Below are positions 1 to 64,000 of a DNA stretch of 64,000 nucleotides, piece by piece. The DNA comes from Brevundimonas sp. (GTDB taxonomy: Bacteria; Pseudomonadota; Alphaproteobacteria; Caulobacterales; Caulobacteraceae). The stretch spans positions 232,475 through 296,474 of the forward strand of contig NZ_JACESA010000002.1 in assembly GCF_013912065.1 (NCBI RefSeq). The letters are read 5' to 3'. How positions within the stretch are numbered: the stretch's first letter is position 1; every line of letters begins with the position of its first letter. Under the pieces are notes generated by a model, which worked only from the letters and a program-made list of their open reading frames with translations, made no database searches and was not told the origin of the DNA. Position numbers and translations under genes: made by a program.

Positions 1-2
1 CG

Positions 3-542
3 GCCGATCGGGTCGGTCTGCTGGGTCACAGCCATGGCGGCTATCTGGTGCTCGGTATGGCCGCGCGATCCTCACGCTACCGGGCGATCATCTCCTGGGC
101 CGGCATGAGCGATCTGGCCGGGGAGTGGGGCGAGTTCACCCCCGTCAGCCGCACCGCGCCGGCCGAATTCGCGACCCTGCGCCAGCAGAGCGGCTGGGTC
201 GAGACCGGCCAGGGCGAGATCGATGGGCCGCCTTATCGGGATCCGGACGCCTATGTGGCGGCCAGCCCCTATTATGAGGCCGACCGGATCCAGGCGCCGG
301 TGCTGCTGATCACCGCGGACCGCGATTTCGTGCCGATATCGCAGTCCGAGCGGATTTTCAGCGCGATCAACCGGGAAGGCGGTCGGGCGCGGCTCGTGAC
401 CTATTGGGGGGAGGGGCATTTCAACTGGAGCCCGGCCAATATCCGCGACATCTACCGAGAGATCGACAGCTGGTTCGATGAGGCCTTCACTGGGTCGTCG
501 GTCGCAACGACCCGCGCCGGACCCAGGCTTTTAGAGCCGTAA
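3..542 (+). CDS. S9-family serine peptidase, C-terminal part (5' end outside window)
   Basis: The reading frame is open from the window edge, so the gene is truncated at its 5' end by the window. The first visible residues contain the nucleophile elbow G-H-S-H-G-G-Y, which is the catalytic serine motif of prolyl-oligopeptidase/dipeptidyl-peptidase (S9) alpha/beta hydrolases. Further on, the strand LLITADRDF carries the likely catalytic aspartate and GEGHFN the catalytic histidine, in the right order and spacing. Such enzymes cleave small peptides, usually in the periplasm. The gene does not share function with the anaerobic genes that follow, and the DNA just downstream is decayed, so it probably belongs to the flanking chromosome. 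Family assignment is good; substrate is unknown. Confidence 0.8.
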   Translation, partial: ADRVGLLGHSHGGYLVLGMAARSSRYRAIISWAGMSDLAGEWGEFTPVSRTAPAEFATLRQQSGWVETGQGEIDGPPYRDPDAYVAASPYYEADRIQAPVLLITADRDFVPISQSERIFSAINREGGRARLVTYWGEGHFNWSPANIRDIYREIDSWFDEAFTGSSVATTRAGPRLLEP

Positions 543-705
543 TCCTGATGTCGTTTCATGGCAATCGATCGCGCGCGCCGGTCGGACTCCACGCCCTTTG
601 ATGATTTCGGCGGCGCGGAACGCCAAGCCGACGACGCCGCGTCCCCATTGGAAATGCTGGACATGAGTCAACGACTGCGCCTCCGTCAGAAAGCCGCCGA
701 AGCCG

Positions 706-1123
706 ATGAAGGCGATCAACTACGATCTGTCAATCGAGCGCTACAACGGCGACACCGGCGCCTATTCGCTGGGCCTGTTCTAGAAGGATACCGAGAACTT
801 CCTGTTCCGTTCGGCCTCCAGCAACATCCGCGACGGTACGGCGGGGGCGAACATGGGGCCGGACGGCGTCACCATCTCCATGCCCAACAACGGCAAATGG
901 GCCGAGGTTTACGGCGCCGAGATGAGCGCCCAGCAGATCTTCTACGGGTTGCCGGGCGCCCTGTCGGGGCCTGGGCGCCAGCGTGAACGTGACGCTGCAG
1001 CGCCCGGAAGCCGAGACTGGAATCTCCTGGCACCCGGCGGGCTACACCCTGCCGCTGATGGAGACGCCCGAGGCCATCGCCAATGTGCAACTGTTCTGGC
1101 AGCACAGCGGATGGGAAGCCTAG
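706..1123 (+). pseudogene. Decayed 3' end of a TonB-dependent receptor gene
   Basis: Conceptual translation starting NYDLSIERYNGDTGAYS, then LGLF, an in-frame TAG at 781, KDTENFLFR and later GPDGVTISMPNNGKWAEVYG is typical of the C-terminal barrel of sphingomonad/caulobacter TonB-dependent receptors. A frameshift near 960-970 is needed to continue into GASVNVTLQRPEAETG and the end LFWQHSGWEA. The N-terminal plug and most of the barrel are missing, and there is one stop plus one frameshift, so this is a remnant. The reading into 'LGLF-stop-KDTENF' suggests that a Tyr codon changed to TAG. Confidence 0.75.
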
Positions 1124-1605
1124 GCCGCCTAAGCTGCCAGTCGGAGTTCCTTGAAGGCATTTACAGGCCGGGCACTGGACGCTGTCCGACTGACGAATTT
1201 TAAACGCTAAGTGTTGGCTTCGCCGTCGGACGTGCGGGATGTAGCGACGACTCTCAGCCTCTCCAAGCCAGAGCAAGACGCCGTGGACGGCCTCATCGTC
1301 GGCACGCCAAGAAGCGTTTGCCTATTTGGAAAGCGGCCCCGATCCGGAACTGCGCCGATGGCGCAGCATAGTGTGGAGACCCAGCAGCAGAAGATCCGCC
1401 AGATGCGGGCCTATGGTGGGACACCGGCATCCGCGTCCTCGGCCCACGCCCATTGAGGCACCCGATGGAACCCGCCGCCGGCGTCTTGGGACCGAACCTC
1501 AGGAATGTCGATTCGCGCCCACGACGGCGCCGGTCTTGACGACAGTCGCGCCTGAAGCCCGCCGTCGGTCTGGACCTCGGCGCCGGCTCCAGGGGCGCGC
1601 GACGC
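1124..1605. other. About 480 bp with no convincing gene
   Basis: No frame gives a recognisable protein. A stretch around 1260-1390 reads like protein only if a frameshift is allowed (SLSKPEQDAVDGLIVG in one frame, then EAFAYLESGPDPELRRW in another). This may be a remnant of another gene that I cannot name. Together with the receptor remnant it makes a decayed zone between the S9 peptidase and the anaerobic gene block. Confidence 0.4.
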
Positions 1606-2283
1606 TCAGCCCGACAGGCCGGCGAGAGGGTCGACGCCGATCAGCCGGGGATGGAGCAGGATCAGGGTCCCGTAACAGACCAGGCCGGCCAGACCGCGCC
1701 ACAGATCCGAGGGTCGAAAAAGGCTCACGAAGGGGGTGTCCCGGGTCGCTCTTCGCATGTCGCGCCACAGGTTTAGGCGTCTTGCGCCCTCGCGACGATC
1801 AATCATGGTCTGGCCGATTAGCGCCATGGCGCCGAGCAGCCCGAAGAGCACGACATGGGCCAGATCGCCATTGGCGACCAGATGGGCCAGGGCCCACAAG
1901 GCCAGGGCCGTCAGGATGGGGTGGCGGATCCACCGGGTCAGGCCGGGGCGGGTCGGGTCGAAAGGCGCTGGGCCGCCTCCGCCTCCGAAGGAGAAGGGAT
2001 TGGGCCGTCCGAGCGTCAAGGCGAGGATCAGAACCGCCGCGGCCATCGCCCCGAGGACCAAGAGGTTCTGCCAGGGGGCCCAGGGCCAGATCATCAGGCG
2101 CGGCGCCCGGTTCGTCGCCATAATCAACCAGGCCAGAAGGCCCAGAGACAGAACCGAATAGATCCAAGTGAACCCCGTCTGTCCTAGCATCCGCTTCAGA
2201 GGCGCCCGAAGCCCCGGTCGAAGCGGGGCCCAGTGCGCGATGAAGAACGCCGCCAGGGCGGCGATGAACTCAATCCAATCCAC
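1606..2283 (-). CDS. nnrU: NnrU family membrane protein
   Basis: The 225-residue protein is very hydrophobic, with about five to six predicted membrane segments, and begins with a helix rich in Ala and Phe that contains H-W-A-P-L-R-P. The motif RHPILTALALWALAHLVANGD in the middle is the hallmark of the NnrU/methyltransferase-like membrane family. NnrU was first linked to nitrite and nitric oxide reduction in Rhodobacter, and its biochemical role is still not settled. It lies 51 bp downstream of nrdG on the same strand, so it is probably the last gene of the nrdD operon. Linking an NO-related membrane protein to anaerobic DNA precursor synthesis fits co-regulation by the FNR-type box at 5039. 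Family assignment is confident; function is only inferred. Confidence 0.85.
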   Translation of the reverse strand: MDWIEFIAALAAFFIAHWAPLRPGLRAPLKRMLGQTGFTWIYSVLSLGLLAWLIMATNRAPRLMIWPWAPWQNLLVLGAMAAAVLILALTLGRPNPFSFGGGGGPAPFDPTRPGLTRWIRHPILTALALWALAHLVANGDLAHVVLFGLLGAMALIGQTMIDRREGARRLNLWRDMRRATRDTPFVSLFRPSDLWRGLAGLVCYGTLILLHPRLIGVDPLAGLSG

Positions 2284-2334
2284 GACAGGCTCCTGATCGA
2301 AGTCCGGGATCGGGCTCGGTCCGGCCCGTACGGG

Positions 2335-2982
2335 TCAGGCCGGGCCCCATTCCATCTCCTCATCCGTCACCTGCAGCCCGGAGTCCAGACAACCTGTGGA
2401 CCGAAAAGCCTGAAGCCGCGACGGGCCGGCGCCTTCCTGTTCCAGGTCCTCGTGCAGACGGTCGAGACGCGACGCCGGATGCAGCCGAGGGTGGATCGTG
2501 GTGCGCAGATCGTGGGGTTTTCCACTATCCAACAGCAGCCGCAGGCTGGCGCGGGCGCGACGGCCGCTGCCGCGGGCGCGGGTCAGGTCGTCATAGTCGT
2601 CGAAGGCGGTCTTGACGTCGAAACCCACCCAATCCACCAGCGGCAGAACCCGCGCCAACCGCGACGGATAGGCGCCGCCGGTGTGCAGGCCGATGCGGAA
2701 GCCCAGGGATCGAACCTGGACGACGGCATCGATCAAGCCCTTCTGCAATGTGGGTTCGCCGCCGCTGAAGACGACGGCGTCCAGCAGGCCGCGCCGACGA
2801 TGCAGAAAATCGAGCGTCGTCGGCCAGGACAGAAGGGCGGCGCCCCTGACGGGCAGGAGGTGGGGATTGTGGCAGTAGCCGCAGCGCCAGGGACACCCCT
2901 GGCAAAAGACGGTCGCCGCCAACTGACCGGGCCAGTCGCAGACCGACAGAGGCTCGAACCCGCCGACGAGCAGCTCACTCAA
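2335..2982 (-). CDS. nrdG: Anaerobic ribonucleotide reductase activating enzyme (radical SAM)
   Basis: This 215-residue radical SAM protein has the [4Fe-4S] motif CPWRCGYC (C-x3-C-x2-C) near residue 33, preceded by an extra Cys (FCQGCPW). Glycine-rich SAM-binding FSGGEPTLQ follows. Activases of this type use SAM to abstract hydrogen from a glycine in the partner reductase. The start is a TTG at 2980-2982. It overlaps the stop of the small glycyl-radical gene upstream (TTGAGTGA), which implies translational coupling. It belongs to the NrdG-like group with a longer N-terminal part than E. coli NrdG. The target here should be the Gly of the neighbouring 59-residue protein rather than the C-terminus of the large NrdD chain. 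Confidence 0.92.
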   Translation of the reverse strand: MSELLVGGFEPLSVCDWPGQLAATVFCQGCPWRCGYCHNPHLLPVRGAALLSWPTTLDFLHRRRGLLDAVVFSGGEPTLQKGLIDAVVQVRSLGFRIGLHTGGAYPSRLARVLPLVDWVGFDVKTAFDDYDDLTRARGSGRRARASLRLLLDSGKPHDLRTTIHPRLHPASRLDRLHEDLEQEGAGPSRLQAFRSTGCLDSGLQVTDEEMEWGPA

Positions 2983-3154
2983 GACCGGCGGCCCGTTCGC
3001 TGAAATAGAGACGCTCGCGGAACTCGCCCTTCTTGCCGAGATTGAACGACGAAACGGGGCGGTGATAGCCCATCACCCGCGTCCACACTTCGCAGGGTTG
3101 ACGCTCGCTCTGGGGAATACGGTCCGCAGCTGAGGCGGGACGGTTCTGAGACAT
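2975..3154 (-). CDS. Separate glycyl-radical domain of the class III ribonucleotide reductase (59 aa)
   Basis: A short frame of 59 residues starts at ATG 3154 after an AGGAG ribosome binding site. Its core reads CEVWTRVMGYHRPVSSFN. R-V-x-G-Y is the glycyl radical motif of NrdD and pyruvate formate-lyase, so Gly29 is the expected radical site. The large NrdD chain next door ends right after its zinc site and carries no RVxGY motif. The two frames differ (+1 relation, 31 bp gap), so this is not a simple read-through stop. The gene is followed directly by nrdG, the enzyme that would activate it. Similar tiny proteins are annotated in databases as anaerobic reductase NrdD-like, as I recall. I infer that it forms the radical-bearing subunit of a split class III enzyme. 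Confidence 0.85.
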   Translation of the reverse strand: MSQNRPASAADRIPQSERQPCEVWTRVMGYHRPVSSFNLGKKGEFRERLYFSERAAGLE

Positions 3155-3185
3155 GATAAGCTCCTGGGTTTCGAAGGGGACAGTG

Positions 3186-4910
3186 TCAGGCGGCCGCGCG
3201 GGCGCGACGGGCCAAGATCACTTCGTCGCATTTGGGGCAGAACGGGTGCTCGCCGGCGAGGTAGCCGTGCGTGGGGCAGATGGAATAGGTCGGGGTGACG
3301 GTGATGTAAGGCAGGCGGAAATTGGCCAGGGCGCGCTGGACGAGTTTGCGACAGGCCTCGGCGCTGGAAAGGCGCGCGCCCATATACAGATGGAGCACCG
3401 TGCCGCCGGTGTATTTGGACTGCAGGATCTGTTGGCGATCCAGAGCCTCGAACGGGTCGTCGGTGTAGCCGACCGGAAGCTGGCTCGAGTTGGTGTAATA
3501 GGGGTTTTCGGGCGTTCCGGCCTGGAGGATGTCGGGCCAACGACTCCGGTCTTCCTTGGCGAAACGATAGGTGGCGCCTTCGGCCGGCGTGGCTTCCAGA
3601 TTGTACATGTGGCCGGTCTCGTCCTGGAAGGCGAGGATCCGGGCGCGCACATGATCCAAAAGCCGCTCGGCCAGGGCGTGGCCCGCCGGGGTGGTGACGT
3701 CCTCCTCGTCGTCGGTGAAGTTTCGGATCATCTCGTTGATCCCGTTCACCCCCAGGGTGGAGAAGTGGTTTCGCAGCGTGCCCAGATAACGCCGCGTGTA
3801 GGGAAACAGGCCGTCGTCCATCAGGCGCTGGATCTCCGTGCGCTTGATCTCCAGACTGTCGCGGCCCAGGTCCAGCAGCCGGTCGAGATCAGCCAGAAGC
3901 GCGGCCTCGTCGCCCTTGCGCCTGTAGCCGAGCCGGGCGCAGTTGATGGTGACGACCCCGAGCGACCCGGTCTGTTCGGCGCTCCCGAACAGACCGTTGC
4001 CGCGCTTGAGCAGTTCCGTCAGGTCGAGCTGAAGCCGGCAGCACATGGACCGGACCATGTGCGGCTTGAGATCGGAGTTCAGGAAATTCTGAAAATAGGG
4101 CAGGCCGTATTTGGCCGTCATGGCGAATAGCCGTTCCGCGTTCTCGTGATCCCAGGGAAAGTCCGGCGTGATGTTGTAGGTCGGGATGGGGAAGGTGAAG
4201 GCGCGGCCCAGGGCGTCGCCTTCGCTCATGACCTCGATGAAGGCGCGGTTGATCATGTCCATCTCCGGCTGGAGGTCGCCATAGGCGAAGGGCATGGCGT
4301 CACCCCCGATCATTGGAATCTGCGCCTTCAGATCATCAGGGCAGGTCCAGTCGAAGGTCAGATTGGTGAAGGGCGTCTGCGTGCCCCACCGGGAGGGCAC
4401 ATTGAGATTGAACACCATCTCCTGAAGACACTGACGCACCGCTTCATAGGGCATGGCGTCTTTGCGGACGAACGGCGCCATATAGGTGTCGAACGAGCTG
4501 AAGGCCTGGGCGCCCGCCCATTCGTTCTGCAGGGCGCCCAGGAAGTTGACGACCTGACCGACTGCGCTGGACAGGTGGCGAGGCGGCGCCGACTCGATCT
4601 TGTTGGCCACCCCGTTCAAGCCTTCTGTGAGCAGGGTTCTGAGCGACCAGCCCGCGCAATAGCCGCTCAGCATGTCCAGATCGTGGATGTGCAGGTCGCC
4701 CTCGCGGTGGGCGGCGCCGACGGCGGGCGGATAGAGGTGGGACAGCCAGTAGTTGGCGATCACCTTGCCGGAGACATTCAGAATCAGACCCCCCAGGGAA
4801 TAGCCCTGGTTGGCGTTCGCGTTCACCCGCCAGTCCTGCCGGTCCACATATTCGCGAACCGTCTGAACGACGTCGATGGATGGGGCGGCTGGGCGGGTGG
4901 CGGTCAACAT
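3186..4910 (-). CDS. nrdD: Anaerobic (class III) ribonucleoside-triphosphate reductase, large chain without glycyl radical domain
   Basis: The 574-residue protein reduces ribonucleotides to deoxyribonucleotides without oxygen. N-terminal NQGYSLGGL and HIHDLDMLSGYCAGWS carry the substrate-site residues, with Cys85 a candidate active-site Cys. VRSMCCRLQLD contains the likely thiyl-radical Cys. The C-terminus has a zinc-binding pattern CPTHGYL then CPKC. Unlike E. coli NrdD (about 710 aa) it has no N-terminal ATP-cone and stops after the zinc site, so the conserved RVxGY glycyl loop is missing. That loop is supplied by the 59-residue gene downstream. The start ATG at 4908-4910 has an AGGAA about 11 nt upstream. 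A perfect FNR-type box lies 135 bp upstream, which fits expression under low oxygen. Confidence 0.93.
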   Translation of the reverse strand: MLTATRPAAPSIDVVQTVREYVDRQDWRVNANANQGYSLGGLILNVSGKVIANYWLSHLYPPAVGAAHREGDLHIHDLDMLSGYCAGWSLRTLLTEGLNGVANKIESAPPRHLSSAVGQVVNFLGALQNEWAGAQAFSSFDTYMAPFVRKDAMPYEAVRQCLQEMVFNLNVPSRWGTQTPFTNLTFDWTCPDDLKAQIPMIGGDAMPFAYGDLQPEMDMINRAFIEVMSEGDALGRAFTFPIPTYNITPDFPWDHENAERLFAMTAKYGLPYFQNFLNSDLKPHMVRSMCCRLQLDLTELLKRGNGLFGSAEQTGSLGVVTINCARLGYRRKGDEAALLADLDRLLDLGRDSLEIKRTEIQRLMDDGLFPYTRRYLGTLRNHFSTLGVNGINEMIRNFTDDEEDVTTPAGHALAERLLDHVRARILAFQDETGHMYNLEATPAEGATYRFAKEDRSRWPDILQAGTPENPYYTNSSQLPVGYTDDPFEALDRQQILQSKYTGGTVLHLYMGARLSSAEACRKLVQRALANFRLPYITVTPTYSICPTHGYLAGEHPFCPKCDEVILARRARAAA

Positions 4911-5038
4911 ATGGTATGTCGTTCCTGGTGAATGACTACATGTTGGGTTTTTTCTTAGGCCCGGGTCAATGCGGCGCGGTGCGGCATCGGGCCGCGCGGC
5001 GCCGACCGATAAGCCGAATTCAGATGTCGTTCCCGGGA

Positions 5039-5052
5039 TTGATCGCCATCAA
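5039..5052. promoter_or_regulatory. FNR/FixK-type box between nrdD and nnrS
   Basis: The sequence TTGATCGCCATCAA is a perfect inverted repeat matching the FNR/FixK consensus TTGAT-N4-ATCAA. It lies midway in the divergent region, about 135 bp from the nrdD start and 136 bp from the nnrS start, so it could serve either promoter. Confidence 0.8.
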
Positions 5053-5119
5053 GACGAGGACGGCGACCGCGCACGACGGGCGCTGTGACGCGCCGAAACA
5101 TCGATCAGAGAACAGGAGT

Positions 5120-5133
5120 TTGCGCCAAGGCAA
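5120..5133. promoter_or_regulatory. TTGCG-type Crp/Fnr-family box upstream of nnrS
   Basis: TTGCGCCAAGGCAA has the FNR-like 5-4-5 layout but with half-site TTGCG and one mismatch in the second arm (GGCAA instead of CGCAA). Its centre is 55 bp before the nnrS start. It is one of four similar sites in this window. Confidence 0.55.
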
Positions 5134-5181
5134 GGCGCCCGTCGCCGGGCGGCGCCAGAAGGGAGAGCAAGGAGTTCCGTC

Positions 5182-6360
5182 ATGACCACCGATCGCCCCC
5201 TTCGCGCTCTTTCAACGCCCGTCCTGTTCAGCTTAGGGCTTCGGCCCTTCTTCCTGTTCGGCGCCCTGTGGGGAGCGATGGCGGCGCCGCTCTGGGTCTA
5301 TGTTCTGGCGCATGGCGACGGACGGATCGCCGGTCGCGCGGGGATGGACTGGCATATCCACGAGATGCTGTTCGGCTATGTCGGCGCCGTCATCGGTGGT
5401 TTTCTTCTGACCGCCGTGCCGAACTGGACCGGTCGCGCGCCACTCGCGGGAACGCCGCTGGCGGTGTTGTTCGGGCTCTGGGCCGTCGGACGTCTGGCCC
5501 TGTCGACCCCCGGAGCCGACGCCTTCACCCTGCTGATCCTCGACGGCCTCTATCTGACAGGGCTGAGCCTGGTCGTCTGGCGCGACGTCCTGGCGGCGCG
5601 CAACTGGCGCAATCTCGGCGTCGCCCTGGCCGTAACCGGACTGGCCGCCGCCAATCTGGCCTTCCACCTCAGGTCAGGAGAGGCCGGCGGTCTGGACGCC
5701 GTGGTGCGCGCCGGTCTAGGCCTGATCGTCATGCTTCTGGTCCTGATCGGCGGCCGTGTGACGCCGAACTTCACCCGCAATTGGCTGGCGCGCCAGGGAA
5801 GAGGGCGGCTGCCCGCCCCTGCCTCGCGGTTCGATCTGGGGGTCATGGCGTTTACCCTGACGGCTCTCGTCGCCTGGGTGTGGCGGGCCGACCATCCGGC
5901 GGTCGGAGTGGTCCTGGCCTTGGCGGGGCTCTTGAACGGCGTGCGGCTGGCCCGGTGGTGCGGCTGGCGCACCGTCGGCGAGCCGCTGGTCTGGATTCTG
6001 CACCTCGGCTACGCCTGGCTCGCCGTCGGCCTGGTCCTGCTGGGGCTGGCCGCCATGGGGGCGAGCTTTGCGCCTTCGGCGGGCGTCCACGCCCTGACGA
6101 CCGGGGCCATGGGGGTGATGATCCTGGCGGTGATGACCCGGGCCACGCGCGGCCATACGGGACGGCCGCTGGAGGCGGACCGGGCCACGGTGGTCTTGTA
6201 TGGGCTCGCCAATCTCGCCGCCGTGGTGCGGGTGGCGGGCGGGCTGTGGCCGGAGGTCTATGGCGCGGCCCTGATCGTCGCGGGCGGCCTTTGGGCGGCG
6301 TCTTTGCTCGGCTACGCCCTTGTCTACGGGCCGATGTTGCTAGGACCGCGCTTGAGGTGA
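5182..6360 (+). CDS. nnrS: NnrS family heme-copper membrane protein
   Basis: The 392-residue protein is almost entirely membrane helices (about twelve). It opens with FSLGLRPFFLFGALWGAM and has the motif GMDWHIHEMLFGYVGAVI, both typical of NnrS. NnrS proteins bind heme and copper in the membrane and protect cells against nitric oxide stress. They are regulated by NO or low oxygen in denitrifiers. The start ATG is preceded by AAGGAG (GCAAGGAGTTCCGTC). Two regulator boxes of different type lie upstream at 5039 and 5120. A second nnrS lies at 56368-57552, and the two are clear paralogues (shared FSLGLRPFFLFGALW). It converges with the crp gene at 6399. Confidence 0.93.
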   Translation: MTTDRPLRALSTPVLFSLGLRPFFLFGALWGAMAAPLWVYVLAHGDGRIAGRAGMDWHIHEMLFGYVGAVIGGFLLTAVPNWTGRAPLAGTPLAVLFGLWAVGRLALSTPGADAFTLLILDGLYLTGLSLVVWRDVLAARNWRNLGVALAVTGLAAANLAFHLRSGEAGGLDAVVRAGLGLIVMLLVLIGGRVTPNFTRNWLARQGRGRLPAPASRFDLGVMAFTLTALVAWVWRADHPAVGVVLALAGLLNGVRLARWCGWRTVGEPLVWILHLGYAWLAVGLVLLGLAAMGASFAPSAGVHALTTGAMGVMILAVMTRATRGHTGRPLEADRATVVLYGLANLAAVVRVAGGLWPEVYGAALIVAGGLWAASLLGYALVYGPMLLGPRLR

Positions 6361-6398
6361 GGCGCCGCGGCTTGACCGGTGGATCGTTCGGCCTGAAC

Positions 6399-7211
6399 TC
6401 AGGCCGTGCGCGGCGCGGCGGAGACGCCGGAGGGGGCGGGCGGCGGAGGCGCGCCGGGCGTCGTGGTCAGGCTTTCGGTCCCCGCCCGTCCGATCGGAAG
6501 CGGGCCGGCCTTGACGTGGTTGTCGATGAGCGGCGAGGGGCGGGCCAGGCGCTCGAGCGCGCGAGGGCGCGCCAGGTGAATTTCCGGGCCTCGCACCTGA
6601 ACCCCGTAGTCCGCCAGTTGGGCGAAGGCGCGCGACAGATTCTCGGGCGTCATGCCGAGGAGAGAGGCCAGGACGCGTTTCCCATACGGCAAGACGATAT
6701 GATGAGGGTCGCCCTGCCGGGCGCTTTGCGCCAGAAGATAGTTGGCCACGCGTTCCAGGCAGCCGCGCAGCTTGTGAGCCTTCACCATACGCACCACGCC
6801 GCGGTAGCAGCCGGCCAATTCCTGCACTACGGCGAAACCGAAGGCGGGGTCTTGCCGCGTGGTCCGGCGCAACGCCTCGCCGGACAGCATCAGCACCTCC
6901 GACCGCTCCAGGGTCCGTGCGGACATCAAGGCCGGCGCCTCGAGCATCACGGCCGCCAGAATAAAGGTCGAGACGGGGCGCAGAACGGCGAGAACCGCCT
7001 CTTTCTCTTTCCAACTCCCCTGGAGCTCCACAGCGCCGTCCAGCAAGACATATAGAAAGTCGACCGGATCGCCCTCCATCAGCAGAGTGGTGCCGGCGGG
7101 AAACCGTTGCAGAAAAGCCCCGGCCGTGGCGTCGCGGAAGACGCTCGGGGTCATGTCCGCGAACAGGGGCAGGGTGCGGATGCGGTCAAGGTCTGTCTGA
7201 CGAATGGACAT
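6399..7211 (-). CDS. Crp/Fnr-family transcription regulator (paralogue of the one at 51729)
   Basis: About 270 residues: a cyclic-nucleotide-binding-like fold (FPAGTTLLMEGDPVDFLYVLLDGAVELQG), a dimer helix and a C-terminal helix-turn-helix with KRVLASLLGMTPENLSRAF. In the recognition helix E-N-L-S-R keeps the ExxSR pattern that reads TTGA half-sites in FNR. There is no N-terminal cysteine cluster, so it does not sense oxygen through an FNR-type iron-sulfur centre. I chose the ATG at 7211 because the paralogue aligns from MxxRxxDLDRxRxLPLF. A Pro/Ala-rich tail of about 40 residues follows the DNA-binding domain. A perfect TTGAT-N4-ATCAA box lies 33 bp upstream, suggesting autoregulation or control by FixJ/FixK-type factors. 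Confidence 0.9.
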   Translation of the reverse strand: MSIRQTDLDRIRTLPLFADMTPSVFRDATAGAFLQRFPAGTTLLMEGDPVDFLYVLLDGAVELQGSWKEKEAVLAVLRPVSTFILAAVMLEAPALMSARTLERSEVLMLSGEALRRTTRQDPAFGFAVVQELAGCYRGVVRMVKAHKLRGCLERVANYLLAQSARQGDPHHIVLPYGKRVLASLLGMTPENLSRAFAQLADYGVQVRGPEIHLARPRALERLARPSPLIDNHVKAGPLPIGRAGTESLTTTPGAPPPPAPSGVSAAPRTA

Positions 7212-7244
7212 GACCCACAGGATCACGTCGGACGAGATTTCCGA

Positions 7245-7258
7245 TTGATCCCGATCAA
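7245..7258. promoter_or_regulatory. FNR/FixK-type box upstream of the crp gene at 6399-7211
   Basis: TTGATCCCGATCAA is a perfect 5-4-5 inverted repeat. Its centre is about 40 bp upstream of the chosen crp start, so it may overlap the promoter and repress, or serve the rightward unit starting at 7383. Confidence 0.8.
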
Positions 7259-7311
7259 ATCGCCTTCAAAGGGGTGAAGACTCCGCCCGTCGGTGTTCAA
7301 AGGCGTCCGAT

Positions 7312-7325
7312 TTGCGCAAAGGCAA
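7312..7325. promoter_or_regulatory. TTGCG-type Crp/Fnr-family box upstream of 7383
   Basis: TTGCGCAAAGGCAA matches TTGCG-N4-CGCAA with one mismatch. Like the box at 5120, it ends in AAGGCAAGGCG context. It is centred about 65 bp before the start at 7383. Confidence 0.5.
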
Positions 7326-7382
7326 GGCGGGCGACGCCGAGACCGGTCATTCTGACGCGCACGAGATGTTGCGGCGGACCGG

Positions 7383-7817
7383 ATGGCCATGGCCCCACGA
7401 GCGGAGAAGACGGGAAAGACCGGGATCCGCGCGGCCGCGTGGGCCCTGTCCCAAGCCGTTCGCCTGGCGGATCGGCTGGAGCCGGTTCATGCGGCCGACG
7501 ACAACTGGCCCCATGGGCTGGGCGATCTACTCGCCGAATTGCAGGACGGCCTGGACCTTTGTCAGGCGCGCGAGACTGGGCGGTTCGCACAGGATCAGGC
7601 CCCGGCCTCTCAGACGCGGCGTCGCGCTGAGATCCTTCGCCGCGCTCGAGCTCTGGGGGCGGTCGAGCGCGCCCTGGAGCAACTCTCGGCGTCCGCCTCC
7701 GCACCCGCAGACTGGCTTCGTCTTCAGGCGAGCTGCCGGGTCGTTACGCGCGCTCTGCGCGATTGCTGGGCGTTCGAAAGGCCGAGCGGCGGCTGCGCTT
7801 GCGCTGAGGCGGCATGA
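7383..7817 (+). CDS. Hypothetical helical protein, 144 aa
   Basis: I do not recognise a family. The protein is rich in Ala, Arg and Leu, and predicted mostly helical, with segments such as QTRRRAEILRRARALGAVERALEQL that could form a coiled coil. It ends with a Cys-containing tail (GGCACAEAA). There is no signal peptide or membrane segment. Its stop overlaps the start of the following receiver gene (ATGA), so both are made from one transcript. The neighbourhood (lone receiver, FixJ, FixL) suggests a role in oxygen signalling, but this is inference from position only. The start could instead be the second Met, two codons later. Confidence 0.6.
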   Translation: MAMAPRAEKTGKTGIRAAAWALSQAVRLADRLEPVHAADDNWPHGLGDLLAELQDGLDLCQARETGRFAQDQAPASQTRRRAEILRRARALGAVERALEQLSASASAPADWLRLQASCRVVTRALRDCWAFERPSGGCACAEAA

Positions 7818-8224
7818 TGGTCGCGCCCCTCGTCCTTCTGGTCGATGACGACCCTGCGGTGGCGCAATCCGTCGCCTTTGCGCTCGAAACCGAAGGCTTC
7901 AGGGTCCGACGATATGGCAGCGCCGAGGCGCTGCTCGAGGCCGTGGAAGATCGCGTCGGGGAGGGGGCGGGATTGCGGGCGGCGCGCTGCCTCGTCCTCG
8001 ACTATCATCTGCCGGGTCTGGACGGGCTGGCGCTTCTGAATCGACTGAGAGCCGCGTCGCTCGCCGGCGGCGCCATACTGATCACCACCCACCCGCGCCG
8101 CGGGGTCTGCGAAGACGCCGCCCGCGTCGGCGCGGTCCTGCTTGAGAAGCCCCTCATCGGAGGCGCCCTGCTCGAGGCCGTCAGGGACGCCTGCGGCCTC
8201 AGCCGCCTCGCGTCAGAACCGTGA
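7814..8224 (+). CDS. Stand-alone receiver-domain protein beside FixLJ
   Basis: The 136-residue protein is one response-regulator receiver domain with no output domain. The acidic pocket VDDDP is near residue 10, the phosphorylatable Asp is about residue 63 in LVLDYHLPGLDG, and the Thr and Lys (ILITTHP, LLEKPL) are present, so it should be able to accept phosphate. In Sinorhizobium and Caulobacter a receiver-like protein, FixT, inhibits FixL and sits near fixLJ. This gene could have a similar role, but it keeps an intact receiver site, so a phosphate-sink role is equally possible. Its 3' end overlaps the convergent fixJ by 26 bp. Confidence 0.82.
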   Translation: MMVAPLVLLVDDDPAVAQSVAFALETEGFRVRRYGSAEALLEAVEDRVGEGAGLRAARCLVLDYHLPGLDGLALLNRLRAASLAGGAILITTHPRRGVCEDAARVGAVLLEKPLIGGALLEAVRDACGLSRLASEP

Positions 8225-8837
8225 CGCGAACCAGCTCGGACAGGCTGCGCACCTGCATCTTGGTCATCACATTGGCCCGGTAGACCTCGACGGTGCGCGG
8301 ACTGATGCCGAGATCATAGGCGATCACCTTGTTGGCATGGCCGGCGACGAGCCCCTCCAGAACCTCTAGCTCGCGTTGGGACAGCGAAGCGAGGCGCTCG
8401 GCGACGAGAGGGTCCCGTGCGGCGGTGCGGGCGCCGTCGGGTTCCGCGAGCGCGCGCTGGAGCGCCTCGATCAAGACGGCGTCGTCGAACGGCTTTTCGA
8501 TGAAGTCCTGGACGCCGGCGCGCATCGCCTCCACGGCCAAGGCCAGGTCGGCGTGTCCCGTCATCACCACGATCGGAGTGGTCGCGCCGCTCGCGCGCAG
8601 ACGCCGCGCCAGATCGATACCGCTCATCTCGGGCATGCGCACATCAGTGAGGATGCAGCCCGACAGGGGTTCGCGGCGCGCCGCCTCCAGCAGTTCGAGC
8701 GGTGAGGCGTAAAGCCGCGGCTCCAGGTCGTTCGTCGAGATCAGAAAGGCGAGGGAGTCGCGCAGGGCCGCATCGTCATCGACCACGTGCACTGTCGTGT
8801 CAGCCTGGATCATCGTCGCCATCGGTGTCGTCTTCAT
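8199..8837 (-). CDS. fixJ: FixJ-type response regulator
   Basis: The 212-residue protein has a receiver domain ([14 protein letters not shown], Asp65 in [11 protein letters not shown], Lys in FIEKPF) and a LuxR-type helix-turn-helix ([19 protein letters not shown], then [16 protein letters not shown]). It is the classic FixJ layout and should be phosphorylated by FixL when oxygen is low, then activate fixK-like genes. The start overlaps the end of fixL by 38 bp. Starts at residues 6 or 9 (MATMIQ, MIQ) are also possible. The downstream targets probably include one or more of the four Crp/Fnr genes in this window. Confidence 0.9.
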
Positions 8838-10317
8838 CTGCGGTCTTCAAGGTAAAGGCGAACTGCGCGCCGCCCTCCGGACGCGGGGTCGCCCAGATGC
8901 GTCCGCCATGCGCTTCGACGATGGTTCGGCAGATCGACAGACCCACGCCCATTCCCGTTCGCTTGGTGGTCACAAAGGGCTGGAAAAGCATATCCGCCAC
9001 CGACGGGTCCAGTCCCGATCCCGTATCGGCGACGGTGACGCAGGCCTCGTCGGCGCATCGCGTGAGCGATATGGTCAGATCCCGCCGGGGCTGGTCTTCC
9101 ATGGCCTCGATGGCGTTGCGGATCAGATTGAGCACGACCTGCTGGATCTGGACACGATCCGCCAACACCAGATCGACGTCGGGCGGGAAATCGAGCGTGA
9201 CGCGCACGCCATGCTCTTTGGCGCCGACCAGCGCCAGGGCGCCGGCCTCCTCGATCAGCTTGGGCAGGCTTTCGACGCGGCGTTCCACCTCGCCGCGCGC
9301 GACGAAGTCGCGCAGCCGGCGAATGATGTCGCCCGCGCGCAAGGCCTGGGCTCCGGCCTTGCGAAGCGCGTCCTTGAGCACCTCGCGCGGCAGTTCCTCA
9401 CGATCGAGCAGACGCGCCGAGCCGTTGAGATAGTTGGCCATGGCGGTCAGGGGCTGGTTCAGTTCGTGGGCGAGGGCCGAGGCCATTTCGCCCATGGCGG
9501 TCAAGCGCGAGATATGGATCAGCTCGGTCTGCAACTCCTGTAGCCGGGTCTCCGTGGCCTGGCGGTCCGTCAGGTCGCGAATAAAGCCGGTGAAGTAGCG
9601 TTCCTCGCCGGACTGCATCTCGCCGACCGCCAGTTCGAGGGGAAAGGTCGCCCCATCGCGCCTTTGACCGACCACGACCCGACCCTGGCCGATAATCCGT
9701 CTTTCGCCTGTCCGCCGATAGCGCTCGAGATAATCGTCGTGTTGCGCCTTGTAGGGCTCGGGCATCAGCCGTTTGACATTCTCCCCGACGACCTCGCTGG
9801 CCGTCCAGCCGAACATCCGCTCGGCCGCCGGGCTGAAGGACCTTATGACGCCCCTTTCGCTGATCACGACCATGGCGTCAGGGACCGTGTCCAGGATGGA
9901 CTGCAGATGCGCCTCGCGCGCGCGTAGGTGAGCGTTGGCCGCGACGACGCCGCGGCGGCCCCGGTGAAGAAGTTCCCCGCCCACGCTCAAGCCGATTCCG
10001 ACAGCCAGAAAGACCAGGGCGGTGGCGATGTCGCCGCCGGTCCTTGGCCCAGCCTGCCAGGTGATCAGCAAACCCCCGGCGGCGCCGAGCAAGGCGGCGA
10101 GGGCGCCGGCGCCGAATCCGCCCACGGCGGCGGCGGCCGCGACGGCAGGGACGAAGAAGAGAAAAGCGATCCGCTCGCCCAGCATGGGCGCCATCGCCCA
10201 CCGCGCGGCATAGGCCAGGCCCACTCCGCCCAGAGCGATCGCGGCGCCGACCAGATGCCGGTGCGGTCGCACCCGTTCGGCCCAAAAGAGCGGCGCGCTG
10301 ATTCGGCTGGTTTTCAT
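8800..10317 (-). CDS. fixL: FixL-type heme PAS oxygen-sensor histidine kinase
   Basis: The 505-residue protein has an N-terminal block of about four membrane helices (residues 20-115), a PAS domain (130-250), a HisKA domain with AHELNQP (His284) and an HATPase domain with N, G1 and G2 boxes. In the PAS domain, His193 in QHDDYLERY aligns with the proximal heme His of FixL (His194 in S. meliloti). Arg213 in the GRVV segment matches the distal-pocket Arg (Arg214). All key residues are therefore kept, and the protein should bind heme and be switched off by oxygen. It is transcribed with fixJ. A TTGCG-type palindrome lies about 88 bp upstream and is shared with the divergent pseudoazurin gene. Confidence 0.92.
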
Positions 10318-10395
10318 CGGCCTCCATCCGCCTGTTCAGGCGAGTCTGGCACGTCCGCCGACGAAGAACCATCCGGGGGGAGGAGGGAGCCTTGT

Positions 10396-10415
10396 CCTTT
10401 GCGCGCGCGCAAAGG
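10396..10415. promoter_or_regulatory. Perfect 20-bp palindrome with TTGCG-N4-CGCAA core
   Basis: The core TTGCGCGCGCGCAA (10399-10412) is flanked by CCT and AGG to give a perfect 20-bp palindrome. The layout is that of a Crp/Fnr-family operator with half-site TTGCG. Its centre lies 82 bp before the pseudoazurin start, matching the spacing of the FNR-type boxes before narK1 (82 bp), nirK (75 bp) and the RIC gene (80 bp). Confidence 0.7.
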
Positions 10416-10487
10416 CGCCAAGGGCGCCGGTTGCTAAGAGACCGGCTGCGGACGGGACCGGGCCGCCGCCTGCGACGGGAGATTTCG

Positions 10488-10931
10488 ATGACCACGCGAC
10501 GGGCGCTGCTGACGGCGGCGGCGGGATGGGGGCTCGGCGGCGCGTCCGCCGCGCGCGTCCACCGCGTTCAGATGCTGAACCGCGGGCCGGGCGGAGCCAT
10601 GGTGTTCGACCCGGCCTTTCTGCGCGCCGAAATCGGAGATCTCGTTCGCTTCGTGCCGACCGATCCCGGACATAATGCGGAGGTCATCGTCGGGCTTGCG
10701 CCGACGGGAACGCCGCCGACGCGCGGCGCCATGGGGGCGGTGTTCGACCTTCGTCTCGAACGACCCGGCCTCTACGGCGTCAAGTGCGCGCCTCATTTCG
10801 GCATGGGCATGGTGGCTCTGATCGCCGTTGGCGATGTCCGCGCCAGCCGCTCCGGGTTTGAAGCCGGTGTGGCGCGCCTTCCAGGGCTGGCCCGACGACG
10901 CATGATCGAGGCGCTGGCGAGACTGGGTTGA
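10488..10931 (+). CDS. Pseudoazurin-like blue copper protein
   Basis: From the ATG at 10488 (preceded by GGGAG) the protein has 147 residues with a short N-terminal export signal that includes a twin Arg (MTTRRALLTAAAGWG). The type 1 copper ligands are His62 (GHNAEV), Cys100, His103 and Met108 (KCAPHFGMGM). The spacing 38-3-5 is the same as in characterised pseudoazurins. Pseudoazurin is a periplasmic electron carrier that donates to copper nitrite reductase, and nirK lies 3 kb downstream. A strong palindromic operator lies 82 bp upstream. A longer start at 10392 would run through this operator and lacks a signal peptide, so I reject it. Confidence 0.88.
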   Translation: MTTRRALLTAAAGWGLGGASAARVHRVQMLNRGPGGAMVFDPAFLRAEIGDLVRFVPTDPGHNAEVIVGLAPTGTPPTRGAMGAVFDLRLERPGLYGVKCAPHFGMGMVALIAVGDVRASRSGFEAGVARLPGLARRRMIEALARLG

Positions 10932-10943
10932 TCCGAGACGGCA

Positions 10944-10977
10944 ACTCGGGTCTTTCCCCTAGGCGACACACCCGAGT
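10944..10977. repeat. Inverted repeat after the pseudoazurin gene
   Basis: Arms ACTCGGGT (10944-10951) and ACCCGAGT (10970-10977) are perfect 8-bp complements separated by 18 bp. There is no T-run after it, so it may be an operator of the following crp gene or a weak terminator. Confidence 0.45.
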
Positions 10978-11033
10978 ACCGAAATCGGCCTGTCCCCCGT
11001 AGCGTCACGGCGTTGAATAAACCCGAGGTCGCC

Positions 11034-11723
11034 ATGTCCGCAGCCCTTCTCGCGATGACCCCCGAGCCGCTCGAGCGTCCGCTCCCGACGCCAGAGCCCG
11101 AAGCCATGTGCCCGCTCAACGCCGCCTTCGCCGACAGTCAGGCTCTTCGCACCACCGTCGATCTGGGCGACGACCTGTTTCTCGCCGGCGCGGCCGCCGA
11201 CTACGCCTATCGCGTGGAGGCGGGCGTCTTGATGAGCTATCGCCTGCTGCGGGACGGTCGTCGCCAAGTCGTGGACTTCCATCTGCCTGGCGAATTTCTC
11301 GGGCTTGAGGCGGGCGTGGACTATACGACCGCTGTGCAAGCCATCACGCCGGCCGTCGTAGCCGGGATGCGGCGTCGGCGTCTTTCGGCCTTGGCGGCGA
11401 CCGATGTCCGCCTGACCGGCGCCCTGTGGGCGGCCTCGGTGAGGGTCTGCCAACGCAGTCAGGATCACGCCGCCATTCTCGCTCGCCAAAGCGCCACCGA
11501 ACGGGTCGCCGCCTTTCTTCTCGCCTACGCCCGACGAGTCGGATCGCTCGACGACATGATCTTGCCGATGAGCCGCCAGGACATGGCGGACTTCCTGGGT
11601 CTGGCGATCCACACCGTCTCGCGCACCCTGACCCAAATGGAAGGCTCCGGCCTGATCTCGGCGCGCTCCAGTCGGCACGTCCGGCTGGTCCGCCGCGACC
11701 GGCTTGAAGCCCTTTGTTCCTAA
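11034..11723 (+). CDS. FixK-like Crp/Fnr-family regulator
   Basis: The protein has about 229 residues from the ATG at 11034. A TTG start seven codons earlier is less likely. It contains a cNMP-like beta-roll (VDLGDDLFLAGAAADYAYRVEAG, VVDFHLPGEFLGLEAG) and a winged helix with SRQDMADFLGLAIHTVSRTL. The recognition helix has H-T-V-S-R, so it keeps the SR pair of FixK/FNR but has His where FNR has the TTGA-reading Glu. The layout resembles FixK proteins lacking an N-terminal cysteine cluster. It lies directly upstream of alternative oxidase and hemN in the same direction. It may be the FixJ target in this system, but no gene-specific evidence shows that. Confidence 0.87.
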   Translation: MSAALLAMTPEPLERPLPTPEPEAMCPLNAAFADSQALRTTVDLGDDLFLAGAAADYAYRVEAGVLMSYRLLRDGRRQVVDFHLPGEFLGLEAGVDYTTAVQAITPAVVAGMRRRRLSALAATDVRLTGALWAASVRVCQRSQDHAAILARQSATERVAAFLLAYARRVGSLDDMILPMSRQDMADFLGLAIHTVSRTLTQMEGSGLISARSSRHVRLVRRDRLEALCS

Positions 11724-11756
11724 TCCGGTCTGTGAAGACCTGAAACGAGAAAGCTG

Positions 11757-12449
11757 ATGAATATGACTGACCTTCTGAGTGATATCGACGTCCATCATGC
11801 GCCGCGTTCGGTGTCTGATCGCATCGCCTGGGGTTTTGTGAAGTCGCTCCGCTTCTGCGCGGACACCTTCTTCGCCAAGCGTTACGGCCACCGGGCCGTG
11901 GTGCTGGAGACGGTGGCGGCCGTGCCCGGCATGGTCGGAGCCACCCTGACCCACCTGAAAGCCCTGCGGCGCATGAGCGACGACCGCGGCTGGATCCGCA
12001 CCCTGATGGACGAGGCAGAAAACGAGCGCATGCACCTGATGACCTTCATCGAGGTGTGCCAGCCGACCCTGTTCGAACGTTTCATCGTCATGGCCGTGCA
12101 ATGGCTGTTCTATCTCTTCTTCTTCGGCCTCTATCTGGTCTCGCCCCGCACCGCCCATCGGGTCGTCGGCTATTTCGAAGAAGAGGCGGTGATCAGCTAC
12201 ACCCATTATCTTGCTGAGATCGACGAAGGGCGTAGCGAGAACGTCCCTGCGCCAAAGATCGCCCGCGACTACTGGGGTCTGCCCGCGTCCGCAACGCTGC
12301 GTGACGTGGTCCTGGTGGTGCGCGCCGACGAGGCGCATCACCGTGACGTCAACCATGGCTTCGCCGATGAACTGGCCGGCGGACCGGTCAAGGCCGTGCG
12401 GCCGGGTCCTGCGCATGTTCCGCTTCAACCGCATTGGACGGTTGCCTGA
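11757..12449 (+). CDS. aox: Alternative oxidase (cyanide-insensitive quinol oxidase)
   Basis: The 230-residue protein has the complete di-iron signature of alternative oxidases: LET (Glu51), NERMHL (Glu90, His93), FEEEA (Glu141-143) and [12 protein letters not shown] (Glu192, His195). Two hydrophobic interfacial stretches surround these motifs. The enzyme oxidises ubiquinol with oxygen without pumping protons and without a heme-copper centre. It is therefore resistant to cyanide and, as known for this family, relatively resistant to NO. Placing it between a FixK-like regulator and hemN, close to nirK, suggests it supports respiration at low oxygen while NO is being made. The stop overlaps the upstream end of hemN sequence. 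Confidence 0.93.
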
Positions 12450-12463
12450 GGCGGGGGATCGCG

Positions 12464-13819
12464 ATGCCGACCTCCCTGCCTCAGGCCTGGATGACGCATG
12501 CCCGTCGGACCCTGCCACGCTACACCAGCTATCCCACCGCCGTCGCTCTGCGGCCCGGGACGCTCGAAGAGGTCGAGACCTGGTTGATCGCGGATGAGGG
12601 GGAGAGCCTCTCGGTCTATGTCCACATCCCCTTCTGCGATCGACTGTGCTGGTACTGCGGCTGCCACACCAGCATTGTCTCGGACTATGAGCGGGTGGCG
12701 GCCTTCCAGGCCCAGTTGTTGCGGGAGATCGCGCTCTGGGCCGAACGGCCCGGGGTGCGGCGCGGGGTCGTGCGCCATCTGCATTTCGGCGGCGGCAGCC
12801 CCAACATCCTGCGGCCTGCGGATTTCGTCGCCGTCGTGGACCGGCTGAGGTCGATCTTCCGCTTCGCGCCCGACGCGGAGGTGGCGGTCGAACTCGACCC
12901 GGCCCGACTGGAGATCGGTTTCATCGCGGGCCTCGCGCAAGCCGGGGTCACGCGGGTAAGCCTTGGGGTTCAGACCTTCGACCCGGCGGTCCAGGCGCGG
13001 GTCAATCGACCGCAGCCCTATGCTCAGGTGGCTGAGGCCGTCGAGGAATTGCGGCGCGCAGGGATCGCGGGCGTCAATTTCGATCTGATGTATGGCCTGC
13101 CCGGTCAGACGCCGGACAATGTGGCCGAGACGGCGGACCTGGCGGCGGGGCTCGCGCCCGACCGACTCGCCGTCTTCGGCTATGCGCATGTGCCCTGGTT
13201 GAAGAAGCACCAGAGCATGATCGCCGAGACCGAACTCGCCGACGCCGCCGGACGTTGGGCCCAAGCCGGGGCGGCCCACGACCGACTGGTCTCGGCCGGT
13301 TACGAGGCGATCGGTCTGGACCACTACGCGCGTCCCGACGATCGTCTGTCGCGCGCCCTGGCGCAGGGCGGGCTGCGGCGCAATTTCCAAGGCTATACCG
13401 ACGATCCCGCGCGGGTGCTCGTGCCGCTGGGGCCGTCGGCCATCGGTCAGTGGCCGACGGGACTGGTGCAAAACGCCGCGGATGCGCGGGTCTGGCGGCA
13501 GGCGATCTCCGATGGCCGGCTGCCGGTCGCACGGATCCTGCCCCTGACATCCGAGGATCGGCTTCGGGGGGCGGTGATCGAAGCCCTGATGACCGGGCTG
13601 TCGGCGGATGTCGATCAGATTTCCCAGAACCACGGGCAGTCTTCCGATCACCTCGACGCCTGTCTGGACCGGCTTCGGGAGGCGGCGGACGCGGGCTTGT
13701 GCCGGATCGACGGGCGGCGCGTCTGGATCCCGGACGCGGCGCGGCGGCTGGTTCGCACCGTCGCGGCGGCGTTCGACGCGGCGGGCGAGCCGCCGCAACG
13801 CCATGCGCCGGCGGTTTGA
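12464..13819 (+). CDS. hemN: Oxygen-independent coproporphyrinogen III dehydrogenase
   Basis: About 451 residues from ATG 12464 (MPTSLPQAWM). The radical SAM motif is VHIPFCDRLCWYCGCHT, where CxxxCxxCxC is the HemN form with a fourth Cys. HFGGGSPN (the SAM-binding GG motif) and GVQTFDP follow, and a C-terminal HemN domain completes it. It decarboxylates coproporphyrinogen III to protoporphyrinogen IX without oxygen, supplying heme for nitrate and nitrite respiration. The start lies 15 bp beyond the alternative-oxidase stop (the longer frame beginning at 12434 would overlap it). The two are presumably co-transcribed. Confidence 0.93.
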   Translation: MPTSLPQAWMTHARRTLPRYTSYPTAVALRPGTLEEVETWLIADEGESLSVYVHIPFCDRLCWYCGCHTSIVSDYERVAAFQAQLLREIALWAERPGVRRGVVRHLHFGGGSPNILRPADFVAVVDRLRSIFRFAPDAEVAVELDPARLEIGFIAGLAQAGVTRVSLGVQTFDPAVQARVNRPQPYAQVAEAVEELRRAGIAGVNFDLMYGLPGQTPDNVAETADLAAGLAPDRLAVFGYAHVPWLKKHQSMIAETELADAAGRWAQAGAAHDRLVSAGYEAIGLDHYARPDDRLSRALAQGGLRRNFQGYTDDPARVLVPLGPSAIGQWPTGLVQNAADARVWRQAISDGRLPVARILPLTSEDRLRGAVIEALMTGLSADVDQISQNHGQSSDHLDACLDRLREAADAGLCRIDGRRVWIPDAARRLVRTVAAAFDAAGEPPQRHAPAV

Positions 13820-13831
13820 CGACGCCGGGGC

Positions 13832-13845
13832 TTGAGGGGCGTCAA
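13832..13845. promoter_or_regulatory. FNR/FixK-type box upstream of nirK
   Basis: TTGAGGGGCGTCAA keeps the TTGA...TCAA ends of the consensus and the 5-4-5 spacing. Its centre is 75 bp before the nirK start codon, which fits an activator site at about -41.5. Confidence 0.7.
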
Positions 13846-13913
13846 GCCATTGAGCGCGAGGGGTCAAGGCGCTCGCGGTCGGGCGGGCCTAAATTCCTGA
13901 CAAAGGAGACCCC

Positions 13914-14915
13914 ATGCGCCCTCATTCCCTGGCTCGACTGGCCGCGCTCGTCGCCCTAGCGGCGGGGCAGGCCGCAGCCCAGACGCCCGCCGCGGACATC
14001 GTCCGTCGCGCCGACGACCTGCCGGCCCCGCTCACGGCCAAATCCCCGCGGACGCATCAGGTGCGGTTGGAGGCGATTGAGCGTGACGGCGCGCTGTCGG
14101 ACGGACAGACCTATCGCTATTGGACCTTCAACGGTCGTACGCCCGGCCCCTTTTTAAGGGTGCGCGTCGGCGACAGGATCGAACTGACCCTCGCCAACGC
14201 CGCCGACAGTCAGATGATGCACAATATCGATCTGCACGCCGTGACCGGGCCGGGAGGCGGGGGCGGGGTCACGCGGGTCTATCCCGGCGAGAGCGCCAGC
14301 TTCCGCTTCAAGGCCCTGGCGCCGGGCCTCTATGTCTATCATTGCGCCGAGGCGATGGCGGCCCAGCACATCGCCAACGGCATGTACGGCCTGATCCTGG
14401 TGGAGCCCGAAGGCGGACTGCCGCCGGTCGATCATGAATTCTATGTCATGCAGGGCGAAATCTACGCCGAGGCGGACGGCGAGGGCCGTCTGATCGAGGA
14501 TCTGGATCGGCTTCTGGAGGAGCGGCCGTCGCATTATGTGATGAACGGCGCGGTGCGCGGCCTGACGGGCGAGCGTCGCATGCGGGTGCGGGTGGGCGAC
14601 ACCGCCCGCCTCTATTTCGGGGTCGGCGGTCCCAACAAGACCGCCAGCCTGCATCTGATCGGCGAGATCATGGATCGCGTCTATCCCAACGCCGCCTTGA
14701 CGGACGCCCCCTTGCACAATGTCCAAACCGTCAGCGTGCCGCCTGGCGGCGCGACCGTCGTCGAGTTCACCTTCCAGGTACCCGGAGACTACGCCCTGGT
14801 CGACCACGCCCTGACCCGGGTCGATCTCGGCGCCCTGGCGGTCATCCAAGCCGAAGGTCCGGCGTCGCCCGAGGTGTTCGACGGGCGAGAGCCGCACGGC
14901 CCTCACAGTCACTGA
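13914..14915 (+). CDS. nirK: Copper-containing dissimilatory nitrite reductase
   Basis: The 333-residue protein has a signal peptide (cleavage likely after AAAQ near residue 23) and two cupredoxin domains. It reduces nitrite to NO in the periplasm. Type 1 copper ligands are His103, Cys144, His152 and Met157. Type 2 copper ligands are His108, His143 and His298. The catalytic pair is Asp106 (HNIDLHAV) and His247 (ASLHLIGE). All are intact. The gene stands alone behind its own FNR-type box. Its likely electron donor is the pseudoazurin at 10488. The 3' end overlaps the convergent FAD oxidoreductase by 7 bp. No NO reductase gene is present in the window. Confidence 0.96.
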   Translation: MRPHSLARLAALVALAAGQAAAQTPAADIVRRADDLPAPLTAKSPRTHQVRLEAIERDGALSDGQTYRYWTFNGRTPGPFLRVRVGDRIELTLANAADSQMMHNIDLHAVTGPGGGGGVTRVYPGESASFRFKALAPGLYVYHCAEAMAAQHIANGMYGLILVEPEGGLPPVDHEFYVMQGEIYAEADGEGRLIEDLDRLLEERPSHYVMNGAVRGLTGERRMRVRVGDTARLYFGVGGPNKTASLHLIGEIMDRVYPNAALTDAPLHNVQTVSVPPGGATVVEFTFQVPGDYALVDHALTRVDLGALAVIQAEGPASPEVFDGREPHGPHSH

Positions 14916-16009
14916 TCCCCGATAGGGGCGCGTCGGAGCCTTTGCGGAGACAGGAGGGCGGCGGTCAAATCCTCGGCGACGAGCGCCTCTGGCCAGGGGG
15001 CGCCGCCCAGCATCGCGGCGGCCGCCTGACCGAGCGCGGGCGCGCTCTGGACCCCGGACCCGCCCAAGCCCGCGATCCAGAAATAATCCGCCGCATCGGT
15101 CGCCCAGCCCGCCACCGGATCGCGATCCGCCGCGAAGCTCCTCAGACCCGCCCAGTGCGCCGTCGGCGTCCACTCGGTCCGCCCGGTCAGATCGTTCAGG
15201 CTTTCGCTGGCCAGAGCGACGGAGAGGGGATCGGACTGGGCGTCGCAGGGCGGGGACGGCGTCTCCTCGCAGGCGCTCGCCCAGACGGCGTCCCCGGCAG
15301 GACGCAGATAGCCCTGTCCGTTCGCCTGTTTGAGGATCGGCCAGGTCCGCACTTCCACGGCAGGCGGGGGCGCGGCTTCGATCAGGGTCCGCCGGTACGA
15401 CTGCAGCCCCAGGGGCTGGACCCCGGCGAGACGCGCCATCTCGTCGGCCCAGGGGCCAGCGGCGTTGACCAGGACCGCGCCGGCAAGGGTCCGCTCCGCC
15501 GATCGAAGCCGCCAACAGCCCTGACGCCGTTCGATCGTCTCGGACTCGAAGCCGGTGACGATCGGGCCGTGCCGCAAGACGGCCCGGCGCAAGCGATCGA
15601 CCAGGCCGGCCAGGTCGATCAGGCCGGCGTCCGTCTCCAGGAAGCCCAGGGTGGTCGTCCCTGCCCGGAGGCCGGGCGCGAGCTTCGCGATCTCGGCGGC
15701 GTCGATCCGTCGTCCCCGTCCCCATTGCTGGACGGCGGCGAGATCCGTCTCTTCGGACGCCAGATGGAGGGCCGCGCGCGGCTCCAGCAGATCAGGAGCC
15801 AGAAGGCCCCGAGACGCGCGCGCCAGCCTCGAGACGACGGGGCCGCCATAGGTGGGGATGAACATGGCGGCCGCCCGGCCGCTGGCGTGGCGACAGAGCC
15901 AGGCCTCGCGCTCGACCAGGCAGAGCCGGCGGTGCGGCGCCAGGGCGGCGGCGACGGCCAAACCCGCAAGGCCCCCGCCCAGGATCAGAAACTCGAATCT
16001 GTCTTGCAT
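14909..16009 (-). CDS. FAD-dependent oxidoreductase (DAO family)
   Basis: The 366-residue protein starts with a Rossmann dinucleotide-binding motif (FLILGGGLAGLAVAAAL, GxGxxG) followed by VERE. VNAAGPWADEMA is the second FAD contact typical of D-amino-acid oxidase/glycine oxidase-like enzymes. IAGLGGSGVQSAP is near the C-terminus. The substrate is unknown; members oxidise amino acids or related amines. It is transcribed against nirK and divergently from the ubi operon, with the FNR-type box at 16059 only 50 bp upstream. Its expression may therefore follow oxygen supply. Confidence 0.82.
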   Translation of the reverse strand: MQDRFEFLILGGGLAGLAVAAALAPHRRLCLVEREAWLCRHASGRAAAMFIPTYGGPVVSRLARASRGLLAPDLLEPRAALHLASEETDLAAVQQWGRGRRIDAAEIAKLAPGLRAGTTTLGFLETDAGLIDLAGLVDRLRRAVLRHGPIVTGFESETIERRQGCWRLRSAERTLAGAVLVNAAGPWADEMARLAGVQPLGLQSYRRTLIEAAPPPAVEVRTWPILKQANGQGYLRPAGDAVWASACEETPSPPCDAQSDPLSVALASESLNDLTGRTEWTPTAHWAGLRSFAADRDPVAGWATDAADYFWIAGLGGSGVQSAPALGQAAAAMLGGAPWPEALVAEDLTAALLSPQRLRRAPIGDQ

Positions 16010-16058
16010 GGCGGCTCCCGTGGCCGGGACAGCCTATCGGCGACGGCGGCCGCAAGGA

Positions 16059-16072
16059 TTGAGGCGGATCAA
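16059..16072. promoter_or_regulatory. FNR/FixK-type box between the FAD oxidoreductase and the ubi operon
   Basis: TTGAGGCGGATCAA fits TTGA-N6-TCAA with 5-4-5 spacing. It is 107 bp (centre) before the start at 16173 and 56 bp before the divergent start at 16009. Confidence 0.65.
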
Positions 16073-16172
16073 GCCCCGAAATGACGCCGGGCAGGACGGC
16101 GATTGAGACCGGTTCAGCCCGATCAGACCCGGCTGGGTTAGGAGCCGGGGCATCCGCGACGCAGGACGCCCC

Positions 16173-16685
16173 ATGCCCTTCTATTCCACCAAGACCTATG
16201 GCCCCGAGCGCGGCCTGTCGTGCGCCTATCGTCAATGGGACGCCGGAACCGATTGCCAACTGCTGCACGGCTATGCGCTGGGGTTTCGGTTCGTCTTTGC
16301 CGCCGAGCAACTCGATCGGCGCGGCTGGGTCGTCGATTTCGGCGACGGCGGTTTCGGCAAGATCCGGCGTTGGCTGCACAAGATGTTCGATCACACCCTT
16401 CTGGTGGCGGTCGACGACCCGGCTCGCGACGTATTCGAATCGCTCGCTGCGGCCGGGCTGGCGGACCTGCGCACCGTGCCCAGCACCAGTTGCGAGCGGC
16501 TGGCGCAGCATGTCCACGACGCCGCTCAGGAGATTCTTCACGACGCCACCCAGGGACGTTGCTGGCTGAGTTCGGTGGAATGTTTCGAGCACAGTGCGAA
16601 CAGCGCTCTGTTCGAGGCGCCTGATGCGGTCCAGCGCCAGACGGTCGCGGACGTCCTGCAGGCGGTGCTGCGGGAGATGAAATGA
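16173..16685 (+). CDS. PTPS/QueD-fold protein with altered zinc site, first gene of the anaerobic ubiquinone operon
   Basis: The 170-residue protein resembles 6-pyruvoyl-tetrahydropterin synthase / 6-carboxytetrahydropterin synthase: CAYRQW, DCQLLHGYALGFRF, GWVVDFGDGG, then FDHTLLV, and a late Cys-Phe-Glu. In the canonical family the zinc ligands are the His of the AAH segment and both His of HGH. Here they read A-Y and H-G-Y, so two of three zinc ligands are lost, while the Cys before HGH is kept (DCQLLHG). I infer that it may no longer be a zinc enzyme of queuosine or biopterin synthesis. Its stop overlaps the ubiT start (ATGA), placing it in the ubiT-ubiU-ubiV operon. Its role there is unknown. 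Confidence 0.72.
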   Translation: MPFYSTKTYGPERGLSCAYRQWDAGTDCQLLHGYALGFRFVFAAEQLDRRGWVVDFGDGGFGKIRRWLHKMFDHTLLVAVDDPARDVFESLAAAGLADLRTVPSTSCERLAQHVHDAAQEILHDATQGRCWLSSVECFEHSANSALFEAPDAVQRQTVADVLQAVLREMK

Positions 16686-17197
16686 GCCCGCGCCTGAAAC
16701 GGATTGTCGAAAGCGCGGCGGCGGAAGCGGCTCTGATGGCCCTGCGCGCGATCCCCGAGGCGGTGCTCGGAACGGCCATTCGCCGTCTTCGGCAGCGACG
16801 ACCGGATGTGTTCGAACGCCTCGGGACGGCCGCGTCCGCGACCGTCGTCCTGGCGCCCACGGACCTGCCGGTCCTGTTTCGACTGACCCCGGACGCCGAG
16901 CGTCCTGTTCGCGTGGCGCGCCGGGACGATGATCGCCCCAGCGCGGCCCGGATCAGCGGGCCGCTCGTGCTGTTGCTGGGGGTTCTGGACGGCGGGCTTG
17001 ACGCCGATGCGGCCTTCTTCTCGCGCGAGATCCGCGTTTCGGGCGACACGGAGACCGTGGTCTCTCTGCACAACACCCTGGAGGCGGCTGCGCTGTCGCC
17101 GTCGGATCTGCTCGGCGCGCCCGCCTGGCTGCGCGGCGTCGCCGATGCGGCGGCGCGCGGGGCGCTCTCTTGGGGTCAGGCGCGAAGGACATCATGA
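16682..17197 (+). CDS. ubiT: UbiT-like SCP2-domain ubiquinone accessory protein
   Basis: The 171-residue protein has the SCP2 sterol-carrier-like fold of UbiT. A central beta segment is followed by FFSREIRVSGDTETVVSLHN, a stretch very typical of UbiT. In E. coli UbiT binds lipids such as polyprenyl intermediates and works with UbiU and UbiV in oxygen-independent ubiquinone synthesis. It overlaps the start of ubiU by ATGA, so translation is coupled. There is no signal peptide. Assignment rests on the motif and on the order ubiT-ubiU-ubiV. Confidence 0.85.
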   Translation: MSPRLKRIVESAAAEAALMALRAIPEAVLGTAIRRLRQRRPDVFERLGTAASATVVLAPTDLPVLFRLTPDAERPVRVARRDDDRPSAARISGPLVLLLGVLDGGLDADAAFFSREIRVSGDTETVVSLHNTLEAAALSPSDLLGAPAWLRGVADAAARGALSWGQARRTS

Positions 17198-18189
17198 TGG
17201 GGTCCATCGAACTCGTCTGTCCCGCCGGTTCGCCGGCGATGTTGAAAGCGGCCGTCGAGGCCGGCGCTGACAGCGTCTATTGCGGGCTGCGTGACGAAAC
17301 CAACGCCCGCAATTTCCCCGGACTGAATTTCTCGCCCGAGGAACTGGGCCAGGCTGCGACTTGGGCCCACGCGCGCGGGCGAAAACTCCTCGTGGCGGTC
17401 AACACCTTTGCGCGGGCGGGACAAAGCGCCCGGTGGCGCGCCTCCGTCGACGCCGCCGCGACCTCGGGCGCCGATGCAGTGATCCTCGCCGATCTGGGGC
17501 TTTTGGCCTATGCGCGGGAGCGATGGCCGGATTTGCGACTGCACCTGTCTGTTCAGGCCGCGGCCGGATCCCCTGAAGCGGTCCGGTTTTACGCCCAGGC
17601 CTATGGCGTCCGCCGCATCGTCTTGCCGCGCGTCCTGAGCGTTCAGGAAGTCGCCGCTCTCGTTCGCGAGACAGAAGCCGAAACCGAAGCCTTCGTGTTC
17701 GGCGGCCTGTGCGTGATGGCTGAAGGGCGCTGCGCCCTGTCGTCTTACGCCGCCCGTCGCTCCCCCAATCTGTGCGGCGTCTGCTCGCCGCCCGAGGCGG
17801 TGTCCTATACCGAAGAGGACGAAGGCCTGGTTTCGAGACTGGCGGGCTTCGCCCTGGACCAGTACGCCCCGGGCGAGAAGGCCGGATATCCCACCCTGTG
17901 CAAGGGACGGTTCGAGGCGCGCGGCCTGCGCTCCTATCTGTTCGAAGACCCCGTCAGTCTGAACGCCATGAGCCTTCTCGCCGGATTGAAGGCGGCGGGG
18001 GTCACGGCCGTGAAGATCGAGGGCCGCCAGAGGGGCAAGGCCTATGTCGCCCGTGTGGCCGGGGCCTTTCGCCAAGCGATCGACGCCCTGGATTCGGGCG
18101 CCGATCCCCAGGCCTTCGCCCCTCTGCTGACGGATCTCGCCGAAGGCGGGCGGGAGACGGCCGGCGCCTATAGAAAGCTGTGGAGATGA
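17194..18189 (+). CDS. ubiU: UbiU, U32-family oxygen-independent ubiquinone hydroxylation protein
   Basis: From ATG 17194 the protein has 331 residues of the peptidase U32 family (ELVCPAGSPAMLKAAVEAGA, VYCGLRDETNARNF). Four Cys that bind a [4Fe-4S] cluster are present: GLCVMAEGRC, NLCGVCSP (candidate ligand) and YPTLCKGRF. In E. coli UbiU and UbiV form a heterodimer required for the anaerobic hydroxylation steps of ubiquinone synthesis, using prephenate as the oxygen donor. The ATG overlaps the ubiT stop. Annotation as a protease would be wrong for this member. Confidence 0.92.
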   Translation: MMGSIELVCPAGSPAMLKAAVEAGADSVYCGLRDETNARNFPGLNFSPEELGQAATWAHARGRKLLVAVNTFARAGQSARWRASVDAAATSGADAVILADLGLLAYARERWPDLRLHLSVQAAAGSPEAVRFYAQAYGVRRIVLPRVLSVQEVAALVRETEAETEAFVFGGLCVMAEGRCALSSYAARRSPNLCGVCSPPEAVSYTEEDEGLVSRLAGFALDQYAPGEKAGYPTLCKGRFEARGLRSYLFEDPVSLNAMSLLAGLKAAGVTAVKIEGRQRGKAYVARVAGAFRQAIDALDSGADPQAFAPLLTDLAEGGRETAGAYRKLWR

Positions 18190-19076
18190 CGGCTATGCGG
18201 ATCGCGCTGGGGCCCTTGCTGTTTCACTGGGCGCCGGATCGGATTGAAGCCTTCTATGCCGAGGTGGCCGACGAGCCGTCGATCGACCGGGTCTATCTGG
18301 GCGAGGTGGTCTGCGGCAAACGTTCGCCCCTGACCCAATATGCGCTCGCGGCGGCGGCGGAGACCTTGAGCGCCGCAGGCAAGGACATCGTCTGGTCGGG
18401 CCTGGCCCTGCCGGCGACGATCCGGGATCGCAAGGGACTGGCGGCGCTCGCCGCCATGCCGGACCTCATTGAGGTCAACGACGTCTCCGGTCTGTCGGAG
18501 CGGCGCGACCCCTTCGTCGCCGGACCTTTGTTGAACATCTACAACGAGGGGGCGCTTGGGGCGCTGGCGCGACGCGGCTGTGTGCGCCTGTGTCCCAATG
18601 TGGAGCTTTCGCTGGAGGCGATTTCGCATCTTTCGGCGGCGCAGCCACAGGTCGAGATCGAGCTGTTCGCCTTCGGTCGGCTGCCGCTCGCCCTGTCAGG
18701 GCGCTGCTACCACGCGCGCAGCCACGGCCTGCACAAGGACGCCTGCCAGTTTGTCTGTGATCGCGATCCCGACGGGATGGATCTGAGGACCCTGGAGGGC
18801 CAGCCCTTCCTCGCGGTCAACGGCGTGCAGACCCTGTCTTGGGCGATGCAATGCGTCGATGCGCCGGTCCCCGCCCTGCGTGCCGCCGGCGTCGGAGCGT
18901 TGCGCCTGTCGCCCCATTCCGGCGATATGCCGGCCGTCGCGCGGGCGTTTCGCGCCTATGCCGACGGCCTGTGCGATCCCGATGGGCTCCTCCAGCGACT
19001 GCAGGAATTGAACCCCTCCGTCGCCTTCGTCAGCGGCTATCTGCACGGTCTCGCCGGTGTCGCCGGGACCCGCTGA
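18186..19076 (+). CDS. ubiV: UbiV, U32-family partner of UbiU
   Basis: The start ATG at 18186 overlaps the ubiU stop (ATGA), giving 296 residues. UbiV-specific features are GEVVCGKRSP near residue 40 and the cluster GRCYHARSHGLHKDACQFVC, giving the four Cys of its iron-sulfur centre. As known for the family it pairs with UbiU in oxygen-independent ubiquinone hydroxylation, which lets a nitrate-respiring cell keep ubiquinone when UbiH/UbiF-type monooxygenases cannot work. The frame begins two codons earlier (MEM), so a slightly longer start cannot be excluded. Confidence 0.92.
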   Translation: MTAMRIALGPLLFHWAPDRIEAFYAEVADEPSIDRVYLGEVVCGKRSPLTQYALAAAAETLSAAGKDIVWSGLALPATIRDRKGLAALAAMPDLIEVNDVSGLSERRDPFVAGPLLNIYNEGALGALARRGCVRLCPNVELSLEAISHLSAAQPQVEIELFAFGRLPLALSGRCYHARSHGLHKDACQFVCDRDPDGMDLRTLEGQPFLAVNGVQTLSWAMQCVDAPVPALRAAGVGALRLSPHSGDMPAVARAFRAYADGLCDPDGLLQRLQELNPSVAFVSGYLHGLAGVAGTR

Positions 19077-19623
19077 TCCGGGAACGGCCGGGCTTGACCC
19101 GCCCGGCGTGCGCGCAATCCTTGACCGGATCGACCGTCGCCTGGTGATCCTGCTGGCCCTGCGCCTGAAGATCGCCGACGCCATGGCCGCGTTCAAGTCG
19201 CCCGGGACGGTGCGCGATCCCGCCCGTATCGCGGCGGTGATCGATCATGTCCGTCAGCTGGCCGAGACGGTCGACCTGTCGCCGGACTTGGTCGAGGCTC
19301 TATGGCGGCAATTGATGGAAGCCAGCGCCGTGCGCCAGGCGCGGCTTGTGGCCTTGCACCGAAAAAGCCGGCGACGCCGCCGCCGGCCTTCCTGTGCATC
19401 AGAACAGCCAGCCATGACTGCCGGCGACCGCCCCGAACACCGTCGTCAAGGCCAGGACCAGCAGCACCATATGGGCGGCGTGCAGCAGGCGGAACGCCTG
19501 ATCCGGCGCGCGCTTGGCCCAGGCCGGAAAGAAGCGGTGGAGCAGAAAGGGCTCCACCACAAACAGCAGCAGGACAAACACGGCCCAGACGCACACCATG
19601 GCGTGCATCCACCAGAAGCGTAG
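19057..19623 (+). CDS. Chorismate mutase-like (AroQ/PchB fold) protein; 3' boundary uncertain
   Basis: From a GTG at 19057 that overlaps the ubiV end, the first 100 or so residues form a three-helix chorismate-mutase domain: ILDRIDRRLVILLALRLK, a basic MAAFK, then RDPARIAAVIDHVRQLA and LVEALWRQLMEAS. After about residue 105 the frame turns into low-quality Arg/Gln-rich sequence that is only the antisense of the membrane-protein gene at 19399. The real protein probably ends near 19375. A lost stop or frameshift around 19370 would explain this. Chorismate feeds both ubiquinone (via 4-hydroxybenzoate) and prephenate, the oxygen donor of UbiUV. A mutase in this operon therefore makes metabolic sense, as an inference. 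Confidence 0.68.
   Translation: MSPGPADPGTAGLDPPGVRAILDRIDRRLVILLALRLKIADAMAAFKSPGTVRDPARIAAVIDHVRQLAETVDLSPDLVEALWRQLMEASAVRQARLVALHRKSRRRRRRPSCASEQPAMTAGDRPEHRRQGQDQQHHMGGVQQAERLIRRALGPGRKEAVEQKGLHHKQQQDKHGPDAHHGVHPPEA
19361..19390 (-). terminator. Intrinsic terminator after the 19399-19872 gene
   Basis: On the minus strand a GC hairpin (7-bp stem GCCGGCG/CGCCGGC, 7-nt loop) is followed by TTTTT. It lies just beyond the stop of the minus-strand membrane protein and inside the end of the chorismate-mutase-like frame. Confidence 0.7.
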
Positions 19624-19872
19624 GTCGCTGAATCGGTCCCACAGCGCCATCCGCTCAACGAGATAGACGCCCGACAGGCCGACAAGCGCCACGGCCGTGC
19701 GCGCCTGCCAGATGAAGCGACGCTCGAAGGCTTCGAAAGCCGCCAGGCGGTCGGCGCCGAGAAGCCCCCTGCGAATGGCGGGAAGCGCAACGGTGGTGGC
19801 CATCGATACGCCGCCGATCCAGATCACCACGCCCAGCACGTGAATCACGCGCGCGAGAGCCAGCTCGTCCAT
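19399..19872 (-). CDS. CopD/HemJ-like small membrane protein
   Basis: The 157-residue protein has four predicted membrane helices. It begins with LALARVIHVLGVVIWIGGVSMAT, in which the His in the first helix followed by W-x-G-G is seen in CopD-domain and HemJ-like families. Later come RFWWMHAMV and LLHAAHMVLL with further His in helices. These could be heme or metal ligands. It lies downstream of a secreted cupin and a TonB receptor on the same strand, so a role in metal or heme handling is plausible but unproven. A terminator follows. Confidence 0.65.
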   Translation of the reverse strand: MDELALARVIHVLGVVIWIGGVSMATTVALPAIRRGLLGADRLAAFEAFERRFIWQARTAVALVGLSGVYLVERMALWDRFSDLRFWWMHAMVCVWAVFVLLLFVVEPFLLHRFFPAWAKRAPDQAFRLLHAAHMVLLVLALTTVFGAVAGSHGWLF

Positions 19873-19922
19873 GAGAGTTTGTCCTTGTTCTGATCGTCAA
19901 GCTCGGTCGGGCGCGCCTCTGG

Positions 19923-20366
19923 TCAAGGCGCTTCTCTGGCGGAGTCAGGGGCAATGGACCCGTCGCGCAGGGGCGTGATCTGGAGCAGCACATCGTCTTG
20001 GCGCGCAGCGGCCCAGTGTTCGCCCCCGACCACAGGCAGCACGATCAGGCTGCCGGGACCAAACACCCGCTCCGCCGCCGGATCGACGATCCCGCCGTCG
20101 CCCCAGGACAGATGGCCGGACACGACCGTGATGAGCCGCAGTCCCCCTTCGCCGCCGTGCGGCGGCAGAAGTTGACCTTTTTCGATCCGAAGGAGCATGA
20201 CGGCGGGACGGCCCTGCGCGTCGAGGGCGACGAGGGTGCGGCGTGCGCCGGCGACATCCGAAGACGGCAGGCGATCCACGTCCAGCCGCCGGGCCTGGGC
20301 GGCGGCGGAAAGGGGCAGGGCGGCCGATGCGACGGCGGCGAAGGCGAACAAAGACAAGCGCTTCAT
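19923..20366 (-). CDS. Exported cupin-like protein
   Basis: The 147-residue protein has a clear signal peptide (MKRLSLFAFAAVASAALPL, cleavage after AAAQA) and one cupin-like beta-barrel: LLPPHGGEGGLRLITVVSGHLSWGD followed by VFGPGSLIVLPVVGGEHWAA. His residues in PPHG and GEHW are possible metal ligands. It lies 22 bp after the TonB receptor gene on the same strand, so they are probably co-transcribed. Substrate or metal is unknown. Confidence 0.7.
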   Translation of the reverse strand: MKRLSLFAFAAVASAALPLSAAAQARRLDVDRLPSSDVAGARRTLVALDAQGRPAVMLLRIEKGQLLPPHGGEGGLRLITVVSGHLSWGDGGIVDPAAERVFGPGSLIVLPVVGGEHWAAARQDDVLLQITPLRDGSIAPDSAREAP

Positions 20367-20387
20367 GATAGGGTCTTTCTTGCGAGG

Positions 20388-22676
20388 TTAGAATTTGAGG
20401 CTCACGCCCGCGCCGAAGGCGCGACCGTCGCCGGGAAGGAAAACCGCCTGATCGGCGCGCGCCTGGTCGACGACGAGGGTGGAGGCGGCGTAGGTTTCGT
20501 CGAACAGGTTCAGGCCTTCGGCAAAGACGACCAGGCCGTCGCGGATCTCGCGCTCGGCCCGCAGGTCGAAGACGGCGTAAGGGTCGCTGTAGAGGGTGTT
20601 AAGGTTGTCGATCGGCGTTTTTTCCGGAACCCAGCGCACCCCGCCTTGCAGCAGCCAACCCGGCCCAGGCCGCCAGTCCAGACCGGCCTGGACCCAATGC
20701 GGCGGCGTGCCGGCCAGATGATTGTCGCCGCGCAGAGGATCGTCGTGGAAGCGGAAGTCCTGCCAGGTATAGGCGAGGCGTCCGGTCAGGTCCGGCGTCA
20801 TCCGTAAGCTCAGTCCCAGCTCCAGCCCCAGGTGACGGGTGTGAGGCGCATTGACCGCGCCCAATGACACGCCGGTTTCGTCGCGCAGGCTGAGGAGCTC
20901 GTTGCGCACCCAGGCGTGATAGGCGACGGCGTCCCAGGTCCAGGCGCCGGCTCGACCGCGCCAGCCCATTTCTACGGTCGTCGCTCGCTGCGGCTTGAGC
21001 GCGGGGGTGGCGAAGACGGCTGCGGCCTGATTGGGCGCGGCGGGATTGGGGCGTCCCGGACTGCTGTTGGGCGTGCCGTTGACGGTGGCGAACAGATCAT
21101 CGTGCGTCGGCGGTTCGAAGGTCTGATTGGCCGAGACGAAGACGGTTTGCCGGTGGTCCGGCCGCCAGGTCAGGCCGAGGGCCGGGCTCCAACCCTCGTA
21201 GGTTCGTTCATAGCTGGACCCGACCGTGGGGACGGCGCCGAACGGCAGAGCCAGGCCGGGATTGGCGGGACTATAGGCCGCCGTCGGCCGCGTGGACGGC
21301 GCGTAGCGGTCCTGGTTGTCGCGCGTGGCGCGCGACCAGGCCGCCGAAGGCGACAGGGTGAGCGTCCGTCCGAGCGGGAGGTTGAAGCCGCCGTTCATGG
21401 ACAGGGTGTCCGCCTTCAGTCGATTGCGGCCGAACTGCGCGCCTCGGAGTCCTGAGAGATTGAGATAATAGTCGCGGTCGGCGGTTCCGGTCACCCATTG
21501 CAGCGTGCCCTCGAACAAGGGGATGGCGCGCGCAGGATCGGGCGCATAGGCGTAACGGCCGACGACGGTGGCGTCGTCGCCGCGGGTGTCGCGCACGCCC
21601 GCCGAGATCGGAAACCGGAACATGTCGTCGGTCTGGGCATAACCCAAGGCGACGTCGATCAGATGGGCGTCCATCACGCCCGTGGCCCGAACCCCCGCAT
21701 GGAATTGCGTGGCTTCGCGACGGGGCTGGTCGCGCACCACATTGGGGCCTGGATTGACGGCGCCCGTCGGCGTCACGGTCGGGCCGGTGAAGACGCTGCG
21801 CGAGCCGCTGTCGAGCAGGGCGCGGGTCAAGGGACCGGCGACGTCGAAGCCGAGGTCGGCGTAGCTGGCGAAGGCGCGCACTGTCACCCGATCCGACAGT
21901 CTCACGCCGAAGTTGGCGCCCACAGCCGATCGACTCGAGCCGTTATAAGTCCGGGAACCGTCCCGCTCGGTGTGGTCAACGCGCAGCAGAGCGTCGATCG
22001 TGTCGTGGACATAACCGGCCGAGGCGCCCGTCCCGATCTGGCCGAAGTCGCCGGCGGAGGCCTTGAGGCGCAGCCCGGGCGCGCTTCGTCCCGTCGGAGA
22101 GATGAGGTTCAAGGCGCCGCCGAGCACCGTCGCGCCGAGCCGGTTCGCGGCGTGACCGCGAAAGATCTCGATCGACTGGGCCTCGGCGGGGTTGGCGAAA
22201 CCGACGATATAGGAGCCGTCGGCGCGATTGACCGGCAGGCCGTTGCGCAGCATCAGCACCCCGCGCTCGACGGGGTTCTGCTGCAGGCCGGATCCGCGAA
22301 TCTGGATGCGGGGCTGATCGTTTCCGCCGAAGAAGTCCTGCACGACAACGCCCGGCGCGAAGGCGAGGGCGCGTGAAATCGTCAGATTGGCGCTTTGCGG
22401 CAGGTCATCCGCCTCGATCAGCCCTGTTGCGCCGCCCGTGGCGTTCAAGCGTTCGGCGGCCGAGGCGCGGCGGCCGATGACGACCACATCTTCCACAAAG
22501 CCCGGCGTGGCGGACTGCGCCTGGGCGGGCGCGGTGACAAGGCCCGGAGCGAAGCCGAGCGCGAGAGCGCTGCAGGTCAGAGCGAGACGAGCGACGCCGT
22601 GCGGTAAGAACGGCTGGGAGAGCGGAACGGGGAGGGGCACGGCGGGTCTCGATTTGCTAATGCGACCCGTTTTCAT
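20388..22676 (-). CDS. TonB-dependent outer-membrane receptor
   Basis: The 762-residue protein has a signal sequence ending APAQAQ near residue 54 and a TonB box-like VEDVVVIGRRA. The plug domain follows (LPQSANLTISRALAFAPGV, RIQIRGSGLQQ, GGALNLISP), then a 22-strand barrel ending in VSLKF with the usual terminal aromatic residue. It would import a metal chelate, heme or cobalamin-type ligand. The ligand cannot be read from sequence. A perfect TTGCG-N4-CGCAA operator lies only 26 bp upstream of the start, and a Dnr-like regulator is divergent from it. Transport is therefore likely tied to NO or oxygen status, perhaps to supply iron or copper for denitrification enzymes. Confidence 0.88.
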   Translation of the reverse strand: MKTGRISKSRPAVPLPVPLSQPFLPHGVARLALTCSALALGFAPGLVTAPAQAQSATPGFVEDVVVIGRRASAAERLNATGGATGLIEADDLPQSANLTISRALAFAPGVVVQDFFGGNDQPRIQIRGSGLQQNPVERGVLMLRNGLPVNRADGSYIVGFANPAEAQSIEIFRGHAANRLGATVLGGALNLISPTGRSAPGLRLKASAGDFGQIGTGASAGYVHDTIDALLRVDHTERDGSRTYNGSSRSAVGANFGVRLSDRVTVRAFASYADLGFDVAGPLTRALLDSGSRSVFTGPTVTPTGAVNPGPNVVRDQPRREATQFHAGVRATGVMDAHLIDVALGYAQTDDMFRFPISAGVRDTRGDDATVVGRYAYAPDPARAIPLFEGTLQWVTGTADRDYYLNLSGLRGAQFGRNRLKADTLSMNGGFNLPLGRTLTLSPSAAWSRATRDNQDRYAPSTRPTAAYSPANPGLALPFGAVPTVGSSYERTYEGWSPALGLTWRPDHRQTVFVSANQTFEPPTHDDLFATVNGTPNSSPGRPNPAAPNQAAAVFATPALKPQRATTVEMGWRGRAGAWTWDAVAYHAWVRNELLSLRDETGVSLGAVNAPHTRHLGLELGLSLRMTPDLTGRLAYTWQDFRFHDDPLRGDNHLAGTPPHWVQAGLDWRPGPGWLLQGGVRWVPEKTPIDNLNTLYSDPYAVFDLRAEREIRDGLVVFAEGLNLFDETYAASTLVVDQARADQAVFLPGDGRAFGAGVSLKF

Positions 22677-22701
22677 CTAAAGCATGCCGAACGGCGCTTT
22701 A

Positions 22702-22715
22702 TTGCGCCAGCGCAA
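22702..22715. promoter_or_regulatory. Perfect TTGCG-N4-CGCAA box between TonB receptor and Dnr-like regulator
   Basis: TTGCGCCAGCGCAA is a perfect 5-4-5 inverted repeat of the second operator type. Its centre is 32 bp from the receptor start and 70 bp from the start of the regulator at 22778, which suggests autoregulation. Confidence 0.7.
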
Positions 22716-22777
22716 ACTGCGGCGAGAAGTCCGCCCGGTCCGGTGTCGATCCGGGCCCGCAGGAGAGGAACAGGCCC

Positions 22778-23512
22778 ATGTCCGACCCCGTCCGGAGCGA
22801 GACCATCGCCGGTTTGGATCTGTTCCGGGGCGCCGCTTCGGCGACGTGCGCCGATCTCGCCGAGGCTGTCCGGGTCGATCATCATCGAGCCGGAGCCTAT
22901 GTCGGCGAACAGGGCGCGAAGGTGGAGCGGGCCTATGCGCTGAGCCGCGGCAGCGCCCGTCTGATCCAGACCGGCGCCGACGGCGGGCAGGCGCTGATCC
23001 GATTTCTGGGACCCGGCGACATGTTCGCAACGGCCGCGCTCTTTGCGCAAGGGCGCTTTCCGGCGGACATTGTGGCTCTGGAGGCGGTCGTGGTTCTGAG
23101 TTGGCCCCGCGAGGTGCTGTTCCGCATTATGGAACGCGACCCCGTGGTTGCGGTGAACGTCATTCGTATTCTGGGGACGCGCTTGGCGCAATTGCAGGAG
23201 CGGATAAGGGAGAAGTCCTTCTTGCGTGCTGACCAGCGCATCGCCCTGGCCCTTCTGCGGCTTCTGGACCCGTCCGGTCGTCCTCAAGACGCCGCCGCCA
23301 TCACGATCCCGCTGCGCCGCCAGGACGTCGCCGAGTTCGCCGGTACGACCCTGTATACGGCGAGCCGCATCATCGCCGGATGGGAAAAGTCCCGTTGGCT
23401 AAAGACGACAGGACGCCGTCTCATGGTGCTGGATCCCGCCGCGCTGAGACGCCTCGCCGAGGACGGCGTGAACGGGTCCAGCGCCGCAACGCACGCTGCG
23501 GCGAGCCGATAG
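22778..23512 (+). CDS. Dnr/NnrR-like Crp/Fnr-family regulator
   Basis: The 244-residue protein has the beta-roll sensor (QALIRFLGPGDMFATAALF), a long dimer helix and a winged helix RRQDVAEFAGTTLYTASRIIAGWE, then TTGRRLMVLDPAALRRL. The recognition helix is Y-T-A-S-R, so the SR pair is kept but the TTGA-reading Glu of FNR is replaced by Tyr. This divergence, and the perfect TTGCG-type box in its own promoter, make it the best candidate for binding the TTGCG sites. No Cys cluster is present. By family resemblance it may sense NO via heme, which is inference only. Confidence 0.85.
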   Translation: MSDPVRSETIAGLDLFRGAASATCADLAEAVRVDHHRAGAYVGEQGAKVERAYALSRGSARLIQTGADGGQALIRFLGPGDMFATAALFAQGRFPADIVALEAVVVLSWPREVLFRIMERDPVVAVNVIRILGTRLAQLQERIREKSFLRADQRIALALLRLLDPSGRPQDAAAITIPLRRQDVAEFAGTTLYTASRIIAGWEKSRWLKTTGRRLMVLDPAALRRLAEDGVNGSSAATHAAASR

Positions 23513-23523
23513 CCGCATCCGAT

Positions 23524-23931
23524 TCAGTCGAAAACCACGGGGTCGCCGGCGGTGTCGAAGGCGAGGAAGCGCTGGATGGCCCCGGTGTTGACAGCCTCGA
23601 CCATGTTTTCGAGCGCCCGGTCTATGTCGGGCTTGACAGGGGCGTATCCGTCGCGCCCGGCAAGGGCCGCGGCGAACACCAGGCCCCAGGGCGGTCCGGC
23701 CGTCGCCGCTTCGGCGGCGAAAACGTCGAAGCCCGCCAGGTCCTCTGGCGCCTTGTCCACGCACATCAAGGGGGTCAGGGTTCCACCCCGACCCAGGCGA
23801 TGACGCTCGCGCTGCTCGGGCGTCGGGGCGTCCGGCAAGGCCACGGCGGCGAAGACGAAAAGCAGGCGGTGCGGGGTCTGCTGGGCCAAGGCGGCGGCGA
23901 CGAGTTGCTGAAAATGAGAGGTCTGGGTCAT
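23524..23931 (-). CDS. Conserved protein of unknown function (about 135 aa)
   Basis: From MTQTSHFQQLVAAALAQ the protein has 135 residues, with FVFAAVALPDAPTPEQRER, LTPLMCVDKAPEDL and GPPWGLVFAAALAGRDG. I recall similar proteins being labelled ribonucleotide reductase subunit alpha in databases, a label with no support here because no catalytic residues of reductases are present. It may be a small soluble regulatory or accessory protein. I chose the internal Met because upstream residues are Arg-rich shadow sequence overlapping the nrt leader. It converges with the Dnr-like gene. Confidence 0.65.
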   Translation of the reverse strand: MTQTSHFQQLVAAALAQQTPHRLLFVFAAVALPDAPTPEQRERHRLGRGGTLTPLMCVDKAPEDLAGFDVFAAEAATAGPPWGLVFAAALAGRDGYAPVKPDIDRALENMVEAVNTGAIQRFLAFDTAGDPVVFD

Positions 23932-24089
23932 CCGAGCAGAATGCCGCCTGATCCCCGCGCTGGGCTTGCGCCTGAACAAATCACGTTCGATTTGATCCTC
24001 AGCTCCATGGCGGGGTCTGTCCCGTTGGCGAACCCGAGCCCCGGTTTTCGCGCTTCGGCCAGCGCGCCCCGACAAATCTCGCTGACCCC

Positions 24090-24102
24090 TTGTGCGATGC
24101 AA
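24090..24102 (+). promoter_or_regulatory. 13-mer shared with the nirB leader (copy 1)
   Basis: TTGTGCGATGCAA occurs here and again at 31299-31311, in both cases at the upstream end of a leader that precedes a nitrate-assimilation operon. It is likely a promoter or activator element (possibly nitrogen control). I cannot match it to a known consensus. Confidence 0.55.
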
Positions 24103-24153
24103 CATTCCATGCCAGCAATGTCGGGCGGCGTCCTAAAGCGCTGCGCGTAACGG

Positions 24154-24180
24154 GGCGTCCTCAATGAGGGGAGACGCGCC
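24154..24180 (+). promoter_or_regulatory. ANTAR-type hexaloop hairpin in the nrtA leader
   Basis: The hairpin has stem GGCGTC/GAC-GC(G)CC plus CTC/GGG with a single bulged A, and the six-base loop AATGAG (24163-24168). A at loop position 1 and G at position 4 are the features recognised by ANTAR RNA-binding proteins such as NasT. NasT is encoded in the operon that follows. A possible upstream hairpin lies at 24125-24144 (GCGGCG/CGCTGC), but its loop does not match the rule. Confidence 0.65.
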
Positions 24181-24205
24181 GGACATTCAGCAGATTTCGG
24201 CAATG

Positions 24206-24250
24206 AAGCCGCCCGGGGCGCTCTGACATGAGCGTGTCGAGGCGGCTTTC
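24206..24250 (+). terminator. Leader terminator-like hairpin upstream of nrtA
   Basis: Arms AAGCCGCC (24206-24213) and GGCGGCTT (24241-24248) pair perfectly, and an inner stem CGCTC/GAGCG closes a six-base loop. The T-run after it is short (TTTC). It ends 53 bp before nrtA. It looks like the attenuator that NasT antitermination would overcome. Confidence 0.65.
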
Positions 24251-24302
24251 GTGCGTCCGCGATCCGCACCGGGTTTGAACAAGCCACCAAACATGGCGGG
24301 GG

Positions 24303-25721
24303 ATGAAGGTGATGGACAAGCGCAGATTCCTGATGGCCGGCGGCGCGCTGCTGGCCGGCGCCGCAGCGGGCCTCGCCGGATGTGGCGAGAGCGAGCCGCG
24401 TTCGAACGGCGCCACGACGCCGGCGGGGGCGGTCGAAAAGCCCAACCTCAAACTCGGCTTCATCAAGCTGACGGATATGGCGCCCCTGGCGATCGCCAAG
24501 GAAAAGGGCTTCTTTCTTGAGGAGGGCCTGAACGTCGCCCTTGAACCTCAGGCCAACTGGAAGGTCCTGCTGGACGGCGTGATCGGCGGTCAGTTGGACG
24601 CCGCCCACATGCTGGCGGGGCAGCCGATCGCGGCGACCATCGGTCTGGGCACCAAGGCCGACCTGATCGCGCCGCTCAGCCTGGACCTGAATGGAAACGC
24701 CATCACGGTGTCGAACCGGATCTGGGCGCAGATCGCGCCGACCCTGCCCAAGGGCGCCGACGGCAAGCCCTTGCATCCGATCTCGGCCGCCGTCCTGAAG
24801 CCGGTCGTCGAGCGTTTCCGGTCCGAGGGGCGTCCGCTCAAGTTCGGCATGGTCTTCCCGGTCTCCACCCACAATTACGAGCTTCGCTATTGGCTGGCGG
24901 CCGGCGGGATCCATCCCGGCTTCTATCTGCCGCGCGACGTGGCGGGCACGACCGGCGCGGACATCCAGCTGTCGGTCACGCCGCCGCCCCAGATGCCCGC
25001 CACCCTCGAAGCCGGCACCATCGAGGGCTATAGCGTCGGCGAGCCTTGGAACCAGGCGGCCGTCAAGAAGAAGATCGGCGTGCCCCTCATCGCCGATCAC
25101 GACATCTGGCCCCGCAATCCCGAGAAGGTCCTGGGCATGACCCGGGCCTTCGCCGAGACCTATCCCGCCACCACCACCGCCCTGATCCGCGCCCTGATCA
25201 AGGCCCAGCAGTGGCTGGACGCCGACCAGGGCGCCAATCGCCCGGAGGCGGTGCAGATCCTGGCCCGCTCCAACTATGTCGGGGCCGACGCCGACGTGAT
25301 CGCCGCCTCCATGACGGGGCGGTTCACCTATGCGCCCGGCGATGTCCGCCCCGCCCCGGAGTTCAACATCTTCTTCGGAAGCTTCGCCGGCTATCCGTTC
25401 GCTTCCGACGCGGTCTGGCAACTGACTCAGATGCGCCGGTGGGGCCAGATCGCCGAGGATCGTCCCGACGCCTGGTACCTGGAAACCGCTCAGGCGGTCT
25501 ATCGCGCCGACCTCTATCTGGCCGCCGCGCGCGCGCTGGTCGCCGAGGGGGTGATCCCGGCCGAGTCCGTCCCGGAGACGGACGGCTTCAAAGAGGTGCA
25601 GACCGGCTTCATCGACGGCGTCGCCTACGACGGGCGCGCGCCCAACGCCTATCTGGCCAAGTTCGCCATCGGTCTGAAACAGGGTCAGCGGGTCGCCGCC
25701 TCCGGCGTCTCGCCGGCCTGA
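24303..25721 (+). CDS. nrtA: Nitrate/nitrite ABC transporter substrate-binding lipoprotein
   Basis: The 472-residue protein starts with MDKRRFLMAGGALLAG...LAGC, a twin-arginine-like signal with a lipobox Cys near residue 35, so it is a periplasmic lipoprotein. The body is NrtA/CmpA family: LGFIKLTDMAPLAIAKEKGFF, NWKVLLDGVIGGQLDAAHML and GEPWNQAAV. It binds nitrate (or nitrite) for the NrtB/NrtCD transporter. It opens the nrt-siroheme-nasTS operon. A second start three codons on (MDKRR) is possible. Its cytosolic relative NasS is encoded at 30144. Confidence 0.93.
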   Translation: MKVMDKRRFLMAGGALLAGAAAGLAGCGESEPRSNGATTPAGAVEKPNLKLGFIKLTDMAPLAIAKEKGFFLEEGLNVALEPQANWKVLLDGVIGGQLDAAHMLAGQPIAATIGLGTKADLIAPLSLDLNGNAITVSNRIWAQIAPTLPKGADGKPLHPISAAVLKPVVERFRSEGRPLKFGMVFPVSTHNYELRYWLAAGGIHPGFYLPRDVAGTTGADIQLSVTPPPQMPATLEAGTIEGYSVGEPWNQAAVKKKIGVPLIADHDIWPRNPEKVLGMTRAFAETYPATTTALIRALIKAQQWLDADQGANRPEAVQILARSNYVGADADVIAASMTGRFTYAPGDVRPAPEFNIFFGSFAGYPFASDAVWQLTQMRRWGQIAEDRPDAWYLETAQAVYRADLYLAAARALVAEGVIPAESVPETDGFKEVQTGFIDGVAYDGRAPNAYLAKFAIGLKQGQRVAASGVSPA

Positions 25722-25743
25722 TCGCGCAAAGGGGAGAAGATTG

Positions 25744-26841
25744 ATGCTGACGAACCAGGTCGCGCCCGACGGTGAAACGCCCGCCAAGGTCATCGGTCGC
25801 ATACCGTCCGAGACGGCGCCGCGTCGGACGCCGTCCGAGGACGCCGCGTCCGACACCCGTTCGGCGTCGGAGGAGGGGAGAGCGTCCAGGCTCGTCCGTT
25901 TCGCCGCCGGGCTTGGAGTCAAGCTGGGGGCCAGATTGCGCGCCCTGGTTCCGCCCCTGGCGGGCATCGGGATTTTCATCCTGTTGTGGGCCATGGCGGC
26001 TCCTATGGTGAAGACCTCGTTGGGCGCCCTTCCCGGGCCCGTGGCGGTCGCGGCGCAGGGCGTCGCCCTGGCCGAGGAGTGGCAGGCCGGCCAGGCCGAT
26101 CGGGCCGCCTTCTATGCGGCCCAGTCCGAGCGTAATGCCGGACTGGAAGCCGCCGGACGGGGGGGCGAGGTTCGCGATTTCCGTTACGCCGGATCGCCCA
26201 GTTTCATCGATCAGATCTTCACCTCCCTGTTCACGGTGGCCTTCGGGTTCGGCTTGGCGACGGTGGTCGCCGTGCCGCTCGGCCTGGTCTGCGGCCTATC
26301 CAAGGGGTTCAACGCCGCCTTCAATCCCCTGGTGCAGATCTTCAAGCCGATCAGTCCGCTGGCCTGGCTGCCGATCGTGACCATGGTGGTGTCGGCGACC
26401 ATGACCCGCCCGGATCCGGCCCTGCCCAAGAGCTTCGTCATTTCGGCGGTCGTGGTGATGCTGTGTTCGCTGTGGCCGACCCTGATCAATACGGCCGTCG
26501 GCGCCGCCTCGATCGACCGGGATCTGCTCAATGTCGGACGGGTGCTTCGCCTCAGCCCCTTCGCCCGGCTGAGACGCCTGATCCTGCCTTCGGCCCTGCC
26601 CTATATCTTCACGGGCATGCGGCTGTCGCTGGGCGTCGGCTGGATGGTGTTGATCGCCGCTGAGATGCTGGCGCAGAACCCCGGACTGGGCAAGTTCGTA
26701 TGGGACGAGTTCCAGAACGGCAGCGAGCAGTCGCTGGCCCGCATCATGTTCGCGGTCATCGTCATCGGCCTGATCGGCTTCTTGCTGGATCGGTTGATGA
26801 TGGCCCTGCAAGCCCTCGCCTCGCGGAACCACGCCAAATGA
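25744..26841 (+). CDS. nrtB: Nitrate ABC transporter permease
   Basis: The 365-residue inner-membrane protein has about six helices and the permease EAA-like region RVLRLSPFARLRRLILPSALPYIFTG. A long N-terminal cytoplasmic extension of about 60 residues rich in Ser, Glu and Arg precedes the first helix, longer than in typical NrtB. A large loop (about residues 100-145) follows helix 1. The gene lies 22 bp after nrtA and overlaps nrtCD by ATGA. A TTG codon precedes the ATG I chose. Confidence 0.92.
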   Translation: MLTNQVAPDGETPAKVIGRIPSETAPRRTPSEDAASDTRSASEEGRASRLVRFAAGLGVKLGARLRALVPPLAGIGIFILLWAMAAPMVKTSLGALPGPVAVAAQGVALAEEWQAGQADRAAFYAAQSERNAGLEAAGRGGEVRDFRYAGSPSFIDQIFTSLFTVAFGFGLATVVAVPLGLVCGLSKGFNAAFNPLVQIFKPISPLAWLPIVTMVVSATMTRPDPALPKSFVISAVVVMLCSLWPTLINTAVGAASIDRDLLNVGRVLRLSPFARLRRLILPSALPYIFTGMRLSLGVGWMVLIAAEMLAQNPGLGKFVWDEFQNGSEQSLARIMFAVIVIGLIGFLLDRLMMALQALASRNHAK

Positions 26842-28523
26842 GCGCGCCGATCCTGTCCTTGCGGGGACTGAGCAAATCCTATCTGGGGGCCGACGGTATA
26901 CGCACCGACGTCCTGTCCGGCGTGGAACTGGACGTTCAGGAAGGCGAGTTCGTCGCCGTTCTCGGCTTCTCGGGCGCGGGCAAGACGACCCTGGTGTCCG
27001 CCATCGCCGGGCTGATCGAGGCGGACAGCGGCGACATCCTGATCAAGGGCCGGCCCTGCGCCGGCCCCGGACCGGATCGCGGGGTCGTCTTTCAGAGCTA
27101 TTCGCTGTTTCCCTGGCTGACTGTGGAACAGAATGTCAGGCTGGCGGTCGACGCCGTTCACCTGACGATGCCCAAGACGGAGCGGGTCGAACTGGTGCGC
27201 GCGACGGTCGCCCTGGTGGGACTGGCCCATGCGCTGGATCGCAAGCCGGCGCAGTTGTCGGGCGGCATGCGCCAACGCGTGGCGGTGGCGCGGGCTCTGG
27301 CGACAAAACCCGAGATCCTGCTGCTGGACGAACCCCTGTCGGCGCTGGACGCCCTGACCCGCGCCAAGCTCCAGGACGAGATCGAGCGGATCCGGCGCCA
27401 GGAGAAACGCACCATCGTCCTGGTGACCAACGACGTGGACGAGGCCCTGTTGCTGGCCGACCGGGTCGCGGTCCTGACGCCGGCGCCCCACGCCCATATC
27501 GGCCGAATCTTCGAGGTGGCCCTGGCGCGGCCGCGGGACCGCACCGAGCTGAACCATGACGAGGCCTATAAGACGCTGAGAAACGAGATCGTCGGCTATC
27601 TGGGGCGTCTCGCCGGCGGGGCGCGCGAGGCGGCGGCTTCGAACGTGATCGACCTGCCGACGGTGGCGCCGCTCGATCTCTTGGCGCCGCCCAAGGCCTA
27701 TCAGGACGCCGCCTATAGTCCGATCCATCGCCGCTATCTCGAGTTCTACAACCTGTCCAAGGTCTATCCGACGCCCAAGGGCCCGCTGACGGTGGTCGAG
27801 AAGGTCAATCTGCTGATGGACCGCGGCGAGTTCATCTCGCTGATCGGGCATTCGGGGTGCGGCAAGTCCACGGTTCTGACCATGGCCGCCGGTCTCAATC
27901 CGATCTCTGACGGCGGCATCGTGTTGAACGGTCGGGAGATCGAGATCGCGGGACCGGACAAGGCGGTGGTGTTCCAATCGCCGTCCCTGATGCCCTGGTT
28001 GACGGCGCGCCAGAACGTGGCCCTGGGGGTCGAGCGTGTCTATCCCCACGCCACCCGCGCCGAGAGAGCCGACATCGTCGCCTATTATCTGGAACGGGTC
28101 GGCCTGGGCGACGCCATGAACAAGATGGCCGCCGATATGTCCAACGGCATGCGCCAGAGGGTGGGCATCGCCCGCGCCTTCGCCCTGTCGCCCCGACTGC
28201 TGCTGCTGGACGAGCCGTTCGGCATGCTGGACAGCCTGACGCGCTGGGATCTGCAGGACGTGCTGGTCGAGGTCTGGAACCGCACCAAGGTCACGACCGT
28301 CATGGTCACTCATGACGTGGACGAGGCGATCCTGCTGGCTGATCGGGTGGTGATGATGACCAACGGGCCGAACGCCACCATCGGCAAGGTGCTGGAGGTC
28401 GATCTGCCGCGTCCGCGCGACCGCCGCGCCCTGCTGGATCATCCGCAATTCTACGCCTATCGTGAGGAAGTGCTTCAGTTCCTGGCGGACTACGAGCACG
28501 GCGCTCACGCCGACGCCGCCTGA
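26838..28523 (+). CDS. nrtCD: Nitrate ABC transporter, two fused ATPase domains
   Basis: The 561-residue protein contains two complete ABC ATPase domains in tandem. The first has Walker A GFSGAGKTT, signature LSGGMRQRVAVARAL and Walker B EILLLDEPLSALD. The second has GHSGCGKST, signature MSNGMRQRVGIARAF and LLLLDEPFGMLD. In cyanobacteria these are two proteins, NrtC (with a NrtA-like tail) and NrtD. Here they are fused with no NrtA-like tail. It powers nitrate uptake with NrtB. The ATG at 26838 overlaps the nrtB stop, and the end overlaps the next gene by one base (TGATG). Longer frames upstream are shadow. Confidence 0.93.
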   Translation: MSAPILSLRGLSKSYLGADGIRTDVLSGVELDVQEGEFVAVLGFSGAGKTTLVSAIAGLIEADSGDILIKGRPCAGPGPDRGVVFQSYSLFPWLTVEQNVRLAVDAVHLTMPKTERVELVRATVALVGLAHALDRKPAQLSGGMRQRVAVARALATKPEILLLDEPLSALDALTRAKLQDEIERIRRQEKRTIVLVTNDVDEALLLADRVAVLTPAPHAHIGRIFEVALARPRDRTELNHDEAYKTLRNEIVGYLGRLAGGAREAAASNVIDLPTVAPLDLLAPPKAYQDAAYSPIHRRYLEFYNLSKVYPTPKGPLTVVEKVNLLMDRGEFISLIGHSGCGKSTVLTMAAGLNPISDGGIVLNGREIEIAGPDKAVVFQSPSLMPWLTARQNVALGVERVYPHATRAERADIVAYYLERVGLGDAMNKMAADMSNGMRQRVGIARAFALSPRLLLLDEPFGMLDSLTRWDLQDVLVEVWNRTKVTTVMVTHDVDEAILLADRVVMMTNGPNATIGKVLEVDLPRPRDRRALLDHPQFYAYREEVLQFLADYEHGAHADAA

Positions 28524-29515
28524 TGCGGGTCTTTCTGGCCGGCATACCCTTGCATGACGCGCTTGTCGTCGTGGTCGGCGACGGGGAGGCGGCGCTGGCG
28601 AAACTGCGGCTGTTCGTCGGCTCGCCCGCCCGACTGGTCTGGTTCACCCCCGGCGGCCCCCCTGACGGGGATCGCCGGCCGGCGAACGCGCCCACGCCCA
28701 GGGCTCGCGCGCCGACGCGGGCGGATTTTCAGGAGGCGCGGCTGGTCTTCATCGCTCTGGAGCAGGAGGAGGAGGCCGAGGCGGTCGCCCGCGATGCGCG
28801 GGCGGCGGGCGCCCAGGTCAATGTGGTGGACCGGCCGGCCTTGAGCGATTTCCAGACGCCGGCCCTGATCGACCGGGATACGATCGTCGTCGCCATCGCG
28901 ACCGGCGGCGCCGCGCCGATCCTGGCGCGGGACCTGCGCAGCCGTATCGAAGCCATACTGCCCCAAGCGCTCGGCCCCCTCGCCGAGATCGCCGGCGAGA
29001 TTCGTGACCAGGTCAAGACGGGCATTCCGGACTTCATGGCGCGGCGACGGTTCTGGGAACGGGCGTTTCGCGGTCTGGCCGTTGATCTGGTCGGACAAGG
29101 GCGGATATCGGCCGCCCGCGCCGAGATGATGCGGCTTATAGAGGCGGCGGCGCCGGAGGCGGGGAGTCTGTATGGTCTGGGGGCCGGATCGGGCGATCCG
29201 GAACTTTTGACGCTCAAGGCGCTGCGGATCATGCAGGACGCCGATGTCATCCTTTACGACCCGGAGGTCTCGGAGCTCGTCCTGGCGCGGGCGCGACGTG
29301 ATGCGCCTCGGCGAAACCTGGCGGACGCCGGCCCCGCCGAAGCCTGCCGTCTGATGGTCGAACATTGGACTCAAGGCGAACGCGTCGTGAGACTGTATGC
29401 CGGCAATCCTGCGGCGTCTGAGCGGGCGAGGCGCGAGCAGGATGCCCTGAATGCAACAGGTTGCGAAATGATCGTCGTCCCGGTCGCGCTCGACGCGGCC
29501 CGTCTAGACTCTTGA
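28523..29515 (+). CDS. Siroheme synthase: precorrin-2 dehydrogenase/ferrochelatase with a truncated methyltransferase domain
   Basis: The 330-residue protein has an N-terminal NAD-binding dehydrogenase domain (VVVVGDGEAALAKLRLF; IATGGAAPILARDLRSRIE) and the central CysG dimer domain (RFWERAFRG). These oxidise precorrin-2 and insert iron to make siroheme. The C-terminal part starts like a uroporphyrinogen methyltransferase (LYGLGAGSGDPELLTLKALRIMQDADVILYD) but is only about 120 residues, with the central catalytic blocks missing. It is likely inactive as a methyltransferase, which would explain the separate cobA at 36930. Siroheme is needed by NirB. The gene overlaps nrtCD by one base. Confidence 0.85.
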   Translation: MRVFLAGIPLHDALVVVVGDGEAALAKLRLFVGSPARLVWFTPGGPPDGDRRPANAPTPRARAPTRADFQEARLVFIALEQEEEAEAVARDARAAGAQVNVVDRPALSDFQTPALIDRDTIVVAIATGGAAPILARDLRSRIEAILPQALGPLAEIAGEIRDQVKTGIPDFMARRRFWERAFRGLAVDLVGQGRISAARAEMMRLIEAAAPEAGSLYGLGAGSGDPELLTLKALRIMQDADVILYDPEVSELVLARARRDAPRRNLADAGPAEACRLMVEHWTQGERVVRLYAGNPAASERARREQDALNATGCEMIVVPVALDAARLDS

Positions 29516-29553
29516 CGGAGGGCGCCGCTTACTCGCGTCGGGGAACATCACAA

Positions 29554-30147
29554 TTGCGTATCGCCATCGTCGACGACACCGGCCTGCGCGCGACCATCCT
29601 GAAAGAGGGGCTGGCCGAGGCGGGCTACATCGATATCGAGGTCGTGGCGCCCCACGGCGGTTTCGTCGCGCGTCTGGAACGGATGGCGCCCGACATCGTG
29701 CTGATGGATCTGGGCGATCCCAGCCGCGACACGCTCGAGGAAATGCTGACCGTCAGCCGCGCCCTGGCTCGACCCATCGCCATGTTCGTCGACCGGTCGG
29801 ACGATGCGATGATCGGCGCCGCCATTGACGCAGGGGTATCGGCCTATGTCGTCGATGGTCTCAGGAAGGAAAGGGTGAAGCCGATCCTGGAGCTGGCGAT
29901 CCGCCGGTTCAACGCCTTCAACATCCTGAGGGCGGAGCGGGACGACGCGGTCACGGCCCTGGCCGACCGCAAGACCATCGATAAGGCCAAGACCCTGCTG
30001 ATGCAGGGTCGCGGTCTGTCCGAGCCCGACGCCCACGCCTTGCTGCGCTCCACCGCCATGAACCAGAGCCGCCGCATCGTCGAGGTTGCCGAAGCCTTGA
30101 TCACCGCCTACGCCCTGATCGACCCACCCAAGGGAACCGGACGATGA
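29554..30147 (+). CDS. nasT: NasT, ANTAR-domain transcription antiterminator
   Basis: The 197-residue protein (TTG start at 29554 after GGGAA) has a receiver-like domain (RIAIVDDTGLRATIL, DIVLMDLGDPSRD) and a C-terminal ANTAR RNA-binding domain (DRKTIDKAKTLLMQGRGLSEPDAHALLRSTAM). In Azotobacter and Paracoccus NasT binds hexaloop hairpins in leader RNA and prevents termination in nas operons. Its sensor NasS follows and overlaps by ATGA. Candidate targets are the two leaders at 24154-24250 and 31357-31506. Confidence 0.92.
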   Translation: MRIAIVDDTGLRATILKEGLAEAGYIDIEVVAPHGGFVARLERMAPDIVLMDLGDPSRDTLEEMLTVSRALARPIAMFVDRSDDAMIGAAIDAGVSAYVVDGLRKERVKPILELAIRRFNAFNILRAERDDAVTALADRKTIDKAKTLLMQGRGLSEPDAHALLRSTAMNQSRRIVEVAEALITAYALIDPPKGTGR

Positions 30148-31280
30148 CGCCGCTTTCAATCGCCTTTCTGCCCCTGACCGACAGCGCGGTGCTGGTCGCG
30201 GCCAAGGAGATGGGTTTCGCGGAAGCGGCCGGGCTGGACCTGACGCTGGTCCGCAACACCTCCTGGGCCACAGTTCGAGACCGTCTGGTCTACGGCCAGG
30301 TTCAGGCGGCGCACATGTTGGCGCCTCTGGCCGTGGCGGTGACCTTGGGGCTCAGCCAACAGCCGACCCGGCTGGTGGCGCCCTTCCGGCTGGGGATGAA
30401 CGGCAACGCCTTGACCCTGTCGCATGAGTTCGCCGCAGCCCTGGACCCGGTGCTGGCGCATCGGGTCGAGGATCCTGTCGCGACCGCCCATGACTTCGCT
30501 TCGGCCATCGGCATGCACCGTCGCAAGCCGATCATTGGCGTGGTTCATCGGTTTTCCAGCCACGCCCTCATGCTGCGCTACTGGCTGGCGTTCGCGGGGG
30601 TGGATCCCGATCGGGACTTGACCCTGCGGGTGGCGCCGCCGTCCTTGATGGTGGAGGCGTTGCGGACCGGCGAGATCGACGGCTTCATGGCGGGCGAACC
30701 CTGGAGCAGTCTCGCCGTGGACGAAGGCCTGGGCCAGATCGCCGCCTTCGGATCACGGCTCTGGCGCCGGGGGGTGGAAAAGGTCCTGGCCGCGCGCGCC
30801 GACTGGGCCGAGGCCAATCCGGAGGTTCTGAACCGGCTCTTGATCGCCTTGGACCGCTCCGCCGCCTGGTGCGACGCGCCGGAAAATCGCCCCGCCCTGG
30901 CCCGACTGCTGGCGGCGCCCAATTATGTGAACCAGTCGGCGGCGGTGATCGAGCGCGCCTTGGCCGGGCGACTGGTGCTCGGCCAGGGGGAAGCGCCCGT
31001 GGCCGAGGCGGACTTCCTCATGCTGCACCGCGAAGCCGCCACCGCGCCGGCGATCGATCATGGCCTGTGGATCTACTCGCAGTTCGTGCGTTGGGGCATG
31101 ATCGAGGCGTCCGAAACGGCGCGCGCGGCCTCTGCGGCCGTCTTCCGTCCGGACCTGTATCGTCGCGCCGTTCCAGGCGGGGACGGGGCCGGAGCGGTCG
31201 GGAACTTCTTCGACGGCCGGCCCTTCGATCCCGACCGGATCGAGGCCTATGTCGAAAGCTTCGCCGAGGCCGCCGCCTGA
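30144..31280 (+). CDS. nasS: NasS, cytoplasmic nitrate/nitrite sensor (NrtA-like)
   Basis: The 378-residue protein is homologous to NrtA (FLPLTDSAVLVAAKEMGF, GQVQAAHMLAPLAVAV, FMAGEPWSSLAV) but lacks a signal peptide, so it stays in the cytoplasm. NasS binds NasT and releases it when nitrate or nitrite is present, allowing antitermination. The ATG overlaps the nasT stop. It ends the operon just before the nirB leader. Confidence 0.92.
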   Translation: MTPLSIAFLPLTDSAVLVAAKEMGFAEAAGLDLTLVRNTSWATVRDRLVYGQVQAAHMLAPLAVAVTLGLSQQPTRLVAPFRLGMNGNALTLSHEFAAALDPVLAHRVEDPVATAHDFASAIGMHRRKPIIGVVHRFSSHALMLRYWLAFAGVDPDRDLTLRVAPPSLMVEALRTGEIDGFMAGEPWSSLAVDEGLGQIAAFGSRLWRRGVEKVLAARADWAEANPEVLNRLLIALDRSAAWCDAPENRPALARLLAAPNYVNQSAAVIERALAGRLVLGQGEAPVAEADFLMLHREAATAPAIDHGLWIYSQFVRWGMIEASETARAASAAVFRPDLYRRAVPGGDGAGAVGNFFDGRPFDPDRIEAYVESFAEAAA

Positions 31281-31298
31281 TCGCGGACAAAAACCTCT

Positions 31299-31311
31299 TT
31301 GTGCGATGCAA
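31299..31311 (+). promoter_or_regulatory. 13-mer shared with the nrtA leader (copy 2)
   Basis: TTGTGCGATGCAA is identical to the copy at 24090-24102. It lies 18 bp after the nasS stop and about 46 bp before the first leader hairpin. Confidence 0.55.
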
Positions 31312-31356
31312 AATGACCCCTTGCCGAGCAGGGAGAAACGAGTCAACCTCATCGAA

Positions 31357-31376
31357 CTGAGGCAAGGACGCCTCGG
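31357..31376 (+). promoter_or_regulatory. First ANTAR-type hairpin in the nirB leader
   Basis: CTGAGGC pairs with GCCTCGG (one T-G wobble), leaving the six-base loop AAGGAC at 31364-31369. A at position 1 and G at position 4 fit the rule for NasT/NasR-type antiterminator RNAs. Confidence 0.7.
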
Positions 31377-31383
31377 ATTGGTC

Positions 31384-31408
31384 GGAACCCTCCATCGATG
31401 GGGAGTCC
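31384..31408 (+). promoter_or_regulatory. Second ANTAR-type hairpin in the nirB leader
   Basis: GGA/TCC and CTCC/GG-AG segments close the six-base loop ATCGAT (31394-31399), with bulged bases between. A at position 1 and G at position 4 again fit. It follows the first hairpin by seven bases, giving the tandem layout of ANTAR RNA targets. Confidence 0.6.
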
Positions 31409-31455
31409 CGGTTTTCGCGCCCTGACCGGATCGGTGGGGGTGATCGAGATTTGGC

Positions 31456-31506
31456 AAAGCCGCCATGCAGGCGCTGGGAAACCAGCGTCTGCATGGCGGC
31501 TTTTTT
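31456..31506 (+). terminator. Strong intrinsic terminator in the nirB leader (attenuator)
   Basis: A stem of about 22 bp (GCCGCCATGCAGGCGCTGG with its complement) is capped by the tetraloop GAAA and followed by six T. It ends 16 bp before the nirB ATG. Transcription should stop here unless NasT acts. Confidence 0.88.
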
Positions 31507-31521
31507 CGTTTGGGGCGTCGA

Positions 31522-34011
31522 ATGGACGGTTTTGCAAAGGTCTTGGCGCGGTCCACGGGCGCGACCCGGGACACCCGGGAGCATCTGGTCGTCGTCGGCA
31601 ATGGCATGGCCGGCTGCCGGGCGGTGGAGGAAATTCTCGCGCGCGACGCAGACCGATACCGGGTGACCATCTTCGGGGCCGAACCCCATGTGAACTACAA
31701 CAGGATCATGTTGTCCCCCGTGCTGGCGGGCGAGAAGACCTTCGATCAGATCGTCATCAACGACCGCGCCTGGTACGCCGACAATGACATCGAACTGATC
31801 GTGTCGGATCCCGTCGAGGCGATCGATCGCGCCGCCCGGACCGTGACCGCGAAGTCAGGCCGCACCGTCGGCTATGATCGTCTGCTGATCGCCACCGGAT
31901 CGGACCCCTTCATCATCCCCGTGCCGGGTCACGACCTCGACGGCGTCATCAGCTTCCGCGACATGGCCGACGTCGACCGGATGGTCGCCGCCGCGCAGCA
32001 GGGCGGGGACGCGGTTGTCATCGGCGGCGGCCTTCTGGGCCTGGAGGCGGCGCACGGCTTGAGCCTGCGGGGCATGAAGGTGACGGTCATCCATCTGATG
32101 CCGAACCTGATGGAACGGCAGCTGGACGAGGCCGCCGGCTGGCTGCTGAAGTCGGCGCTGGAGGCCCGGGGGCAGACCATCCTGACCGGCGGCGATACGG
32201 CGGAGATCGTCGGCGACGTCGGCGTCGAGGGGGTGCGACTGAAGGACGGTCGGCTGATCCCGGCGTCCCTCGTCGTCATGGCGGTCGGCATCCGACCCAA
32301 TATAAGTCTAGCGCGTGCGGCCGGACTGGCCGTGGGGCGCGGCATTCATGTGGACGACCATATGGTCACCTCCGACCCGGCGGTTTTGGCCGTCGGAGAA
32401 TGCGTCGAACACGCCGGTCAGGTCTATGGCCTGGTCGCCCCCCTGTGGGACATGTGTCGCGCCCTGGCCGATGGACTGACGGATCGTCATACGGGCTATC
32501 GTGGCTCGGTGACCTCGACCAAGCTCAAGGTGTCCGGCATTGACGTGTTTTCCGCTGGGGATTTTTCGGGCGGCGAGGGGGCGCAGGACATCGTCCTGAG
32601 GGACGCGTCGCGCGGCGTCTACAAGCGGGTGGTGGTGCGCGAGGACCGGATCGCGGGCGCGGTCCTGTACGGCGACACCGCCGATGGCGGCTGGTATTTC
32701 GACCTGATGAAACGGGGCGAGGACATCTCGTCGGTCCGCGACATGCTGATCTTCGGTCAGGCCTTCGCCCTGGGAGGAGGGCCGCCGGACCCTAGGGCGG
32801 CCGTTGCAGCCCTCTCGGACGAAGCCGAGATCTGCGGCTGCAACGGCGTGTCCAAGAAGACGGTTGTCGCCGCAATCGAGGGCGGCGCGGCGACGCTGGA
32901 CGCCATTCGCGGCGGCTGCAAGGCGTCGGCCTCCTGCGGCTCCTGCACCGGTCTGGTGGAAACCCTGCTGGCGGTGACCCTGGGCGACGACTATGCGGGC
33001 GAGCGCGCCGTTCGGACCCTGTGCAAATGCACCAGCTTCGGTCACGACGACGTGCGTCGGGAGATCGTGGCCCAAGGGATGCGGACAATCCCTGAGGTCA
33101 TGCAAAGACTCCATTGGACGACGCCCGACGGCTGTTCGTCGTGCCGTCCGGCCTTGAATTATTATCTGCTGTGCGCCCTGCCCGGAGACTATGTGGACGA
33201 CCAGCAAAGCCGGTTCGTCAACGAACGTCTGCACGCCAATATCCAGAAGGACGGGACCTATTCGGTGGTGCCGCGGATGTGGGGCGGGGTCACCAATCCG
33301 CGCGAACTGCGCGCCATCGCCGATGTGGTCGAGAAATACGACGCCCCCCTGGTCAAGGTCACCGGCGGCCAGAGGCTGGATATCTTTGGCATCAAGAAGG
33401 AGGATCTGCCGGCGGTCTGGGCGGATCTGAACGCCGCAGGCATGGTGTCGGGCCACGCCTACGGCAAATCACTCCGCACGGTGAAGACCTGCGTCGGGTC
33501 GGACTGGTGCCGGTTCGGCACCCAGGACTCCACCGGTCTGGGCATCCAGGCCGAGCGCATGACCTGGGGCAGCTGGATGCCCCACAAGTTCAAGATCGCG
33601 GTGTCGGGCTGCCCCCGCAACTGCGCCGAGGCCACCATCAAGGATTTCGGCGTCATCTGCGTCGACAGCGGTTATGAACTCCATGTCGGGGGCAACGGCG
33701 GCATCCATGTTCGGGTCACCGATCTGTTGTGCAAGGTCGCGACCGAGGCCGAGGCGCTGCACTATTGCGCCGCCTTCATCCAGCTTTACCGCGAACAGGC
33801 CCGCTATCTCGAGCGCACCGCGCCCTGGATCGAACGCGTCGGACTGGAGTGGATCAAGGCCCGGATCGTCGAGGACGCCGAGGGGCGCGACGCCCTGGCC
33901 GCACGCTTCCTCTACGCCCAGAGCTTCAGCCAGGAGGATCCCTGGGCCGCACGAGTGAGCGGGGTCGATCGCGAACTTCACCAACCCCTGGTCCTGGCGG
34001 AGACGGCGTGA
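31522..34011 (+). CDS. nirB: NADH-dependent assimilatory nitrite reductase, large subunit
   Basis: From ATG 31522 the protein has 829 residues. N-terminal FAD and NADH domains (LVVVGNGMAGCRAVEEI, AVVIGGGLLGLEAAHGL) are followed by a BFD-like [2Fe-2S] region (CGCNGVSKKTVVAAI, CKASASCGSC). Two siroheme/4Fe-4S halves end in CVGSDWCRFG and VSGCPRNCAEA, which give the siroheme ligands. It reduces nitrite to ammonium in the cytoplasm. Frames starting before 31522 run inside the leader terminator and are not used. It overlaps nirD by one base (TGATG). A second BFD-like element with CSSCRP is present near the middle. Confidence 0.95.
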   Translation: MDGFAKVLARSTGATRDTREHLVVVGNGMAGCRAVEEILARDADRYRVTIFGAEPHVNYNRIMLSPVLAGEKTFDQIVINDRAWYADNDIELIVSDPVEAIDRAARTVTAKSGRTVGYDRLLIATGSDPFIIPVPGHDLDGVISFRDMADVDRMVAAAQQGGDAVVIGGGLLGLEAAHGLSLRGMKVTVIHLMPNLMERQLDEAAGWLLKSALEARGQTILTGGDTAEIVGDVGVEGVRLKDGRLIPASLVVMAVGIRPNISLARAAGLAVGRGIHVDDHMVTSDPAVLAVGECVEHAGQVYGLVAPLWDMCRALADGLTDRHTGYRGSVTSTKLKVSGIDVFSAGDFSGGEGAQDIVLRDASRGVYKRVVVREDRIAGAVLYGDTADGGWYFDLMKRGEDISSVRDMLIFGQAFALGGGPPDPRAAVAALSDEAEICGCNGVSKKTVVAAIEGGAATLDAIRGGCKASASCGSCTGLVETLLAVTLGDDYAGERAVRTLCKCTSFGHDDVRREIVAQGMRTIPEVMQRLHWTTPDGCSSCRPALNYYLLCALPGDYVDDQQSRFVNERLHANIQKDGTYSVVPRMWGGVTNPRELRAIADVVEKYDAPLVKVTGGQRLDIFGIKKEDLPAVWADLNAAGMVSGHAYGKSLRTVKTCVGSDWCRFGTQDSTGLGIQAERMTWGSWMPHKFKIAVSGCPRNCAEATIKDFGVICVDSGYELHVGGNGGIHVRVTDLLCKVATEAEALHYCAAFIQLYREQARYLERTAPWIERVGLEWIKARIVEDAEGRDALAARFLYAQSFSQEDPWAARVSGVDRELHQPLVLAETA

Positions 34012-34343
34012 TGCGGGCGGAGCGATGGATGGATGCGGGGGCCGTCGAGGAGATCCCCCTGCGCGGCGCCCGCACGGTTACGGTGGGTGAAGACGCGATC
34101 GCGGTGTTCCGCACAGGCGACGGCGCCGTCTTCGCCCTGATCGATCGTTGCCCCCACAAGGGTGGCCCGCTGAGCCAGGGTATCGTCCACGGCCACAGCG
34201 TCGCCTGCCCGCTGCACAACTGGAGCATCGCCCTGGCCACCGGCGAAGCGCAGGCGCCGGATCGCGGCTGCACCCCGACGATCCCGGTCAGGATCGAAGC
34301 CGGGCGGGTGCTGATTGCGACGTCCAGCCCGGTCCTCGCCTGA
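34011..34343 (+). CDS. nirD: Nitrite reductase small subunit with intact Rieske site
   Basis: The 110-residue protein is a Rieske-type ferredoxin fold: RCPHKGGPLSQG and ACPLHNWSI supply the Cys-x-His and Cys-x2-His ligands of a [2Fe-2S] cluster. E. coli NirD lacks these ligands, so this small subunit belongs to the Rieske-containing type. It is the partner of NirB. It starts in the nirB stop and ends two bases before the nasA GTG start. Confidence 0.9.
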   Translation: MRAERWMDAGAVEEIPLRGARTVTVGEDAIAVFRTGDGAVFALIDRCPHKGGPLSQGIVHGHSVACPLHNWSIALATGEAQAPDRGCTPTIPVRIEAGRVLIATSSPVLA

Positions 34344-34344
34344 G

Positions 34345-36915
34345 GTGACCCGGCCCGTCTGCACCACCTGTCCCTATTGCGGCGTCGGCTGCGGCGTGGT
34401 CGCGCGCGTCACGGGCGAGCGCACGGTGGACATCGCGGGCGACCGCGACCACCCCGCCAATAGGGGGCGGCTGTGTTCCAAGGGCACACATCTGGGCGAG
34501 ACGGTCGGACTGAACGGCAGGCTGCTGCACCCGATGATCGGCGACCGGCGCGCCGCCTGGGACGAGGCGCTGGATCTGGTGGCGGACCGTTTCGCGACCG
34601 CCGTCGCCGAGCACGGCCCTGACAGCGTCGGCTTCTATGTCTCGGGCCAGCTTCTGACCGAGGACTATTATGTGGCCAACAAGCTGATGAAGGGGTTTAT
34701 CGGCTCGGCCAATATCGACACCAATTCAAGACTTTGCATGTCCAGCGCGGTGTCGGCTCATCTGCGGGCCTTCGGCGAGGACGTCGTGCCGGCCTGTTAC
34801 GAGGACCTGGAGGCGGCCGATCTGATCGTGCTGGTCGGCTCCAACACCGCCTGGTGCCATCCCGTGGTCTGGCAAAGGATCGAGGCGGCCCGGTCGCGAA
34901 GCGGCGTCAAGCTTGTCGTCATCGATCCGCGCCGCACCGAGACCGCTGAGATGGCGGATCTGCATCTGCCCCTTCGCGCCGGAACAGACGTCAGACTTTT
35001 CAACAGTCTTCTGGCGGCGCTTCGTGCACGAGGGCAGGTCGATGAGGCCTATATCGCGGCCCATGTCCTCACCGCTGAAGGCTTTTGGGAGGGGATTGCG
35101 GAGGACGCGGACCCGGGCGCCGCCGCGGCGGCCTGCGGTCTCGATCCTGTCGTCCTCGACGCCTTCTTCGATCTGGCGGCCCGTCATCCCCGCACCGTCA
35201 CCCTGTTCAGTCAGGGCGTGAACCAGTCGACCCAGGGCGCCGACAAGGCCAACGCCATCATCAATTTTCATCTGGCGACCGGTCGGATCGGAAAGCCCGG
35301 CGCGGCGCCCTTCTCCATCACCGGACAACCGAACGCCATGGGCGGGCGCGAGGTCGGGGGGCTGGCCTCCACCCTGGCCGCCCATATGGATTTCGCCGAG
35401 GACCATCGGGATCGCGTCGGGCGGTTCTGGGGCGCCCCGGCCCTGGCGGCCGTCCCCGGATTGAAGGCCGTGGATCTGTTCCGGGCCGCCGGCGACGGTC
35501 GGCTCAAGGCCCTGTGGATTATGGCCACCAATCCGGCCGTCAGCATGCCCGACGCCGGCGCGGTCCGCGACGCCCTGGCGGCCTGTCCCTTCGTCGTCGT
35601 CTCGGACGTGATGGCCGACACCGACACCGGCCGCCTGGCCCATGTGCGGTTCCCTGCGGCGGCCTGGGGGGAGAAAGACGGGACGGTCACCAACTCCGAG
35701 CGCATGATCAGCCGCCAGAGACCTTTCTTCCCTCCGCCGGGCGAGGCGCGGCCCGACTGGCGGACCCTCGCGGACGTGGGGCGTCGGATGGGGCACGGGT
35801 CCGGTTTCGCCTGGACCACGCCGGCCGAGGTGTTCGACGAACATTGCCGACTGACCGCCTTCGAGAACGACGGGCGTCGGCGTCTGGACCTGTCGCCGCT
35901 GATCGGCCTGGAGGCGGCGGCCTATGACCGGATGACGCCCGTCCGTTGGGGCGCCGATCGCGTCTTCGCGGACGGTTCTTTTTCGACGCCGGACGGCCGG
36001 GCCCGTCTGGTGGCGGTGCGCCAACAGCCGCTGGTGAACCACGACCTGATCCTGAACACCGGACGCTATCGGGATCAGTGGCATACGATGAGCCGCACCG
36101 GATTGTCGCCGCGCCTGTCCCAGCACCGTCGCGAACCCCTGGTCGAGCTACACCCCGACGACGCGGCGCGGTTCGGCCTGGCTGACGGGGATCTGGCCGT
36201 CGTGCGGACGGCGCAGGGCGAGAGCGTCTTCCGTCTTGCAATCACCGACGCCCAGAGACCGGGCGAGGCCTTCGCGCCGATCCACTGGACGGACCGGACG
36301 GCGTCGGGGGGGCGGACGGGGCGGCTGGCCGATCCTGCGGCGGACCCCGTGTCGGGCCAGCCGGGGTTCAAACGAACGGCCATGACCGTGACCCGGCTTC
36401 ACACCGACTGGCGCGCCTTCTTGATCCTGCGGGGGGAGACCGGGGTTCAGCCGGACTGTGTCTGGTGGGCGGCGGTGACGGCCCCCGGCGGCCGACTGTT
36501 CGAACTGGCGGGGAACGGCGATCCGCACGCCCTGGAGGCCCTGCTGCCGGACGGGGAGCGGATGACGGCCGTGGACCCGGCGCGCGGGACCTTGCGGATC
36601 GGCGTCCTGAAGGACGGGCGGCTTCAGGGCGCGCTGTTTGTCGCGCGCGACGGGCGACTTCCGGCGCGGGACTGGCTGCTGGCCCAGCTGTCGGAGACGG
36701 TTGAGACCGCCGGGCTCCTGGCCGGGCGAGCGCCGGGGGCGGCCGTGGATCGCGGGCCGGTCGTCTGCGCCTGTTTCGACGTGGGCGCCCGGACCATCCT
36801 GACCGCCATCGCCGAACAGGGGCTGACGAGCGTGGCCGAGGTCGGCGCGGCCCTGTCCGCCGGCTCCAACTGCGGCTCGTGCCGCCCCGCCATCGCCAGA
36901 CTGCTTGCCGCCTAG
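34345..36915 (+). CDS. nasA: Assimilatory nitrate reductase, molybdopterin catalytic subunit
   Basis: From GTG 34345 the protein has 856 residues. It begins TRPVCTTCPYCGVGCGV with four Cys plus RLCSKG for the N-terminal [4Fe-4S] cluster. Molybdopterin oxidoreductase domains (NTAWCHPVVW, VIDPRRTETAEMADLHL, HFATGRIGK-like segment) and a molydopterin dinucleotide-binding domain follow (ILNTGRYRDQWHTMSRT). At the C-terminus a BFD-like [2Fe-2S] domain has CACFDVG and NCGSCRPAI. It reduces nitrate to nitrite in the cytoplasm, next to NirBD in one operon under NasT control. Electrons may come from a ferredoxin or a diaphorase not present here. Confidence 0.94.
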   Translation: MTRPVCTTCPYCGVGCGVVARVTGERTVDIAGDRDHPANRGRLCSKGTHLGETVGLNGRLLHPMIGDRRAAWDEALDLVADRFATAVAEHGPDSVGFYVSGQLLTEDYYVANKLMKGFIGSANIDTNSRLCMSSAVSAHLRAFGEDVVPACYEDLEAADLIVLVGSNTAWCHPVVWQRIEAARSRSGVKLVVIDPRRTETAEMADLHLPLRAGTDVRLFNSLLAALRARGQVDEAYIAAHVLTAEGFWEGIAEDADPGAAAAACGLDPVVLDAFFDLAARHPRTVTLFSQGVNQSTQGADKANAIINFHLATGRIGKPGAAPFSITGQPNAMGGREVGGLASTLAAHMDFAEDHRDRVGRFWGAPALAAVPGLKAVDLFRAAGDGRLKALWIMATNPAVSMPDAGAVRDALAACPFVVVSDVMADTDTGRLAHVRFPAAAWGEKDGTVTNSERMISRQRPFFPPPGEARPDWRTLADVGRRMGHGSGFAWTTPAEVFDEHCRLTAFENDGRRRLDLSPLIGLEAAAYDRMTPVRWGADRVFADGSFSTPDGRARLVAVRQQPLVNHDLILNTGRYRDQWHTMSRTGLSPRLSQHRREPLVELHPDDAARFGLADGDLAVVRTAQGESVFRLAITDAQRPGEAFAPIHWTDRTASGGRTGRLADPAADPVSGQPGFKRTAMTVTRLHTDWRAFLILRGETGVQPDCVWWAAVTAPGGRLFELAGNGDPHALEALLPDGERMTAVDPARGTLRIGVLKDGRLQGALFVARDGRLPARDWLLAQLSETVETAGLLAGRAPGAAVDRGPVVCACFDVGARTILTAIAEQGLTSVAEVGAALSAGSNCGSCRPAIARLLAA

Positions 36916-36929
36916 GAGGGCGACCGTCC

Positions 36930-37778
36930 ATGACCCGCACAGATCCGTCTCACGCCGCCTTTCCCCGTCGAACCTCTATCAAGGCCGGCGGGTCCATCGG
37001 GGGCGAGGTCTGGCTGGTCGGAGCCGGGCCGGGCGATCCCGACCTGATCACCCGACAGGCCGAACGCCTGATCCGCGCCGCCGACGTCGTCTTTTATGAC
37101 GCCCTGGTCGGGCCGGGGGTTCTGGCGCTCATTCCCGATGCGGTCGAACGCGTTTGCGTGGGCAAGCGGGCCGGCGCCCATTCCAAGCCCCAGGGCGGCA
37201 TCAACGATCTGCTGCTGGCGGCCGCCCTGGCAGGCCGACGGGTGGTGCGGCTGAAGGGCGGCGACCCGTCGATGTTCGGCCGGTCCGCCGAGGAAATGGC
37301 TCATCTTCAGGCGCATGGGGTGCGCGTCCATGTGGCGCCGGGGGTTACGACGGCCAGCGCCGCCGCCGCCCGCGCCGGCGTCTCTCTGACCTTGAGGGGC
37401 GTGGCGCGGCGGGTTCAGTTCGTCACAGCCCATGCCCGCGCCGGAGAAGCCCTCGACATGGACTGGGCCGCGCTCGCCGATCCCAGCGCCACCCTGGCCG
37501 TCTATATGGGACGAGCCGCCGCGCCGGAACTGAAGCGGCGCCTGATGGCGGAGGGCATGGCGGGAGATACGCCCGTGCTGGTCGCCGTCAATGTCAGCCT
37601 GGCGGACGAGAAACTGCTGTTCACGCGGTTGGACCTGTTGCCCCTGACCGTCGGCGCCCTGGCGGAGGACGCGCCGACCCTGATGCTGATCGGCCAGGCC
37701 GTTGGTCGGCAAGCCGCTGTGGCGGAAACGCCCGTCGGCGCCGACGTCGCCGCAGCCGGTTCGGCGCGGCCGTGGTGA
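36930..37778 (+). CDS. cobA: Uroporphyrinogen III C-methyltransferase
   Basis: The protein has 282 residues from ATG 36930 behind a strong TAGGAGGG site. It carries WLVGAGPGDPDLITRQAERLI, VVRLKGGDPSMFGR and VAPGVTTASAAAARAG, all SUMT blocks. It makes precorrin-2, the branch point to siroheme and cobalamin. It serves NirB through the siroheme synthase at 28523, whose own methyltransferase part is truncated. It can also feed B12 needed by NrdJ. It is the last gene of the nirB operon and converges with mobA. Confidence 0.93.
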   Translation: MTRTDPSHAAFPRRTSIKAGGSIGGEVWLVGAGPGDPDLITRQAERLIRAADVVFYDALVGPGVLALIPDAVERVCVGKRAGAHSKPQGGINDLLLAAALAGRRVVRLKGGDPSMFGRSAEEMAHLQAHGVRVHVAPGVTTASAAAARAGVSLTLRGVARRVQFVTAHARAGEALDMDWAALADPSATLAVYMGRAAAPELKRRLMAEGMAGDTPVLVAVNVSLADEKLLFTRLDLLPLTVGALAEDAPTLMLIGQAVGRQAAVAETPVGADVAAAGSARPW

Positions 37779-37799
37779 CCGACCGTGTGTCCGTCTGGA

Positions 37800-38393
37800 T
37801 CAGCCGTGTTCGGGCAGGGCGGCTTCAGCCAGGGCCAGGTCGTCAATCGTATTGATGTTCACGAAGGCGTCGTCGTCCTCCGCAGGCCAGTCCACGATGA
37901 CGCGGCCCACGGCCTCGCTGAGGCCCTGCAGGGACAGCCGGCCCTCGTCGGCCCGGCGCCTTAGGACCGTGACGGCGGTGGTGCGCCACAGAGCACAGAC
38001 CGGATGAAGCCGGCCCCCGCTTGCGGCCACGGCCACGCCCGACTCGGCCGTCAGGGCGGACTGGAGCCGCGATAGCAGATCGCCCGGCACGCGGGGCATG
38101 TCGCAAGCCAGGGTCAGAACCTGGTCGAAGCCGGCGTCCGCCGCCCAGACCAGGGCCGCGAACAGGCCCGCCAGGGGGCCGTCGATATCCGGCGCGTCGA
38201 GCACGATCGTCTCGACGAAACCGTCCGCCTGAGCGGGATCGCGCACCACCAGGATCACCGTCCCGGCCAGGGCGTGAGCCTTGTTCAGCGCATGGTCGAG
38301 CAGGCGCAGCCCGTTCAGCCGCCGACGCGGCTTGTCGCCCCCCATTCTTCGGCCGGCCCCGCCGGCCAGGACCGCGACAACGACGGGGCTCAT
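37800..38393 (-). CDS. mobA: Molybdenum cofactor guanylyltransferase
   Basis: The 197-residue nucleotidyltransferase has VAVLAGGAGRRMGGDKP (GTP-binding loop) and TLACDMPRVP (metal site). It attaches GMP to molybdenum cofactor to make the bis-MGD form used by NarG and NasA. The gene overlaps the carbonic anhydrase upstream (ATGA) and is the last gene of the narK1 operon. Cofactor maturation is thereby tied to reductase expression. Confidence 0.92.
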   Translation of the reverse strand: MSPVVVAVLAGGAGRRMGGDKPRRRLNGLRLLDHALNKAHALAGTVILVVRDPAQADGFVETIVLDAPDIDGPLAGLFAALVWAADAGFDQVLTLACDMPRVPGDLLSRLQSALTAESGVAVAASGGRLHPVCALWRTTAVTVLRRRADEGRLSLQGLSEAVGRVIVDWPAEDDDAFVNINTIDDLALAEAALPEHG

Positions 38394-39073
38394 GGGACCT
38401 CGCGCGGACGGGGCCGGGGCGGCTTGGCGCGCCGGGTGCGAGGCACGAGCGCCGGCGGCGCGGTCAGACTTGCGGCCTCGGCGGGACTGCTGACCGTCGT
38501 CTCGAGATCGCGCACCAGTCCGTCGCGTATGGAATAGATCCAGCCGTGAATCGACAAGACCTGGCCGCGTCGCCAGGCGTCGGTGACGAAGGGATTGCGC
38601 GACAGAGCACGGACCTGAGCCAGGACGTTCTTCTCGCAGATGAAGTTCACGCGGGTCTCGGCGTCATGGATGGCCTCTAGGTCTGTGGCGTGGTCCTCGC
38701 ACAGTCTCTGGACGCGTTGCATCCAATGATCGAGCACCCCGTGCCTCTGGCCGTCGAGTACGGCGCGAACCCCGCCGCACCCGTAATGGCCGCAGACGAT
38801 GATATGCCGGACCTTCAGGGACTCCAGGGCGAACTGGAGTACGGCGAGCAGGTTCATGTCCTGGGCCGGCGCCAGATTGGCGACATTGCGATGGACGAAC
38901 AGTTCGCCCGGCTGCAGTCCGACCACCTCATTGGCGGGCACCCGGCTGTCGGAGCAGCCGATCCAAAGATATTCCGGCGACTGTTGCGCCGACAGGCGAC
39001 GGAAATACTCTGGATCCAGTCGGGTTCGCGTCGCCGCCCAAGCCAGATTGTTGCGAAGCAGATCCTCGATCAT
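38390..39073 (-). CDS. Beta-class carbonic anhydrase
   Basis: The 227-residue protein has the zinc site Cys40, Asp42, Arg44 (IGCSDSRVP) and His96, Cys99 (CGHYGCGG). It interconverts CO2 and bicarbonate in the cytoplasm. A basic Pro/Arg-rich tail of about 25 residues follows the domain. It overlaps both neighbours by ATGA, so it is translated with the hemerythrin protein and mobA. Nitrate respiration consumes protons and produces CO2, so pH or bicarbonate control is a plausible reason for its place here, as an inference. Confidence 0.92.
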   Translation of the reverse strand: MIEDLLRNNLAWAATRTRLDPEYFRRLSAQQSPEYLWIGCSDSRVPANEVVGLQPGELFVHRNVANLAPAQDMNLLAVLQFALESLKVRHIIVCGHYGCGGVRAVLDGQRHGVLDHWMQRVQRLCEDHATDLEAIHDAETRVNFICEKNVLAQVRALSRNPFVTDAWRRGQVLSIHGWIYSIRDGLVRDLETTVSSPAEAASLTAPPALVPRTRRAKPPRPRPREVP

Positions 39074-39651
39074 GATGCGGTCTCGCCCATGGGCGTCTCC
39101 AGCAGGACGCCCCGGCGCGCCGCAATACGGATGCTGAGCGATCGGAGGTCCGCCGCCGTCAGCCGCAGGCGGGCAATGGGCAGGACCACGGCGTTCTCCA
39201 GCGCAATATGGCGACGTTCACGCGCGGCGAAATCGACGAACAGCTGTCGCGTCTGCAAATCATGGCCAGGCGCCCGACCGTCCATCAAGGCCTTTTGCAG
39301 CCGGTCGATCAAGGTCTGCGCGTGGGTCAGGTCGTCGCGATGTTCGGCGGACAGGGCGCCCAGGACCGCGTCGAGTTCGTCGGCGGGCTGACACCGCCGA
39401 CGCAGCAGCGGAAAAAGGTCGTCCTCCTCGTCGATGACGTGCAGCGGCATGTCGTGGCGCAGGAAGTCCAGGATTTCCTGCGCCTCGTCGCCCAGCAGGA
39501 CGGTCGCGGTTCCGACGCGCTCGATCAGTTGGCAGAGCTGGCGATGGCGATAGTGTTCGGCGAACAACCAGTTCAACGGTTCATGGACCAGCTCGGGAGG
39601 CAGCCGTTCGATCAGAGAGGTCTGGCTTGTCCGCGCGTCCTGTCCCGTCAT
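39070..39651 (-). CDS. Hemerythrin-domain protein in the nar operon
   Basis: From MTGQDARTSQ the protein has 193 residues with the His/Glu pattern of hemerythrin HHE domains: LFAEHYRHRQLC, MPLHVIDEEDDLFPLL, LSAEHRDDL and RERRHIALENAVVLP. These bind a di-iron centre that can hold oxygen or NO. It lies between the porin and the carbonic anhydrase and overlaps the latter. A role in NO or oxygen sensing or iron-sulfur repair is likely. The first 23 codons of a longer frame are rejected because they overlap the porin end. Confidence 0.85.
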   Translation of the reverse strand: MTGQDARTSQTSLIERLPPELVHEPLNWLFAEHYRHRQLCQLIERVGTATVLLGDEAQEILDFLRHDMPLHVIDEEDDLFPLLRRRCQPADELDAVLGALSAEHRDDLTHAQTLIDRLQKALMDGRAPGHDLQTRQLFVDFAARERRHIALENAVVLPIARLRLTAADLRSLSIRIAARRGVLLETPMGETAS

Positions 39652-39655
39652 GGAT

Positions 39656-40879
39656 CTAGAACCGGTAGTCGACGGCGGCCCAGACCTTGTCGCGGTCGGC
39701 GAAGGCGACCTGGCTTCCATCGAAATGGGCGGCCTTCACCTCCAGCGCCCACCGCGCGTCCAGCGTCAGTCTGGCCGATACGTCGAGCTCCCGGCCGTAG
39801 CGGACCGAGGCGTCTGCGTCCTGGAAGTCGCGCCAGGCGGCGGTCAAGACGGCGCTGCGTCCCAGCGGCGGTCGGGCCACTGTGTAGCTGATGGTGGCGG
39901 AAACGTCGCGCAGACCGTTGGGAGGCGTGGTCAGAAAGACGTCGGCCCAGCCCTGGAAGGCGTGCAGGGTGGCCAGGGGCGTCTGGAAGGCCTGGACGCC
40001 GTCGCCATCCAACCGCTCGAGCGCCAGCGTTCCCGTCACAGGGCCGCGCTTTAGTCCTGCGGAGATCTGCCCGTAATCGAGATCGAACCGGGCTGGATTG
40101 GCGCCGTATTCCGACTGGCGGGCGTATTCGAGGGCGTAAAGGGCAGACCATTCAGGAGACAGGGGCCGGCTCCCTTCCAGTCGTGCGCCCCAGGTCGCCG
40201 AGGATTGAGCGGGCGCGTCGGCGAAGTCCAGTAGATAGCCATAGGTCGTGAGCCGTCCCGCCGGAGTGGGGGCCTCGATATTGATCAAATGACTGTCCGA
40301 GCGCCATTCCCCGACAGGGCTGTCGTCGCCGAAGACGCGATGAACCTTGTCGATCCAGGCCCAGGTGACGGTCAGGGGCTCGAACGCCTTGGTCGTCACC
40401 TTGACGGCGTCGAATGTCTGTTCGTTCTGGCGGAAACCGACATTCCCGACGAAGCGGGCGGCGCCGAGCACGATCCGCTGGCGGCCGAAGACCACCTCGG
40501 TGTCGGGCAGGCCGGTCCAGGCGATCTGCAGCCGGTTCAGCTCAAGGGCCTCCGGATCGCCCACGACCGCTCGGTGCGCAGGGCCGTGGATCGTGTCGTT
40601 ATAGTCGTCGACCAAGGCGGTGACCGCCTCGCCCTCGACCAACAGGCGAAAGCCCGAATAGACCGGACTTCGCCAGCCGAGGCGCGCGCGCAGGGTCAAG
40701 GCCGTGGCGTCGTCGAGCCCGTCTTGGCCGACGTCTTCATAGCGCAGGCGGCTATCGAACAGGATGTCGCCCGCCGGACTGGAGGCGGCCGCCGCTGCTG
40801 CGGGGGACTGGGCCTGCGCCACGGCGGGCGCCGCCGTCATCAGCAGGCCGACGGCCCAGGCGCGTCCGGTCAAAGCCAT
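39656..40879 (-). CDS. Outer-membrane porin of the alginate-export (AlgE) family
   Basis: The 407-residue protein has a signal peptide (MALTGRAWAVGLLMTAAPAV, cut after AQAQ) and alternating aromatic/polar strands of a barrel ending in AAVDYRF. The FGRQRIVLGAARFVGNVGFRQNEQTFDAV segment is a family hallmark. Members were named for alginate export, but many sit in anion-transport contexts. In the nar operon it could let nitrate and nitrite through the outer membrane. That is inference from position. Confidence 0.85.
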   Translation of the reverse strand: MALTGRAWAVGLLMTAAPAVAQAQSPAAAAAASSPAGDILFDSRLRYEDVGQDGLDDATALTLRARLGWRSPVYSGFRLLVEGEAVTALVDDYNDTIHGPAHRAVVGDPEALELNRLQIAWTGLPDTEVVFGRQRIVLGAARFVGNVGFRQNEQTFDAVKVTTKAFEPLTVTWAWIDKVHRVFGDDSPVGEWRSDSHLINIEAPTPAGRLTTYGYLLDFADAPAQSSATWGARLEGSRPLSPEWSALYALEYARQSEYGANPARFDLDYGQISAGLKRGPVTGTLALERLDGDGVQAFQTPLATLHAFQGWADVFLTTPPNGLRDVSATISYTVARPPLGRSAVLTAAWRDFQDADASVRYGRELDVSARLTLDARWALEVKAAHFDGSQVAFADRDKVWAAVDYRF

Positions 40880-40880
40880 G

Positions 40881-41993
40881 TCAATGTCTCCGGATCAGGG
40901 TGAAGGTGCGTGCAGGCTCCACCAGTTTCGATTTCAGAATGGCGCGGACGCAGGCCAGGGCCGGGTCATCGGCGCCCTGGGCGGCGGAGATCAACCGGGT
41001 CCATCCCTCGTCGTCGGCCTCGCGGATGAAGTTGGTGATTTCCCCCTGGACGAACTCGGCGGTCGCCACGCCCGCCTGGGCCGCCGTGTCGCGGGCTCGG
41101 GCGGCCAGGCCCGGATCCGCTTCGACGAGCCAGGCTTCCAGCCGCGCCGTCACGGCGGACTGGTCGTTCAGAAGGTCGCCCAAGGACAGGGCCGCTGAAG
41201 CGACGGCGCCGTCCTCGGTCACGCTCAGCCTCACACCGCCTTCGCGGGCCTCAGCGGCCAGACCGGAGACATAGCGGGCGGCGGCCGCCGTCCAGGCGCG
41301 GCTTTCCAGGTGCAGGGCGATGCGCGGCAGGACGTGCTCGAACGGCAACTGGCGGCCCTCTATGCGCCGATCCAGGCGCAGGACATGCCAGCCGAAGCGC
41401 GACCTGACCGGTTCGGACGCTGTTTCGCCGTCCTGAAGCGCATCGAGACCCGCTTCGACCTCGGCGGCGAGATCGCCCGACGAGATCTGACCCAAGGATC
41501 CGCCAACACCCTTGGACGGGCAGTCGGACAGGCGCTGGGCCAGGTCGGCGAACCGATGCGGATAAGCGGCCAACTCCGTGATCGCAGCCTTGGCCGCCGC
41601 CTGCGCTTCGGCCCAGGCGGCCTCGTCCTGAGTCCGGGGCGCCAACAGGATGTGGGAGGCCTCGGTCAGGGCCGGTGTGCAAAACCGTTTCGGCGCATGG
41701 TCATAGACGCGACGGCATTCGTCACGGCTGGGCGCGTCCACCAGGATTTCAGCCTCCAGGACCGCGCGGATCAGGGCTTCCTCGGGCGTCTCCTCGCGGC
41801 CGTCTTCATCGCACTCCGGGGCCGGGGTCAGACCCAGTTGATCGGCCCGGTCCAGCAGCAGGGCCTTGATGGCCAGGGCGTGGGCCGCCGCCTTGCGCGC
41901 CTCCTCGGCGTTCGGCGCAGGATGGTGCTGGGCCTCCTCGGCGACCAGACGCTCTGGCAGGGCCACGCCGTCGATGACGATCATAGCGCTCAT
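40881..41993 (-). CDS. Parvulin-type peptidyl-prolyl isomerase in the nar operon
   Basis: From MSAMIVIDGVALPE the protein has 370 residues. A central parvulin domain (EASHILLAPRTQDEAAWAEAQ, CPSKGVGGSLGQISSGDL, FGWHVLRLDRRIEG) is flanked by helical parts. It has no signal peptide, so it is probably cytoplasmic. A PpiC/NifM-like isomerase often follows narI in proteobacterial nar operons and is thought to help assembly of the nitrate reductase complex. It overlaps the narI stop by 4 bp. The C-terminal half after the parvulin domain has no recognised family. Confidence 0.85.
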   Translation of the reverse strand: MSAMIVIDGVALPERLVAEEAQHHPAPNAEEARKAAAHALAIKALLLDRADQLGLTPAPECDEDGREETPEEALIRAVLEAEILVDAPSRDECRRVYDHAPKRFCTPALTEASHILLAPRTQDEAAWAEAQAAAKAAITELAAYPHRFADLAQRLSDCPSKGVGGSLGQISSGDLAAEVEAGLDALQDGETASEPVRSRFGWHVLRLDRRIEGRQLPFEHVLPRIALHLESRAWTAAAARYVSGLAAEAREGGVRLSVTEDGAVASAALSLGDLLNDQSAVTARLEAWLVEADPGLAARARDTAAQAGVATAEFVQGEITNFIREADDEGWTRLISAAQGADDPALACVRAILKSKLVEPARTFTLIRRH

Positions 41994-42709
41994 CGTGCGG
42001 AGCCTCCGATGCGGCGCGTCACGGGCATGCGGCGTTTGCTGCGAACAAGCTGCCAACCGCGGCGGTTGAGATACCAGACCGGCGCGGACAGCATGTGGAC
42101 GAGCCGTGTGAAAGGGAAGACCAGCAGGATCGTCAGACCCAGCGTCAGATGCGCCCGGAAGATCCAGTGGACATCGGCGATGAAGTTCGCGCTGTTCGGA
42201 TTAAGGGTGAAGATGCCCTGGGCCCAGCTCATGAACTTGACCATCTCATGCCCGTCGCGGTGGCCCAGCGACAAGGGAATGGTCGCCAGCCCGAGGCAGA
42301 GCTGGGTCATGAGGATGATCAGTATGGCCATGTCGCCGAAGCTGGATGTCTGGCGGATTCGCGGATCGAACAGGCGCCGGTGGAGCAGCAACAGGCCGCC
42401 CACCAGACAGGCCGAGCCGGCCAGGCCGCCGGCCACGATCGCCAGCATCTGCTTGAAGCCATGGCTGACGCCCAGGAAGTCCCAGACGGCGATCGGGGTC
42501 AGCAGACCCACGAAATGGCCCGCGAAGATGGCCAGGATTCCGACGTGAAAGAGAACCGAGCCCACCATCAGCTGTCTGCGCCGCAGAAGCTGGGAGGAGC
42601 CGGTGCGCCAGGTGTATTGTTCACGATCGAACCGCAGCACCGAGCCGATCACCAGCACGGCCAGAGCGATATAGGGATAGACGCCGAAGGCGATGAAATT
42701 CAGGTCCAT
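41990..42709 (-). CDS. narI: Respiratory nitrate reductase gamma subunit
   Basis: The 239-residue membrane protein has five helices. It binds two b hemes and passes electrons from ubiquinol to NarH. Typical parts are FGVYPYIALAVLVIGSVLRFDREQY at the start, VLFHVGILAIFAGHFVG, and VFPFTRLVHMLSAPVWYLNRR near the end, with heme His residues in both. It lies in the order narG-narH-narJ-narI. Confidence 0.95.
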   Translation of the reverse strand: MDLNFIAFGVYPYIALAVLVIGSVLRFDREQYTWRTGSSQLLRRRQLMVGSVLFHVGILAIFAGHFVGLLTPIAVWDFLGVSHGFKQMLAIVAGGLAGSACLVGGLLLLHRRLFDPRIRQTSSFGDMAILIILMTQLCLGLATIPLSLGHRDGHEMVKFMSWAQGIFTLNPNSANFIADVHWIFRAHLTLGLTILLVFPFTRLVHMLSAPVWYLNRRGWQLVRSKRRMPVTRRIGGSAR

Positions 42710-42720
42710 GGTCTCGATCC

Positions 42721-43431
42721 TCAGGCCGCAGCGTCGGCGCGGCGACTATTGTCAGGGGACGGGGCGGCGTTCATGGCGGACAGGATGGCGTCGGCCTTCG
42801 GACACCCGGCCTCGGCGGGGCCGAAGGTGACGGCGGTCTCCTCCCAGGCCTTGTCGAGGGTCTCCAGATCGTCCGGATCGTCGTCCGGCTCCTGCATCAA
42901 GGCGGCCACCGCGTCGGAATCCGGCACGGCGCCCGTCATGGCCGCCAGCGCACCGAACACGGCGCGATAGGGGCTTTCGCGCTTGTGAAGCCGCTCGGCC
43001 AGCGCCGCCAGGACATGGGCGCCTTCGCCGAGCAGAGATGCGGCGTCCTCGTCCGGCAGGGTGGACAGGAAGTCCAGGAACACCGGCAGATGGTCCGGCA
43101 GCTCATTGGCGGTCAGCTCCAGGCCGTAAGAGCCGTAGAGCTCGATCAGAGCCGCCATCGCTTGGCCCCGGTCGCGGCTCTCGCCGTGAATATGCTCATA
43201 GAGATTGAGCGACAGGGAGCGCGTTCGGTCGAAGAGGTGAACAAACCCCTCCTGAAGCTCGTACAGATCCTCGTGCTCCAGCTTGCGGGCCAGCTTGTCC
43301 AGGGCGCTGACGATGGGCGGCGGGACCAGGCCTTCCGAGCGGATGGCGGCCATGATCGCCGGGGCGGCGGTCTGGATATCCGCCGTCGGATAGGTCAGCA
43401 GAAGGGCGAGGGCGCGATAGGTCAAAGCCAT
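42721..43431 (-). CDS. narJ: Nitrate reductase assembly chaperone
   Basis: The 236-residue NarJ protein (LALLLTYPTADIQ, YVHLFDRTRSLSLNLYEHIH-like core and PDHLPVFLDFLSTLPDEDA) helps insert the molybdenum cofactor into NarG and is not part of the final enzyme. The FDRTRSLSLNLYEH block is its hallmark. It begins two bases after narH. Confidence 0.94.
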   Translation of the reverse strand: MALTYRALALLLTYPTADIQTAAPAIMAAIRSEGLVPPPIVSALDKLARKLEHEDLYELQEGFVHLFDRTRSLSLNLYEHIHGESRDRGQAMAALIELYGSYGLELTANELPDHLPVFLDFLSTLPDEDAASLLGEGAHVLAALAERLHKRESPYRAVFGALAAMTGAVPDSDAVAALMQEPDDDPDDLETLDKAWEETAVTFGPAEAGCPKADAILSAMNAAPSPDNSRRADAAA

Positions 43432-43433
43432 GG

Positions 43434-44960
43434 TCAGGCCACCTCTGCTGTGGGTTTGGCGCGTGAGCGTTTGTCGGGCCCGAATAGCCCCAGTTCGGTG
43501 CGGCCGCCGGAACAGCCGTTGCCGAAGGTGAAGCCGCAGTTGCCCCGCAGGTCATAGGCGTCTTCGACCGTCTCGCGGTGCGTCGAGGGAATGACGAACC
43601 GGTCCTCGTAGTCGGCGATGGCCATGATCTTGTACATGTCGTCGATCTGGGCCGCCGTTAGGCCGACCGTCTCGGCGAGCCCGTGGTCGATGCGGCCGTC
43701 CACCGTCCGGGCGCGCATATAGGCGCGCATGGTCAGCATGCGGCGAAGCGCCAGGGTCACCGGTTCCTCGACGCCTGCGGTCAGCAGGTTGGCGAGATAT
43801 TTGACCGGGATGCGAAGCGCCTCCACGTCCGGCATGTCGCCGTCCATCTCCAGGGCGCCGACAGCGGCCGCGTTCTGGATCGGGGAGAGGGGCGGCACGT
43901 ACCAGACCATCGGCAGGGTCCGGTATTCGGGGTGCAGCGGCAGGGCCACCTTCCAGTCAATGGCCATCTTGTAGACCGGGCTGCGCCGCGCGCCCTCGAG
44001 CCAGGCCTCGGGCACGCCGTCCGCCCGCGCCTGGGCGATCACCCCCGGATCGTGCGGATCCAGGAAGAGGTCGAGCTGGGCTTGGTACAGATCCTTCTCG
44101 TCCGGGGTTGAAGCAGCCGCCTCGATGCGGTCCGCATCATAGAGCAAGACGCCCAGATAACGGATCCGGCCGACGCAGGTCTCCGAACAGACCGTCGGCT
44201 GGCCCACTTCGATCCGGGGGAAGCAGAAGGTGCATTTCTCGGATTTTCCCGAGTCCCAGTTGTAATAGATCTTCTTGTAGGGGCAGGCCGAGACGCACAT
44301 CCGCCAGCCGCGGCATTTGTCCTGATCGATCAGAACTATACCGTCCTCCTCGCGCTTGTAGATGGCGCCGGAAGGGCAGGCGGCTACGCACGCGGGGTTG
44401 AGGCAGTGTTCGCACAGCCTCGGCAGATACATCATGAAGGTGTTTTCGAACTGGCCGTAGATCTCCTTCTGGACGTCTTCGAAATTGACGTCCTGCGAGC
44501 GCTTGGAGAACTCGCCCCCCAGGATTTCCTCCCAGTTGGGGCCCCATTCGATCTTCTCCATCCGTTTGCCGGTGATCTGCGACCGGGGCCGGGCGGTGGG
44601 GAAATGCTTCATTTCCGGCGCCGTCTGGAGATGACCGTAGTCAAAGTCGAACGGCTCGTAATAGTCGTCGATCTCGGGCAGGTCGGGGTTGGCGAAGATC
44701 TTGGCCAGGATGCGCCATTTGGCGCCCATGCGGGGCTCGATCTTGCCGTTGGGCTTGCGCCGCCAGCCGCCGTTCCACTTCTTCTGGTTTTCCCATTCCT
44801 TGGGATAACCGATGCCCGGCTTGGTCTCGACGTTGTTGAACCAAGCGTATTCCACGCCCTTGCGGCTGGTCCAGACGTTCTTGCAGGTGACGGAACAGGT
44901 ATGACAGCCGATGCATTTGTCCAGGTTCAGCACCATGCCGATCTGTGCGCGGATCTTCAT
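43434..44960 (-). CDS. narH: Respiratory nitrate reductase beta subunit
   Basis: The 508-residue protein has four iron-sulfur clusters: CIGCHTCSVTCK, CEHCLNPACVAACPSGA, CRGWRMCVSACPYKK (Trp in place of a Cys, as in the [3Fe-4S] centre) and KCTFCFPR with CSETCVGR. It transfers electrons from NarI to NarG. It overlaps narG by ATGA. Confidence 0.96.
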   Translation of the reverse strand: MKIRAQIGMVLNLDKCIGCHTCSVTCKNVWTSRKGVEYAWFNNVETKPGIGYPKEWENQKKWNGGWRRKPNGKIEPRMGAKWRILAKIFANPDLPEIDDYYEPFDFDYGHLQTAPEMKHFPTARPRSQITGKRMEKIEWGPNWEEILGGEFSKRSQDVNFEDVQKEIYGQFENTFMMYLPRLCEHCLNPACVAACPSGAIYKREEDGIVLIDQDKCRGWRMCVSACPYKKIYYNWDSGKSEKCTFCFPRIEVGQPTVCSETCVGRIRYLGVLLYDADRIEAAASTPDEKDLYQAQLDLFLDPHDPGVIAQARADGVPEAWLEGARRSPVYKMAIDWKVALPLHPEYRTLPMVWYVPPLSPIQNAAAVGALEMDGDMPDVEALRIPVKYLANLLTAGVEEPVTLALRRMLTMRAYMRARTVDGRIDHGLAETVGLTAAQIDDMYKIMAIADYEDRFVIPSTHRETVEDAYDLRGNCGFTFGNGCSGGRTELGLFGPDKRSRAKPTAEVA

Positions 44961-47900
44961 TGGCCGAACTCCTTGGATTTCAGAGGCTCATCGAGCCAGT
45001 CCACCTTCTTCATCTTGCGCAGCACGATGAACTCGTCCCGGTTGGAGCCGACGGTGCCGTAGTAGTTGAAGCCGTAGGCGAGTTGAGCGTAACCGCCGAT
45101 CATGTGGGTCGGCTTGAGGACGGTGCGGGTCACGGAGTTGTGGATGCCGCCGCGCCGGCCGGTGATCTCCGAACCGGGCGTGTTCACGATCTTTTCCTGA
45201 GCGTGGTACATGAAGGTGGTGCCTTCGCGGATCCGCTGGGACACCACGGCCCGGGCCGTCAGGGCGCCATTGGCGTTGAACACTTCGATCCAGTCGTTGT
45301 CGACGATCCCGGCCTTGCGGGCGTCGACTTCAGAAATCCACACCACTGGGCCGCCGCGATTGAGCGTCAGCATCAGCAGATTGTCTGAATAGGTCGAGTG
45401 GATGCCCCATTTCTGGTGCGGGGTGATGAAGTTGAGCACGATCTCGGTCTCGCCGTTGGGCTTGAGACCCTTCACATGCGTCGTCTTCAGATCGACCGGC
45501 GGCTTGTAAACGCACAGCGCTTCGCCGAAGGCCCGCATCCAGAGGTGATCCTGATAGAGCTGCTGGCGGCCGGTGAGCGTCCGCCAGGGGATCAACTCAT
45601 GCACATTGGTGTAGCCGGCGTTGTAGCAGACCGTCTCGCTCTCGATGCCCGACCAGATGGGCGAAGAGATGATCTTGCGAGGCTGGGCGAGCAGATCGCG
45701 GAAGCGGATCTTCTCGTCCTCCTTGGCGAGCGCCAGGTGAGCGTGTTGTCGCCCCGTCTGTTTCTCGAGCGCCGCCCAGGCCTTGACCGCCACCTCGCCG
45801 TTCGTCTCCGGCGCCAGCATCAGAATGGTCTCGCAAGCGTCTATCGCGCTGTCGATCCCCGGCATGCCCTCGGTCAGTCCCGGTTCAAGCACGGCGCCGT
45901 TGAGGGCGCGCAGTTCGTCGACCTCGTGACCGGTCTTCCAACCCAGGCCCTTGCCGCCGTTCCCGAGCGTCTCCAGCAGCGGGCCGAGGGCGGTGAACTG
46001 CTTGTAGAGGTTCGGATAGTCCCGCTCGACGACGGTGATCTGGGGCATGGTCTTGCCCGGAATGGCCTCGCACTCGCCGAGGTACCAATCCTGGACCTCG
46101 AAGGGCTGAGCCATTTCCCCGGGGCTGTCGTGCTGGATCGGGGTGAGCACCACGTCATGCTCGCGGCCCAGCACCTCAGGCGCGACCGCCGAAAATTTCT
46201 TGGCGATCGTCTTGAAGATGTCCCAGTCCGATTTCGATTCCCAGGCCGGGTCCACCGCCGCCGACAGCGGGTGGATGAACGGGTGCATGTCGGAGGTGTT
46301 GAGGTCGTTCTTCTCGTACCAGGTGGCCGTCGGCAGAACGATGTCGGAATAGACCGCCGTGGTCGACATGCGGAAATCGAGCGTGACAAGGAGGTCCAGT
46401 TTCCCCTCGGGCGCCGCGTCATGCCAGACCACGTCGACAGGCTTGACCTGTCCGGCCTCGCCCAGATCCTTGCCCTGAACGCCATGCGAGGCGCCGAGCA
46501 GGTGTTTGAGGAAATACTCGTGCCCCTTGCCCGACGAGCCCAGCAGGTTGGAGCGCCAGATGAACATGTTGCGCGGCCAGTTCGCCGGGTCGTCCGGATC
46601 CATGCAGGAGAGCTCGATCGAGCGGTCCTTGAGGCCATTCACCGTGTAGGTCTTGGGATCGACGCCCGCCGCCTCGGCGGCCTTGACCAGGTCCAACGAG
46701 TTGGTCTTCAGCGCCGGCGCCGAGGGCAGCCAGCCCATGCGTTCAGCCCGGACGTTGAAGTCGATCATCGAGGCCTTCCACGGCCCCTCCGGCGCCGTCG
46801 GCGACAGCAGTTCGTCGACCCCCACGGTTTCGTAGCGCCACTGATCGGAGTGGGCGTAGAAGAAGGAGGTCGAGTTCTGCTGACGCGGCGGACGGATCCA
46901 GTCCGTGGCGAAGGCCAGCGGCGCCCAGCCGGTCTGCGGCCGCAGCTTTTCCTGACCGACATAGTGGGCCCAGCCGCCGCCGGATTGACCGACGCAGCCG
47001 CACATCACCAGCATGTTGATGACGCCGCGGTAGTTCATGTCCATGTGGAACCAGTGATTCATCGCCGCGCCGATGATCACCATTGACTTGCCGTTGGTCT
47101 TTTCGGCGTTGGTGGCGAAGCCGCGCGCCGTGGCGATGATCTGATCCCGCGGGACCGAGGTGATGGCCTCGGCCCAGGCCGGGGAATAGGGCTCCAGGTC
47201 GTCGTAGGAGCGCGGCATGCAATCGCCGCCGAAGCCCTGGTCGACGCCGTAGTTGGCCAGGAACAGGTCATAGACGCAGGCGACCAGCGCCTCGCCGTCC
47301 TTCAGCTTGACCCGGCGGACCGGGACGTTGCGCGTCAGGACGTCAGGGTGGTCGGTGGAGGCAAAGCCGTTGCTGGCGGTGTTGGCGAAATAGGGGAAGC
47401 GCACGCCGGCGATTTCATCGTGCGCGTTCTTAAGACCCAGCTTCAGCGTGGTCTCGCGCCCAGCGGCCTCCCGCTCTTCAAGGTTCCAGCGCCCGTCCTC
47501 GCCCCAGCGGAAGCCGATCGAGCCGTTCGGGACCACGATCTCGCCGGTAGCCTCGTCTATGGCGACCGTTTTCCAGTCCGGGTTATTGGCCTGATCGAGA
47601 TCGCCGACGAAGTCCGACGCCCGCACCAGGCGTTCCGGCACATAGCCGCCCGCCTGGGGGACCAGGCGGACCAGCATCGGCAGGTCGCTGTATTTGCGCA
47701 GATAGTCGCGGAAATACGGTACCTGCTTATCGATATGATACTCCTTGAGGATCACGTGGCCGAAGGCCATGGCCAAGGCTGCGTCGGTGCCCTGTTTGAC
47801 GGGAAGCCACAGGTCGGAGAATTTCGACGCTTCGGAATAGTCGGGGCAGATGACGACGGACTTGGCGCCGCGATAGCGGGCCTCGGTATAAAAGTGGGCG

Positions 47901-48688
47901 TCCGGGGTGCGGGTCTGGGGGACGTTCGACCCCCACAGCAGCATGAAGCTGGAGTTGTACCAGTCGGCGCTTTCGGCCACGTCGGTCTGCTCGCCCCAGG
48001 TTTGAGGCGAAGCCGGCGGCAGATCGCAGTACCAGTCATAGAAGGAGCCGGTGACCCCGCCCAGCAGTTGCAGATAGCGGGCGCCGGCGGCGTAGGACAC
48101 CATGGACATGGCCGGGATGGGCGAGAAGCCGAACACCCGGTCGGGACCCCAGCGCTTGGCCGTATAGGCGTTGGCGGCGGCGATGATCTCGGTGACTTCT
48201 TCCCAGTCGGCCCGCACGAAGCCGCCGGCCCCGCGCATGCTGGTGTAGGATTTGCGCGCGGCGGGATCGTTCTGAATCGAGGCCCAGGCCGCGACCGGTT
48301 CCATCGTCCGGCGGGCCTTGCGCCATACCCGCAGCAGGCGTGAGCGGATCAGCGGATATTTCACCCGGTTGGCCGAATAGAGATACCAGCTGTAGCTGGC
48401 GCCGCGCGCGCAGCCCCGGGGTTCGTGATTGGGCAGGCCCGGTCGGGTGCGAGGATAGTCGGTCTGCTGGGTCTCCCAGGTGACGATCCCGCCCTTGACG
48501 TAGATCTTCCAGGAGCAGGAGCCGGTGCAGTTCACGCCGTGGGTCGAGCGCACGACCTTGTCGTGACGCCAGCGGCTTCGATAGGCCTCCTCCCAACCGC
48601 GATCCTCGTCGTTCATGACGCCGTGGCGATCGGAGAACAGTTCGGTCTTGCGCGTGAAGAAGGCGAGACGGTCTAGGGTATGGCTCAT
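44957..48688 (-). CDS. narG: Respiratory nitrate reductase alpha subunit (molybdenum catalytic)
   Basis: From ATG 48688 (MSHTLDRLAFFTRKTELF) the protein has 1243 residues, normal for NarG. HGVNCTGSCSWKIYVKGGIV carries the His and Cys ligands of the FS0 cluster and WETQQTDYP follows. Later WGSNVPQTRTPDAHF and the dinucleotide-binding C-terminus (HTLTGRQQLYQDH-like region near WRTLTGRQQ) bind bis-MGD. There is no Tat signal, so the site faces the cytoplasm. The frame extends another 115 codons upstream, but that part is antisense-type shadow over narK2 and is rejected. It follows narK2 by two bases. Confidence 0.97.
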   Translation of the reverse strand: MSHTLDRLAFFTRKTELFSDRHGVMNDEDRGWEEAYRSRWRHDKVVRSTHGVNCTGSCSWKIYVKGGIVTWETQQTDYPRTRPGLPNHEPRGCARGASYSWYLYSANRVKYPLIRSRLLRVWRKARRTMEPVAAWASIQNDPAARKSYTSMRGAGGFVRADWEEVTEIIAAANAYTAKRWGPDRVFGFSPIPAMSMVSYAAGARYLQLLGGVTGSFYDWYCDLPPASPQTWGEQTDVAESADWYNSSFMLLWGSNVPQTRTPDAHFYTEARYRGAKSVVICPDYSEASKFSDLWLPVKQGTDAALAMAFGHVILKEYHIDKQVPYFRDYLRKYSDLPMLVRLVPQAGGYVPERLVRASDFVGDLDQANNPDWKTVAIDEATGEIVVPNGSIGFRWGEDGRWNLEEREAAGRETTLKLGLKNAHDEIAGVRFPYFANTASNGFASTDHPDVLTRNVPVRRVKLKDGEALVACVYDLFLANYGVDQGFGGDCMPRSYDDLEPYSPAWAEAITSVPRDQIIATARGFATNAEKTNGKSMVIIGAAMNHWFHMDMNYRGVINMLVMCGCVGQSGGGWAHYVGQEKLRPQTGWAPLAFATDWIRPPRQQNSTSFFYAHSDQWRYETVGVDELLSPTAPEGPWKASMIDFNVRAERMGWLPSAPALKTNSLDLVKAAEAAGVDPKTYTVNGLKDRSIELSCMDPDDPANWPRNMFIWRSNLLGSSGKGHEYFLKHLLGASHGVQGKDLGEAGQVKPVDVVWHDAAPEGKLDLLVTLDFRMSTTAVYSDIVLPTATWYEKNDLNTSDMHPFIHPLSAAVDPAWESKSDWDIFKTIAKKFSAVAPEVLGREHDVVLTPIQHDSPGEMAQPFEVQDWYLGECEAIPGKTMPQITVVERDYPNLYKQFTALGPLLETLGNGGKGLGWKTGHEVDELRALNGAVLEPGLTEGMPGIDSAIDACETILMLAPETNGEVAVKAWAALEKQTGRQHAHLALAKEDEKIRFRDLLAQPRKIISSPIWSGIESETVCYNAGYTNVHELIPWRTLTGRQQLYQDHLWMRAFGEALCVYKPPVDLKTTHVKGLKPNGETEIVLNFITPHQKWGIHSTYSDNLLMLTLNRGGPVVWISEVDARKAGIVDNDWIEVFNANGALTARAVVSQRIREGTTFMYHAQEKIVNTPGSEITGRRGGIHNSVTRTVLKPTHMIGGYAQLAYGFNYYGTVGSNRDEFIVLRKMKKVDWLDEPLKSKEFGQ

Positions 48689-48690
48689 GA

Positions 48691-50082
48691 TCAGGCCGCC
48701 TTGGGTGCGAGGTTCAGGATCGAGCGCCGGCGGGCGTAGAAGCCCCAGTTGACGACGGCGCAGCTGCAATAGAAGGCGAGGAAGAGGTACAGGGCGATCA
48801 GCGGATCCCCGGTCGCCTTCATCGAGTTGGCGAAGGCCAGCGGGATGAAGAAACCGCCATAGGCGCCGATGGCCGACGAGAAGCCGACGATGGCCGCGGA
48901 TTCCAGCTCGGCCTGCTTCAATCGCTCCGCCGCCGTGGCGCGGGGCATCAGCCGGGGCATGTCGGCGCGGACGAGGGCCGGGATCATCTGGAAGGTCGAG
49001 GCGTTGCCGACGCCGGTCCAGAAGAACAGCCACAGGAAGCTGGGGAAGAATAGGCTGAAGGACGGTTCCGCGCCGAAGGCGCCGACGCTCTGAAGCACCG
49101 CCAACACCCCCAGGATCAGGGCGTAGAAGACGATCTGTGTGACGTTGTGCCCGCCCCAGCGATCAGACACCCAGCCGGTCAAGGCCCGAGATGCTGCGCC
49201 GACCAGGGGGCCGAGGAAGGCGATCTGCAGGATGTTCACATCGGGGAAGAGCGTCTTGCCGAGCAGGGGGAAGGCGGCCGAGAAGCCGATGAAGGAGCCG
49301 AAGGTGCCGATGTAGAGAAAGCAGATCAGCCAGTTGTGCTTGCGCTGGAACACCACGGCCTGCTCGCGGAACGACGCGCGCGCCGAGGCGACGTCGTTCA
49401 TGCCGAACCAGGCGGCGGCGGCGGCGATCAGAATGAAGGGGACCCAGACGAAGCCCGCATTCTGAAGCCAGACCTGATGCTGAACACCGTCTTCGACAAA
49501 GGTCTGAGGCGCGCCCAGCAGGGGGCTGAACAGGGCCACGCCGGTGATCAGAGGCGCGGTGAACTGGAGGACGCTGACCCCCAGGTTGCCGAAACCGGCG
49601 TTCAGGGCCAGGGCGTTGCCCTTCTGGGCCTTGGGAAAGAAGAAGCCGATATTGGCCATGGACGAGGCGAAGGCCGCGCCACCCAGGCCGCAGAACAGGG
49701 CCAGGACGACAAAGACCCCATAGGGCGTCTCAGGGTTCTGGACGGCGACCCCTATGCCGATGGCGGGGATGGCCAAGGACAGGGTCGATAGGGTGGTCCA
49801 TAGCCGCCCGCCGAAAATGGGGACCATGAAACTGTAGAAGATCCGCAAGGTTGCGCCCGACAGGGCCGGCAGCGCCGTCAGCCAGAACAGCTCGGCGGTC
49901 GAAAACTTGAAGCCGACCGTGTTGAGACGGGTCGCCGCCGTGGACCAGAGCATCCAGATGGAAAAGGCCAGCAGCAGATTGGGGATCGAGATCCAGAGAT
50001 TGCGGCGGGCGATCCGGTGTCCGGAAGCGGCCCAGAACGCGGGATCCTCCGGACGCCAGTCATGCAGAATGTGACGAGACAT
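48691..50082 (-). CDS. narK2: Nitrate/nitrite MFS transporter, NarK2 type
   Basis: The 463-residue protein has twelve predicted helices. Its N-terminus MSRHILHDWRPEDPAFW and the WTALPALSGATLRIFYSF-like block with R-I-F-Y resemble the NarK group that exchanges nitrate for nitrite. Both nitrate-signature Gly-rich helices occur (FCGLGGAAFASSMANIGFFF, NAGFGNLGVSVLQF). It differs clearly from the preceding NarK1 gene. The two are separate genes, not fused as in Paracoccus. Confidence 0.9.
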   Translation of the reverse strand: MSRHILHDWRPEDPAFWAASGHRIARRNLWISIPNLLLAFSIWMLWSTAATRLNTVGFKFSTAELFWLTALPALSGATLRIFYSFMVPIFGGRLWTTLSTLSLAIPAIGIGVAVQNPETPYGVFVVLALFCGLGGAAFASSMANIGFFFPKAQKGNALALNAGFGNLGVSVLQFTAPLITGVALFSPLLGAPQTFVEDGVQHQVWLQNAGFVWVPFILIAAAAAWFGMNDVASARASFREQAVVFQRKHNWLICFLYIGTFGSFIGFSAAFPLLGKTLFPDVNILQIAFLGPLVGAASRALTGWVSDRWGGHNVTQIVFYALILGVLAVLQSVGAFGAEPSFSLFFPSFLWLFFWTGVGNASTFQMIPALVRADMPRLMPRATAAERLKQAELESAAIVGFSSAIGAYGGFFIPLAFANSMKATGDPLIALYLFLAFYCSCAVVNWGFYARRRSILNLAPKAA

Positions 50083-50094
50083 ATGCGTCTTTCT

Positions 50095-51432
50095 CTAATG
50101 CGAACGCAGGGATGAGGAGGCGGCCTTGTCCGGGCCGACGCCCGCCAGTTCGGGGAACTCCGGCAGGTCCGCCAGAATGGGCGCGCGGCGGCGCTCCATC
50201 CGGCGCACCGCGAAGTGCATCCAGACGAGGGCGGTCAGGACCAAGAGGAACAGCAGCATGAAACAGCTGGTCCAGACGCCGGTCAGATCATTGAGGGCGC
50301 CGAAGACGATGGGCATGATGAAGCCGCCCAGACCGCCGATCATGCCCACCAGACCGCCGACGGAGCCGACGTGGTCGGGGTAGTAGACGGGGATATGCTT
50401 GTAGACGGCGGCCTTGCCCAGGCTCATGGCGAAGCCGAGGACGAACACCAGGGCCGTGAAGACCGGCAGGCTGATCGCCAGGCGGAAGCGGATCGGGCCT
50501 TCGATCCCATCGACCACATAGGCGGTCGCCGGATAGGACAGGATGAAGGTGCAGATCACGCTGATGGCGAAGGTCAGATACATGACCTTGCGGGCGCCGA
50601 TCTTGTCCGACAACCAGCCGCCGAAAACCCGGAACAACGAACCCGGTATCGAATAGGCGGCCGCCAGCATGCCGGCGACGCCGATCCCCACGCCATAGGC
50701 GCCGGTCAGATAGTGCGGCAGCCATAGGGCGAGGGCGACAAAGCCGCCGAAGACGAAGAAATAATAGAGGGCGAAGCGCCAGACCCGCAGATCCTTCAGC
50801 GGGGTCAGTTGCATCCAGGCGGCGGCGGCCTTTTCACCACTGCAGCGACGCGCGACCAATTGCGGCTCGTCGCGGGTCAGCAGGAAAAAGCCAAGAGCGA
50901 TGATCAGCAGGGCGCCGGCCCAGATCTGGGCGACGGCCTCCCAACCCAGGGCCAGCATCACAAAGGGCGCGGCGAACTTGGTCACCGCTGCGCCGACGTT
51001 GCCGGCGCCGAAGATGCCGAGCGCCGTGCCCTGACGGCCGGCGGGATAGAATTTCGAGACATAGGCGACGCCGACGGCGAAGGCGCCCCCGGCCATGCCG
51101 ACGCCGAGGGCGGCGATCAGAAACTGGCCGTAGGTCTGGGCGTAGGACAGCAGGAAGGTCGCCGCCGCCGCCAGGACCATGACGATCAGATTGACGCGCC
51201 GTCCGCCGAACTGCTCGGTCCAGACGCCCAGAAAGACCCGAACCAGGGATCCGGTCAGGATCGGCGTTCCGACCAGCAGGCCGAACTGGGCCTCGGAGAG
51301 GCCCAGGTTCGTCTTTATCTGGACGCCAATGATCGAGAAAATCGTCCACACCGCAAAACAGGCGGTGAAGGCGAAGGTGCTGACCCACAGGGCCGATGCG
51401 GCGCCTGGGGCGGGGTTTTCGGCGGATGCCAA
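50095..51432 (-). CDS. narK1: Nitrate MFS transporter, NarK1 type
   Basis: The 445-residue, twelve-helix protein has SLVRVFLGVWTEQFGGR near helix 2, where the Arg is a nitrate ligand. Nitrate-signature stretches GVGMAGGAFAVGVAYVSK and GIFGAGNVGAAVTKFAAP follow. By similarity it is the NarK1 type, thought to bring in nitrate with protons. It is the first gene of the long nar operon, 82 bp from the centre of an FNR-type box. Confidence 0.9.
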   Translation of the reverse strand: MASAENPAPGAASALWVSTFAFTACFAVWTIFSIIGVQIKTNLGLSEAQFGLLVGTPILTGSLVRVFLGVWTEQFGGRRVNLIVMVLAAAATFLLSYAQTYGQFLIAALGVGMAGGAFAVGVAYVSKFYPAGRQGTALGIFGAGNVGAAVTKFAAPFVMLALGWEAVAQIWAGALLIIALGFFLLTRDEPQLVARRCSGEKAAAAWMQLTPLKDLRVWRFALYYFFVFGGFVALALWLPHYLTGAYGVGIGVAGMLAAAYSIPGSLFRVFGGWLSDKIGARKVMYLTFAISVICTFILSYPATAYVVDGIEGPIRFRLAISLPVFTALVFVLGFAMSLGKAAVYKHIPVYYPDHVGSVGGLVGMIGGLGGFIMPIVFGALNDLTGVWTSCFMLLFLLVLTALVWMHFAVRRMERRRAPILADLPEFPELAGVGPDKAASSSLRSH

Positions 51433-51507
51433 CGGACTGCTCCCTTCACGGACGGCGTCTCAGCGGCCGCCGCTCAGCTGTCCTAGCTGGCGTCTCGTCA
51501 GTCTTAT

Positions 51508-51521
51508 TTGATGCGTATCAA
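51508..51521. promoter_or_regulatory. FNR/FixK-type box upstream of narK1
   Basis: TTGATGCGTATCAA is a perfect TTGAT-N4-ATCAA repeat, 82 bp (centre) before the narK1 start. It should drive the whole narK1-to-mobA operon. Confidence 0.85.
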
Positions 51522-51622
51522 TTCGCCTCTTTGTAAAAGCGGTCGTGTGGCCAATTTATACATGATTTTCCAAGTAAAGCGACATTTGGCAGTTGTTGTC
51601 TTGTCTTAAGTCGGAGCGTGGA

Positions 51623-51636
51623 TTGATGTTTGTCAA
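51623..51636. promoter_or_regulatory. FNR/FixK-type box upstream of the crp gene at 51729
   Basis: TTGATGTTTGTCAA matches with one mismatch in the second arm (GTCAA). Its centre lies about 100 bp before the crp start. The 296-bp intergenic region thus has one box for each direction. Confidence 0.75.
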
Positions 51637-51728
51637 TCGACGGCCTATCGAGCGGGGGCGTCGCCTCGGTGGAATCAACCTGTTCCGTCGAGGAGACGAC
51701 TGTCCCGACCGCATCAGGAGCCATAGCC

Positions 51729-52514
51729 ATGACCATGCGCGCTTCCGATCTCGATCGCGTCCGAGCCCTGCCGTTGTTTTCGCGGGCCTCGCCCGAGGTC
51801 TTTCGCGACGTGACGGCGGGGGCCTTTCTTCAACGGTTTCCTGCCGGCACCACGCTTCTGATGGAAGGCGACACGGTCGACTTTCTCTATGTTCTTCTGG
51901 AAGGCGCGGTGGAGCTTCAGGGCTCGTGGAAGGAGAAGGAGACGACGCTGGCGCTGCTGCGTCCGGTCTCGACCTTCATCCTGGCCGCAGTCGTGCTCGA
52001 TGCGGACGCGCTGATGTCGGCGCGCACCCTGGAGCGATCTGAAATCCTGATGCTGTCGGGCGAGGCTCTGCGTCGCACCATGCGCCAGGACGCTGACTTC
52101 AGCTTCGCCGTCGCGGAGGAAGTGTCCGGCTGTTATCGGGGATTGGTCCGGGCCGTAAAGAACCAGAAGCTGCGGGGCGGGGTCGAGCGGCTGGCCAATT
52201 ATCTGATCACCCAAAGGGCGCGTCAGGGTTTGCGTGATCCGATCGTCTTGCCGCACGAGAAGCGCGTACTGGCGTCATTGCTCGGCATGTCGCCCGAAAA
52301 TCTGTCCCGCGCCTTCGCCGGTCTGTCGAGCTACGGGGTCGTGGTGCGCGGCGCGGAAGTGAGCCTGGGACGTCCGGACGCCCTGGAACGGCTGGCGCGC
52401 CCGCACCCGCTGATCGACAACCATATGCCCGCGCCTGCCGGCGGCGCCGGCAAGGCGGAGATCGAGCGGTGGACGACCCGTTCAGGGCGCACCTGCGGCT
52501 CAAGTCTGTCCTGA
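51729..52514 (+). CDS. Crp/Fnr-family transcription regulator (paralogue of the one at 6399)
   Basis: The 261-residue protein is about two-thirds or more identical by eye to the regulator at 6399-7211, with the shared FPAGTTLLMEGDTVDFLYVLLEGAVELQG sensor region and KRVLASLLGMSPENLSRAF recognition helix. ExxSR suggests TTGA half-sites. I chose the ATG at 51729, because the frame upstream to 51630 crosses the FNR-type box and has no counterpart in the paralogue. It lacks FNR-type Cys ligands. It is back to back with the nar operon and ends exactly where moaA (opposite strand) ends. Confidence 0.9.
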   Translation: MTMRASDLDRVRALPLFSRASPEVFRDVTAGAFLQRFPAGTTLLMEGDTVDFLYVLLEGAVELQGSWKEKETTLALLRPVSTFILAAVVLDADALMSARTLERSEILMLSGEALRRTMRQDADFSFAVAEEVSGCYRGLVRAVKNQKLRGGVERLANYLITQRARQGLRDPIVLPHEKRVLASLLGMSPENLSRAFAGLSSYGVVVRGAEVSLGRPDALERLARPHPLIDNHMPAPAGGAGKAEIERWTTRSGRTCGSSLS

Positions 52515-53507
52515 TCAGCCGCCGAGCTGTGCGAGGTTTTTGAGGTCGCCCGAACGACCCGACGCCAGGTCGTGGCCGGCGGCCTTGCCGCCGAGCGACG
52601 AGACGATACGACGGGTGAGGGCTTCGCGGTCGTCGTCATTCTGCAGCAGTTCGCGCAGATCGACGCCCCCGTCGCCGAACAGGCAAAGCCGCAGCTTGCC
52701 TCGCGCGGTCACACGCAGCCTGTTGCAGCTGTCGCAGAACCCCGGCGCATAGGGAGCGATGAAGCCGAGCGCGCCGGCGTGATCGGGATGGCGGTATTCG
52801 AAAGCCGGGCCTGCGTCGAAGGCGCGCGGCGTCGGCGTCCAACCGTTGTGATCCAGCCAGCCGCGCAATCTGTCGGCCTTGACATGATGGCGCGTGAAGA
52901 AATCGTCGTTTTCGGTCGTCTTCATCAGTTCGATGAAGCGAACGGAGAGGGGGCGGTCGCGCACGAAACGCGCCCAGTCGTCGAATCCCGCCTCGGCCGT
53001 TTCGCGCAACAGGACGGCGTTGACCTTGACGGCGGAGAAGCCCTCCTCAAGGGCGCGGTCGAGCCCCGTCAGAACCTGGCCCAACTTGTCGTGGCCGGTG
53101 ATCCGATGAAAAACCTGCGGGTCGATGGAGTCGATGCTGAGGTTGATGTGGGTCAGGCCCGAAGCGCGCCAGCCCGCAACCTGGCGCGCCAGGTTCCAGC
53201 CGTTGGTGGTTACGGCGATCTTGGCCACGCCGGGCGAGGCGGCGACCGTTTGCAGGATCGCGTCGAAATCCTTGCGGACGGTCGGCTCGCCGCCGGTCAG
53301 ACGCACCTTGCTCAGGCCCAGGTCCGAAAATCCGGCCACCAGGCGACCGATCTCCTCGACTGTCAAAAACGACAGAGGACCCGTCTTCTTCCAGCCGTTC
53401 GGCAGGCAATAGGTGCAACTGAAGTTGCACACCTCCGTGACCGAGAGGCGAAGATAATGGAACCGGCGGCCAAAGCCGTCGGTCATGGCAGCGGCGTCAA
53501 ACGCCAT
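52515..53507 (-). CDS. moaA: GTP 3',8-cyclase (molybdenum cofactor step 1)
   Basis: The 330-residue radical SAM enzyme has EVCNFSCTYCLP (C-x3-C-x2-C) for one [4Fe-4S] cluster and FCDSCNRLRVTARGKLRLC for the second, GTP-binding cluster. It ends with the GG dipeptide required by MoaA (AQLGG). It makes the precursor that MoaC turns into cyclic pyranopterin. It is separate from the other moa genes (61.8-63.6 kb) and divergent from modA, with an FNR-type box between. Confidence 0.94.
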   Translation of the reverse strand: MAFDAAAMTDGFGRRFHYLRLSVTEVCNFSCTYCLPNGWKKTGPLSFLTVEEIGRLVAGFSDLGLSKVRLTGGEPTVRKDFDAILQTVAASPGVAKIAVTTNGWNLARQVAGWRASGLTHINLSIDSIDPQVFHRITGHDKLGQVLTGLDRALEEGFSAVKVNAVLLRETAEAGFDDWARFVRDRPLSVRFIELMKTTENDDFFTRHHVKADRLRGWLDHNGWTPTPRAFDAGPAFEYRHPDHAGALGFIAPYAPGFCDSCNRLRVTARGKLRLCLFGDGGVDLRELLQNDDDREALTRRIVSSLGGKAAGHDLASGRSGDLKNLAQLGG

Positions 53508-53684
53508 GGAAGCTCCTTTCCAGAGGCGGGAGGCGGAGGGATTTCTCCCGCCGCCCTCGATCCTTGCGGATCCGGCCGTCAGACCCTGGCGCGATTGCTG
53601 TAGGTCGGACGGCTCGGAGCGAATACTGACTGATGTGGTACACGATGAACCTGCACCCGACTATGATGGGCGCGCGGAATGATC

Positions 53685-53698
53685 TTGACGAAGATCAA
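53685..53698. promoter_or_regulatory. FNR/FixK-type box between moaA and modA
   Basis: TTGACGAAGATCAA matches TTGAC-N4-ATCAA. Its centre is about 98 bp before modA and 184 bp from moaA. The whole 281-bp gap holds no other gene. Confidence 0.75.
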
Positions 53699-53788
53699 GT
53701 CGAAACCCTTCAAGTCTTGTGCGGCCGGGTGGACGAGCATGTTAATCGGCCGAAGCGATGCCCGGGCGTCGCGTAGAGAGACGAACCC

Positions 53789-54592
53789 ATGTCGATGAAA
53801 GAAGGCGATGTCGGACGGCGTCGCGTGCTGGCCCTGATCGGAGCGACGGCTTTGGCGGGATGCGCGCCCCGCTCGTCCGAAGACCGGCCGCTCGACCTGT
53901 TCGCGGCGGCCAGCCTGCGCGAGGTGCTCGACGCCGCCGCCGCCCAGTATGATCGGTCCTGGGGGCGGCGCGTTCGGACGACCTATGCCGGCAGCGCCCA
54001 GCTCGCGCGTCAGATCGCGCAAGGCGCCCCGGCCGACCTGTTCATCTCGGCCGACGAAGACTGGATGGACTGGCTGCAAGGCCGCGGCCTGATCGAGATC
54101 GCCGCGCGCCGTCGTCTTGCGGCCAATCGGCTGGTGTTGGTCGCGCCGGCCTCGGCTGGGGCCGGCTTGGTCGATCTGGCCTCGCCGGACGCCGTGGCTC
54201 AGCGACTAGGGGAGGGCCGTTTGGCCATTGCCGAGGCCTCAGTGCCGGCGGGCCGTTATGGGCGACAGGCGCTTATGCGTTTGAACCTCTGGTCCCAGGT
54301 CAAGGATCGCCTGGCGTCGACAGCGGATGTGCGCGCCGCCCTGGCGCTGGTGGCGCGAGGAGAGACCCCGCTCGGGGTGGTCTATGCGACCGACGCTCGC
54401 GTCGAGCCGAAGGTCCGGGTGGCGGCGGTCTTTCCGACGGACGCCCATGTGCCCATCCTCTATCCCGGCGCGCCCGTCCGACGCCTTGACGGGGCCGGGG
54501 ATCTTCAGGGAGCGCAGGCCTTCCTCGATTTTCTGGCCGGCCTCCAGGGTCAGGCTCTGTTTAGGGAATTCGGCTTTGCCCCGCCTGTTTGA
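53789..54592 (+). CDS. modA: Molybdate ABC transporter binding protein
   Basis: The 267-residue lipoprotein has a signal with twin-like Arg and lipobox (RRRVLALIGATALAGC). The ModA core DLFAAASLREVLDAAA, TYAGSAQLARQIAQGAPADLFISAD and GVVYATDARV follows. It captures molybdate in the periplasm for ModBC. It is first of the modABC operon. Confidence 0.93.
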   Translation: MSMKEGDVGRRRVLALIGATALAGCAPRSSEDRPLDLFAAASLREVLDAAAAQYDRSWGRRVRTTYAGSAQLARQIAQGAPADLFISADEDWMDWLQGRGLIEIAARRRLAANRLVLVAPASAGAGLVDLASPDAVAQRLGEGRLAIAEASVPAGRYGRQALMRLNLWSQVKDRLASTADVRAALALVARGETPLGVVYATDARVEPKVRVAAVFPTDAHVPILYPGAPVRRLDGAGDLQGAQAFLDFLAGLQGQALFREFGFAPPV

Positions 54593-54601
54593 GCCCGTCC
54601 G

Positions 54602-55297
54602 GTGATCCCGTTCAGTCTCGAGGAACAGCAGATCATCGGTCTGTCGCTGAAGGTCGCGGCGACCGCGACCCTGTTCAGCCTGCCGCCCGGCGTCGCCCTG
54701 GCCTATCTCCTGTCGCGCGGCGACTTCCCCGGAAAGGGCCTGCTGTCGGGCCTGACCCATTTGCCGCTGATCCTGCCGCCGGTCGTGACAGGTTATGGGC
54801 TCTTGCTGCTGTTCGGACGCAGCGGTCCGCTTGGCGCCTGGCTGGAGCCTTTGGGAATCGTCTTCGCCTTCGATTGGACGGGGGCGGCGCTAGCCGCCGC
54901 CATCATGGGGTTTCCGCTGCTGGTGCGGGCCGTCCAGCTGTCGTTCGACCTTGTCGATCCCCGAATCGAGCGGGCCGCCGAAACCCTGGGTGCCCGCCCT
55001 TTCATTCGTTTCCTGACCGTCACTCTGCCGCTCGCCCTGCCGGGTCTCGCCGCCGGAACCGTGCTCGCCTTCGCCAAGGCCTTGAGCGAGTTCGGCGCCA
55101 CCATTACCTTCGTCGCCAACATACCCGGCGAGACCCGCACCCTGCCGCTCGCCATCTATAGTCTGATCCAGGCGCCGGGCGGCGAGGCCGCTGCGCTGCG
55201 GCTCGTCCTGATCTCCATCAGCGTCTCGATTACGGCCCTCCTGATCTCGGAGTGGGGCGCCCGGGTCGCCGCCCGGCGGATCGGGGCGACGCGATGA
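54602..55297 (+). CDS. modB: Molybdate ABC transporter permease
   Basis: The 231-residue membrane protein (GTG start) has five helices and the EAA loop AAETLGARPFIRFLTVTLPLALPG. GLSLKVAATATLFSLPPGV-like text begins it and KALSEFGATITFVANIPG is a ModB hallmark. It overlaps modC by ATGA. Confidence 0.93.
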   Translation: MIPFSLEEQQIIGLSLKVAATATLFSLPPGVALAYLLSRGDFPGKGLLSGLTHLPLILPPVVTGYGLLLLFGRSGPLGAWLEPLGIVFAFDWTGAALAAAIMGFPLLVRAVQLSFDLVDPRIERAAETLGARPFIRFLTVTLPLALPGLAAGTVLAFAKALSEFGATITFVANIPGETRTLPLAIYSLIQAPGGEAAALRLVLISISVSITALLISEWGARVAARRIGATR

Positions 55298-56361
55298 CTC
55301 TGGACGTATCCTGTCAGATCGAGCGCGGCGATTTCTCGTTGGAGATCGATTTCTCGAGCGACGCCCGCATCACCTGCCTGTTCGGCCGCTCGGGCAGCGG
55401 AAAAACCACTCTGGCCGAGGTCGTCGCCGGCCTGATCCGCCCCCGTAGCGGCCGGGTGGCGCTGGACGGAGAGGTCTTGTTCGACGACTCAACGGGTCTA
55501 TCAATTCCGACCTGGAAGCGGCGTATCGGCTACGTGTTCCAGGACGCGCGCCTGTTTCCGCACATGACGGCGCGGGACAATCTTCTGTACGGCCCGCGAC
55601 GGGCCGGCGATCCTCGGCCGGATCTGGAGGAAATCGTCGCCCTGCTGGGCCTTGAAGCCCTTCTGGAGCGGCGGCCGGGCGTGTTGTCGGGCGGCGAGGC
55701 GCGCCGGGTCGCGATCGGGCGTGCGCTGTTGACCCGCCCCCGGTTGCTGATCCTGGACGAACCCCTTTCGGGCCTGGACGGCGCCCGACGCGGCGAAATC
55801 CTGCCCTATCTCGATCAGTTGTCGCGAGCGGGACCGCCCATTCTCTACGTCAGTCACGCCGTCGAAGAGGTCGCGCGTCTGGCCGATCGTGTGGTGCTGG
55901 TCGGCGACGGTCGCGCCGTGGGCGCCGAGCCCCCGGACCAGGCTTTCGACCGGCCGGAGGCCGAGACCGCCGCCGGGCTCAGTGCGCCGCTGTCCATCCT
56001 CGACGGGCGGGTGAGCGGGCACGACCCGGCCGGCTGCGCCACGCGGATCGACCTGGCCGGAACCCCCTTCCTGTCGCCGCTTCTGGATGTCGCGCCGGGC
56101 GAGCGGCTGAGGATCGTGGTCGATGCGCGCGACGTGGCCCTGGCCCTGACCGACCCGATCGACGCCAGTTTCCAGAACCGGCTGCCGATGCGGGTGGCGA
56201 GCCTTGAAACCCGAGGAGACGGGGTTCTGACGCGGCTGGAGGCGGGCGGGCTCACGCTGAAAGCCCTGGTCACGCCTCAGGCCTGTCGCCAGCTCGATCT
56301 GACGCCCGGCTTGCCCGTGATCGCCCTGGTCAAGGCGACCGCCGCCGCGCGCTACGCGTGA
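55294..56361 (+). CDS. modC: Molybdate ABC transporter ATPase
   Basis: From ATG 55294 the protein has 355 residues: Walker A LFGRSGSGKTT, signature LSGGEARRVAIGRAL, Walker B LLILDEPLSGLD, then a C-terminal MOP/TOBE domain for oxyanion binding (FQNRLPMRVASLETRG). It drives molybdate uptake with ModB. Confidence 0.94.
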   Translation: MTLDVSCQIERGDFSLEIDFSSDARITCLFGRSGSGKTTLAEVVAGLIRPRSGRVALDGEVLFDDSTGLSIPTWKRRIGYVFQDARLFPHMTARDNLLYGPRRAGDPRPDLEEIVALLGLEALLERRPGVLSGGEARRVAIGRALLTRPRLLILDEPLSGLDGARRGEILPYLDQLSRAGPPILYVSHAVEEVARLADRVVLVGDGRAVGAEPPDQAFDRPEAETAAGLSAPLSILDGRVSGHDPAGCATRIDLAGTPFLSPLLDVAPGERLRIVVDARDVALALTDPIDASFQNRLPMRVASLETRGDGVLTRLEAGGLTLKALVTPQACRQLDLTPGLPVIALVKATAAARYA

Positions 56362-56367
56362 CAGGGA

Positions 56368-57552
56368 TCACGGTCGGGCCAGGCGCGGCGTCGCCAGCAT
56401 TGGCCCATAGGCGAAGACGAATGTGAAAAAGGCCGCCGACCAAAGGGCGGCGGAGACGGTCAGCAGCAGCGGATAGAGGCTGGGCGTCAGTCCGCCCGCC
56501 ACGCGGGACAGGGCGGCGGCGTTGATCAGTCCGTAGATCGCGACCTCGGTTCGCCCGGCGACCAGGGGCCGTCCGGCATGGCCCCGGCTGGCGCGGGTCA
56601 TGACGGCCAGGGTCATGACGCCGACCGCCCCCGCCGTCAGGGCGTGCACGCCGACGGACGGCGATATCAGGCGAGGCGCGGCGATCGAGAGACCCATCAG
56701 GATCAGGCTCGCGGCAAGCCACAGATAGCCGAGGTGCAGGATCCACACGAGCGGTTCGGTCAGGGTCGCGTGACCGCGCCATCGCCCCAGACGCAACAGC
56801 GTCAGGCCCCCCGCCGTCAGAAGCGTCGCTCCGGTCCCCGGATGCGCGGGACTGACGCACCAGGCGGTCAGGGCTACAGCGGTGACGATCAGGGCTGCGG
56901 CGTCAAAACGACCCGCGACGGCGGGCAGCGGGCCGTCGCGTTTGATCTGCCAGTTGCGGGTGAAACTGGGCGTGATCCGGCCGCCGATCACGGCGATGAG
57001 CAGGGCGACGATTCCGAGCCCCAATCGGGTGGACAGGGAGGCGACACCGCCCGCCTCCGCCTCAAGGTGGAAGCCGATATTGGCGAGGGCGAAGAGACTG
57101 ACCATAACGGCGACAGGAAGGTTGCGGCCGTTTCTGCCCGCCGCCGCTTCTCGCCAGATCAAGCCTGCCATGACCGACAGGAACAGGCTGTCGATAATCC
57201 CGGGCCAGGCCGCGTCGGCCAGGCTGGGGGCCAGGGCCTTGGCGAGCATGGCGGCCCGACCCGCCGCCCACAAGGCGAACAACTGGGCCAGCGGACGGCC
57301 GACGACGGGCAGGCGGCCGGTCCAGTTGGGCACGGCGGTCAACAGGAACCCCGCCACGACGCCGCCCGTATAGCCGAACAGCATTTCATGGATGTGCCAG
57401 CCGAGGCCGACCGGACCTCCGGCGAGAAAGGCGTAAAGCCAGAGGGGCGCGGCCACCGCCGACCACAGGGCGCCGAACAGGAAGAAGGGGCGCAGACCCA
57501 GGCTGAAGACGGCCGGCCCCCGATAGGCCCGGAGCGCGGAGGCCGTGTTCAC
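56368..57552 (-). CDS. nnrS: NnrS family heme-copper membrane protein (second copy)
   Basis: From the GTG at 57552, which follows CGGAGG by six bases, the protein has 394 residues with about twelve membrane helices. FSLGLRPFFLFGALWSAV and GLGWHIHEMLFGYTGGVV match the first NnrS at 5182. A longer frame would overlap the end of nrdJ and is not supported. It follows nrdJ by 34 bp and is likely co-transcribed with it. Confidence 0.92.
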   Translation of the reverse strand: MNTASALRAYRGPAVFSLGLRPFFLFGALWSAVAAPLWLYAFLAGGPVGLGWHIHEMLFGYTGGVVAGFLLTAVPNWTGRLPVVGRPLAQLFALWAAGRAAMLAKALAPSLADAAWPGIIDSLFLSVMAGLIWREAAAGRNGRNLPVAVMVSLFALANIGFHLEAEAGGVASLSTRLGLGIVALLIAVIGGRITPSFTRNWQIKRDGPLPAVAGRFDAAALIVTAVALTAWCVSPAHPGTGATLLTAGGLTLLRLGRWRGHATLTEPLVWILHLGYLWLAASLILMGLSIAAPRLISPSVGVHALTAGAVGVMTLAVMTRASRGHAGRPLVAGRTEVAIYGLINAAALSRVAGGLTPSLYPLLLTVSAALWSAAFFTFVFAYGPMLATPRLARP

Positions 57553-57586
57553 CGCAGCCTCCGAACGACGGGTCCAGCCCCGACCC

Positions 57587-59848
57587 TCATCCGCATTTGG
57601 AATAGCCGCACTCGAGACAACTGTCGCAACCCTCCTTGCGCACCAGGCCTGGCGCGCCGCAGCGGGGGCAGGCCGAGGGCGCCGGCCCGGGCGCTGAGGA
57701 AACGGGATGAGGTTCGATGGCTTCGGCGGACTCGCATCCGCTTTCGGCGGCGAGGCTAAGGTGCCGCTCAATCACTGCGCCGATCGCTGCGGGAAGCGAC
57801 GGCGTGTAGCGCCCTTCCATCCAGGCGCCGCCGCCGGGATCGAACACCGCCTTCAACTCCTCGGCGACAAAGGAGACGTCCCCGCCGCGCCGGAAGACCG
57901 CCGAGACCATCCGGGTCAGGGCGACGGTCCAGGCGTAGTGCGCCATGTTCTTGGAGTTGACGAAGATCTCGAACGGTCGCCGCGCCCCTTCGTCATCGGG
58001 GTCCGCGTCATTGATGGTGACGTAGACGGCGTGGGCGTCCAGCGGCCAGCGGATCTTGTAGGTCGCGCCTTCGAGCCGACCGGGGCGCGGCGTCAGAGGA
58101 TCGACGTCGGACGACGGAGCCGCCGCCGGAACGGAGGCCGGCGCCTCGACGCTGAGCACCGAACCGGTGATGGCGTTGGGGCGATAGGTGGTCAGCCCCT
58201 TGCAACCCATCCGATAGCCTTGACGATAGACATCCGAAAACGCCGAGAAGTCGATGTTTTCCGGGCAGTTGATCGTCTTCGAGATCGAGCTGTCGATCTG
58301 CGCCTGCGCCGCCGACTGCATCCTCAGGTGATGCTCCGGGGTCAGGGTCTGGGCGCTGACGAAGGCGTCGCCGGGCGCGCTGTCGAGCGGCGCGTCAGGG
58401 CCTTTGAGCGTCTTCCATAAGGCCAGGGCGTAGTCTTCGACGGCCTCCTCACGTCGCGTCCCGTCGGGCTGCAGGACTTTGCGCGTATAGGCGAAAGCAA
58501 ACACGGGCTCGATGCCGGACGAGACATTGCCGGCCAGGAGGGAGGTGGTGCCCGTCGGCGCGATCGAGGTCAGACAGCCGTTGCGCAGGCCGTGAAGCCC
58601 GATCAGTTCCCGAGTCTCCGCATCCAGACTTGCGAGATTGGGCCGCTGCAGCATCGCGGGGTCATAGAGGGGGAAGGCGCCCTTTTCGGCCGCCAGTTCA
58701 GCCGAGGCGCGATAGGCTTCTCGCCGGATCAGGCCCAGCCACCGCCCGGTCAGGGCGACGGCGCGGTCTTCTCCATAGCGGGCGCCGCAGAAGATCAGGG
58801 CGTCGGCTAGGCCGGTCACGCCGAGGCCAAGCCGGCGTTTGGCGCGGGCTTCGGCCTCCTGGGCGGGCAGGGGAAAACGGGAAATGTCGATGACATTGTC
58901 CAACATCCGCACGGCAGTGCGGGTGAGCCCGGCCAACTCCTGTTCGTCCAGGGCCGCATCGGGCTCGAAAGGCGCCGAGACGAGGCGGGCCAGATTGATC
59001 GACCCGAGAAGACAGGCTCCATAAGGCGGCAACATCTGTTCGCCGCAGGGATTGCTGGCCGCGATGACTTCGCAATGCGCCAAATTGTTCGCGGCATTGA
59101 CCCGGTCGATGAAGATCACGCCCGGTTCCGCCGCGTCATAAGTGGCCTGCATCAGTCGGGTCCAGAGATCCGTGGCGCGGACCGTGCGTCGGATTTCGCC
59201 GTCGAACACCAGGGGCCAGTCCGCATCCGCGTCCAGCGCGGCCATGAAGGCGTCGGGAACCAGAACCGAGAGATTGAAATTCCTGAAGCGGACCGCGTCG
59301 CGTTTGGCGTCGATGAAGGCCTCGATGTCCGGATGGTCGATGCGCAAACAGCCCATCATCGCCCCGCGCCTCTGACCGGCGGACATGATGGTGCGGCACA
59401 TCGAATCCCACACGTCCATGAAACTGAGCGGACCCGAAGCCTCCGCGCCGACCCCTCGCACGAGAGCGCCGGAGGGGCGAACTGTGGAAAAGTCCATGCC
59501 GACGCCGCCGCCCTGCTGCAGGGTGACGGCGGCTTCGCGCAGATGCTGGAAGATGCCGTCCAGATCGTCCGGGACGACGCCCATGACGAAACAGTTGAAC
59601 AAGGTCACGGCGCGACCTGTGCCGGCGCCGGCGAGGATTCGTCCAGCGGGCAGGAACCGGTAGGCGTCCAGCGTCTCGCGGAACCGGGCCCGCCATCGCG
59701 CCCGGGTCTTGGTCGGCTCCGCTTCGGCCAGGGCGGCCGCCACCCGGTCCCATGTGGCTTCGACGGTGGCGTCTCCCGTCCCCTCGTGCGGGCGGAAGCG
59801 ATATTTGCTGTTCCAGATTTCTCCGGCCAAGGGACTGTCGAACGCCAT
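57587..59848 (-). CDS. nrdJ: Class II (adenosylcobalamin-dependent) ribonucleotide reductase
   Basis: The 753-residue protein contains NCFVMGVVPDDLDGIFQHLRE, GGGVGMDFS, SNPCGEQMLPPYGACLLGSINLA (the active-site Cys region) and SIAPTGTTSLLAGNVSSGIEPVF. These are catalytic blocks shared by class I/II reductases, and there is no small-subunit gene nearby. C-terminal CPRCGAPGL, then CDSCLECGYSKCG is the zinc-ribbon tail of NrdJ. It needs vitamin B12 but neither needs nor is harmed by oxygen. The cell thus also has an oxygen-tolerant route besides class III NrdD. Confidence 0.95.
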   Translation of the reverse strand: MAFDSPLAGEIWNSKYRFRPHEGTGDATVEATWDRVAAALAEAEPTKTRARWRARFRETLDAYRFLPAGRILAGAGTGRAVTLFNCFVMGVVPDDLDGIFQHLREAAVTLQQGGGVGMDFSTVRPSGALVRGVGAEASGPLSFMDVWDSMCRTIMSAGQRRGAMMGCLRIDHPDIEAFIDAKRDAVRFRNFNLSVLVPDAFMAALDADADWPLVFDGEIRRTVRATDLWTRLMQATYDAAEPGVIFIDRVNAANNLAHCEVIAASNPCGEQMLPPYGACLLGSINLARLVSAPFEPDAALDEQELAGLTRTAVRMLDNVIDISRFPLPAQEAEARAKRRLGLGVTGLADALIFCGARYGEDRAVALTGRWLGLIRREAYRASAELAAEKGAFPLYDPAMLQRPNLASLDAETRELIGLHGLRNGCLTSIAPTGTTSLLAGNVSSGIEPVFAFAYTRKVLQPDGTRREEAVEDYALALWKTLKGPDAPLDSAPGDAFVSAQTLTPEHHLRMQSAAQAQIDSSISKTINCPENIDFSAFSDVYRQGYRMGCKGLTTYRPNAITGSVLSVEAPASVPAAAPSSDVDPLTPRPGRLEGATYKIRWPLDAHAVYVTINDADPDDEGARRPFEIFVNSKNMAHYAWTVALTRMVSAVFRRGGDVSFVAEELKAVFDPGGGAWMEGRYTPSLPAAIGAVIERHLSLAAESGCESAEAIEPHPVSSAPGPAPSACPRCGAPGLVRKEGCDSCLECGYSKCG

Positions 59849-59951
59849 AGCTGCACCCTGTCAAAACGTGGCGCTCAGACTCGGTGATTCCCTGCGGCGT
59901 GCGGAACAGGCTGCGGCATGTCGCAGGCGCCGACGAGCGTCAGCATCGCCC

Positions 59952-59965
59952 TTGACGCCGATCAA
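59952..59965. promoter_or_regulatory. FNR/FixK-type box between nrdJ and the RIC gene
   Basis: TTGACGCCGATCAA matches TTGAC-N4-ATCAA. Its centre is 80 bp before the start at 60038 (the usual activator spacing here) and 110 bp from the nrdJ start. Confidence 0.8.
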
Positions 59966-60037
59966 GCCGAGCGCGGCCTCAGCGGCCTAGAAGGAGCGAA
60001 ACCCCAGGCCGGGGCGCAAAAAGGGACCCTTCGCCGC

Positions 60038-60682
60038 ATGGCTCTTCGACATCAATCCATCGCCTCGCTCGCCGCCTCTCTTCCGGGCGCTTGCGACGTC
60101 CTGCTGCGCCACAAGATCGATTTCTGCTCCAAAGGGGAGGCGACCCTGGCCCAGGCGGCGGAGGCGCGTCGTCTGAATCTCGCTGAGCTCCAAGCCGAAC
60201 TATCCGCCACCGCACGCCAGGCCGAGCCCTATCCGACCGAACCCGCAGCGCTGATCGCCCACATCATCGAGCGCTACCACAAGGTCCATCGCCTCGAGTT
60301 TCCGGGTCTCATTGACACCGCGCGCCGCGTCGAAGCGACGCATAAGGATCGCTGCGACTGTCCACGCGGCTTGCACGACCTGCTGTCGCGCATGTTCGAG
60401 GACCTTGAGGACCATCAGCACAAGGAGGAGGCGATTCTGTTTCCCATCATGCTCAACGGCGGGGAGCCGAGCTTGCACCAGCCCATCGCTCGAATGCTCC
60501 AGGATCATGTTGAGTTGATCGACGCCCTCGATCTCATGGCCGATCTGACGGGCGACTTTGCTCCGCCCGCCGACGCCTGTGGCTCCTGGCGCGCGCTCTA
60601 TGTCGGTTGTCGGAAGCTGGACGCGGACCTGCGGGTCCACGTCCATCTGGAGAACAACCTGCTGTTTCCGCGCTTTTCCTAG
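60038..60682 (+). CDS. ytfE: RIC/YtfE-type iron-sulfur cluster repair protein
   Basis: From ATG 60038 the protein has 214 residues. The N-terminal ScdA_N domain (SIASLAASLPGACDVLLRHKIDFC) is followed by a hemerythrin-like di-iron domain with IIERYHKVHRLEF, FEDLEDHQHKEEAILFP, LQDHVELID and HVHLENNLLFPRF. RIC proteins repair iron-sulfur clusters damaged by NO. An FNR-type box 80 bp upstream fits induction during nitrite reduction. The 40 codons upstream in the same frame cross this box and are rejected. Confidence 0.93.
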   Translation: MALRHQSIASLAASLPGACDVLLRHKIDFCSKGEATLAQAAEARRLNLAELQAELSATARQAEPYPTEPAALIAHIIERYHKVHRLEFPGLIDTARRVEATHKDRCDCPRGLHDLLSRMFEDLEDHQHKEEAILFPIMLNGGEPSLHQPIARMLQDHVELIDALDLMADLTGDFAPPADACGSWRALYVGCRKLDADLRVHVHLENNLLFPRFS

Positions 60683-60685
60683 GCT

Positions 60686-61873
60686 TCAGAAGTCCAGAAC
60701 CGAGACCATGTCGCCGGGGGCCAGGCCTGGCGCGCCTGGGCGCCGGCGGATCAGGAGGTCGGCGCCGGCCAGCGCCTTCTGGGTCGCCGAATCCTGGACC
60801 TTGAGCCCGGCGACGCCAGCGCCGTCGCGACGCCCCCGTTCAAAGGTCTCGCGGTCGCCGCAAGGCTTGAGGGCTTCGGTCAGGATCATGTCCCGCCAGG
60901 CCAGCCGTTCGGCCGGATCGCGGCCCGCGAGGCCCGCGATCAAGGGCGCCAGAAACAGACGCGCCGTGACCATGGCGGATGTCGGATTGCCTGGGAGGCC
61001 CATGACCAGTTCGCGACCGGCGCGTCCGAACCAGACCGGCTTGCCTGGCTTCATGGCCACCTTGGAAAAAATCAGGTCCAGGCCGAATCCGGCGAACATC
61101 GAACGAGCGTAGTCCTTGTCGCCCACCGAGGCCCCGCCTGTGACCACGACCACGTCGGCCGTATCCAGGGCAAGACGGGCGGCGGCCTTGAGCTGGTCGG
61201 GGGCGTCGGCCAGACGACGGCGGTCCAGGACCTGGCCGCCGCTGGCTTCAACCAGAGCGGCGACGCCGAACGACACGCTTTCGGGAATACTGCCGGCTGT
61301 CTCCAGAGACTGGCCCGGCGCCGCCAGTTCATCGCCGGTGCTCAGAATGACGATCCGGGGTTGGCGCACGACGGAAAGGGCGGCGACATCGGCGGCGGCG
61401 GCGGCCACCAGGGCGCGGTAGCCGAGCCGGGTCCCCGCCGCCAGCAGCACGTCGCCGGCTTCGAAATCAGAACCGGCGGCCCGGATGTGACGTCCTGGTC
61501 CCGGCGCCGTCGCAAATAGGGGCAGTTCGCCGTCGCGGCCGACTTCCTCCTGGACCACGACGCGGTCGGCTCCGGTCGGCACAGGGCCTCCCGTGAACAC
61601 CCGCACGCAGGTCTTTGACGGCAGGACGGGAAGGTCGCCGCGCCCTGCGAAGGCCACCGAGGCGATCGGCAAGCGCGCCGGCAGGATCGACAGATCGACG
61701 TCGCGAACGGCATAGCCGTCCATGGCCGAGACCGCCGTCCGCGGCGCGGCGCCACGCGCCTTGAGATCGGTCGCCAGCACGCGTCCGCTCGCCGCTTCGA
61801 GCGCGACGACTTCGGAACCGAGCGGATTCGCCTGGGCTAGGAGGCGGGCCAGGGCCGTATCGAAATCCGTCAC
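60686..61873 (-). CDS. moeA: Molybdopterin molybdenumtransferase
   Basis: From GTG 61873 the protein has 395 residues. [39 protein letters not shown] and [13 protein letters not shown] are MoeA blocks, and [13 protein letters not shown] the late one. It inserts molybdate into adenylated molybdopterin. It overlaps the moaC stop by GTGA and is the last gene of moaD-E-B-C-moeA. Confidence 0.93.
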
Positions 61874-62361
61874 GCGGCGCTGTCCTCCTCGACGGTCCAA
61901 TCGCCCGAGCGTCCGCCGGACTTGGACAAGAGCCTCACCTGGCTGATAATCATGCCGCGGTCGGCGGCCTTCAGCATGTCGTAAAGGGTGAGGCAGGCCA
62001 CCGAGACGGCGGTCAGGGCCTCCATCTCAACCCCCGTGGAGCCGCTGACACGGGCCTCCGCCGTGACGACAAAGCCGGGAAGATCGTCGTCGACCGCCAC
62101 CTTCACCGACACCTTGTCCAGGCTCAACGGATGGCACAGCGGGATCAGATCGGCCGTACGTTTGGCGCCCATGATCCCCGCCAGTTCCGCAGTGGTGATG
62201 ACGGCGCCCTTGGGCGCCTTGTCGTCGCGCACCAGGGCGAGGGTGGCCGGCGCACAGAAGACCCGCCCTTCGGCCACGGCGCGTCGCGCCGTTACAGCCT
62301 TGTCTCCGACATCGACCATGTGCACCCGGCCTGCGGCGTCCAGATGGGTCAGGCCGCTCAT
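61870..62361 (-). CDS. moaC: Cyclic pyranopterin monophosphate synthase
   Basis: The 163-residue protein has the typical [31 protein letters not shown] and [20 protein letters not shown]. It completes the first step of molybdenum cofactor synthesis after MoaA. It overlaps both neighbours by four bases. Confidence 0.95.
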
Positions 62362-62897
62362 GGGCAGATGCCCCGGAAGCGCGGAATTTGGCCGACGAGG
62401 GAGCAGGGGCGGAAGCGGCTGTCCAGTTCCTCGGCCAGCACGAGATCCCAGGCGTCGCGACAGGCGCCGGTGGAGCCGGGCACGCAGAAGACGAAGGTGT
62501 CCTCGGCCTGACCCGCCAGAGCGCGCGACTGCAGCGTCGCCACGCCGACCGTCCGCAGACTGGCCAGGTGGAACACCACGGAAAACCCTTCCATCTCGCG
62601 TCGGAACAGCGGCTTGACGGCTTCCGGGGTCACGTCACGCGGCGAAAAGCCGGTGCCGCCCGTCGTCAGGACGACGTCCACCTCGGGGCCAGAGATCCAG
62701 ACCTTCAGCTGGTCTCGGATCGCATCGACATCGTCGTGGACGATCGCCTTCCCGGCCAGCCTATGGCCCGCACCGGTCAGCCGTTCGACCAAGAGGCCGC
62801 CGGAGGTGTCCGTGGTTTCGTCGCGGGTGTCCGATATGGTCAGAACCGCGATGTTCAGGGGGTGAAACGGCAGAGTTTCATCGATTCTTCCGGCCAT
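62358..62897 (-). CDS. moaB: MoaB/MogA-family molybdopterin-binding protein
   Basis: The 179-residue protein has [19 protein letters not shown] and [19 protein letters not shown], the molybdopterin-binding TGGTG loop. It likely adenylates molybdopterin for MoeA, the role MogA has in E. coli, since no mogA is seen here. Confidence 0.92.
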
Positions 62898-63367
62898 CAG
62901 GGGGTCTTGTCCTTCCAGCGCGCCAGGGCGGCGCGATCTTCGTCCACGGGCTCGATCCAGCGCGCGCCGGCGGGGCCGGTCTCGCGCTTCCAGAATGCGG
63001 CCTCGGTCTTGAGCCTGTCCATCAGATAGTCCGCCGCCTTGAAGGCCGTGCGCCGGTGCGGCGACGCGGTGGCGACGAAAACAATGGTTTCTCCCGGCGT
63101 GATCTCACCGCAGCGATGCGCCACGATCAGGTCCTCGACCTGAAATCGCGCCGCGGCGGTTTCGGCGATGTCGCGCATAGAGCGCTCGGTCATGCCGGGG
63201 TAATGGTCCAGCGTCAGGGCGGCGACGGTCGATCCGTCCCCGGACGTCCCGCGCGCGAGGCCGGTGAAGGTCACCACTGCGCCATCGCCCGTCCGACCGG
63301 CCAAGAACGCCTCCAGCTCGGCCGCCGGAGACAAGGGGCCGAAGACCAGTCTAACGTCCAAGGCCAC
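62897..63367 (-). CDS. moaE: Molybdopterin synthase large subunit
   Basis: The 156-residue protein carries DGAVVTFTGLARGTS, TLDHYPGMTERSMRDIAE, AHRCGEITPGETIVFVA and SPHRRTAFKAADYLMDRLKTEA, all MoaE blocks including the catalytic Lys. It transfers sulfur from MoaD to cyclic pyranopterin. It starts one base after the moaD stop. Confidence 0.95.
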   Translation of the reverse strand: MALDVRLVFGPLSPAAELEAFLAGRTGDGAVVTFTGLARGTSGDGSTVAALTLDHYPGMTERSMRDIAETAAARFQVEDLIVAHRCGEITPGETIVFVATASPHRRTAFKAADYLMDRLKTEAAFWKRETGPAGARWIEPVDEDRAALARWKDKTP

Positions 63368-63368
63368 C

Positions 63369-63617
63369 TCATCCTCCCGAAAAGATGGAGAAGAAGGCGA
63401 TCTCTTGGTCCGGTAGAGCCAAGGCGTCCTCGCCGGCGATGACCTGATCCACCGAGGCGCGCACGTCGGAGCGTATCAGGGCGTCGGCGGCGACCTCGTC
63501 CTGATCGGCGAGGCGACGTCTTATCTCACGTACGGTCAAACCTTCGGCCGGCAGCTCTAGGGCGCCTTCTGTGCCCAGCTTTTCAGCGACGCGGCCAAAA
63601 TAGAGGATGCGGGTCAT
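63369..63617 (-). CDS. moaD: Molybdopterin synthase sulfur carrier
   Basis: The 82-residue ubiquitin-like protein (ILYFGRVAEKLG, then IAFFSIFSGG) ends in the Gly-Gly that is thiocarboxylated. It is the first gene of the moaD-moaE-moaB-moaC-moeA operon. Confidence 0.93.
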   Translation of the reverse strand: MTRILYFGRVAEKLGTEGALELPAEGLTVREIRRRLADQDEVAADALIRSDVRASVDQVIAGEDALALPDQEIAFFSIFSGG

Positions 63618-64000
63618 GGCTATTCAGTATCCGGCCGTCGAAACGGCTCTGTTGAGGTTGCGCGGCGCGCAGAGGCGGAACCCGGCCCTGGAAGAGAAGA
63701 CATCAAGCCGCTCCACCCAATCAATAGCCAAGGCGAATCTTGGGCGTGCGAATGGGTGAGGGACAAGTTGGCTGCTCGGGTCGGCTTCGGTCATCGAGAT
63801 CGACCCTCCGGTCGATCACTTTGGCGACTTCCCGTCCCTTACAACATGCAGCGATAATCAGAATTGTCTTCCATCAAATGGTGCGCGGACTCTCGTCATG
63901 CGGCGGCGCTCGCCAGAGTTCGATCTGCGTTTGACGGGCTGTTCTTCGTTAAGTCGGCGCCGGGCGCCCCGTCGTCCTGTCTTCCGCTGAAGCCGAGCCC
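63618..64000. other. About 380 bp without a convincing gene; promoter region of the moa operon
   Basis: No frame gives a recognisable product. The region should contain the moaD promoter. No perfect FNR-type box or molybdenum-cofactor riboswitch is obvious to me. The only clear structure is the inverted repeat at 63798-63817. Confidence 0.4.
63798..63817. repeat. Inverted repeat upstream of moaD
   Basis: GATCGACC and GGTCGATC are perfect 8-bp arms with a 4-bp spacer (CTCC), about 180 bp before moaD. It could be an operator or a small hairpin. Confidence 0.5.

What the first reader, a model, noticed from the sequence alone, without database searches (positions are those of the whole stretch)
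2975..4910. Class III ribonucleotide reductase with its glycyl radical domain as a separate 59-residue gene
NrdD (574 aa) stops after its zinc site and lacks the RVxGY glycyl loop. A separate small gene with its own AGGAG site, in another frame, carries T-R-V-M-G-Y-H. It overlaps nrdG, the activase. In known enzymes the radical glycine sits at the C-terminus of the same chain, so here the radical would be held on a mobile subunit. That could allow oxygen-damaged radical domains to be replaced cheaply, as YfiD (GrcA) does for pyruvate formate-lyase.
Basis: partly seen in the sequence, partly recalled or inferred. Interest (0 to 1): 0.8.

Follow-up and report, generated by a model that had tools for sequence, protein, structure and literature searches.

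The report
Split anaerobic DNA-precursor enzyme, detachable radical subunit
An enzyme that makes DNA building blocks without oxygen keeps its fragile radical-carrying glycine on a separate 59-residue protein instead of on its own tail, and similar stand-alone radical proteins turn up as extra copies in some bacteria, on plasmids and on viral contigs.

Summary
Confirmed. NrdD (574 aa, window 3186-4910, minus) matches the class III RNR model only to position 531 of 562 and has no R..G[YF]. The 59-aa ORF (2975-3154, minus) matches exactly the missing 530-562, and nrdG follows. It is not a sequencing error or a programmed frameshift: the split recurs across Proteobacteria, Opitutae and Sulfuricurvum, the frame offset varies (47/41/28 of 116 linked loci), and in four draft genomes the small gene lies away from nrdD. 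A tree of 126 NrdDs needs 3 changes: most simply one old fission and two re-fusions. All 136 small ORFs examined keep the glycine. Best explanation: the small protein is the obligatory, separately made glycyl-radical subunit, activated by NrdG on the large chain. Exchange of oxygen-damaged copies is plausible but untested. RefSeq already names the small gene nrdD; ten searches of an open-licence library showed no description of the split, but key subscription papers were not held.

The parts
3186..4910 (-). nrdD large chain, 574 aa, class III RNR barrel without the glycyl loop; its 620-aa open frame is shorter than most split relatives, apparently without the N-terminal ATP-cone
   Evidence: PF13597 2-531/562 at 561 bits, no ATP-cone match; NF006126 at 1021 bits; no R..G[YF]
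4038..4046 (-). finger-loop M-C-C (residues 289-291), expected site of the thiyl radical, double-cysteine type
   Evidence: nearly invariant in 29 aligned homologues; motif described in passages of PMC9669993
3228..3278 (-). putative zinc site C545, H548, C558, C561 left on the large chain
   Evidence: these columns are invariant in the 29 aligned homologues; zinc binding inferred
2975..3154 (-). stand-alone glycyl-radical subunit gene, 59 aa
   Evidence: PF13597 530-562/562 at 32.1 bits; homologues
3068..3070 (-). codon of Gly29, the expected radical glycine (RVMGY)
   Evidence: Gly in all 136 homologous ORFs
3092..3094 (-). codon of Cys21, five residues before the Arg of RVMGY
   Evidence: Cys there in 129 of 134 aligned, and at -3 in the other 5
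3161..3165 (-). Shine-Dalgarno AGGAG, 6 nt before the ATG of the small gene
2335..2982 (-). nrdG activase (radical SAM), TTG start inside the small gene (8-nt overlap)
   Evidence: TIGR02495 NrdG2 at 185 bits, cut-off 131; PF04055
5039..5052 (.). perfect FNR/DNR-type box TTGATCGCCATCAA between the nrdD operon and the divergent nnrS
   Evidence: 8 matches with up to 1 mismatch in the window, 0.42 expected by shuffling; consensus recalled
5182..6360 (+). divergent NnrS gene, context only
   Evidence: PF05940 at 361 bits

Best explanation
This is a class III (anaerobic) ribonucleotide reductase whose glycyl-radical loop is a separate, obligatory subunit. The operon makes NrdD (barrel, MCC finger loop, putative zinc site), then the 59-residue radical protein from its own ribosome-binding site, then NrdG. 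SHOWN by sequence: two genes with their own start signals; complementary domain matches; Gly conserved in all copies; frame independence and unlinked copies; common descent. INFERRED: the small protein docks where the tail of ordinary NrdD docks, NrdG abstracts hydrogen from Gly29 there, and the glycyl radical is handed to the finger-loop cysteine. INFERRED, less sure: because the subunit is detachable, a copy cut by oxygen at Gly29 can be exchanged for a new small one without remaking NrdD, and duplicated, plasmid and viral copies raise the supply of fresh subunits.
For: Large and small model matches meet at 531/530. Same arrangement annotated in Cupriavidus necator H16, Bradyrhizobium and Sulfuricurvum and read in Paracoccus. 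Class sample: of 46 genomes with a match among 385, I count 32 split (31 of the window's subtype and G158 of another), 12 fused, 2 unclear. In that sample no large chain lacking the loop stands without a radical ORF in the genome, except G353, whose contig ends inside nrdD. Phylum sample: 20 split of 69 matched among 396, 18 of them of the window's subtype. 116 linked loci: frame offset 2, 1, 0 in 47, 41, 28; median gap 34 nt (in L029 and L056 the large chain is interrupted, so their values mean little). Small gene away from nrdD in G103, G273, G299 and, about 11 kb off on the same contig, G647. Tree: 3 changes for 112 split and 14 fused rows, shuffled mean 13.5, 0 of 500 as low. Re-fused forms keep the Cys of the split protein and a longer linker. 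Selection and Shine-Dalgarno excess. H16 carries the split enzyme on pHG1, and NrdDG is said to be essential for complete denitrification there (passage in PMC2864759).
Against: No biochemical evidence: binding, zinc, radical and activity were not tested. AlphaFold on a fused relative gave pLDDT under 50 over the radical loop, so docking is not modelled; the small protein alone gave a moderate model (pLDDT 73, pTM 0.40). Re-fusions show that detachability is dispensable in some lineages. Exchange after oxygen damage has no direct support. The clade of all split rows has SH-aLRT support of only 80 in a quick tree with a long-branch warning in the outgroup.
Confidence: 0.9

Rival explanations
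1. The two frames are joined in translation (programmed frameshift, or stop readthrough where in frame), so the enzyme is still one chain.
For: The genes are close (median gap 34 nt) and 28 of 116 linked loci are in frame.
Against: The offset takes all three values and the gap varies from overlap to several hundred nt; the small gene has its own ATG and Shine-Dalgarno; it is unlinked in some genomes and stands alone on plasmids and viral contigs. No single recoding event explains this.
Confidence: 0.03
2. Assembly error or a broken gene in this genome.
For: Draft assembly of 45 contigs; some other loci do have interrupted large chains (L029, L056).
Against: Same split in complete replicons of named isolates; purifying selection on the small ORF.
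Confidence: 0.01
3. The small protein is a GrcA/YfiD-type spare for a complete enzyme elsewhere.
For: The five genomes near Sutterellaceae with second copies also encode a complete NrdD of another subtype; three actinobacterial genomes have a complete NrdD plus a separate ORF with the same type of radical loop.
Against: The window genome has no other PF13597 match, so here it is not a spare. It matches PF13597 and no other Pfam family at E up to 1.
Confidence: 0.05
4. The detached subunit is real and obligatory but serves assembly, regulation or dosage rather than exchange after oxygen damage.
For: In linked loci the small gene sits inside the nrdD-nrdG cluster; re-fused lineages exist.
Against: Extra copies and viral copies without nrdD fit a supply of the radical part alone.
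Confidence: 0.35

Closest known systems
Class III ribonucleotide reductase NrdD (PF13597, TIGR02487; best NCBIfam match NF006126)
   Same: Barrel, finger-loop cysteines, C-terminal C/H/C/C site, RVxGY radical motif, NrdG partner
   Different: The radical motif is on a separate 59-aa protein; in the described enzymes it is at the C-terminus of the same chain (passages in PMC9531940 and PMC11226230)
YfiD/GrcA and T4 Y06I, autonomous glycyl radical cofactors of pyruvate formate-lyase
   Same: A small free protein carrying a glycyl radical loop for a large enzyme; forms in a cell and in a phage
   Different: PFL-type, not RNR-type; YfiD is a spare for an oxygen-cut but originally complete enzyme, here the large chain never has the glycine. 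The YfiD paper says spare parts are shown only for PFL and speculates about other enzymes (passages in PMC8683613)
Split class II RNR NrdJa/NrdJb and split phage RNR genes
   Same: An RNR catalytic chain divided into two genes
   Different: Other classes or intron, intein and endonuclease interruptions; in the passages seen none is described as detaching the radical-bearing residue (PMC9669993 and PMC3653736)
phrog_4132 (phage family, function unknown)
   Same: Its profile (179 positions, the stretch between 86 and 166) matches the window small protein and five viral ones
   Different: Listed as unknown function; its own members were not read here

Membership tests
Class III RNR (NrdD) | NRDD barrel domain | tested here: met
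   561 bits, positions 2-531
Class III RNR (NrdD) | Finger-loop cysteine | tested here: met
   M289-C290-C291
Class III RNR (NrdD) | Radical glycine motif at the C-terminus of the same chain | tested here: not met
   Absent from the large chain; present on the separate ORF. So it is a variant, not an ordinary member
Class III RNR (NrdD) | NrdG activase encoded alongside | tested here: met
   TIGR02495 at 185 bits
Class III RNR (NrdD) | Glycyl radical formation and NTP reduction | not testable with these tools
   Needs EPR and assay
GrcA/YfiD (autonomous glycyl radical cofactor of PFL) | PFL-type glycine radical domain (Pfam PF01228, number recalled) | tested here: not met
   Only PF13597 matched at E up to 1
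GrcA/YfiD (autonomous glycyl radical cofactor of PFL) | Partner enzyme has its own glycine | tested here: not met
   The large chain lacks it and no other NRDD match was found in the genome
GrcA/YfiD (autonomous glycyl radical cofactor of PFL) | Restores oxygen-cut enzyme | not testable with these tools
   Needs biochemistry

The most novel reading that the evidence does not exclude
RNR radical storage has become an exchangeable protein currency: after an ancient fission the radical subunit acts in trans, cells keep extra copies as spare parts, and viruses and plasmids carry only this short piece to keep or restart the host class III RNR making DNA precursors, the RNR counterpart of T4 Y06I. 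A second, unrelated fission in another NrdD subtype and stand-alone loops beside complete actinobacterial NrdDs would make it a general strategy.
Probability: 0.5. Interest if true: 0.9.

Novelty: new variant of a known kind. Interest (0 to 1): 0.8.

Why it matters
Class III RNR is described as carrying its radical on its own tail, where oxygen cuts the enzyme. A natural two-chain form makes radical installation, docking and exchange separable and testable. [quoted passage not shown]

Tried and rejected
Sequencing error, programmed frameshift or readthrough, and an intact loop in the large chain: rejected. Spare role in the window genome: rejected. Table entries that seemed to put large and small in one open frame (G021, G050, G251, G190, G285, G090) were checked and are separate ORFs in frame, divided by stops. 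L093 is a fragment of another complete NrdD and L101 a divergent 84-aa ORF below the cut-off; neither was counted as a second copy. A joint alignment of large and small chains (A1) placed the small ones wrongly and was not used. The structure of a fused relative was uninformative over the radical loop. No PDB chain matched the small protein by sequence. MT835493 proved to carry a fused phage NrdD. Searches of the phage record collection with three small proteins found few records (2, 8 and 2). Literature: ten searches, of which I saw listings and abstract starts, and passages of 14 papers; none showed a split glycyl loop in class III RNR. Siedow 1999 on H16 and Wei 2014 on Neisseria bacilliformis (titles recalled or from reference lists) are not held, so an earlier description cannot be excluded.

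Full report
OBSERVATION. On the minus strand the order is nrdD (3186-4910), a 59-aa ORF (2975-3154) and nrdG (2335-2982). NrdD matches PF13597 positions 2-531 of 562 and the small ORF matches 530-562: together they make one class III RNR. The large chain has no R..G[YF]. The small gene has AGGAG 6 nt before its ATG, lies 31 bp past the NrdD stop in another frame, and overlaps nrdG by 8 nt. The window genome has no other NRDD match and no second copy of the small protein (the four other hits have E above 0.5). A perfect FNR-type box stands between nrdD and nnrS. The window also encodes a respiratory nitrate reductase alpha chain, a multicopper oxidase and an RNR with class I/II domains, and the genome holds a further one.

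DISTRIBUTION. With annotated plasmids and genomes taken by handle, 116 loci have the small gene near a separate NrdD. The taxonomic samples are less biased. In 385 genomes of the class, 46 have an NRDD match; I count 32 split (31 of the window's subtype, and G158 of another), 12 fused and 2 unclear (G353, cut by its contig end; G377, radical ORF only). In 396 genomes of the phylum, 69 have a match, one below the cut-off; I count 20 split, 18 of the window's subtype; those not fetched were judged from the match table. The six genomes of the window's own genus listed have no match. Named split hosts include Cupriavidus necator H16, Bradyrhizobium, Paracoccus, Pseudomonas, Billgrantia, Sutterella, Devosia, an Opitutaceae bin and Sulfuricurvum of the Campylobacterota.

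SEPARATE GENES, NOT RECODING. The frame offset is 2, 1 or 0 in 47, 41 and 28 of 116 linked loci; the median gap is 34 nt (10th to 90th percentile 10 to 130); the NrdD stop is TGA, TAA or TAG in 71, 30 and 15. In two of the 116 (L029, L056) the large chain is interrupted, so their values mean little. The start picker favoured ATG with a Shine-Dalgarno match; a control on all in-frame ATGs gives a match of 5 or more in 82% of 119 loci against 10% after shuffling. In G103 and G299 the small gene lies apart from nrdD and nrdG, in G273 with nrdG but apart from nrdD, and in G647 about 11 kb from nrdD on the same contig. These are drafts, but each of these nrdD contigs continues at least 1.4 kb beyond the gene.

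CONSERVATION. Of 136 small ORFs, 133 have R-[VI]-[MVT]-G-Y and three read R-S-M-G-F; two ORFs, L093 and L101, were left out beforehand. Of 134 aligned, a cysteine stands at -5 from the Arg in 129 and at -3 in the other 5. The nine distant fused enzymes have Thr at -5 and run almost directly from CxxC into the loop; the six nearer fused forms keep the Cys and have a longer linker, and so do two more read later, L268 and the Acidiphilium plasmid enzyme L272. pN/pS is 0.000 (Pseudomonas) to 0.27 in nine groups of 2 to 8 sequences; pS reaches 0.92, so saturation is likely in some.

ORIGIN. A quick LG+G4 tree of 126 NrdD cores needs 3 changes of state for 112 split and 14 fused rows, against 13.5 for shuffled labels, 0 of 500 as low. 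Left out before the tree: 15 loci listed as partial, broken or without nrdD, and 9 far relatives. The simplest reading is one fission at the base of a 117-row clade and two re-fusions, in Actinomycetota (L052, L004, in a group with Devosia, support 98) and in one family of Alphaproteobacteria (L120, L121, L148, support 99). The basal branch has support 80 and long branches meet in the outgroup, so one origin is likely, not proven. L268 and L272 were not in the tree and may add re-fusions.

A SECOND SPLIT. In two genomes of one other alphaproteobacterial genus (G158, G690), a NrdD about 22% identical to the window's over part of its length ends after its CxxC site, and a following short ORF with its own ATG carries RRITGYLVG. 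It is in frame after one TAG, so readthrough is not excluded there. If real, it is an independent fission.

EXTRA COPIES. Second stand-alone copies occur in 4 of the 32 split genomes of the class sample (G002 with three in all, G073, G285, G090) and in 5 of 49 genomes searched by handle, in or near Sutterellaceae (G402, G404, G419, G427, G430). None of the ten second-copy loci read has a nrdD or nrdG match in the 4.4 to 10 kb held. L080, L128, L129 and L130 share two neighbour genes, one with a phosphoribosyltransferase domain, so that locus is old. Their group has pN/pS 0.051. Of 28 plasmid records with a match to the small protein, 26 also match NrdD; the two without are Allochromatium tepidum pAt1 and A. 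vinosum pALVIN01, where RefSeq calls the 60- to 70-residue gene nrdD.

VIRAL CONTIGS. A scan of IMG/VR with the small-protein alignment gave 184 relatives, 80 kept. None of the 80 has nrdG and one (L175) has a NrdD core in the flanks held, which contig ends often cut short. Of 50 of these records searched whole, 49 have only the radical-loop match; records may be fragments. All 80 keep Gly and Tyr and 75 the Cys at -5; 66 core sequences are distinct. The scan patterns come from the conserved loop, so part of this is selection. In a cluster of 15 contigs (8 distinct DNAs) pN/pS is 0.128. A Shine-Dalgarno match of 5 or more is present in 58% of 72 loci against 12% shuffled (8 loci had no usable ATG). 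Of ten neighbour proteins scanned, eight match phage functions (terminase, structural, tail fibre, tape measure, two endolysins, replication initiation, DNA polymerase), one only families of unknown function, one nothing. The window protein and five viral ones match phrog_4132, function unknown. In ANMV-1 virus a short ORF annotated anaerobic ribonucleoside triphosphate reductase contains only the radical loop after a cysteine-bearing start. In the phage record collection the window protein found two records, so cultured examples are scarce.

MECHANISM. Shown: two genes, two start signals, complementary domains, conserved Gly, common descent. Inferred: docking at the barrel, activation by NrdG, transfer to the finger-loop cysteine, as in ordinary class III enzymes. 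In H16, whose pHG1 enzyme is split, NrdDG is reported as essential for complete denitrification (passage in PMC2864759; the primary paper was not held). Whether oxygen-cut subunits are swapped is open. AlphaFold gave a moderate model of the small protein with strands 24-27 and 30-33 around Gly29 and no useful model of the loop in a fused relative.

KNOWN OR NEW. RefSeq names the small gene nrdD, so its existence is recorded. The literature seen (listings, abstract starts, passages) did not show the split or its meaning; the YfiD study says spare parts are shown only for PFL and speculates about others. I file it as a new variant of class III RNR, not as a GrcA member.

Noticed in passing
L255 4200-4577, L256 (reverse strand), L257 4345-4713; partners L258, L259, L261: Three actinobacterial genomes (of 149 searched, 43 with a match) have a complete NrdD ending in RRITGYLVGTLDRFN and, elsewhere, a separate 122-157 aa open frame with nearly the same loop: a possible true spare part for a complete class III RNR.
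   Followed up: partly
L122 (G158) and L167 (G690): A NrdD of another subtype whose radical loop lies on a short following ORF: an apparent second, independent split.
   Followed up: partly
Genomes G804, G833, G868, G911, G848, G861, G901, G819, G933: Actinobacterial NrdD matches are broken at the same few model positions inside long open frames, as inteins would do.
   Followed up: no
window 3186-4910: This NrdD seems to lack the ATP-cone: its open frame is 620 aa where many split relatives have about 680-700; some others are short too (L013, L016, L026).
   Followed up: no
window 57587-59848 (-): A second RNR with class I/II domains (PF02867, PF00317, TSCPD) and C-terminal CxxC pairs, perhaps B12-dependent NrdJ, in the same window.
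   Followed up: partly
window 5039, 7245, 51508: Three perfect TTGAT-N4-ATCAA boxes in a window rich in nitrate respiration genes.
   Followed up: no
L191, L188, L205: Some viral radical ORFs have a cysteine-rich stretch before the loop, perhaps a metal site of their own.
   Followed up: no
L123-L125: A small-genome alphaproteobacterial genus has R-S-M-G-F in place of R-V-M-G-Y in its small protein.
   Followed up: no
L264: A faecal phage record encodes a fused NrdD whose 810-aa frame continues past the loop into a tail with CPNC, perhaps glutaredoxin-like.
   Followed up: no

What the first reader, a model, noticed from the sequence alone, without database searches (positions are those of the whole stretch)
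2975..4910. Class III ribonucleotide reductase with its glycyl radical domain as a separate 59-residue gene
NrdD (574 aa) stops after its zinc site and lacks the RVxGY glycyl loop. A separate small gene with its own AGGAG site, in another frame, carries T-R-V-M-G-Y-H. It overlaps nrdG, the activase. In known enzymes the radical glycine sits at the C-terminus of the same chain, so here the radical would be held on a mobile subunit. That could allow oxygen-damaged radical domains to be replaced cheaply, as YfiD (GrcA) does for pyruvate formate-lyase.
Basis: partly seen in the sequence, partly recalled or inferred. Interest (0 to 1): 0.8.

Follow-up and report, generated by a model that had tools for sequence, protein, structure and literature searches.

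The report
Anaerobic DNA-precursor enzyme with detached radical
In this bacterium and many others, the oxygen-sensitive radical of the enzyme that makes DNA building blocks without oxygen is predicted to sit on a separate, very small protein instead of on the enzyme itself, and some predicted viruses carry that small protein alone.

Summary
The window's class III ribonucleotide reductase chain (NrdD, 574 aa) ends after its zinc site; the radical loop CEVWTRVMGY lies in a separate 59-aa gene with its own ribosome site, just before nrdG. Pfam's NRDD model is cut cleanly between them (2-531 and 530-562). It is not a frameshift: of the 80 nearest loci 77 are split, 3 end too early to tell and none is fused; all three relative frames occur. 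In 14 of 14 split genomes and 40 of 40 named ones no fused NrdD was found beside the split pair. In one genome nrdD lies about 9 kb from the loop gene, which stays with nrdG. Cupriavidus necator H16, where nrdDG is reported essential for complete denitrification, has the same layout; the Gly650 once named as its radical site (recalled) lies in the zinc motif. Viral contigs carry the loop (125 relatives); of the 50 longest examined none has the large chain. Best reading: a two-chain class III reductase whose radical subunit works in trans. The benefit of cheap replacement after oxygen damage is plausible but untested. Close fused relatives exist. No paper describing the arrangement was found in the open library searched.

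The parts
3186..4910 (-). nrdD: large chain of class III ribonucleotide reductase, 574 aa, without glycyl radical loop and without a detected ATP-cone
   Evidence: PF13597 2-531 of 562 only; NF006126 1021 bits, profile 98-652 of 684
4038..4043 (-). Cys290-Cys291 of the MCCR finger-loop motif, expected site of the thiyl radical
   Evidence: read in the sequence; invariant in A2 and A3; motif meaning from PMC9669993, section read
3228..3278 (-). four-cysteine zinc motif CPTHGYLAGEHPFCPKC at the end of the large chain
   Evidence: read in the sequence; zinc binding inferred from known NrdD
3161..3165 (-). AGGAG ribosome-binding site of the small gene, spacer 6
2975..3154 (-). 59-aa radical-loop subunit (lone glycyl radical domain)
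   Evidence: PF13597 530-562, E 6.7e-8; 77 of 80 nearest loci; pN/pS 0.286
3068..3070 (-). codon of Gly29 in RVMGY, predicted radical glycine
   Evidence: invariant in 56 aligned cellular small chains and 80 viral ones
2335..2982 (-). nrdG: radical-SAM activase, NrdG2 type
   Evidence: TIGR02495 185 bits, cut-off 131; follows the loop gene on the same strand in 76 of 77 related loci

Best explanation
This is a class III (anaerobic) ribonucleotide reductase built from two chains. The large chain carries the barrel, the finger-loop cysteines and the zinc site. A subunit of about 60 aa, made from its own gene between nrdD and nrdG, carries the radical glycine (Gly29). NrdG2 would put the radical on that subunit; its loop then docks in the barrel where a fused enzyme's C-terminus sits and passes the radical to a finger-loop cysteine. 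Because the two are not covalently joined, a radical subunit cut by oxygen could be exchanged while the large chain is kept, and phages could supply their own. Shown here: the split, its conservation, its being the only loop in the genome, the unlinked case, the lone viral copies. Inferred: the radical on the small chain, docking, exchange.
Against: No protein, EPR or genetic datum for the small chain itself was found. AlphaFold2 without fused homologues did not place it (pLDDT 32-37 over residues 591-628), and in the good model the finger loop is of low confidence (33-56 over 271-300), so no radical-transfer distance can be read. Some close relatives are fused (11 of 120), so being separate is not needed for function. 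The small gene's ribosome site is not stronger than nrdD's (p 0.15), which gives no support for making it in excess.
Confidence: 0.87

Rival explanations
1. The two reading frames are joined by sequencing error, frameshifting or stop read-through, so the real product is an ordinary fused NrdD.
For: The two genes are adjacent and close in most loci; in 15 of 79 rows they lie in the same frame.
Against: All three frames, gaps from -32 to +289 nt, a ribosome-site match in 76 of 79 rows, separate genes 9 kb apart in G366, lone loops in viral contigs.
Confidence: 0.03
2. The small gene is a spare part like YfiD/GrcA for a complete NrdD, not an obligatory subunit.
For: Same logic as a lone radical domain; M. 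fulvum has an extra lone copy; Eggerthellaceae-type genomes have a full NrdD plus a different lone loop protein.
Against: No complete NrdD was found in 14 of 14 split genomes or 40 of 40 named ones.
Confidence: 0.04
3. The small chain is needed and forms a permanent, tight complex; it is never exchanged, and the split has no benefit of its own (neutral fission, several times reversed).
For: nrdD, loop gene and nrdG are usually adjacent; several lineages inside the split clade are fused; no sign of stronger translation of the small gene.
Against: Lone loop genes in viral contigs, the extra lone copy of M. fulvum and the unlinked G366 case fit action in trans, though they do not prove exchange after damage.
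Confidence: 0.4
4. The large chain uses another glycine (as proposed for Gly650 in C. necator H16) and the small ORF has a different role.
For: A G650A mutant was reported to lose anaerobic growth (recalled, paper not held).
Against: Gly650 lies in the zinc motif SICPTHGYL; RVMGY is invariant in the small chain and its profile is that of the NrdD C-terminus.
Confidence: 0.03

Closest known systems
Class III ribonucleotide reductase NrdD (PF13597; double-cysteine MCCR group, PRK08270-like NF006126) with NrdG2
   Same: Barrel, MCCR motif, zinc motif, loop sequence, activase next door
   Different: Radical loop on a separate gene; no ATP-cone found in the window's copy
YfiD (GrcA) of E. coli and Y06I of phage T4, spare parts of pyruvate formate-lyase (PMC8683613, passages)
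   Same: Small lone glycyl radical domain acting in trans; also carried by a phage
   Different: Loop is of NrdD type (only PF13597 hit), about 60 aa, and no complete enzyme is present for it to repair
Split class II reductase NrdJa/NrdJb (PMC4520616, abstract start; PMC9669993, passages)
   Same: A reductase in two chains with the C-terminal part separate
   Different: Other class and cofactor; no radical glycine
Phage reductase genes split by introns, inteins or homing endonucleases (PMC3653736, passages)
   Same: nrd gene in pieces, nrdD among them
   Different: Here no insert, a domain boundary, and conservation over many phyla
Class I reductase NrdA plus NrdB
   Same: Stored radical on a separate protein
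   Different: Tyrosyl or metal radical on an unrelated protein (established knowledge, not tested here)

Membership tests
Class III RNR (NrdD) | NRDD barrel | tested here: met
   PF13597 561 bits over 2-531
Class III RNR (NrdD) | finger-loop cysteine motif MGCR or MCCR | tested here: met
   MCCR at residues 289-292; motif from PMC9669993
Class III RNR (NrdD) | four-cysteine zinc motif near the C-terminus | tested here: met
   by sequence only; zinc not tested
Class III RNR (NrdD) | radical-SAM activase NrdG | tested here: met
   TIGR02495 above cut-off
Class III RNR (NrdD) | RVxGY radical loop at the C-terminus of the same chain | tested here: not met
   profile ends at 531 in the large chain; 532-562 only in the small one. 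So it works like NrdD but as two chains
Class III RNR (NrdD) | glycyl radical seen by EPR | not testable with these tools
   needs experiment
GrcA/YfiD spare part | lone radical domain of pyruvate formate-lyase type | tested here: not met
   only PF13597 found at E 1e-3
GrcA/YfiD spare part | complete partner enzyme in the same cell | tested here: not met
   no fused NrdD in 14 of 14 and 40 of 40 split genomes
GrcA/YfiD spare part | restores oxygen-cut enzyme | not testable with these tools
   needs experiment
PHROG_4132 (phage family, unknown function) | profile match of lone viral loops and of the window's small chain | tested here: met
   5 of 5 proteins tested (4 viral, 1 window), E 1.6e-6 to 4.4e-11, on profile positions 114-162 of 179 only

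The most novel reading that the evidence does not exclude
The class III radical glycine can be an exchangeable protein cofactor. A broad clade of bacteria keeps it permanently as a small subunit, and phages carry it alone so that, during infection, freshly activated radical subunits are fed into the host's NrdD: an auxiliary metabolic gene of about 60 residues that acts on the host's anaerobic dNTP supply. A second, different version (a ~121-aa protein beside fused NrdD in Eggerthellaceae-type genomes) would then be a true spare part for the fused enzyme.
Probability: 0.48. Interest if true: 0.92.

Novelty: new variant of a known kind. Interest (0 to 1): 0.8.

Why it matters
The class III reductases described in the passages read here hold the radical glycine in the catalytic chain. 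A permanently separate radical subunit changes how activation by NrdG, oxygen damage and half-site activity can be studied: the radical domain can be titrated, labelled or swapped without touching the enzyme. It gives a concrete candidate for the question left open in PMC8683613 (passages), whether glycyl radical enzymes other than pyruvate formate-lyase have radical domains working in trans. It suggests that the radical glycine assigned in C. necator H16 should be moved from Gly650 of NrdD to Gly36 of a 66-aa protein, and offers a likely function for a phage protein family of unknown function (PHROG_4132).

Tried and rejected
Frameshift or read-through: rejected on frames, gaps and the unlinked case. 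Spare part for a fused NrdD in the same genome: rejected for the split clade. Intron or intein: the gap in the window is 31 nt and no insert is seen; one phage locus (L309) does have an insert between the two genes.

AlphaFold2 with split rows only (A2, 40 rows: 13 read-through pairs and 27 large chains) gave pLDDT 68.5 and did not place the loop (32-37 over residues 591-628). The second run (A4, 55 rows, among them 11 fused bacterial and 26 fused viral homologues) gave 89.0 and placed it (88-96 over 581-620; linker 65-76; finger loop 33-56). Coordinates are not returned, so no Gly-Cys distance was measured.

Ribosome-site strength: small gene -7.5 kcal/mol on average (77), random ATGs -2.7 (1540), but start codons had been chosen partly by that site, so this contrast is biased; against nrdD (-7.2, 76, best ATG) no difference, p 0.15.

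Phage records of GenBank: tblastn of the window's and four viral loops in 50,697 records gave only MT835493 (faecal metagenome) and ANMV-1 virus, so lone loops are nearly absent there and the phage case rests on IMG/VR contigs. Sequence search of the small chain against the PDB: none at E 1.

Rows dropped or misread: L110 was mis-picked (its loop ORF is that); L002 and L041 carry identical small chains and are probably the same gene; L033, L045, L099 end too early. In one search a motif filter sorted 80 viral NrdD into 47 fused, 16 split, 15 without loop and 2 at an edge; several of the 15 show a variant loop in the printed end, and L333, L354, L373 of the 16 are doubtful. By inspection at least 15 of 80 are split; the rest of those classes I do not count. 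L294 was left out of the tree; L148, L149, L250, L259, L275, L279 gave no row because the filter found no frame. The 109 of 120 proteins without a loop were not checked for a separate loop gene.

Full report
WHAT IS THERE. On the minus strand, window 4910-3186 encodes a 574-aa NrdD, 3154-2975 a 59-aa protein and 2982-2335 a 215-aa activase. The large chain ends 13 residues after the last cysteine of its zinc motif; no ATP-cone was found in it. The small chain reads MSQNRPASAADRIPQSERQPCEVWTRVMGYHRPVSSFNLGKKGEFRERLYFSERAAGLE, has its own AGGAG and lies in a different frame. Pfam's single NRDD model is divided between the two at about position 530. The activase is NrdG2. The operon lies among genes of denitrification type: NnrU at 2283-1609, NnrS at 5182-6357, a CRP/FNR-like regulator at 7226-6402.

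IT IS NOT A SEQUENCING ACCIDENT. The 80 best genome loci for the large chain (of 304 found) were read by script: 77 have the loop as a separate ORF, 3 end too near the gene to tell (L033, L045, L099), none is fused. Over 79 rows (77 loci, the window and L002) the loop lies in frame 2, 1 or 0 relative to nrdD in 41, 23 and 15 cases (one row, L110, mis-picked); 17 have a 4-nt overlap; apart from L110 the gaps run from -32 to +289 nt; 76 of 79 have a ribosome-site match, the start having been chosen partly by it. nrdG follows on the same strand in 76 of 77. Names include Brevundimonas, Paracoccus, Rhodopseudomonas, Magnetospirillum, Zymomonas, Ralstonia, Cupriavidus, Janthinobacterium, Thiobacillus, and MAGs called Elusimicrobia, Acidobacteria, Desulfobulbaceae, Geobacteraceae, Thermoflexus and Coriobacteriaceae; MAG names can be wrong. 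The small chain has 19 invariant columns in 56 sequences. At least 7999 small-protein clusters match its profile, that number being the scoring limit; source names seen there are mostly 'anaerobic ribonucleoside-triphosphate reductase' or 'hypothetical protein'.

IT IS THE ONLY LOOP IN THE GENOME. Whole-genome PF13597 searches found one loop-less large chain and a separate loop, and no fused NrdD, in 14 of 14 split genomes among 20 searched and in 40 of 40 named genomes. In G268 and G509 the two lie in one frame across stop codons and appear as one match. Two of the 40 had an extra partial match not followed up (G520, G506). In G366 nrdD (L249 4042-1997) and the loop+nrdG pair (13398-12444) are about 9 kb apart with seven predicted genes on the other strand between them: there the two proteins must meet in trans. 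Magnetospirillum fulvum has a second lone loop just before two genes that by eye are nrdA and nrdB (L248). In an even draw of 398 Pseudomonadota, 56 have NrdD and 13 of these are split; in 198 genomes of the phylum of G506 (Actinomycetota), 56 have matches and only G506 is seen split.

EVOLUTION. A tree of 112 chains (loop left out; 93 split, 17 fused, 2 unassigned) needs at least 11 changes between split and fused against 16 for shuffled labels; 3 are forced by well-supported branches. Fused members are scattered in a mostly split clade, while the outgroup rows are fused with a tight linker (such as CGEETEVYSRVVGY). Of the 11 close fused proteins, 8 keep a longer linker that contains the small chain's own E/D-R-Q/T-x-C-E segment, which suggests re-fusion; P0207, P0237 and P0238 have short ones. 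Long branches and a quick search make the deep order unsure.

A PUBLISHED SYSTEM FITS. In C. necator H16 plasmid pHG1, NrdD is 676 aa and 76.19 kDa with no loop; a separate 66-aa CDS, H16_RS32675, has the loop (Gly36), followed by nrdG. I recall, from an abstract that could not be retrieved here (Siedow et al. 1999, J Bacteriol), a 76.2-kDa NrdD and a G650A mutant taken to show the radical site. Gly650 of this sequence is in SICPTHG650YL, inside the zinc motif. If the recall is right, the growth defect is real but the assignment is not. PMC2864759 (passages) says that the NrdDG enzyme is essential for complete denitrification of H16 and lists CH34 nrdD and nrdG as Rmet_5137 and Rmet_5139, leaving one locus number between; in the CH34 sequence the loop is a separate ORF too.

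PHAGES. The small-chain profile found 125 relatives in IMG/VR contigs, 80 kept. All 80 loops lie in frames of 39-252 aa (three at a contig edge), with no tblastn match (E 1e-5) to the window's NrdD or NrdG in the fetched flanks. Over the whole contig of the 50 longest (14.7-108 kb), 50 of 50 have only the end part of PF13597 and 0 of 50 the large chain. Such contigs may be fragments and their hosts are unknown. Genes of phage families (portal, tail, baseplate, endolysin, replication, polymerase, clamp loader) lie within 5 kb in 12 of 13 loci tested. All 80 keep RVMGY and 75 of 80 the cysteine before EVWTR, though the search patterns favoured part of the motif; median pN/pS is 0.36 with 0 of 114 pairs at or above 1. 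The loops tested fall in PHROG_4132, function unknown. Some phages have their own NrdD in the split layout, at least 15 of 80 by inspection. Phage records of GenBank hardly have it.

NOVELTY. Nine paper searches in an open-licence library, and passages of 12 papers (one section of PMC9669993 in full), showed no description of a class III enzyme with a separate radical subunit. PMC3653736 (passages) lists split nrdD in six cases among phages; those in the passages I saw were put down to inserts or left unexplained. Subscription papers were not searched, so prior notice is possible.

Noticed in passing
L299 2712-3077 (+), L300, L301, L302 (genomes G604, G680, G592, G712): Four of 198 genomes hold a full-length NrdD and also a separate protein of about 121 aa (L299) ending in a NrdD-type loop RRITGYLVGTMDRWNDAK (PF13597 533-562). 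Named relatives are Eggerthella, Gordonibacter, Paraeggerthella. Candidate true spare part for a fused class III reductase.
   Followed up: partly
L248 4610-8223 (+), Magnetospirillum fulvum: A second lone loop gene lies directly before two genes that by eye are class I nrdA and nrdB, apart from the nrdD operon.
   Followed up: partly
L247/L374, viral contig of 313,762 bases: An NrdD interrupted by inserts ends after the zinc motif, and no loop part of PF13597 was found at E 0.001 in the whole contig; it may rely on a host loop subunit.
   Followed up: partly
L305 (viral contig, 43,875 bases): NrdD without a loop, and none seen in the 2 kb downstream that was fetched; the rest of the contig was not searched.
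   Followed up: no
L198, L200, L214, L223, L233: Five of 80 viral loops have lost the otherwise conserved cysteine before EVWTRVMGY: Val in four, Ala in one.
   Followed up: no
window 57587-59848 (-): A 753-aa PF02867 reductase with a cysteine-rich C-terminus, by eye class II (NrdJ), in the same window; another PF02867 gene is on contig C8, so the genome holds at least three reductases.
   Followed up: partly
window 1609-10317: nrdD-loop-nrdG sits between NnrU, NnrS, a CRP/FNR-like regulator and two-component genes, a denitrification-type neighbourhood.
   Followed up: partly
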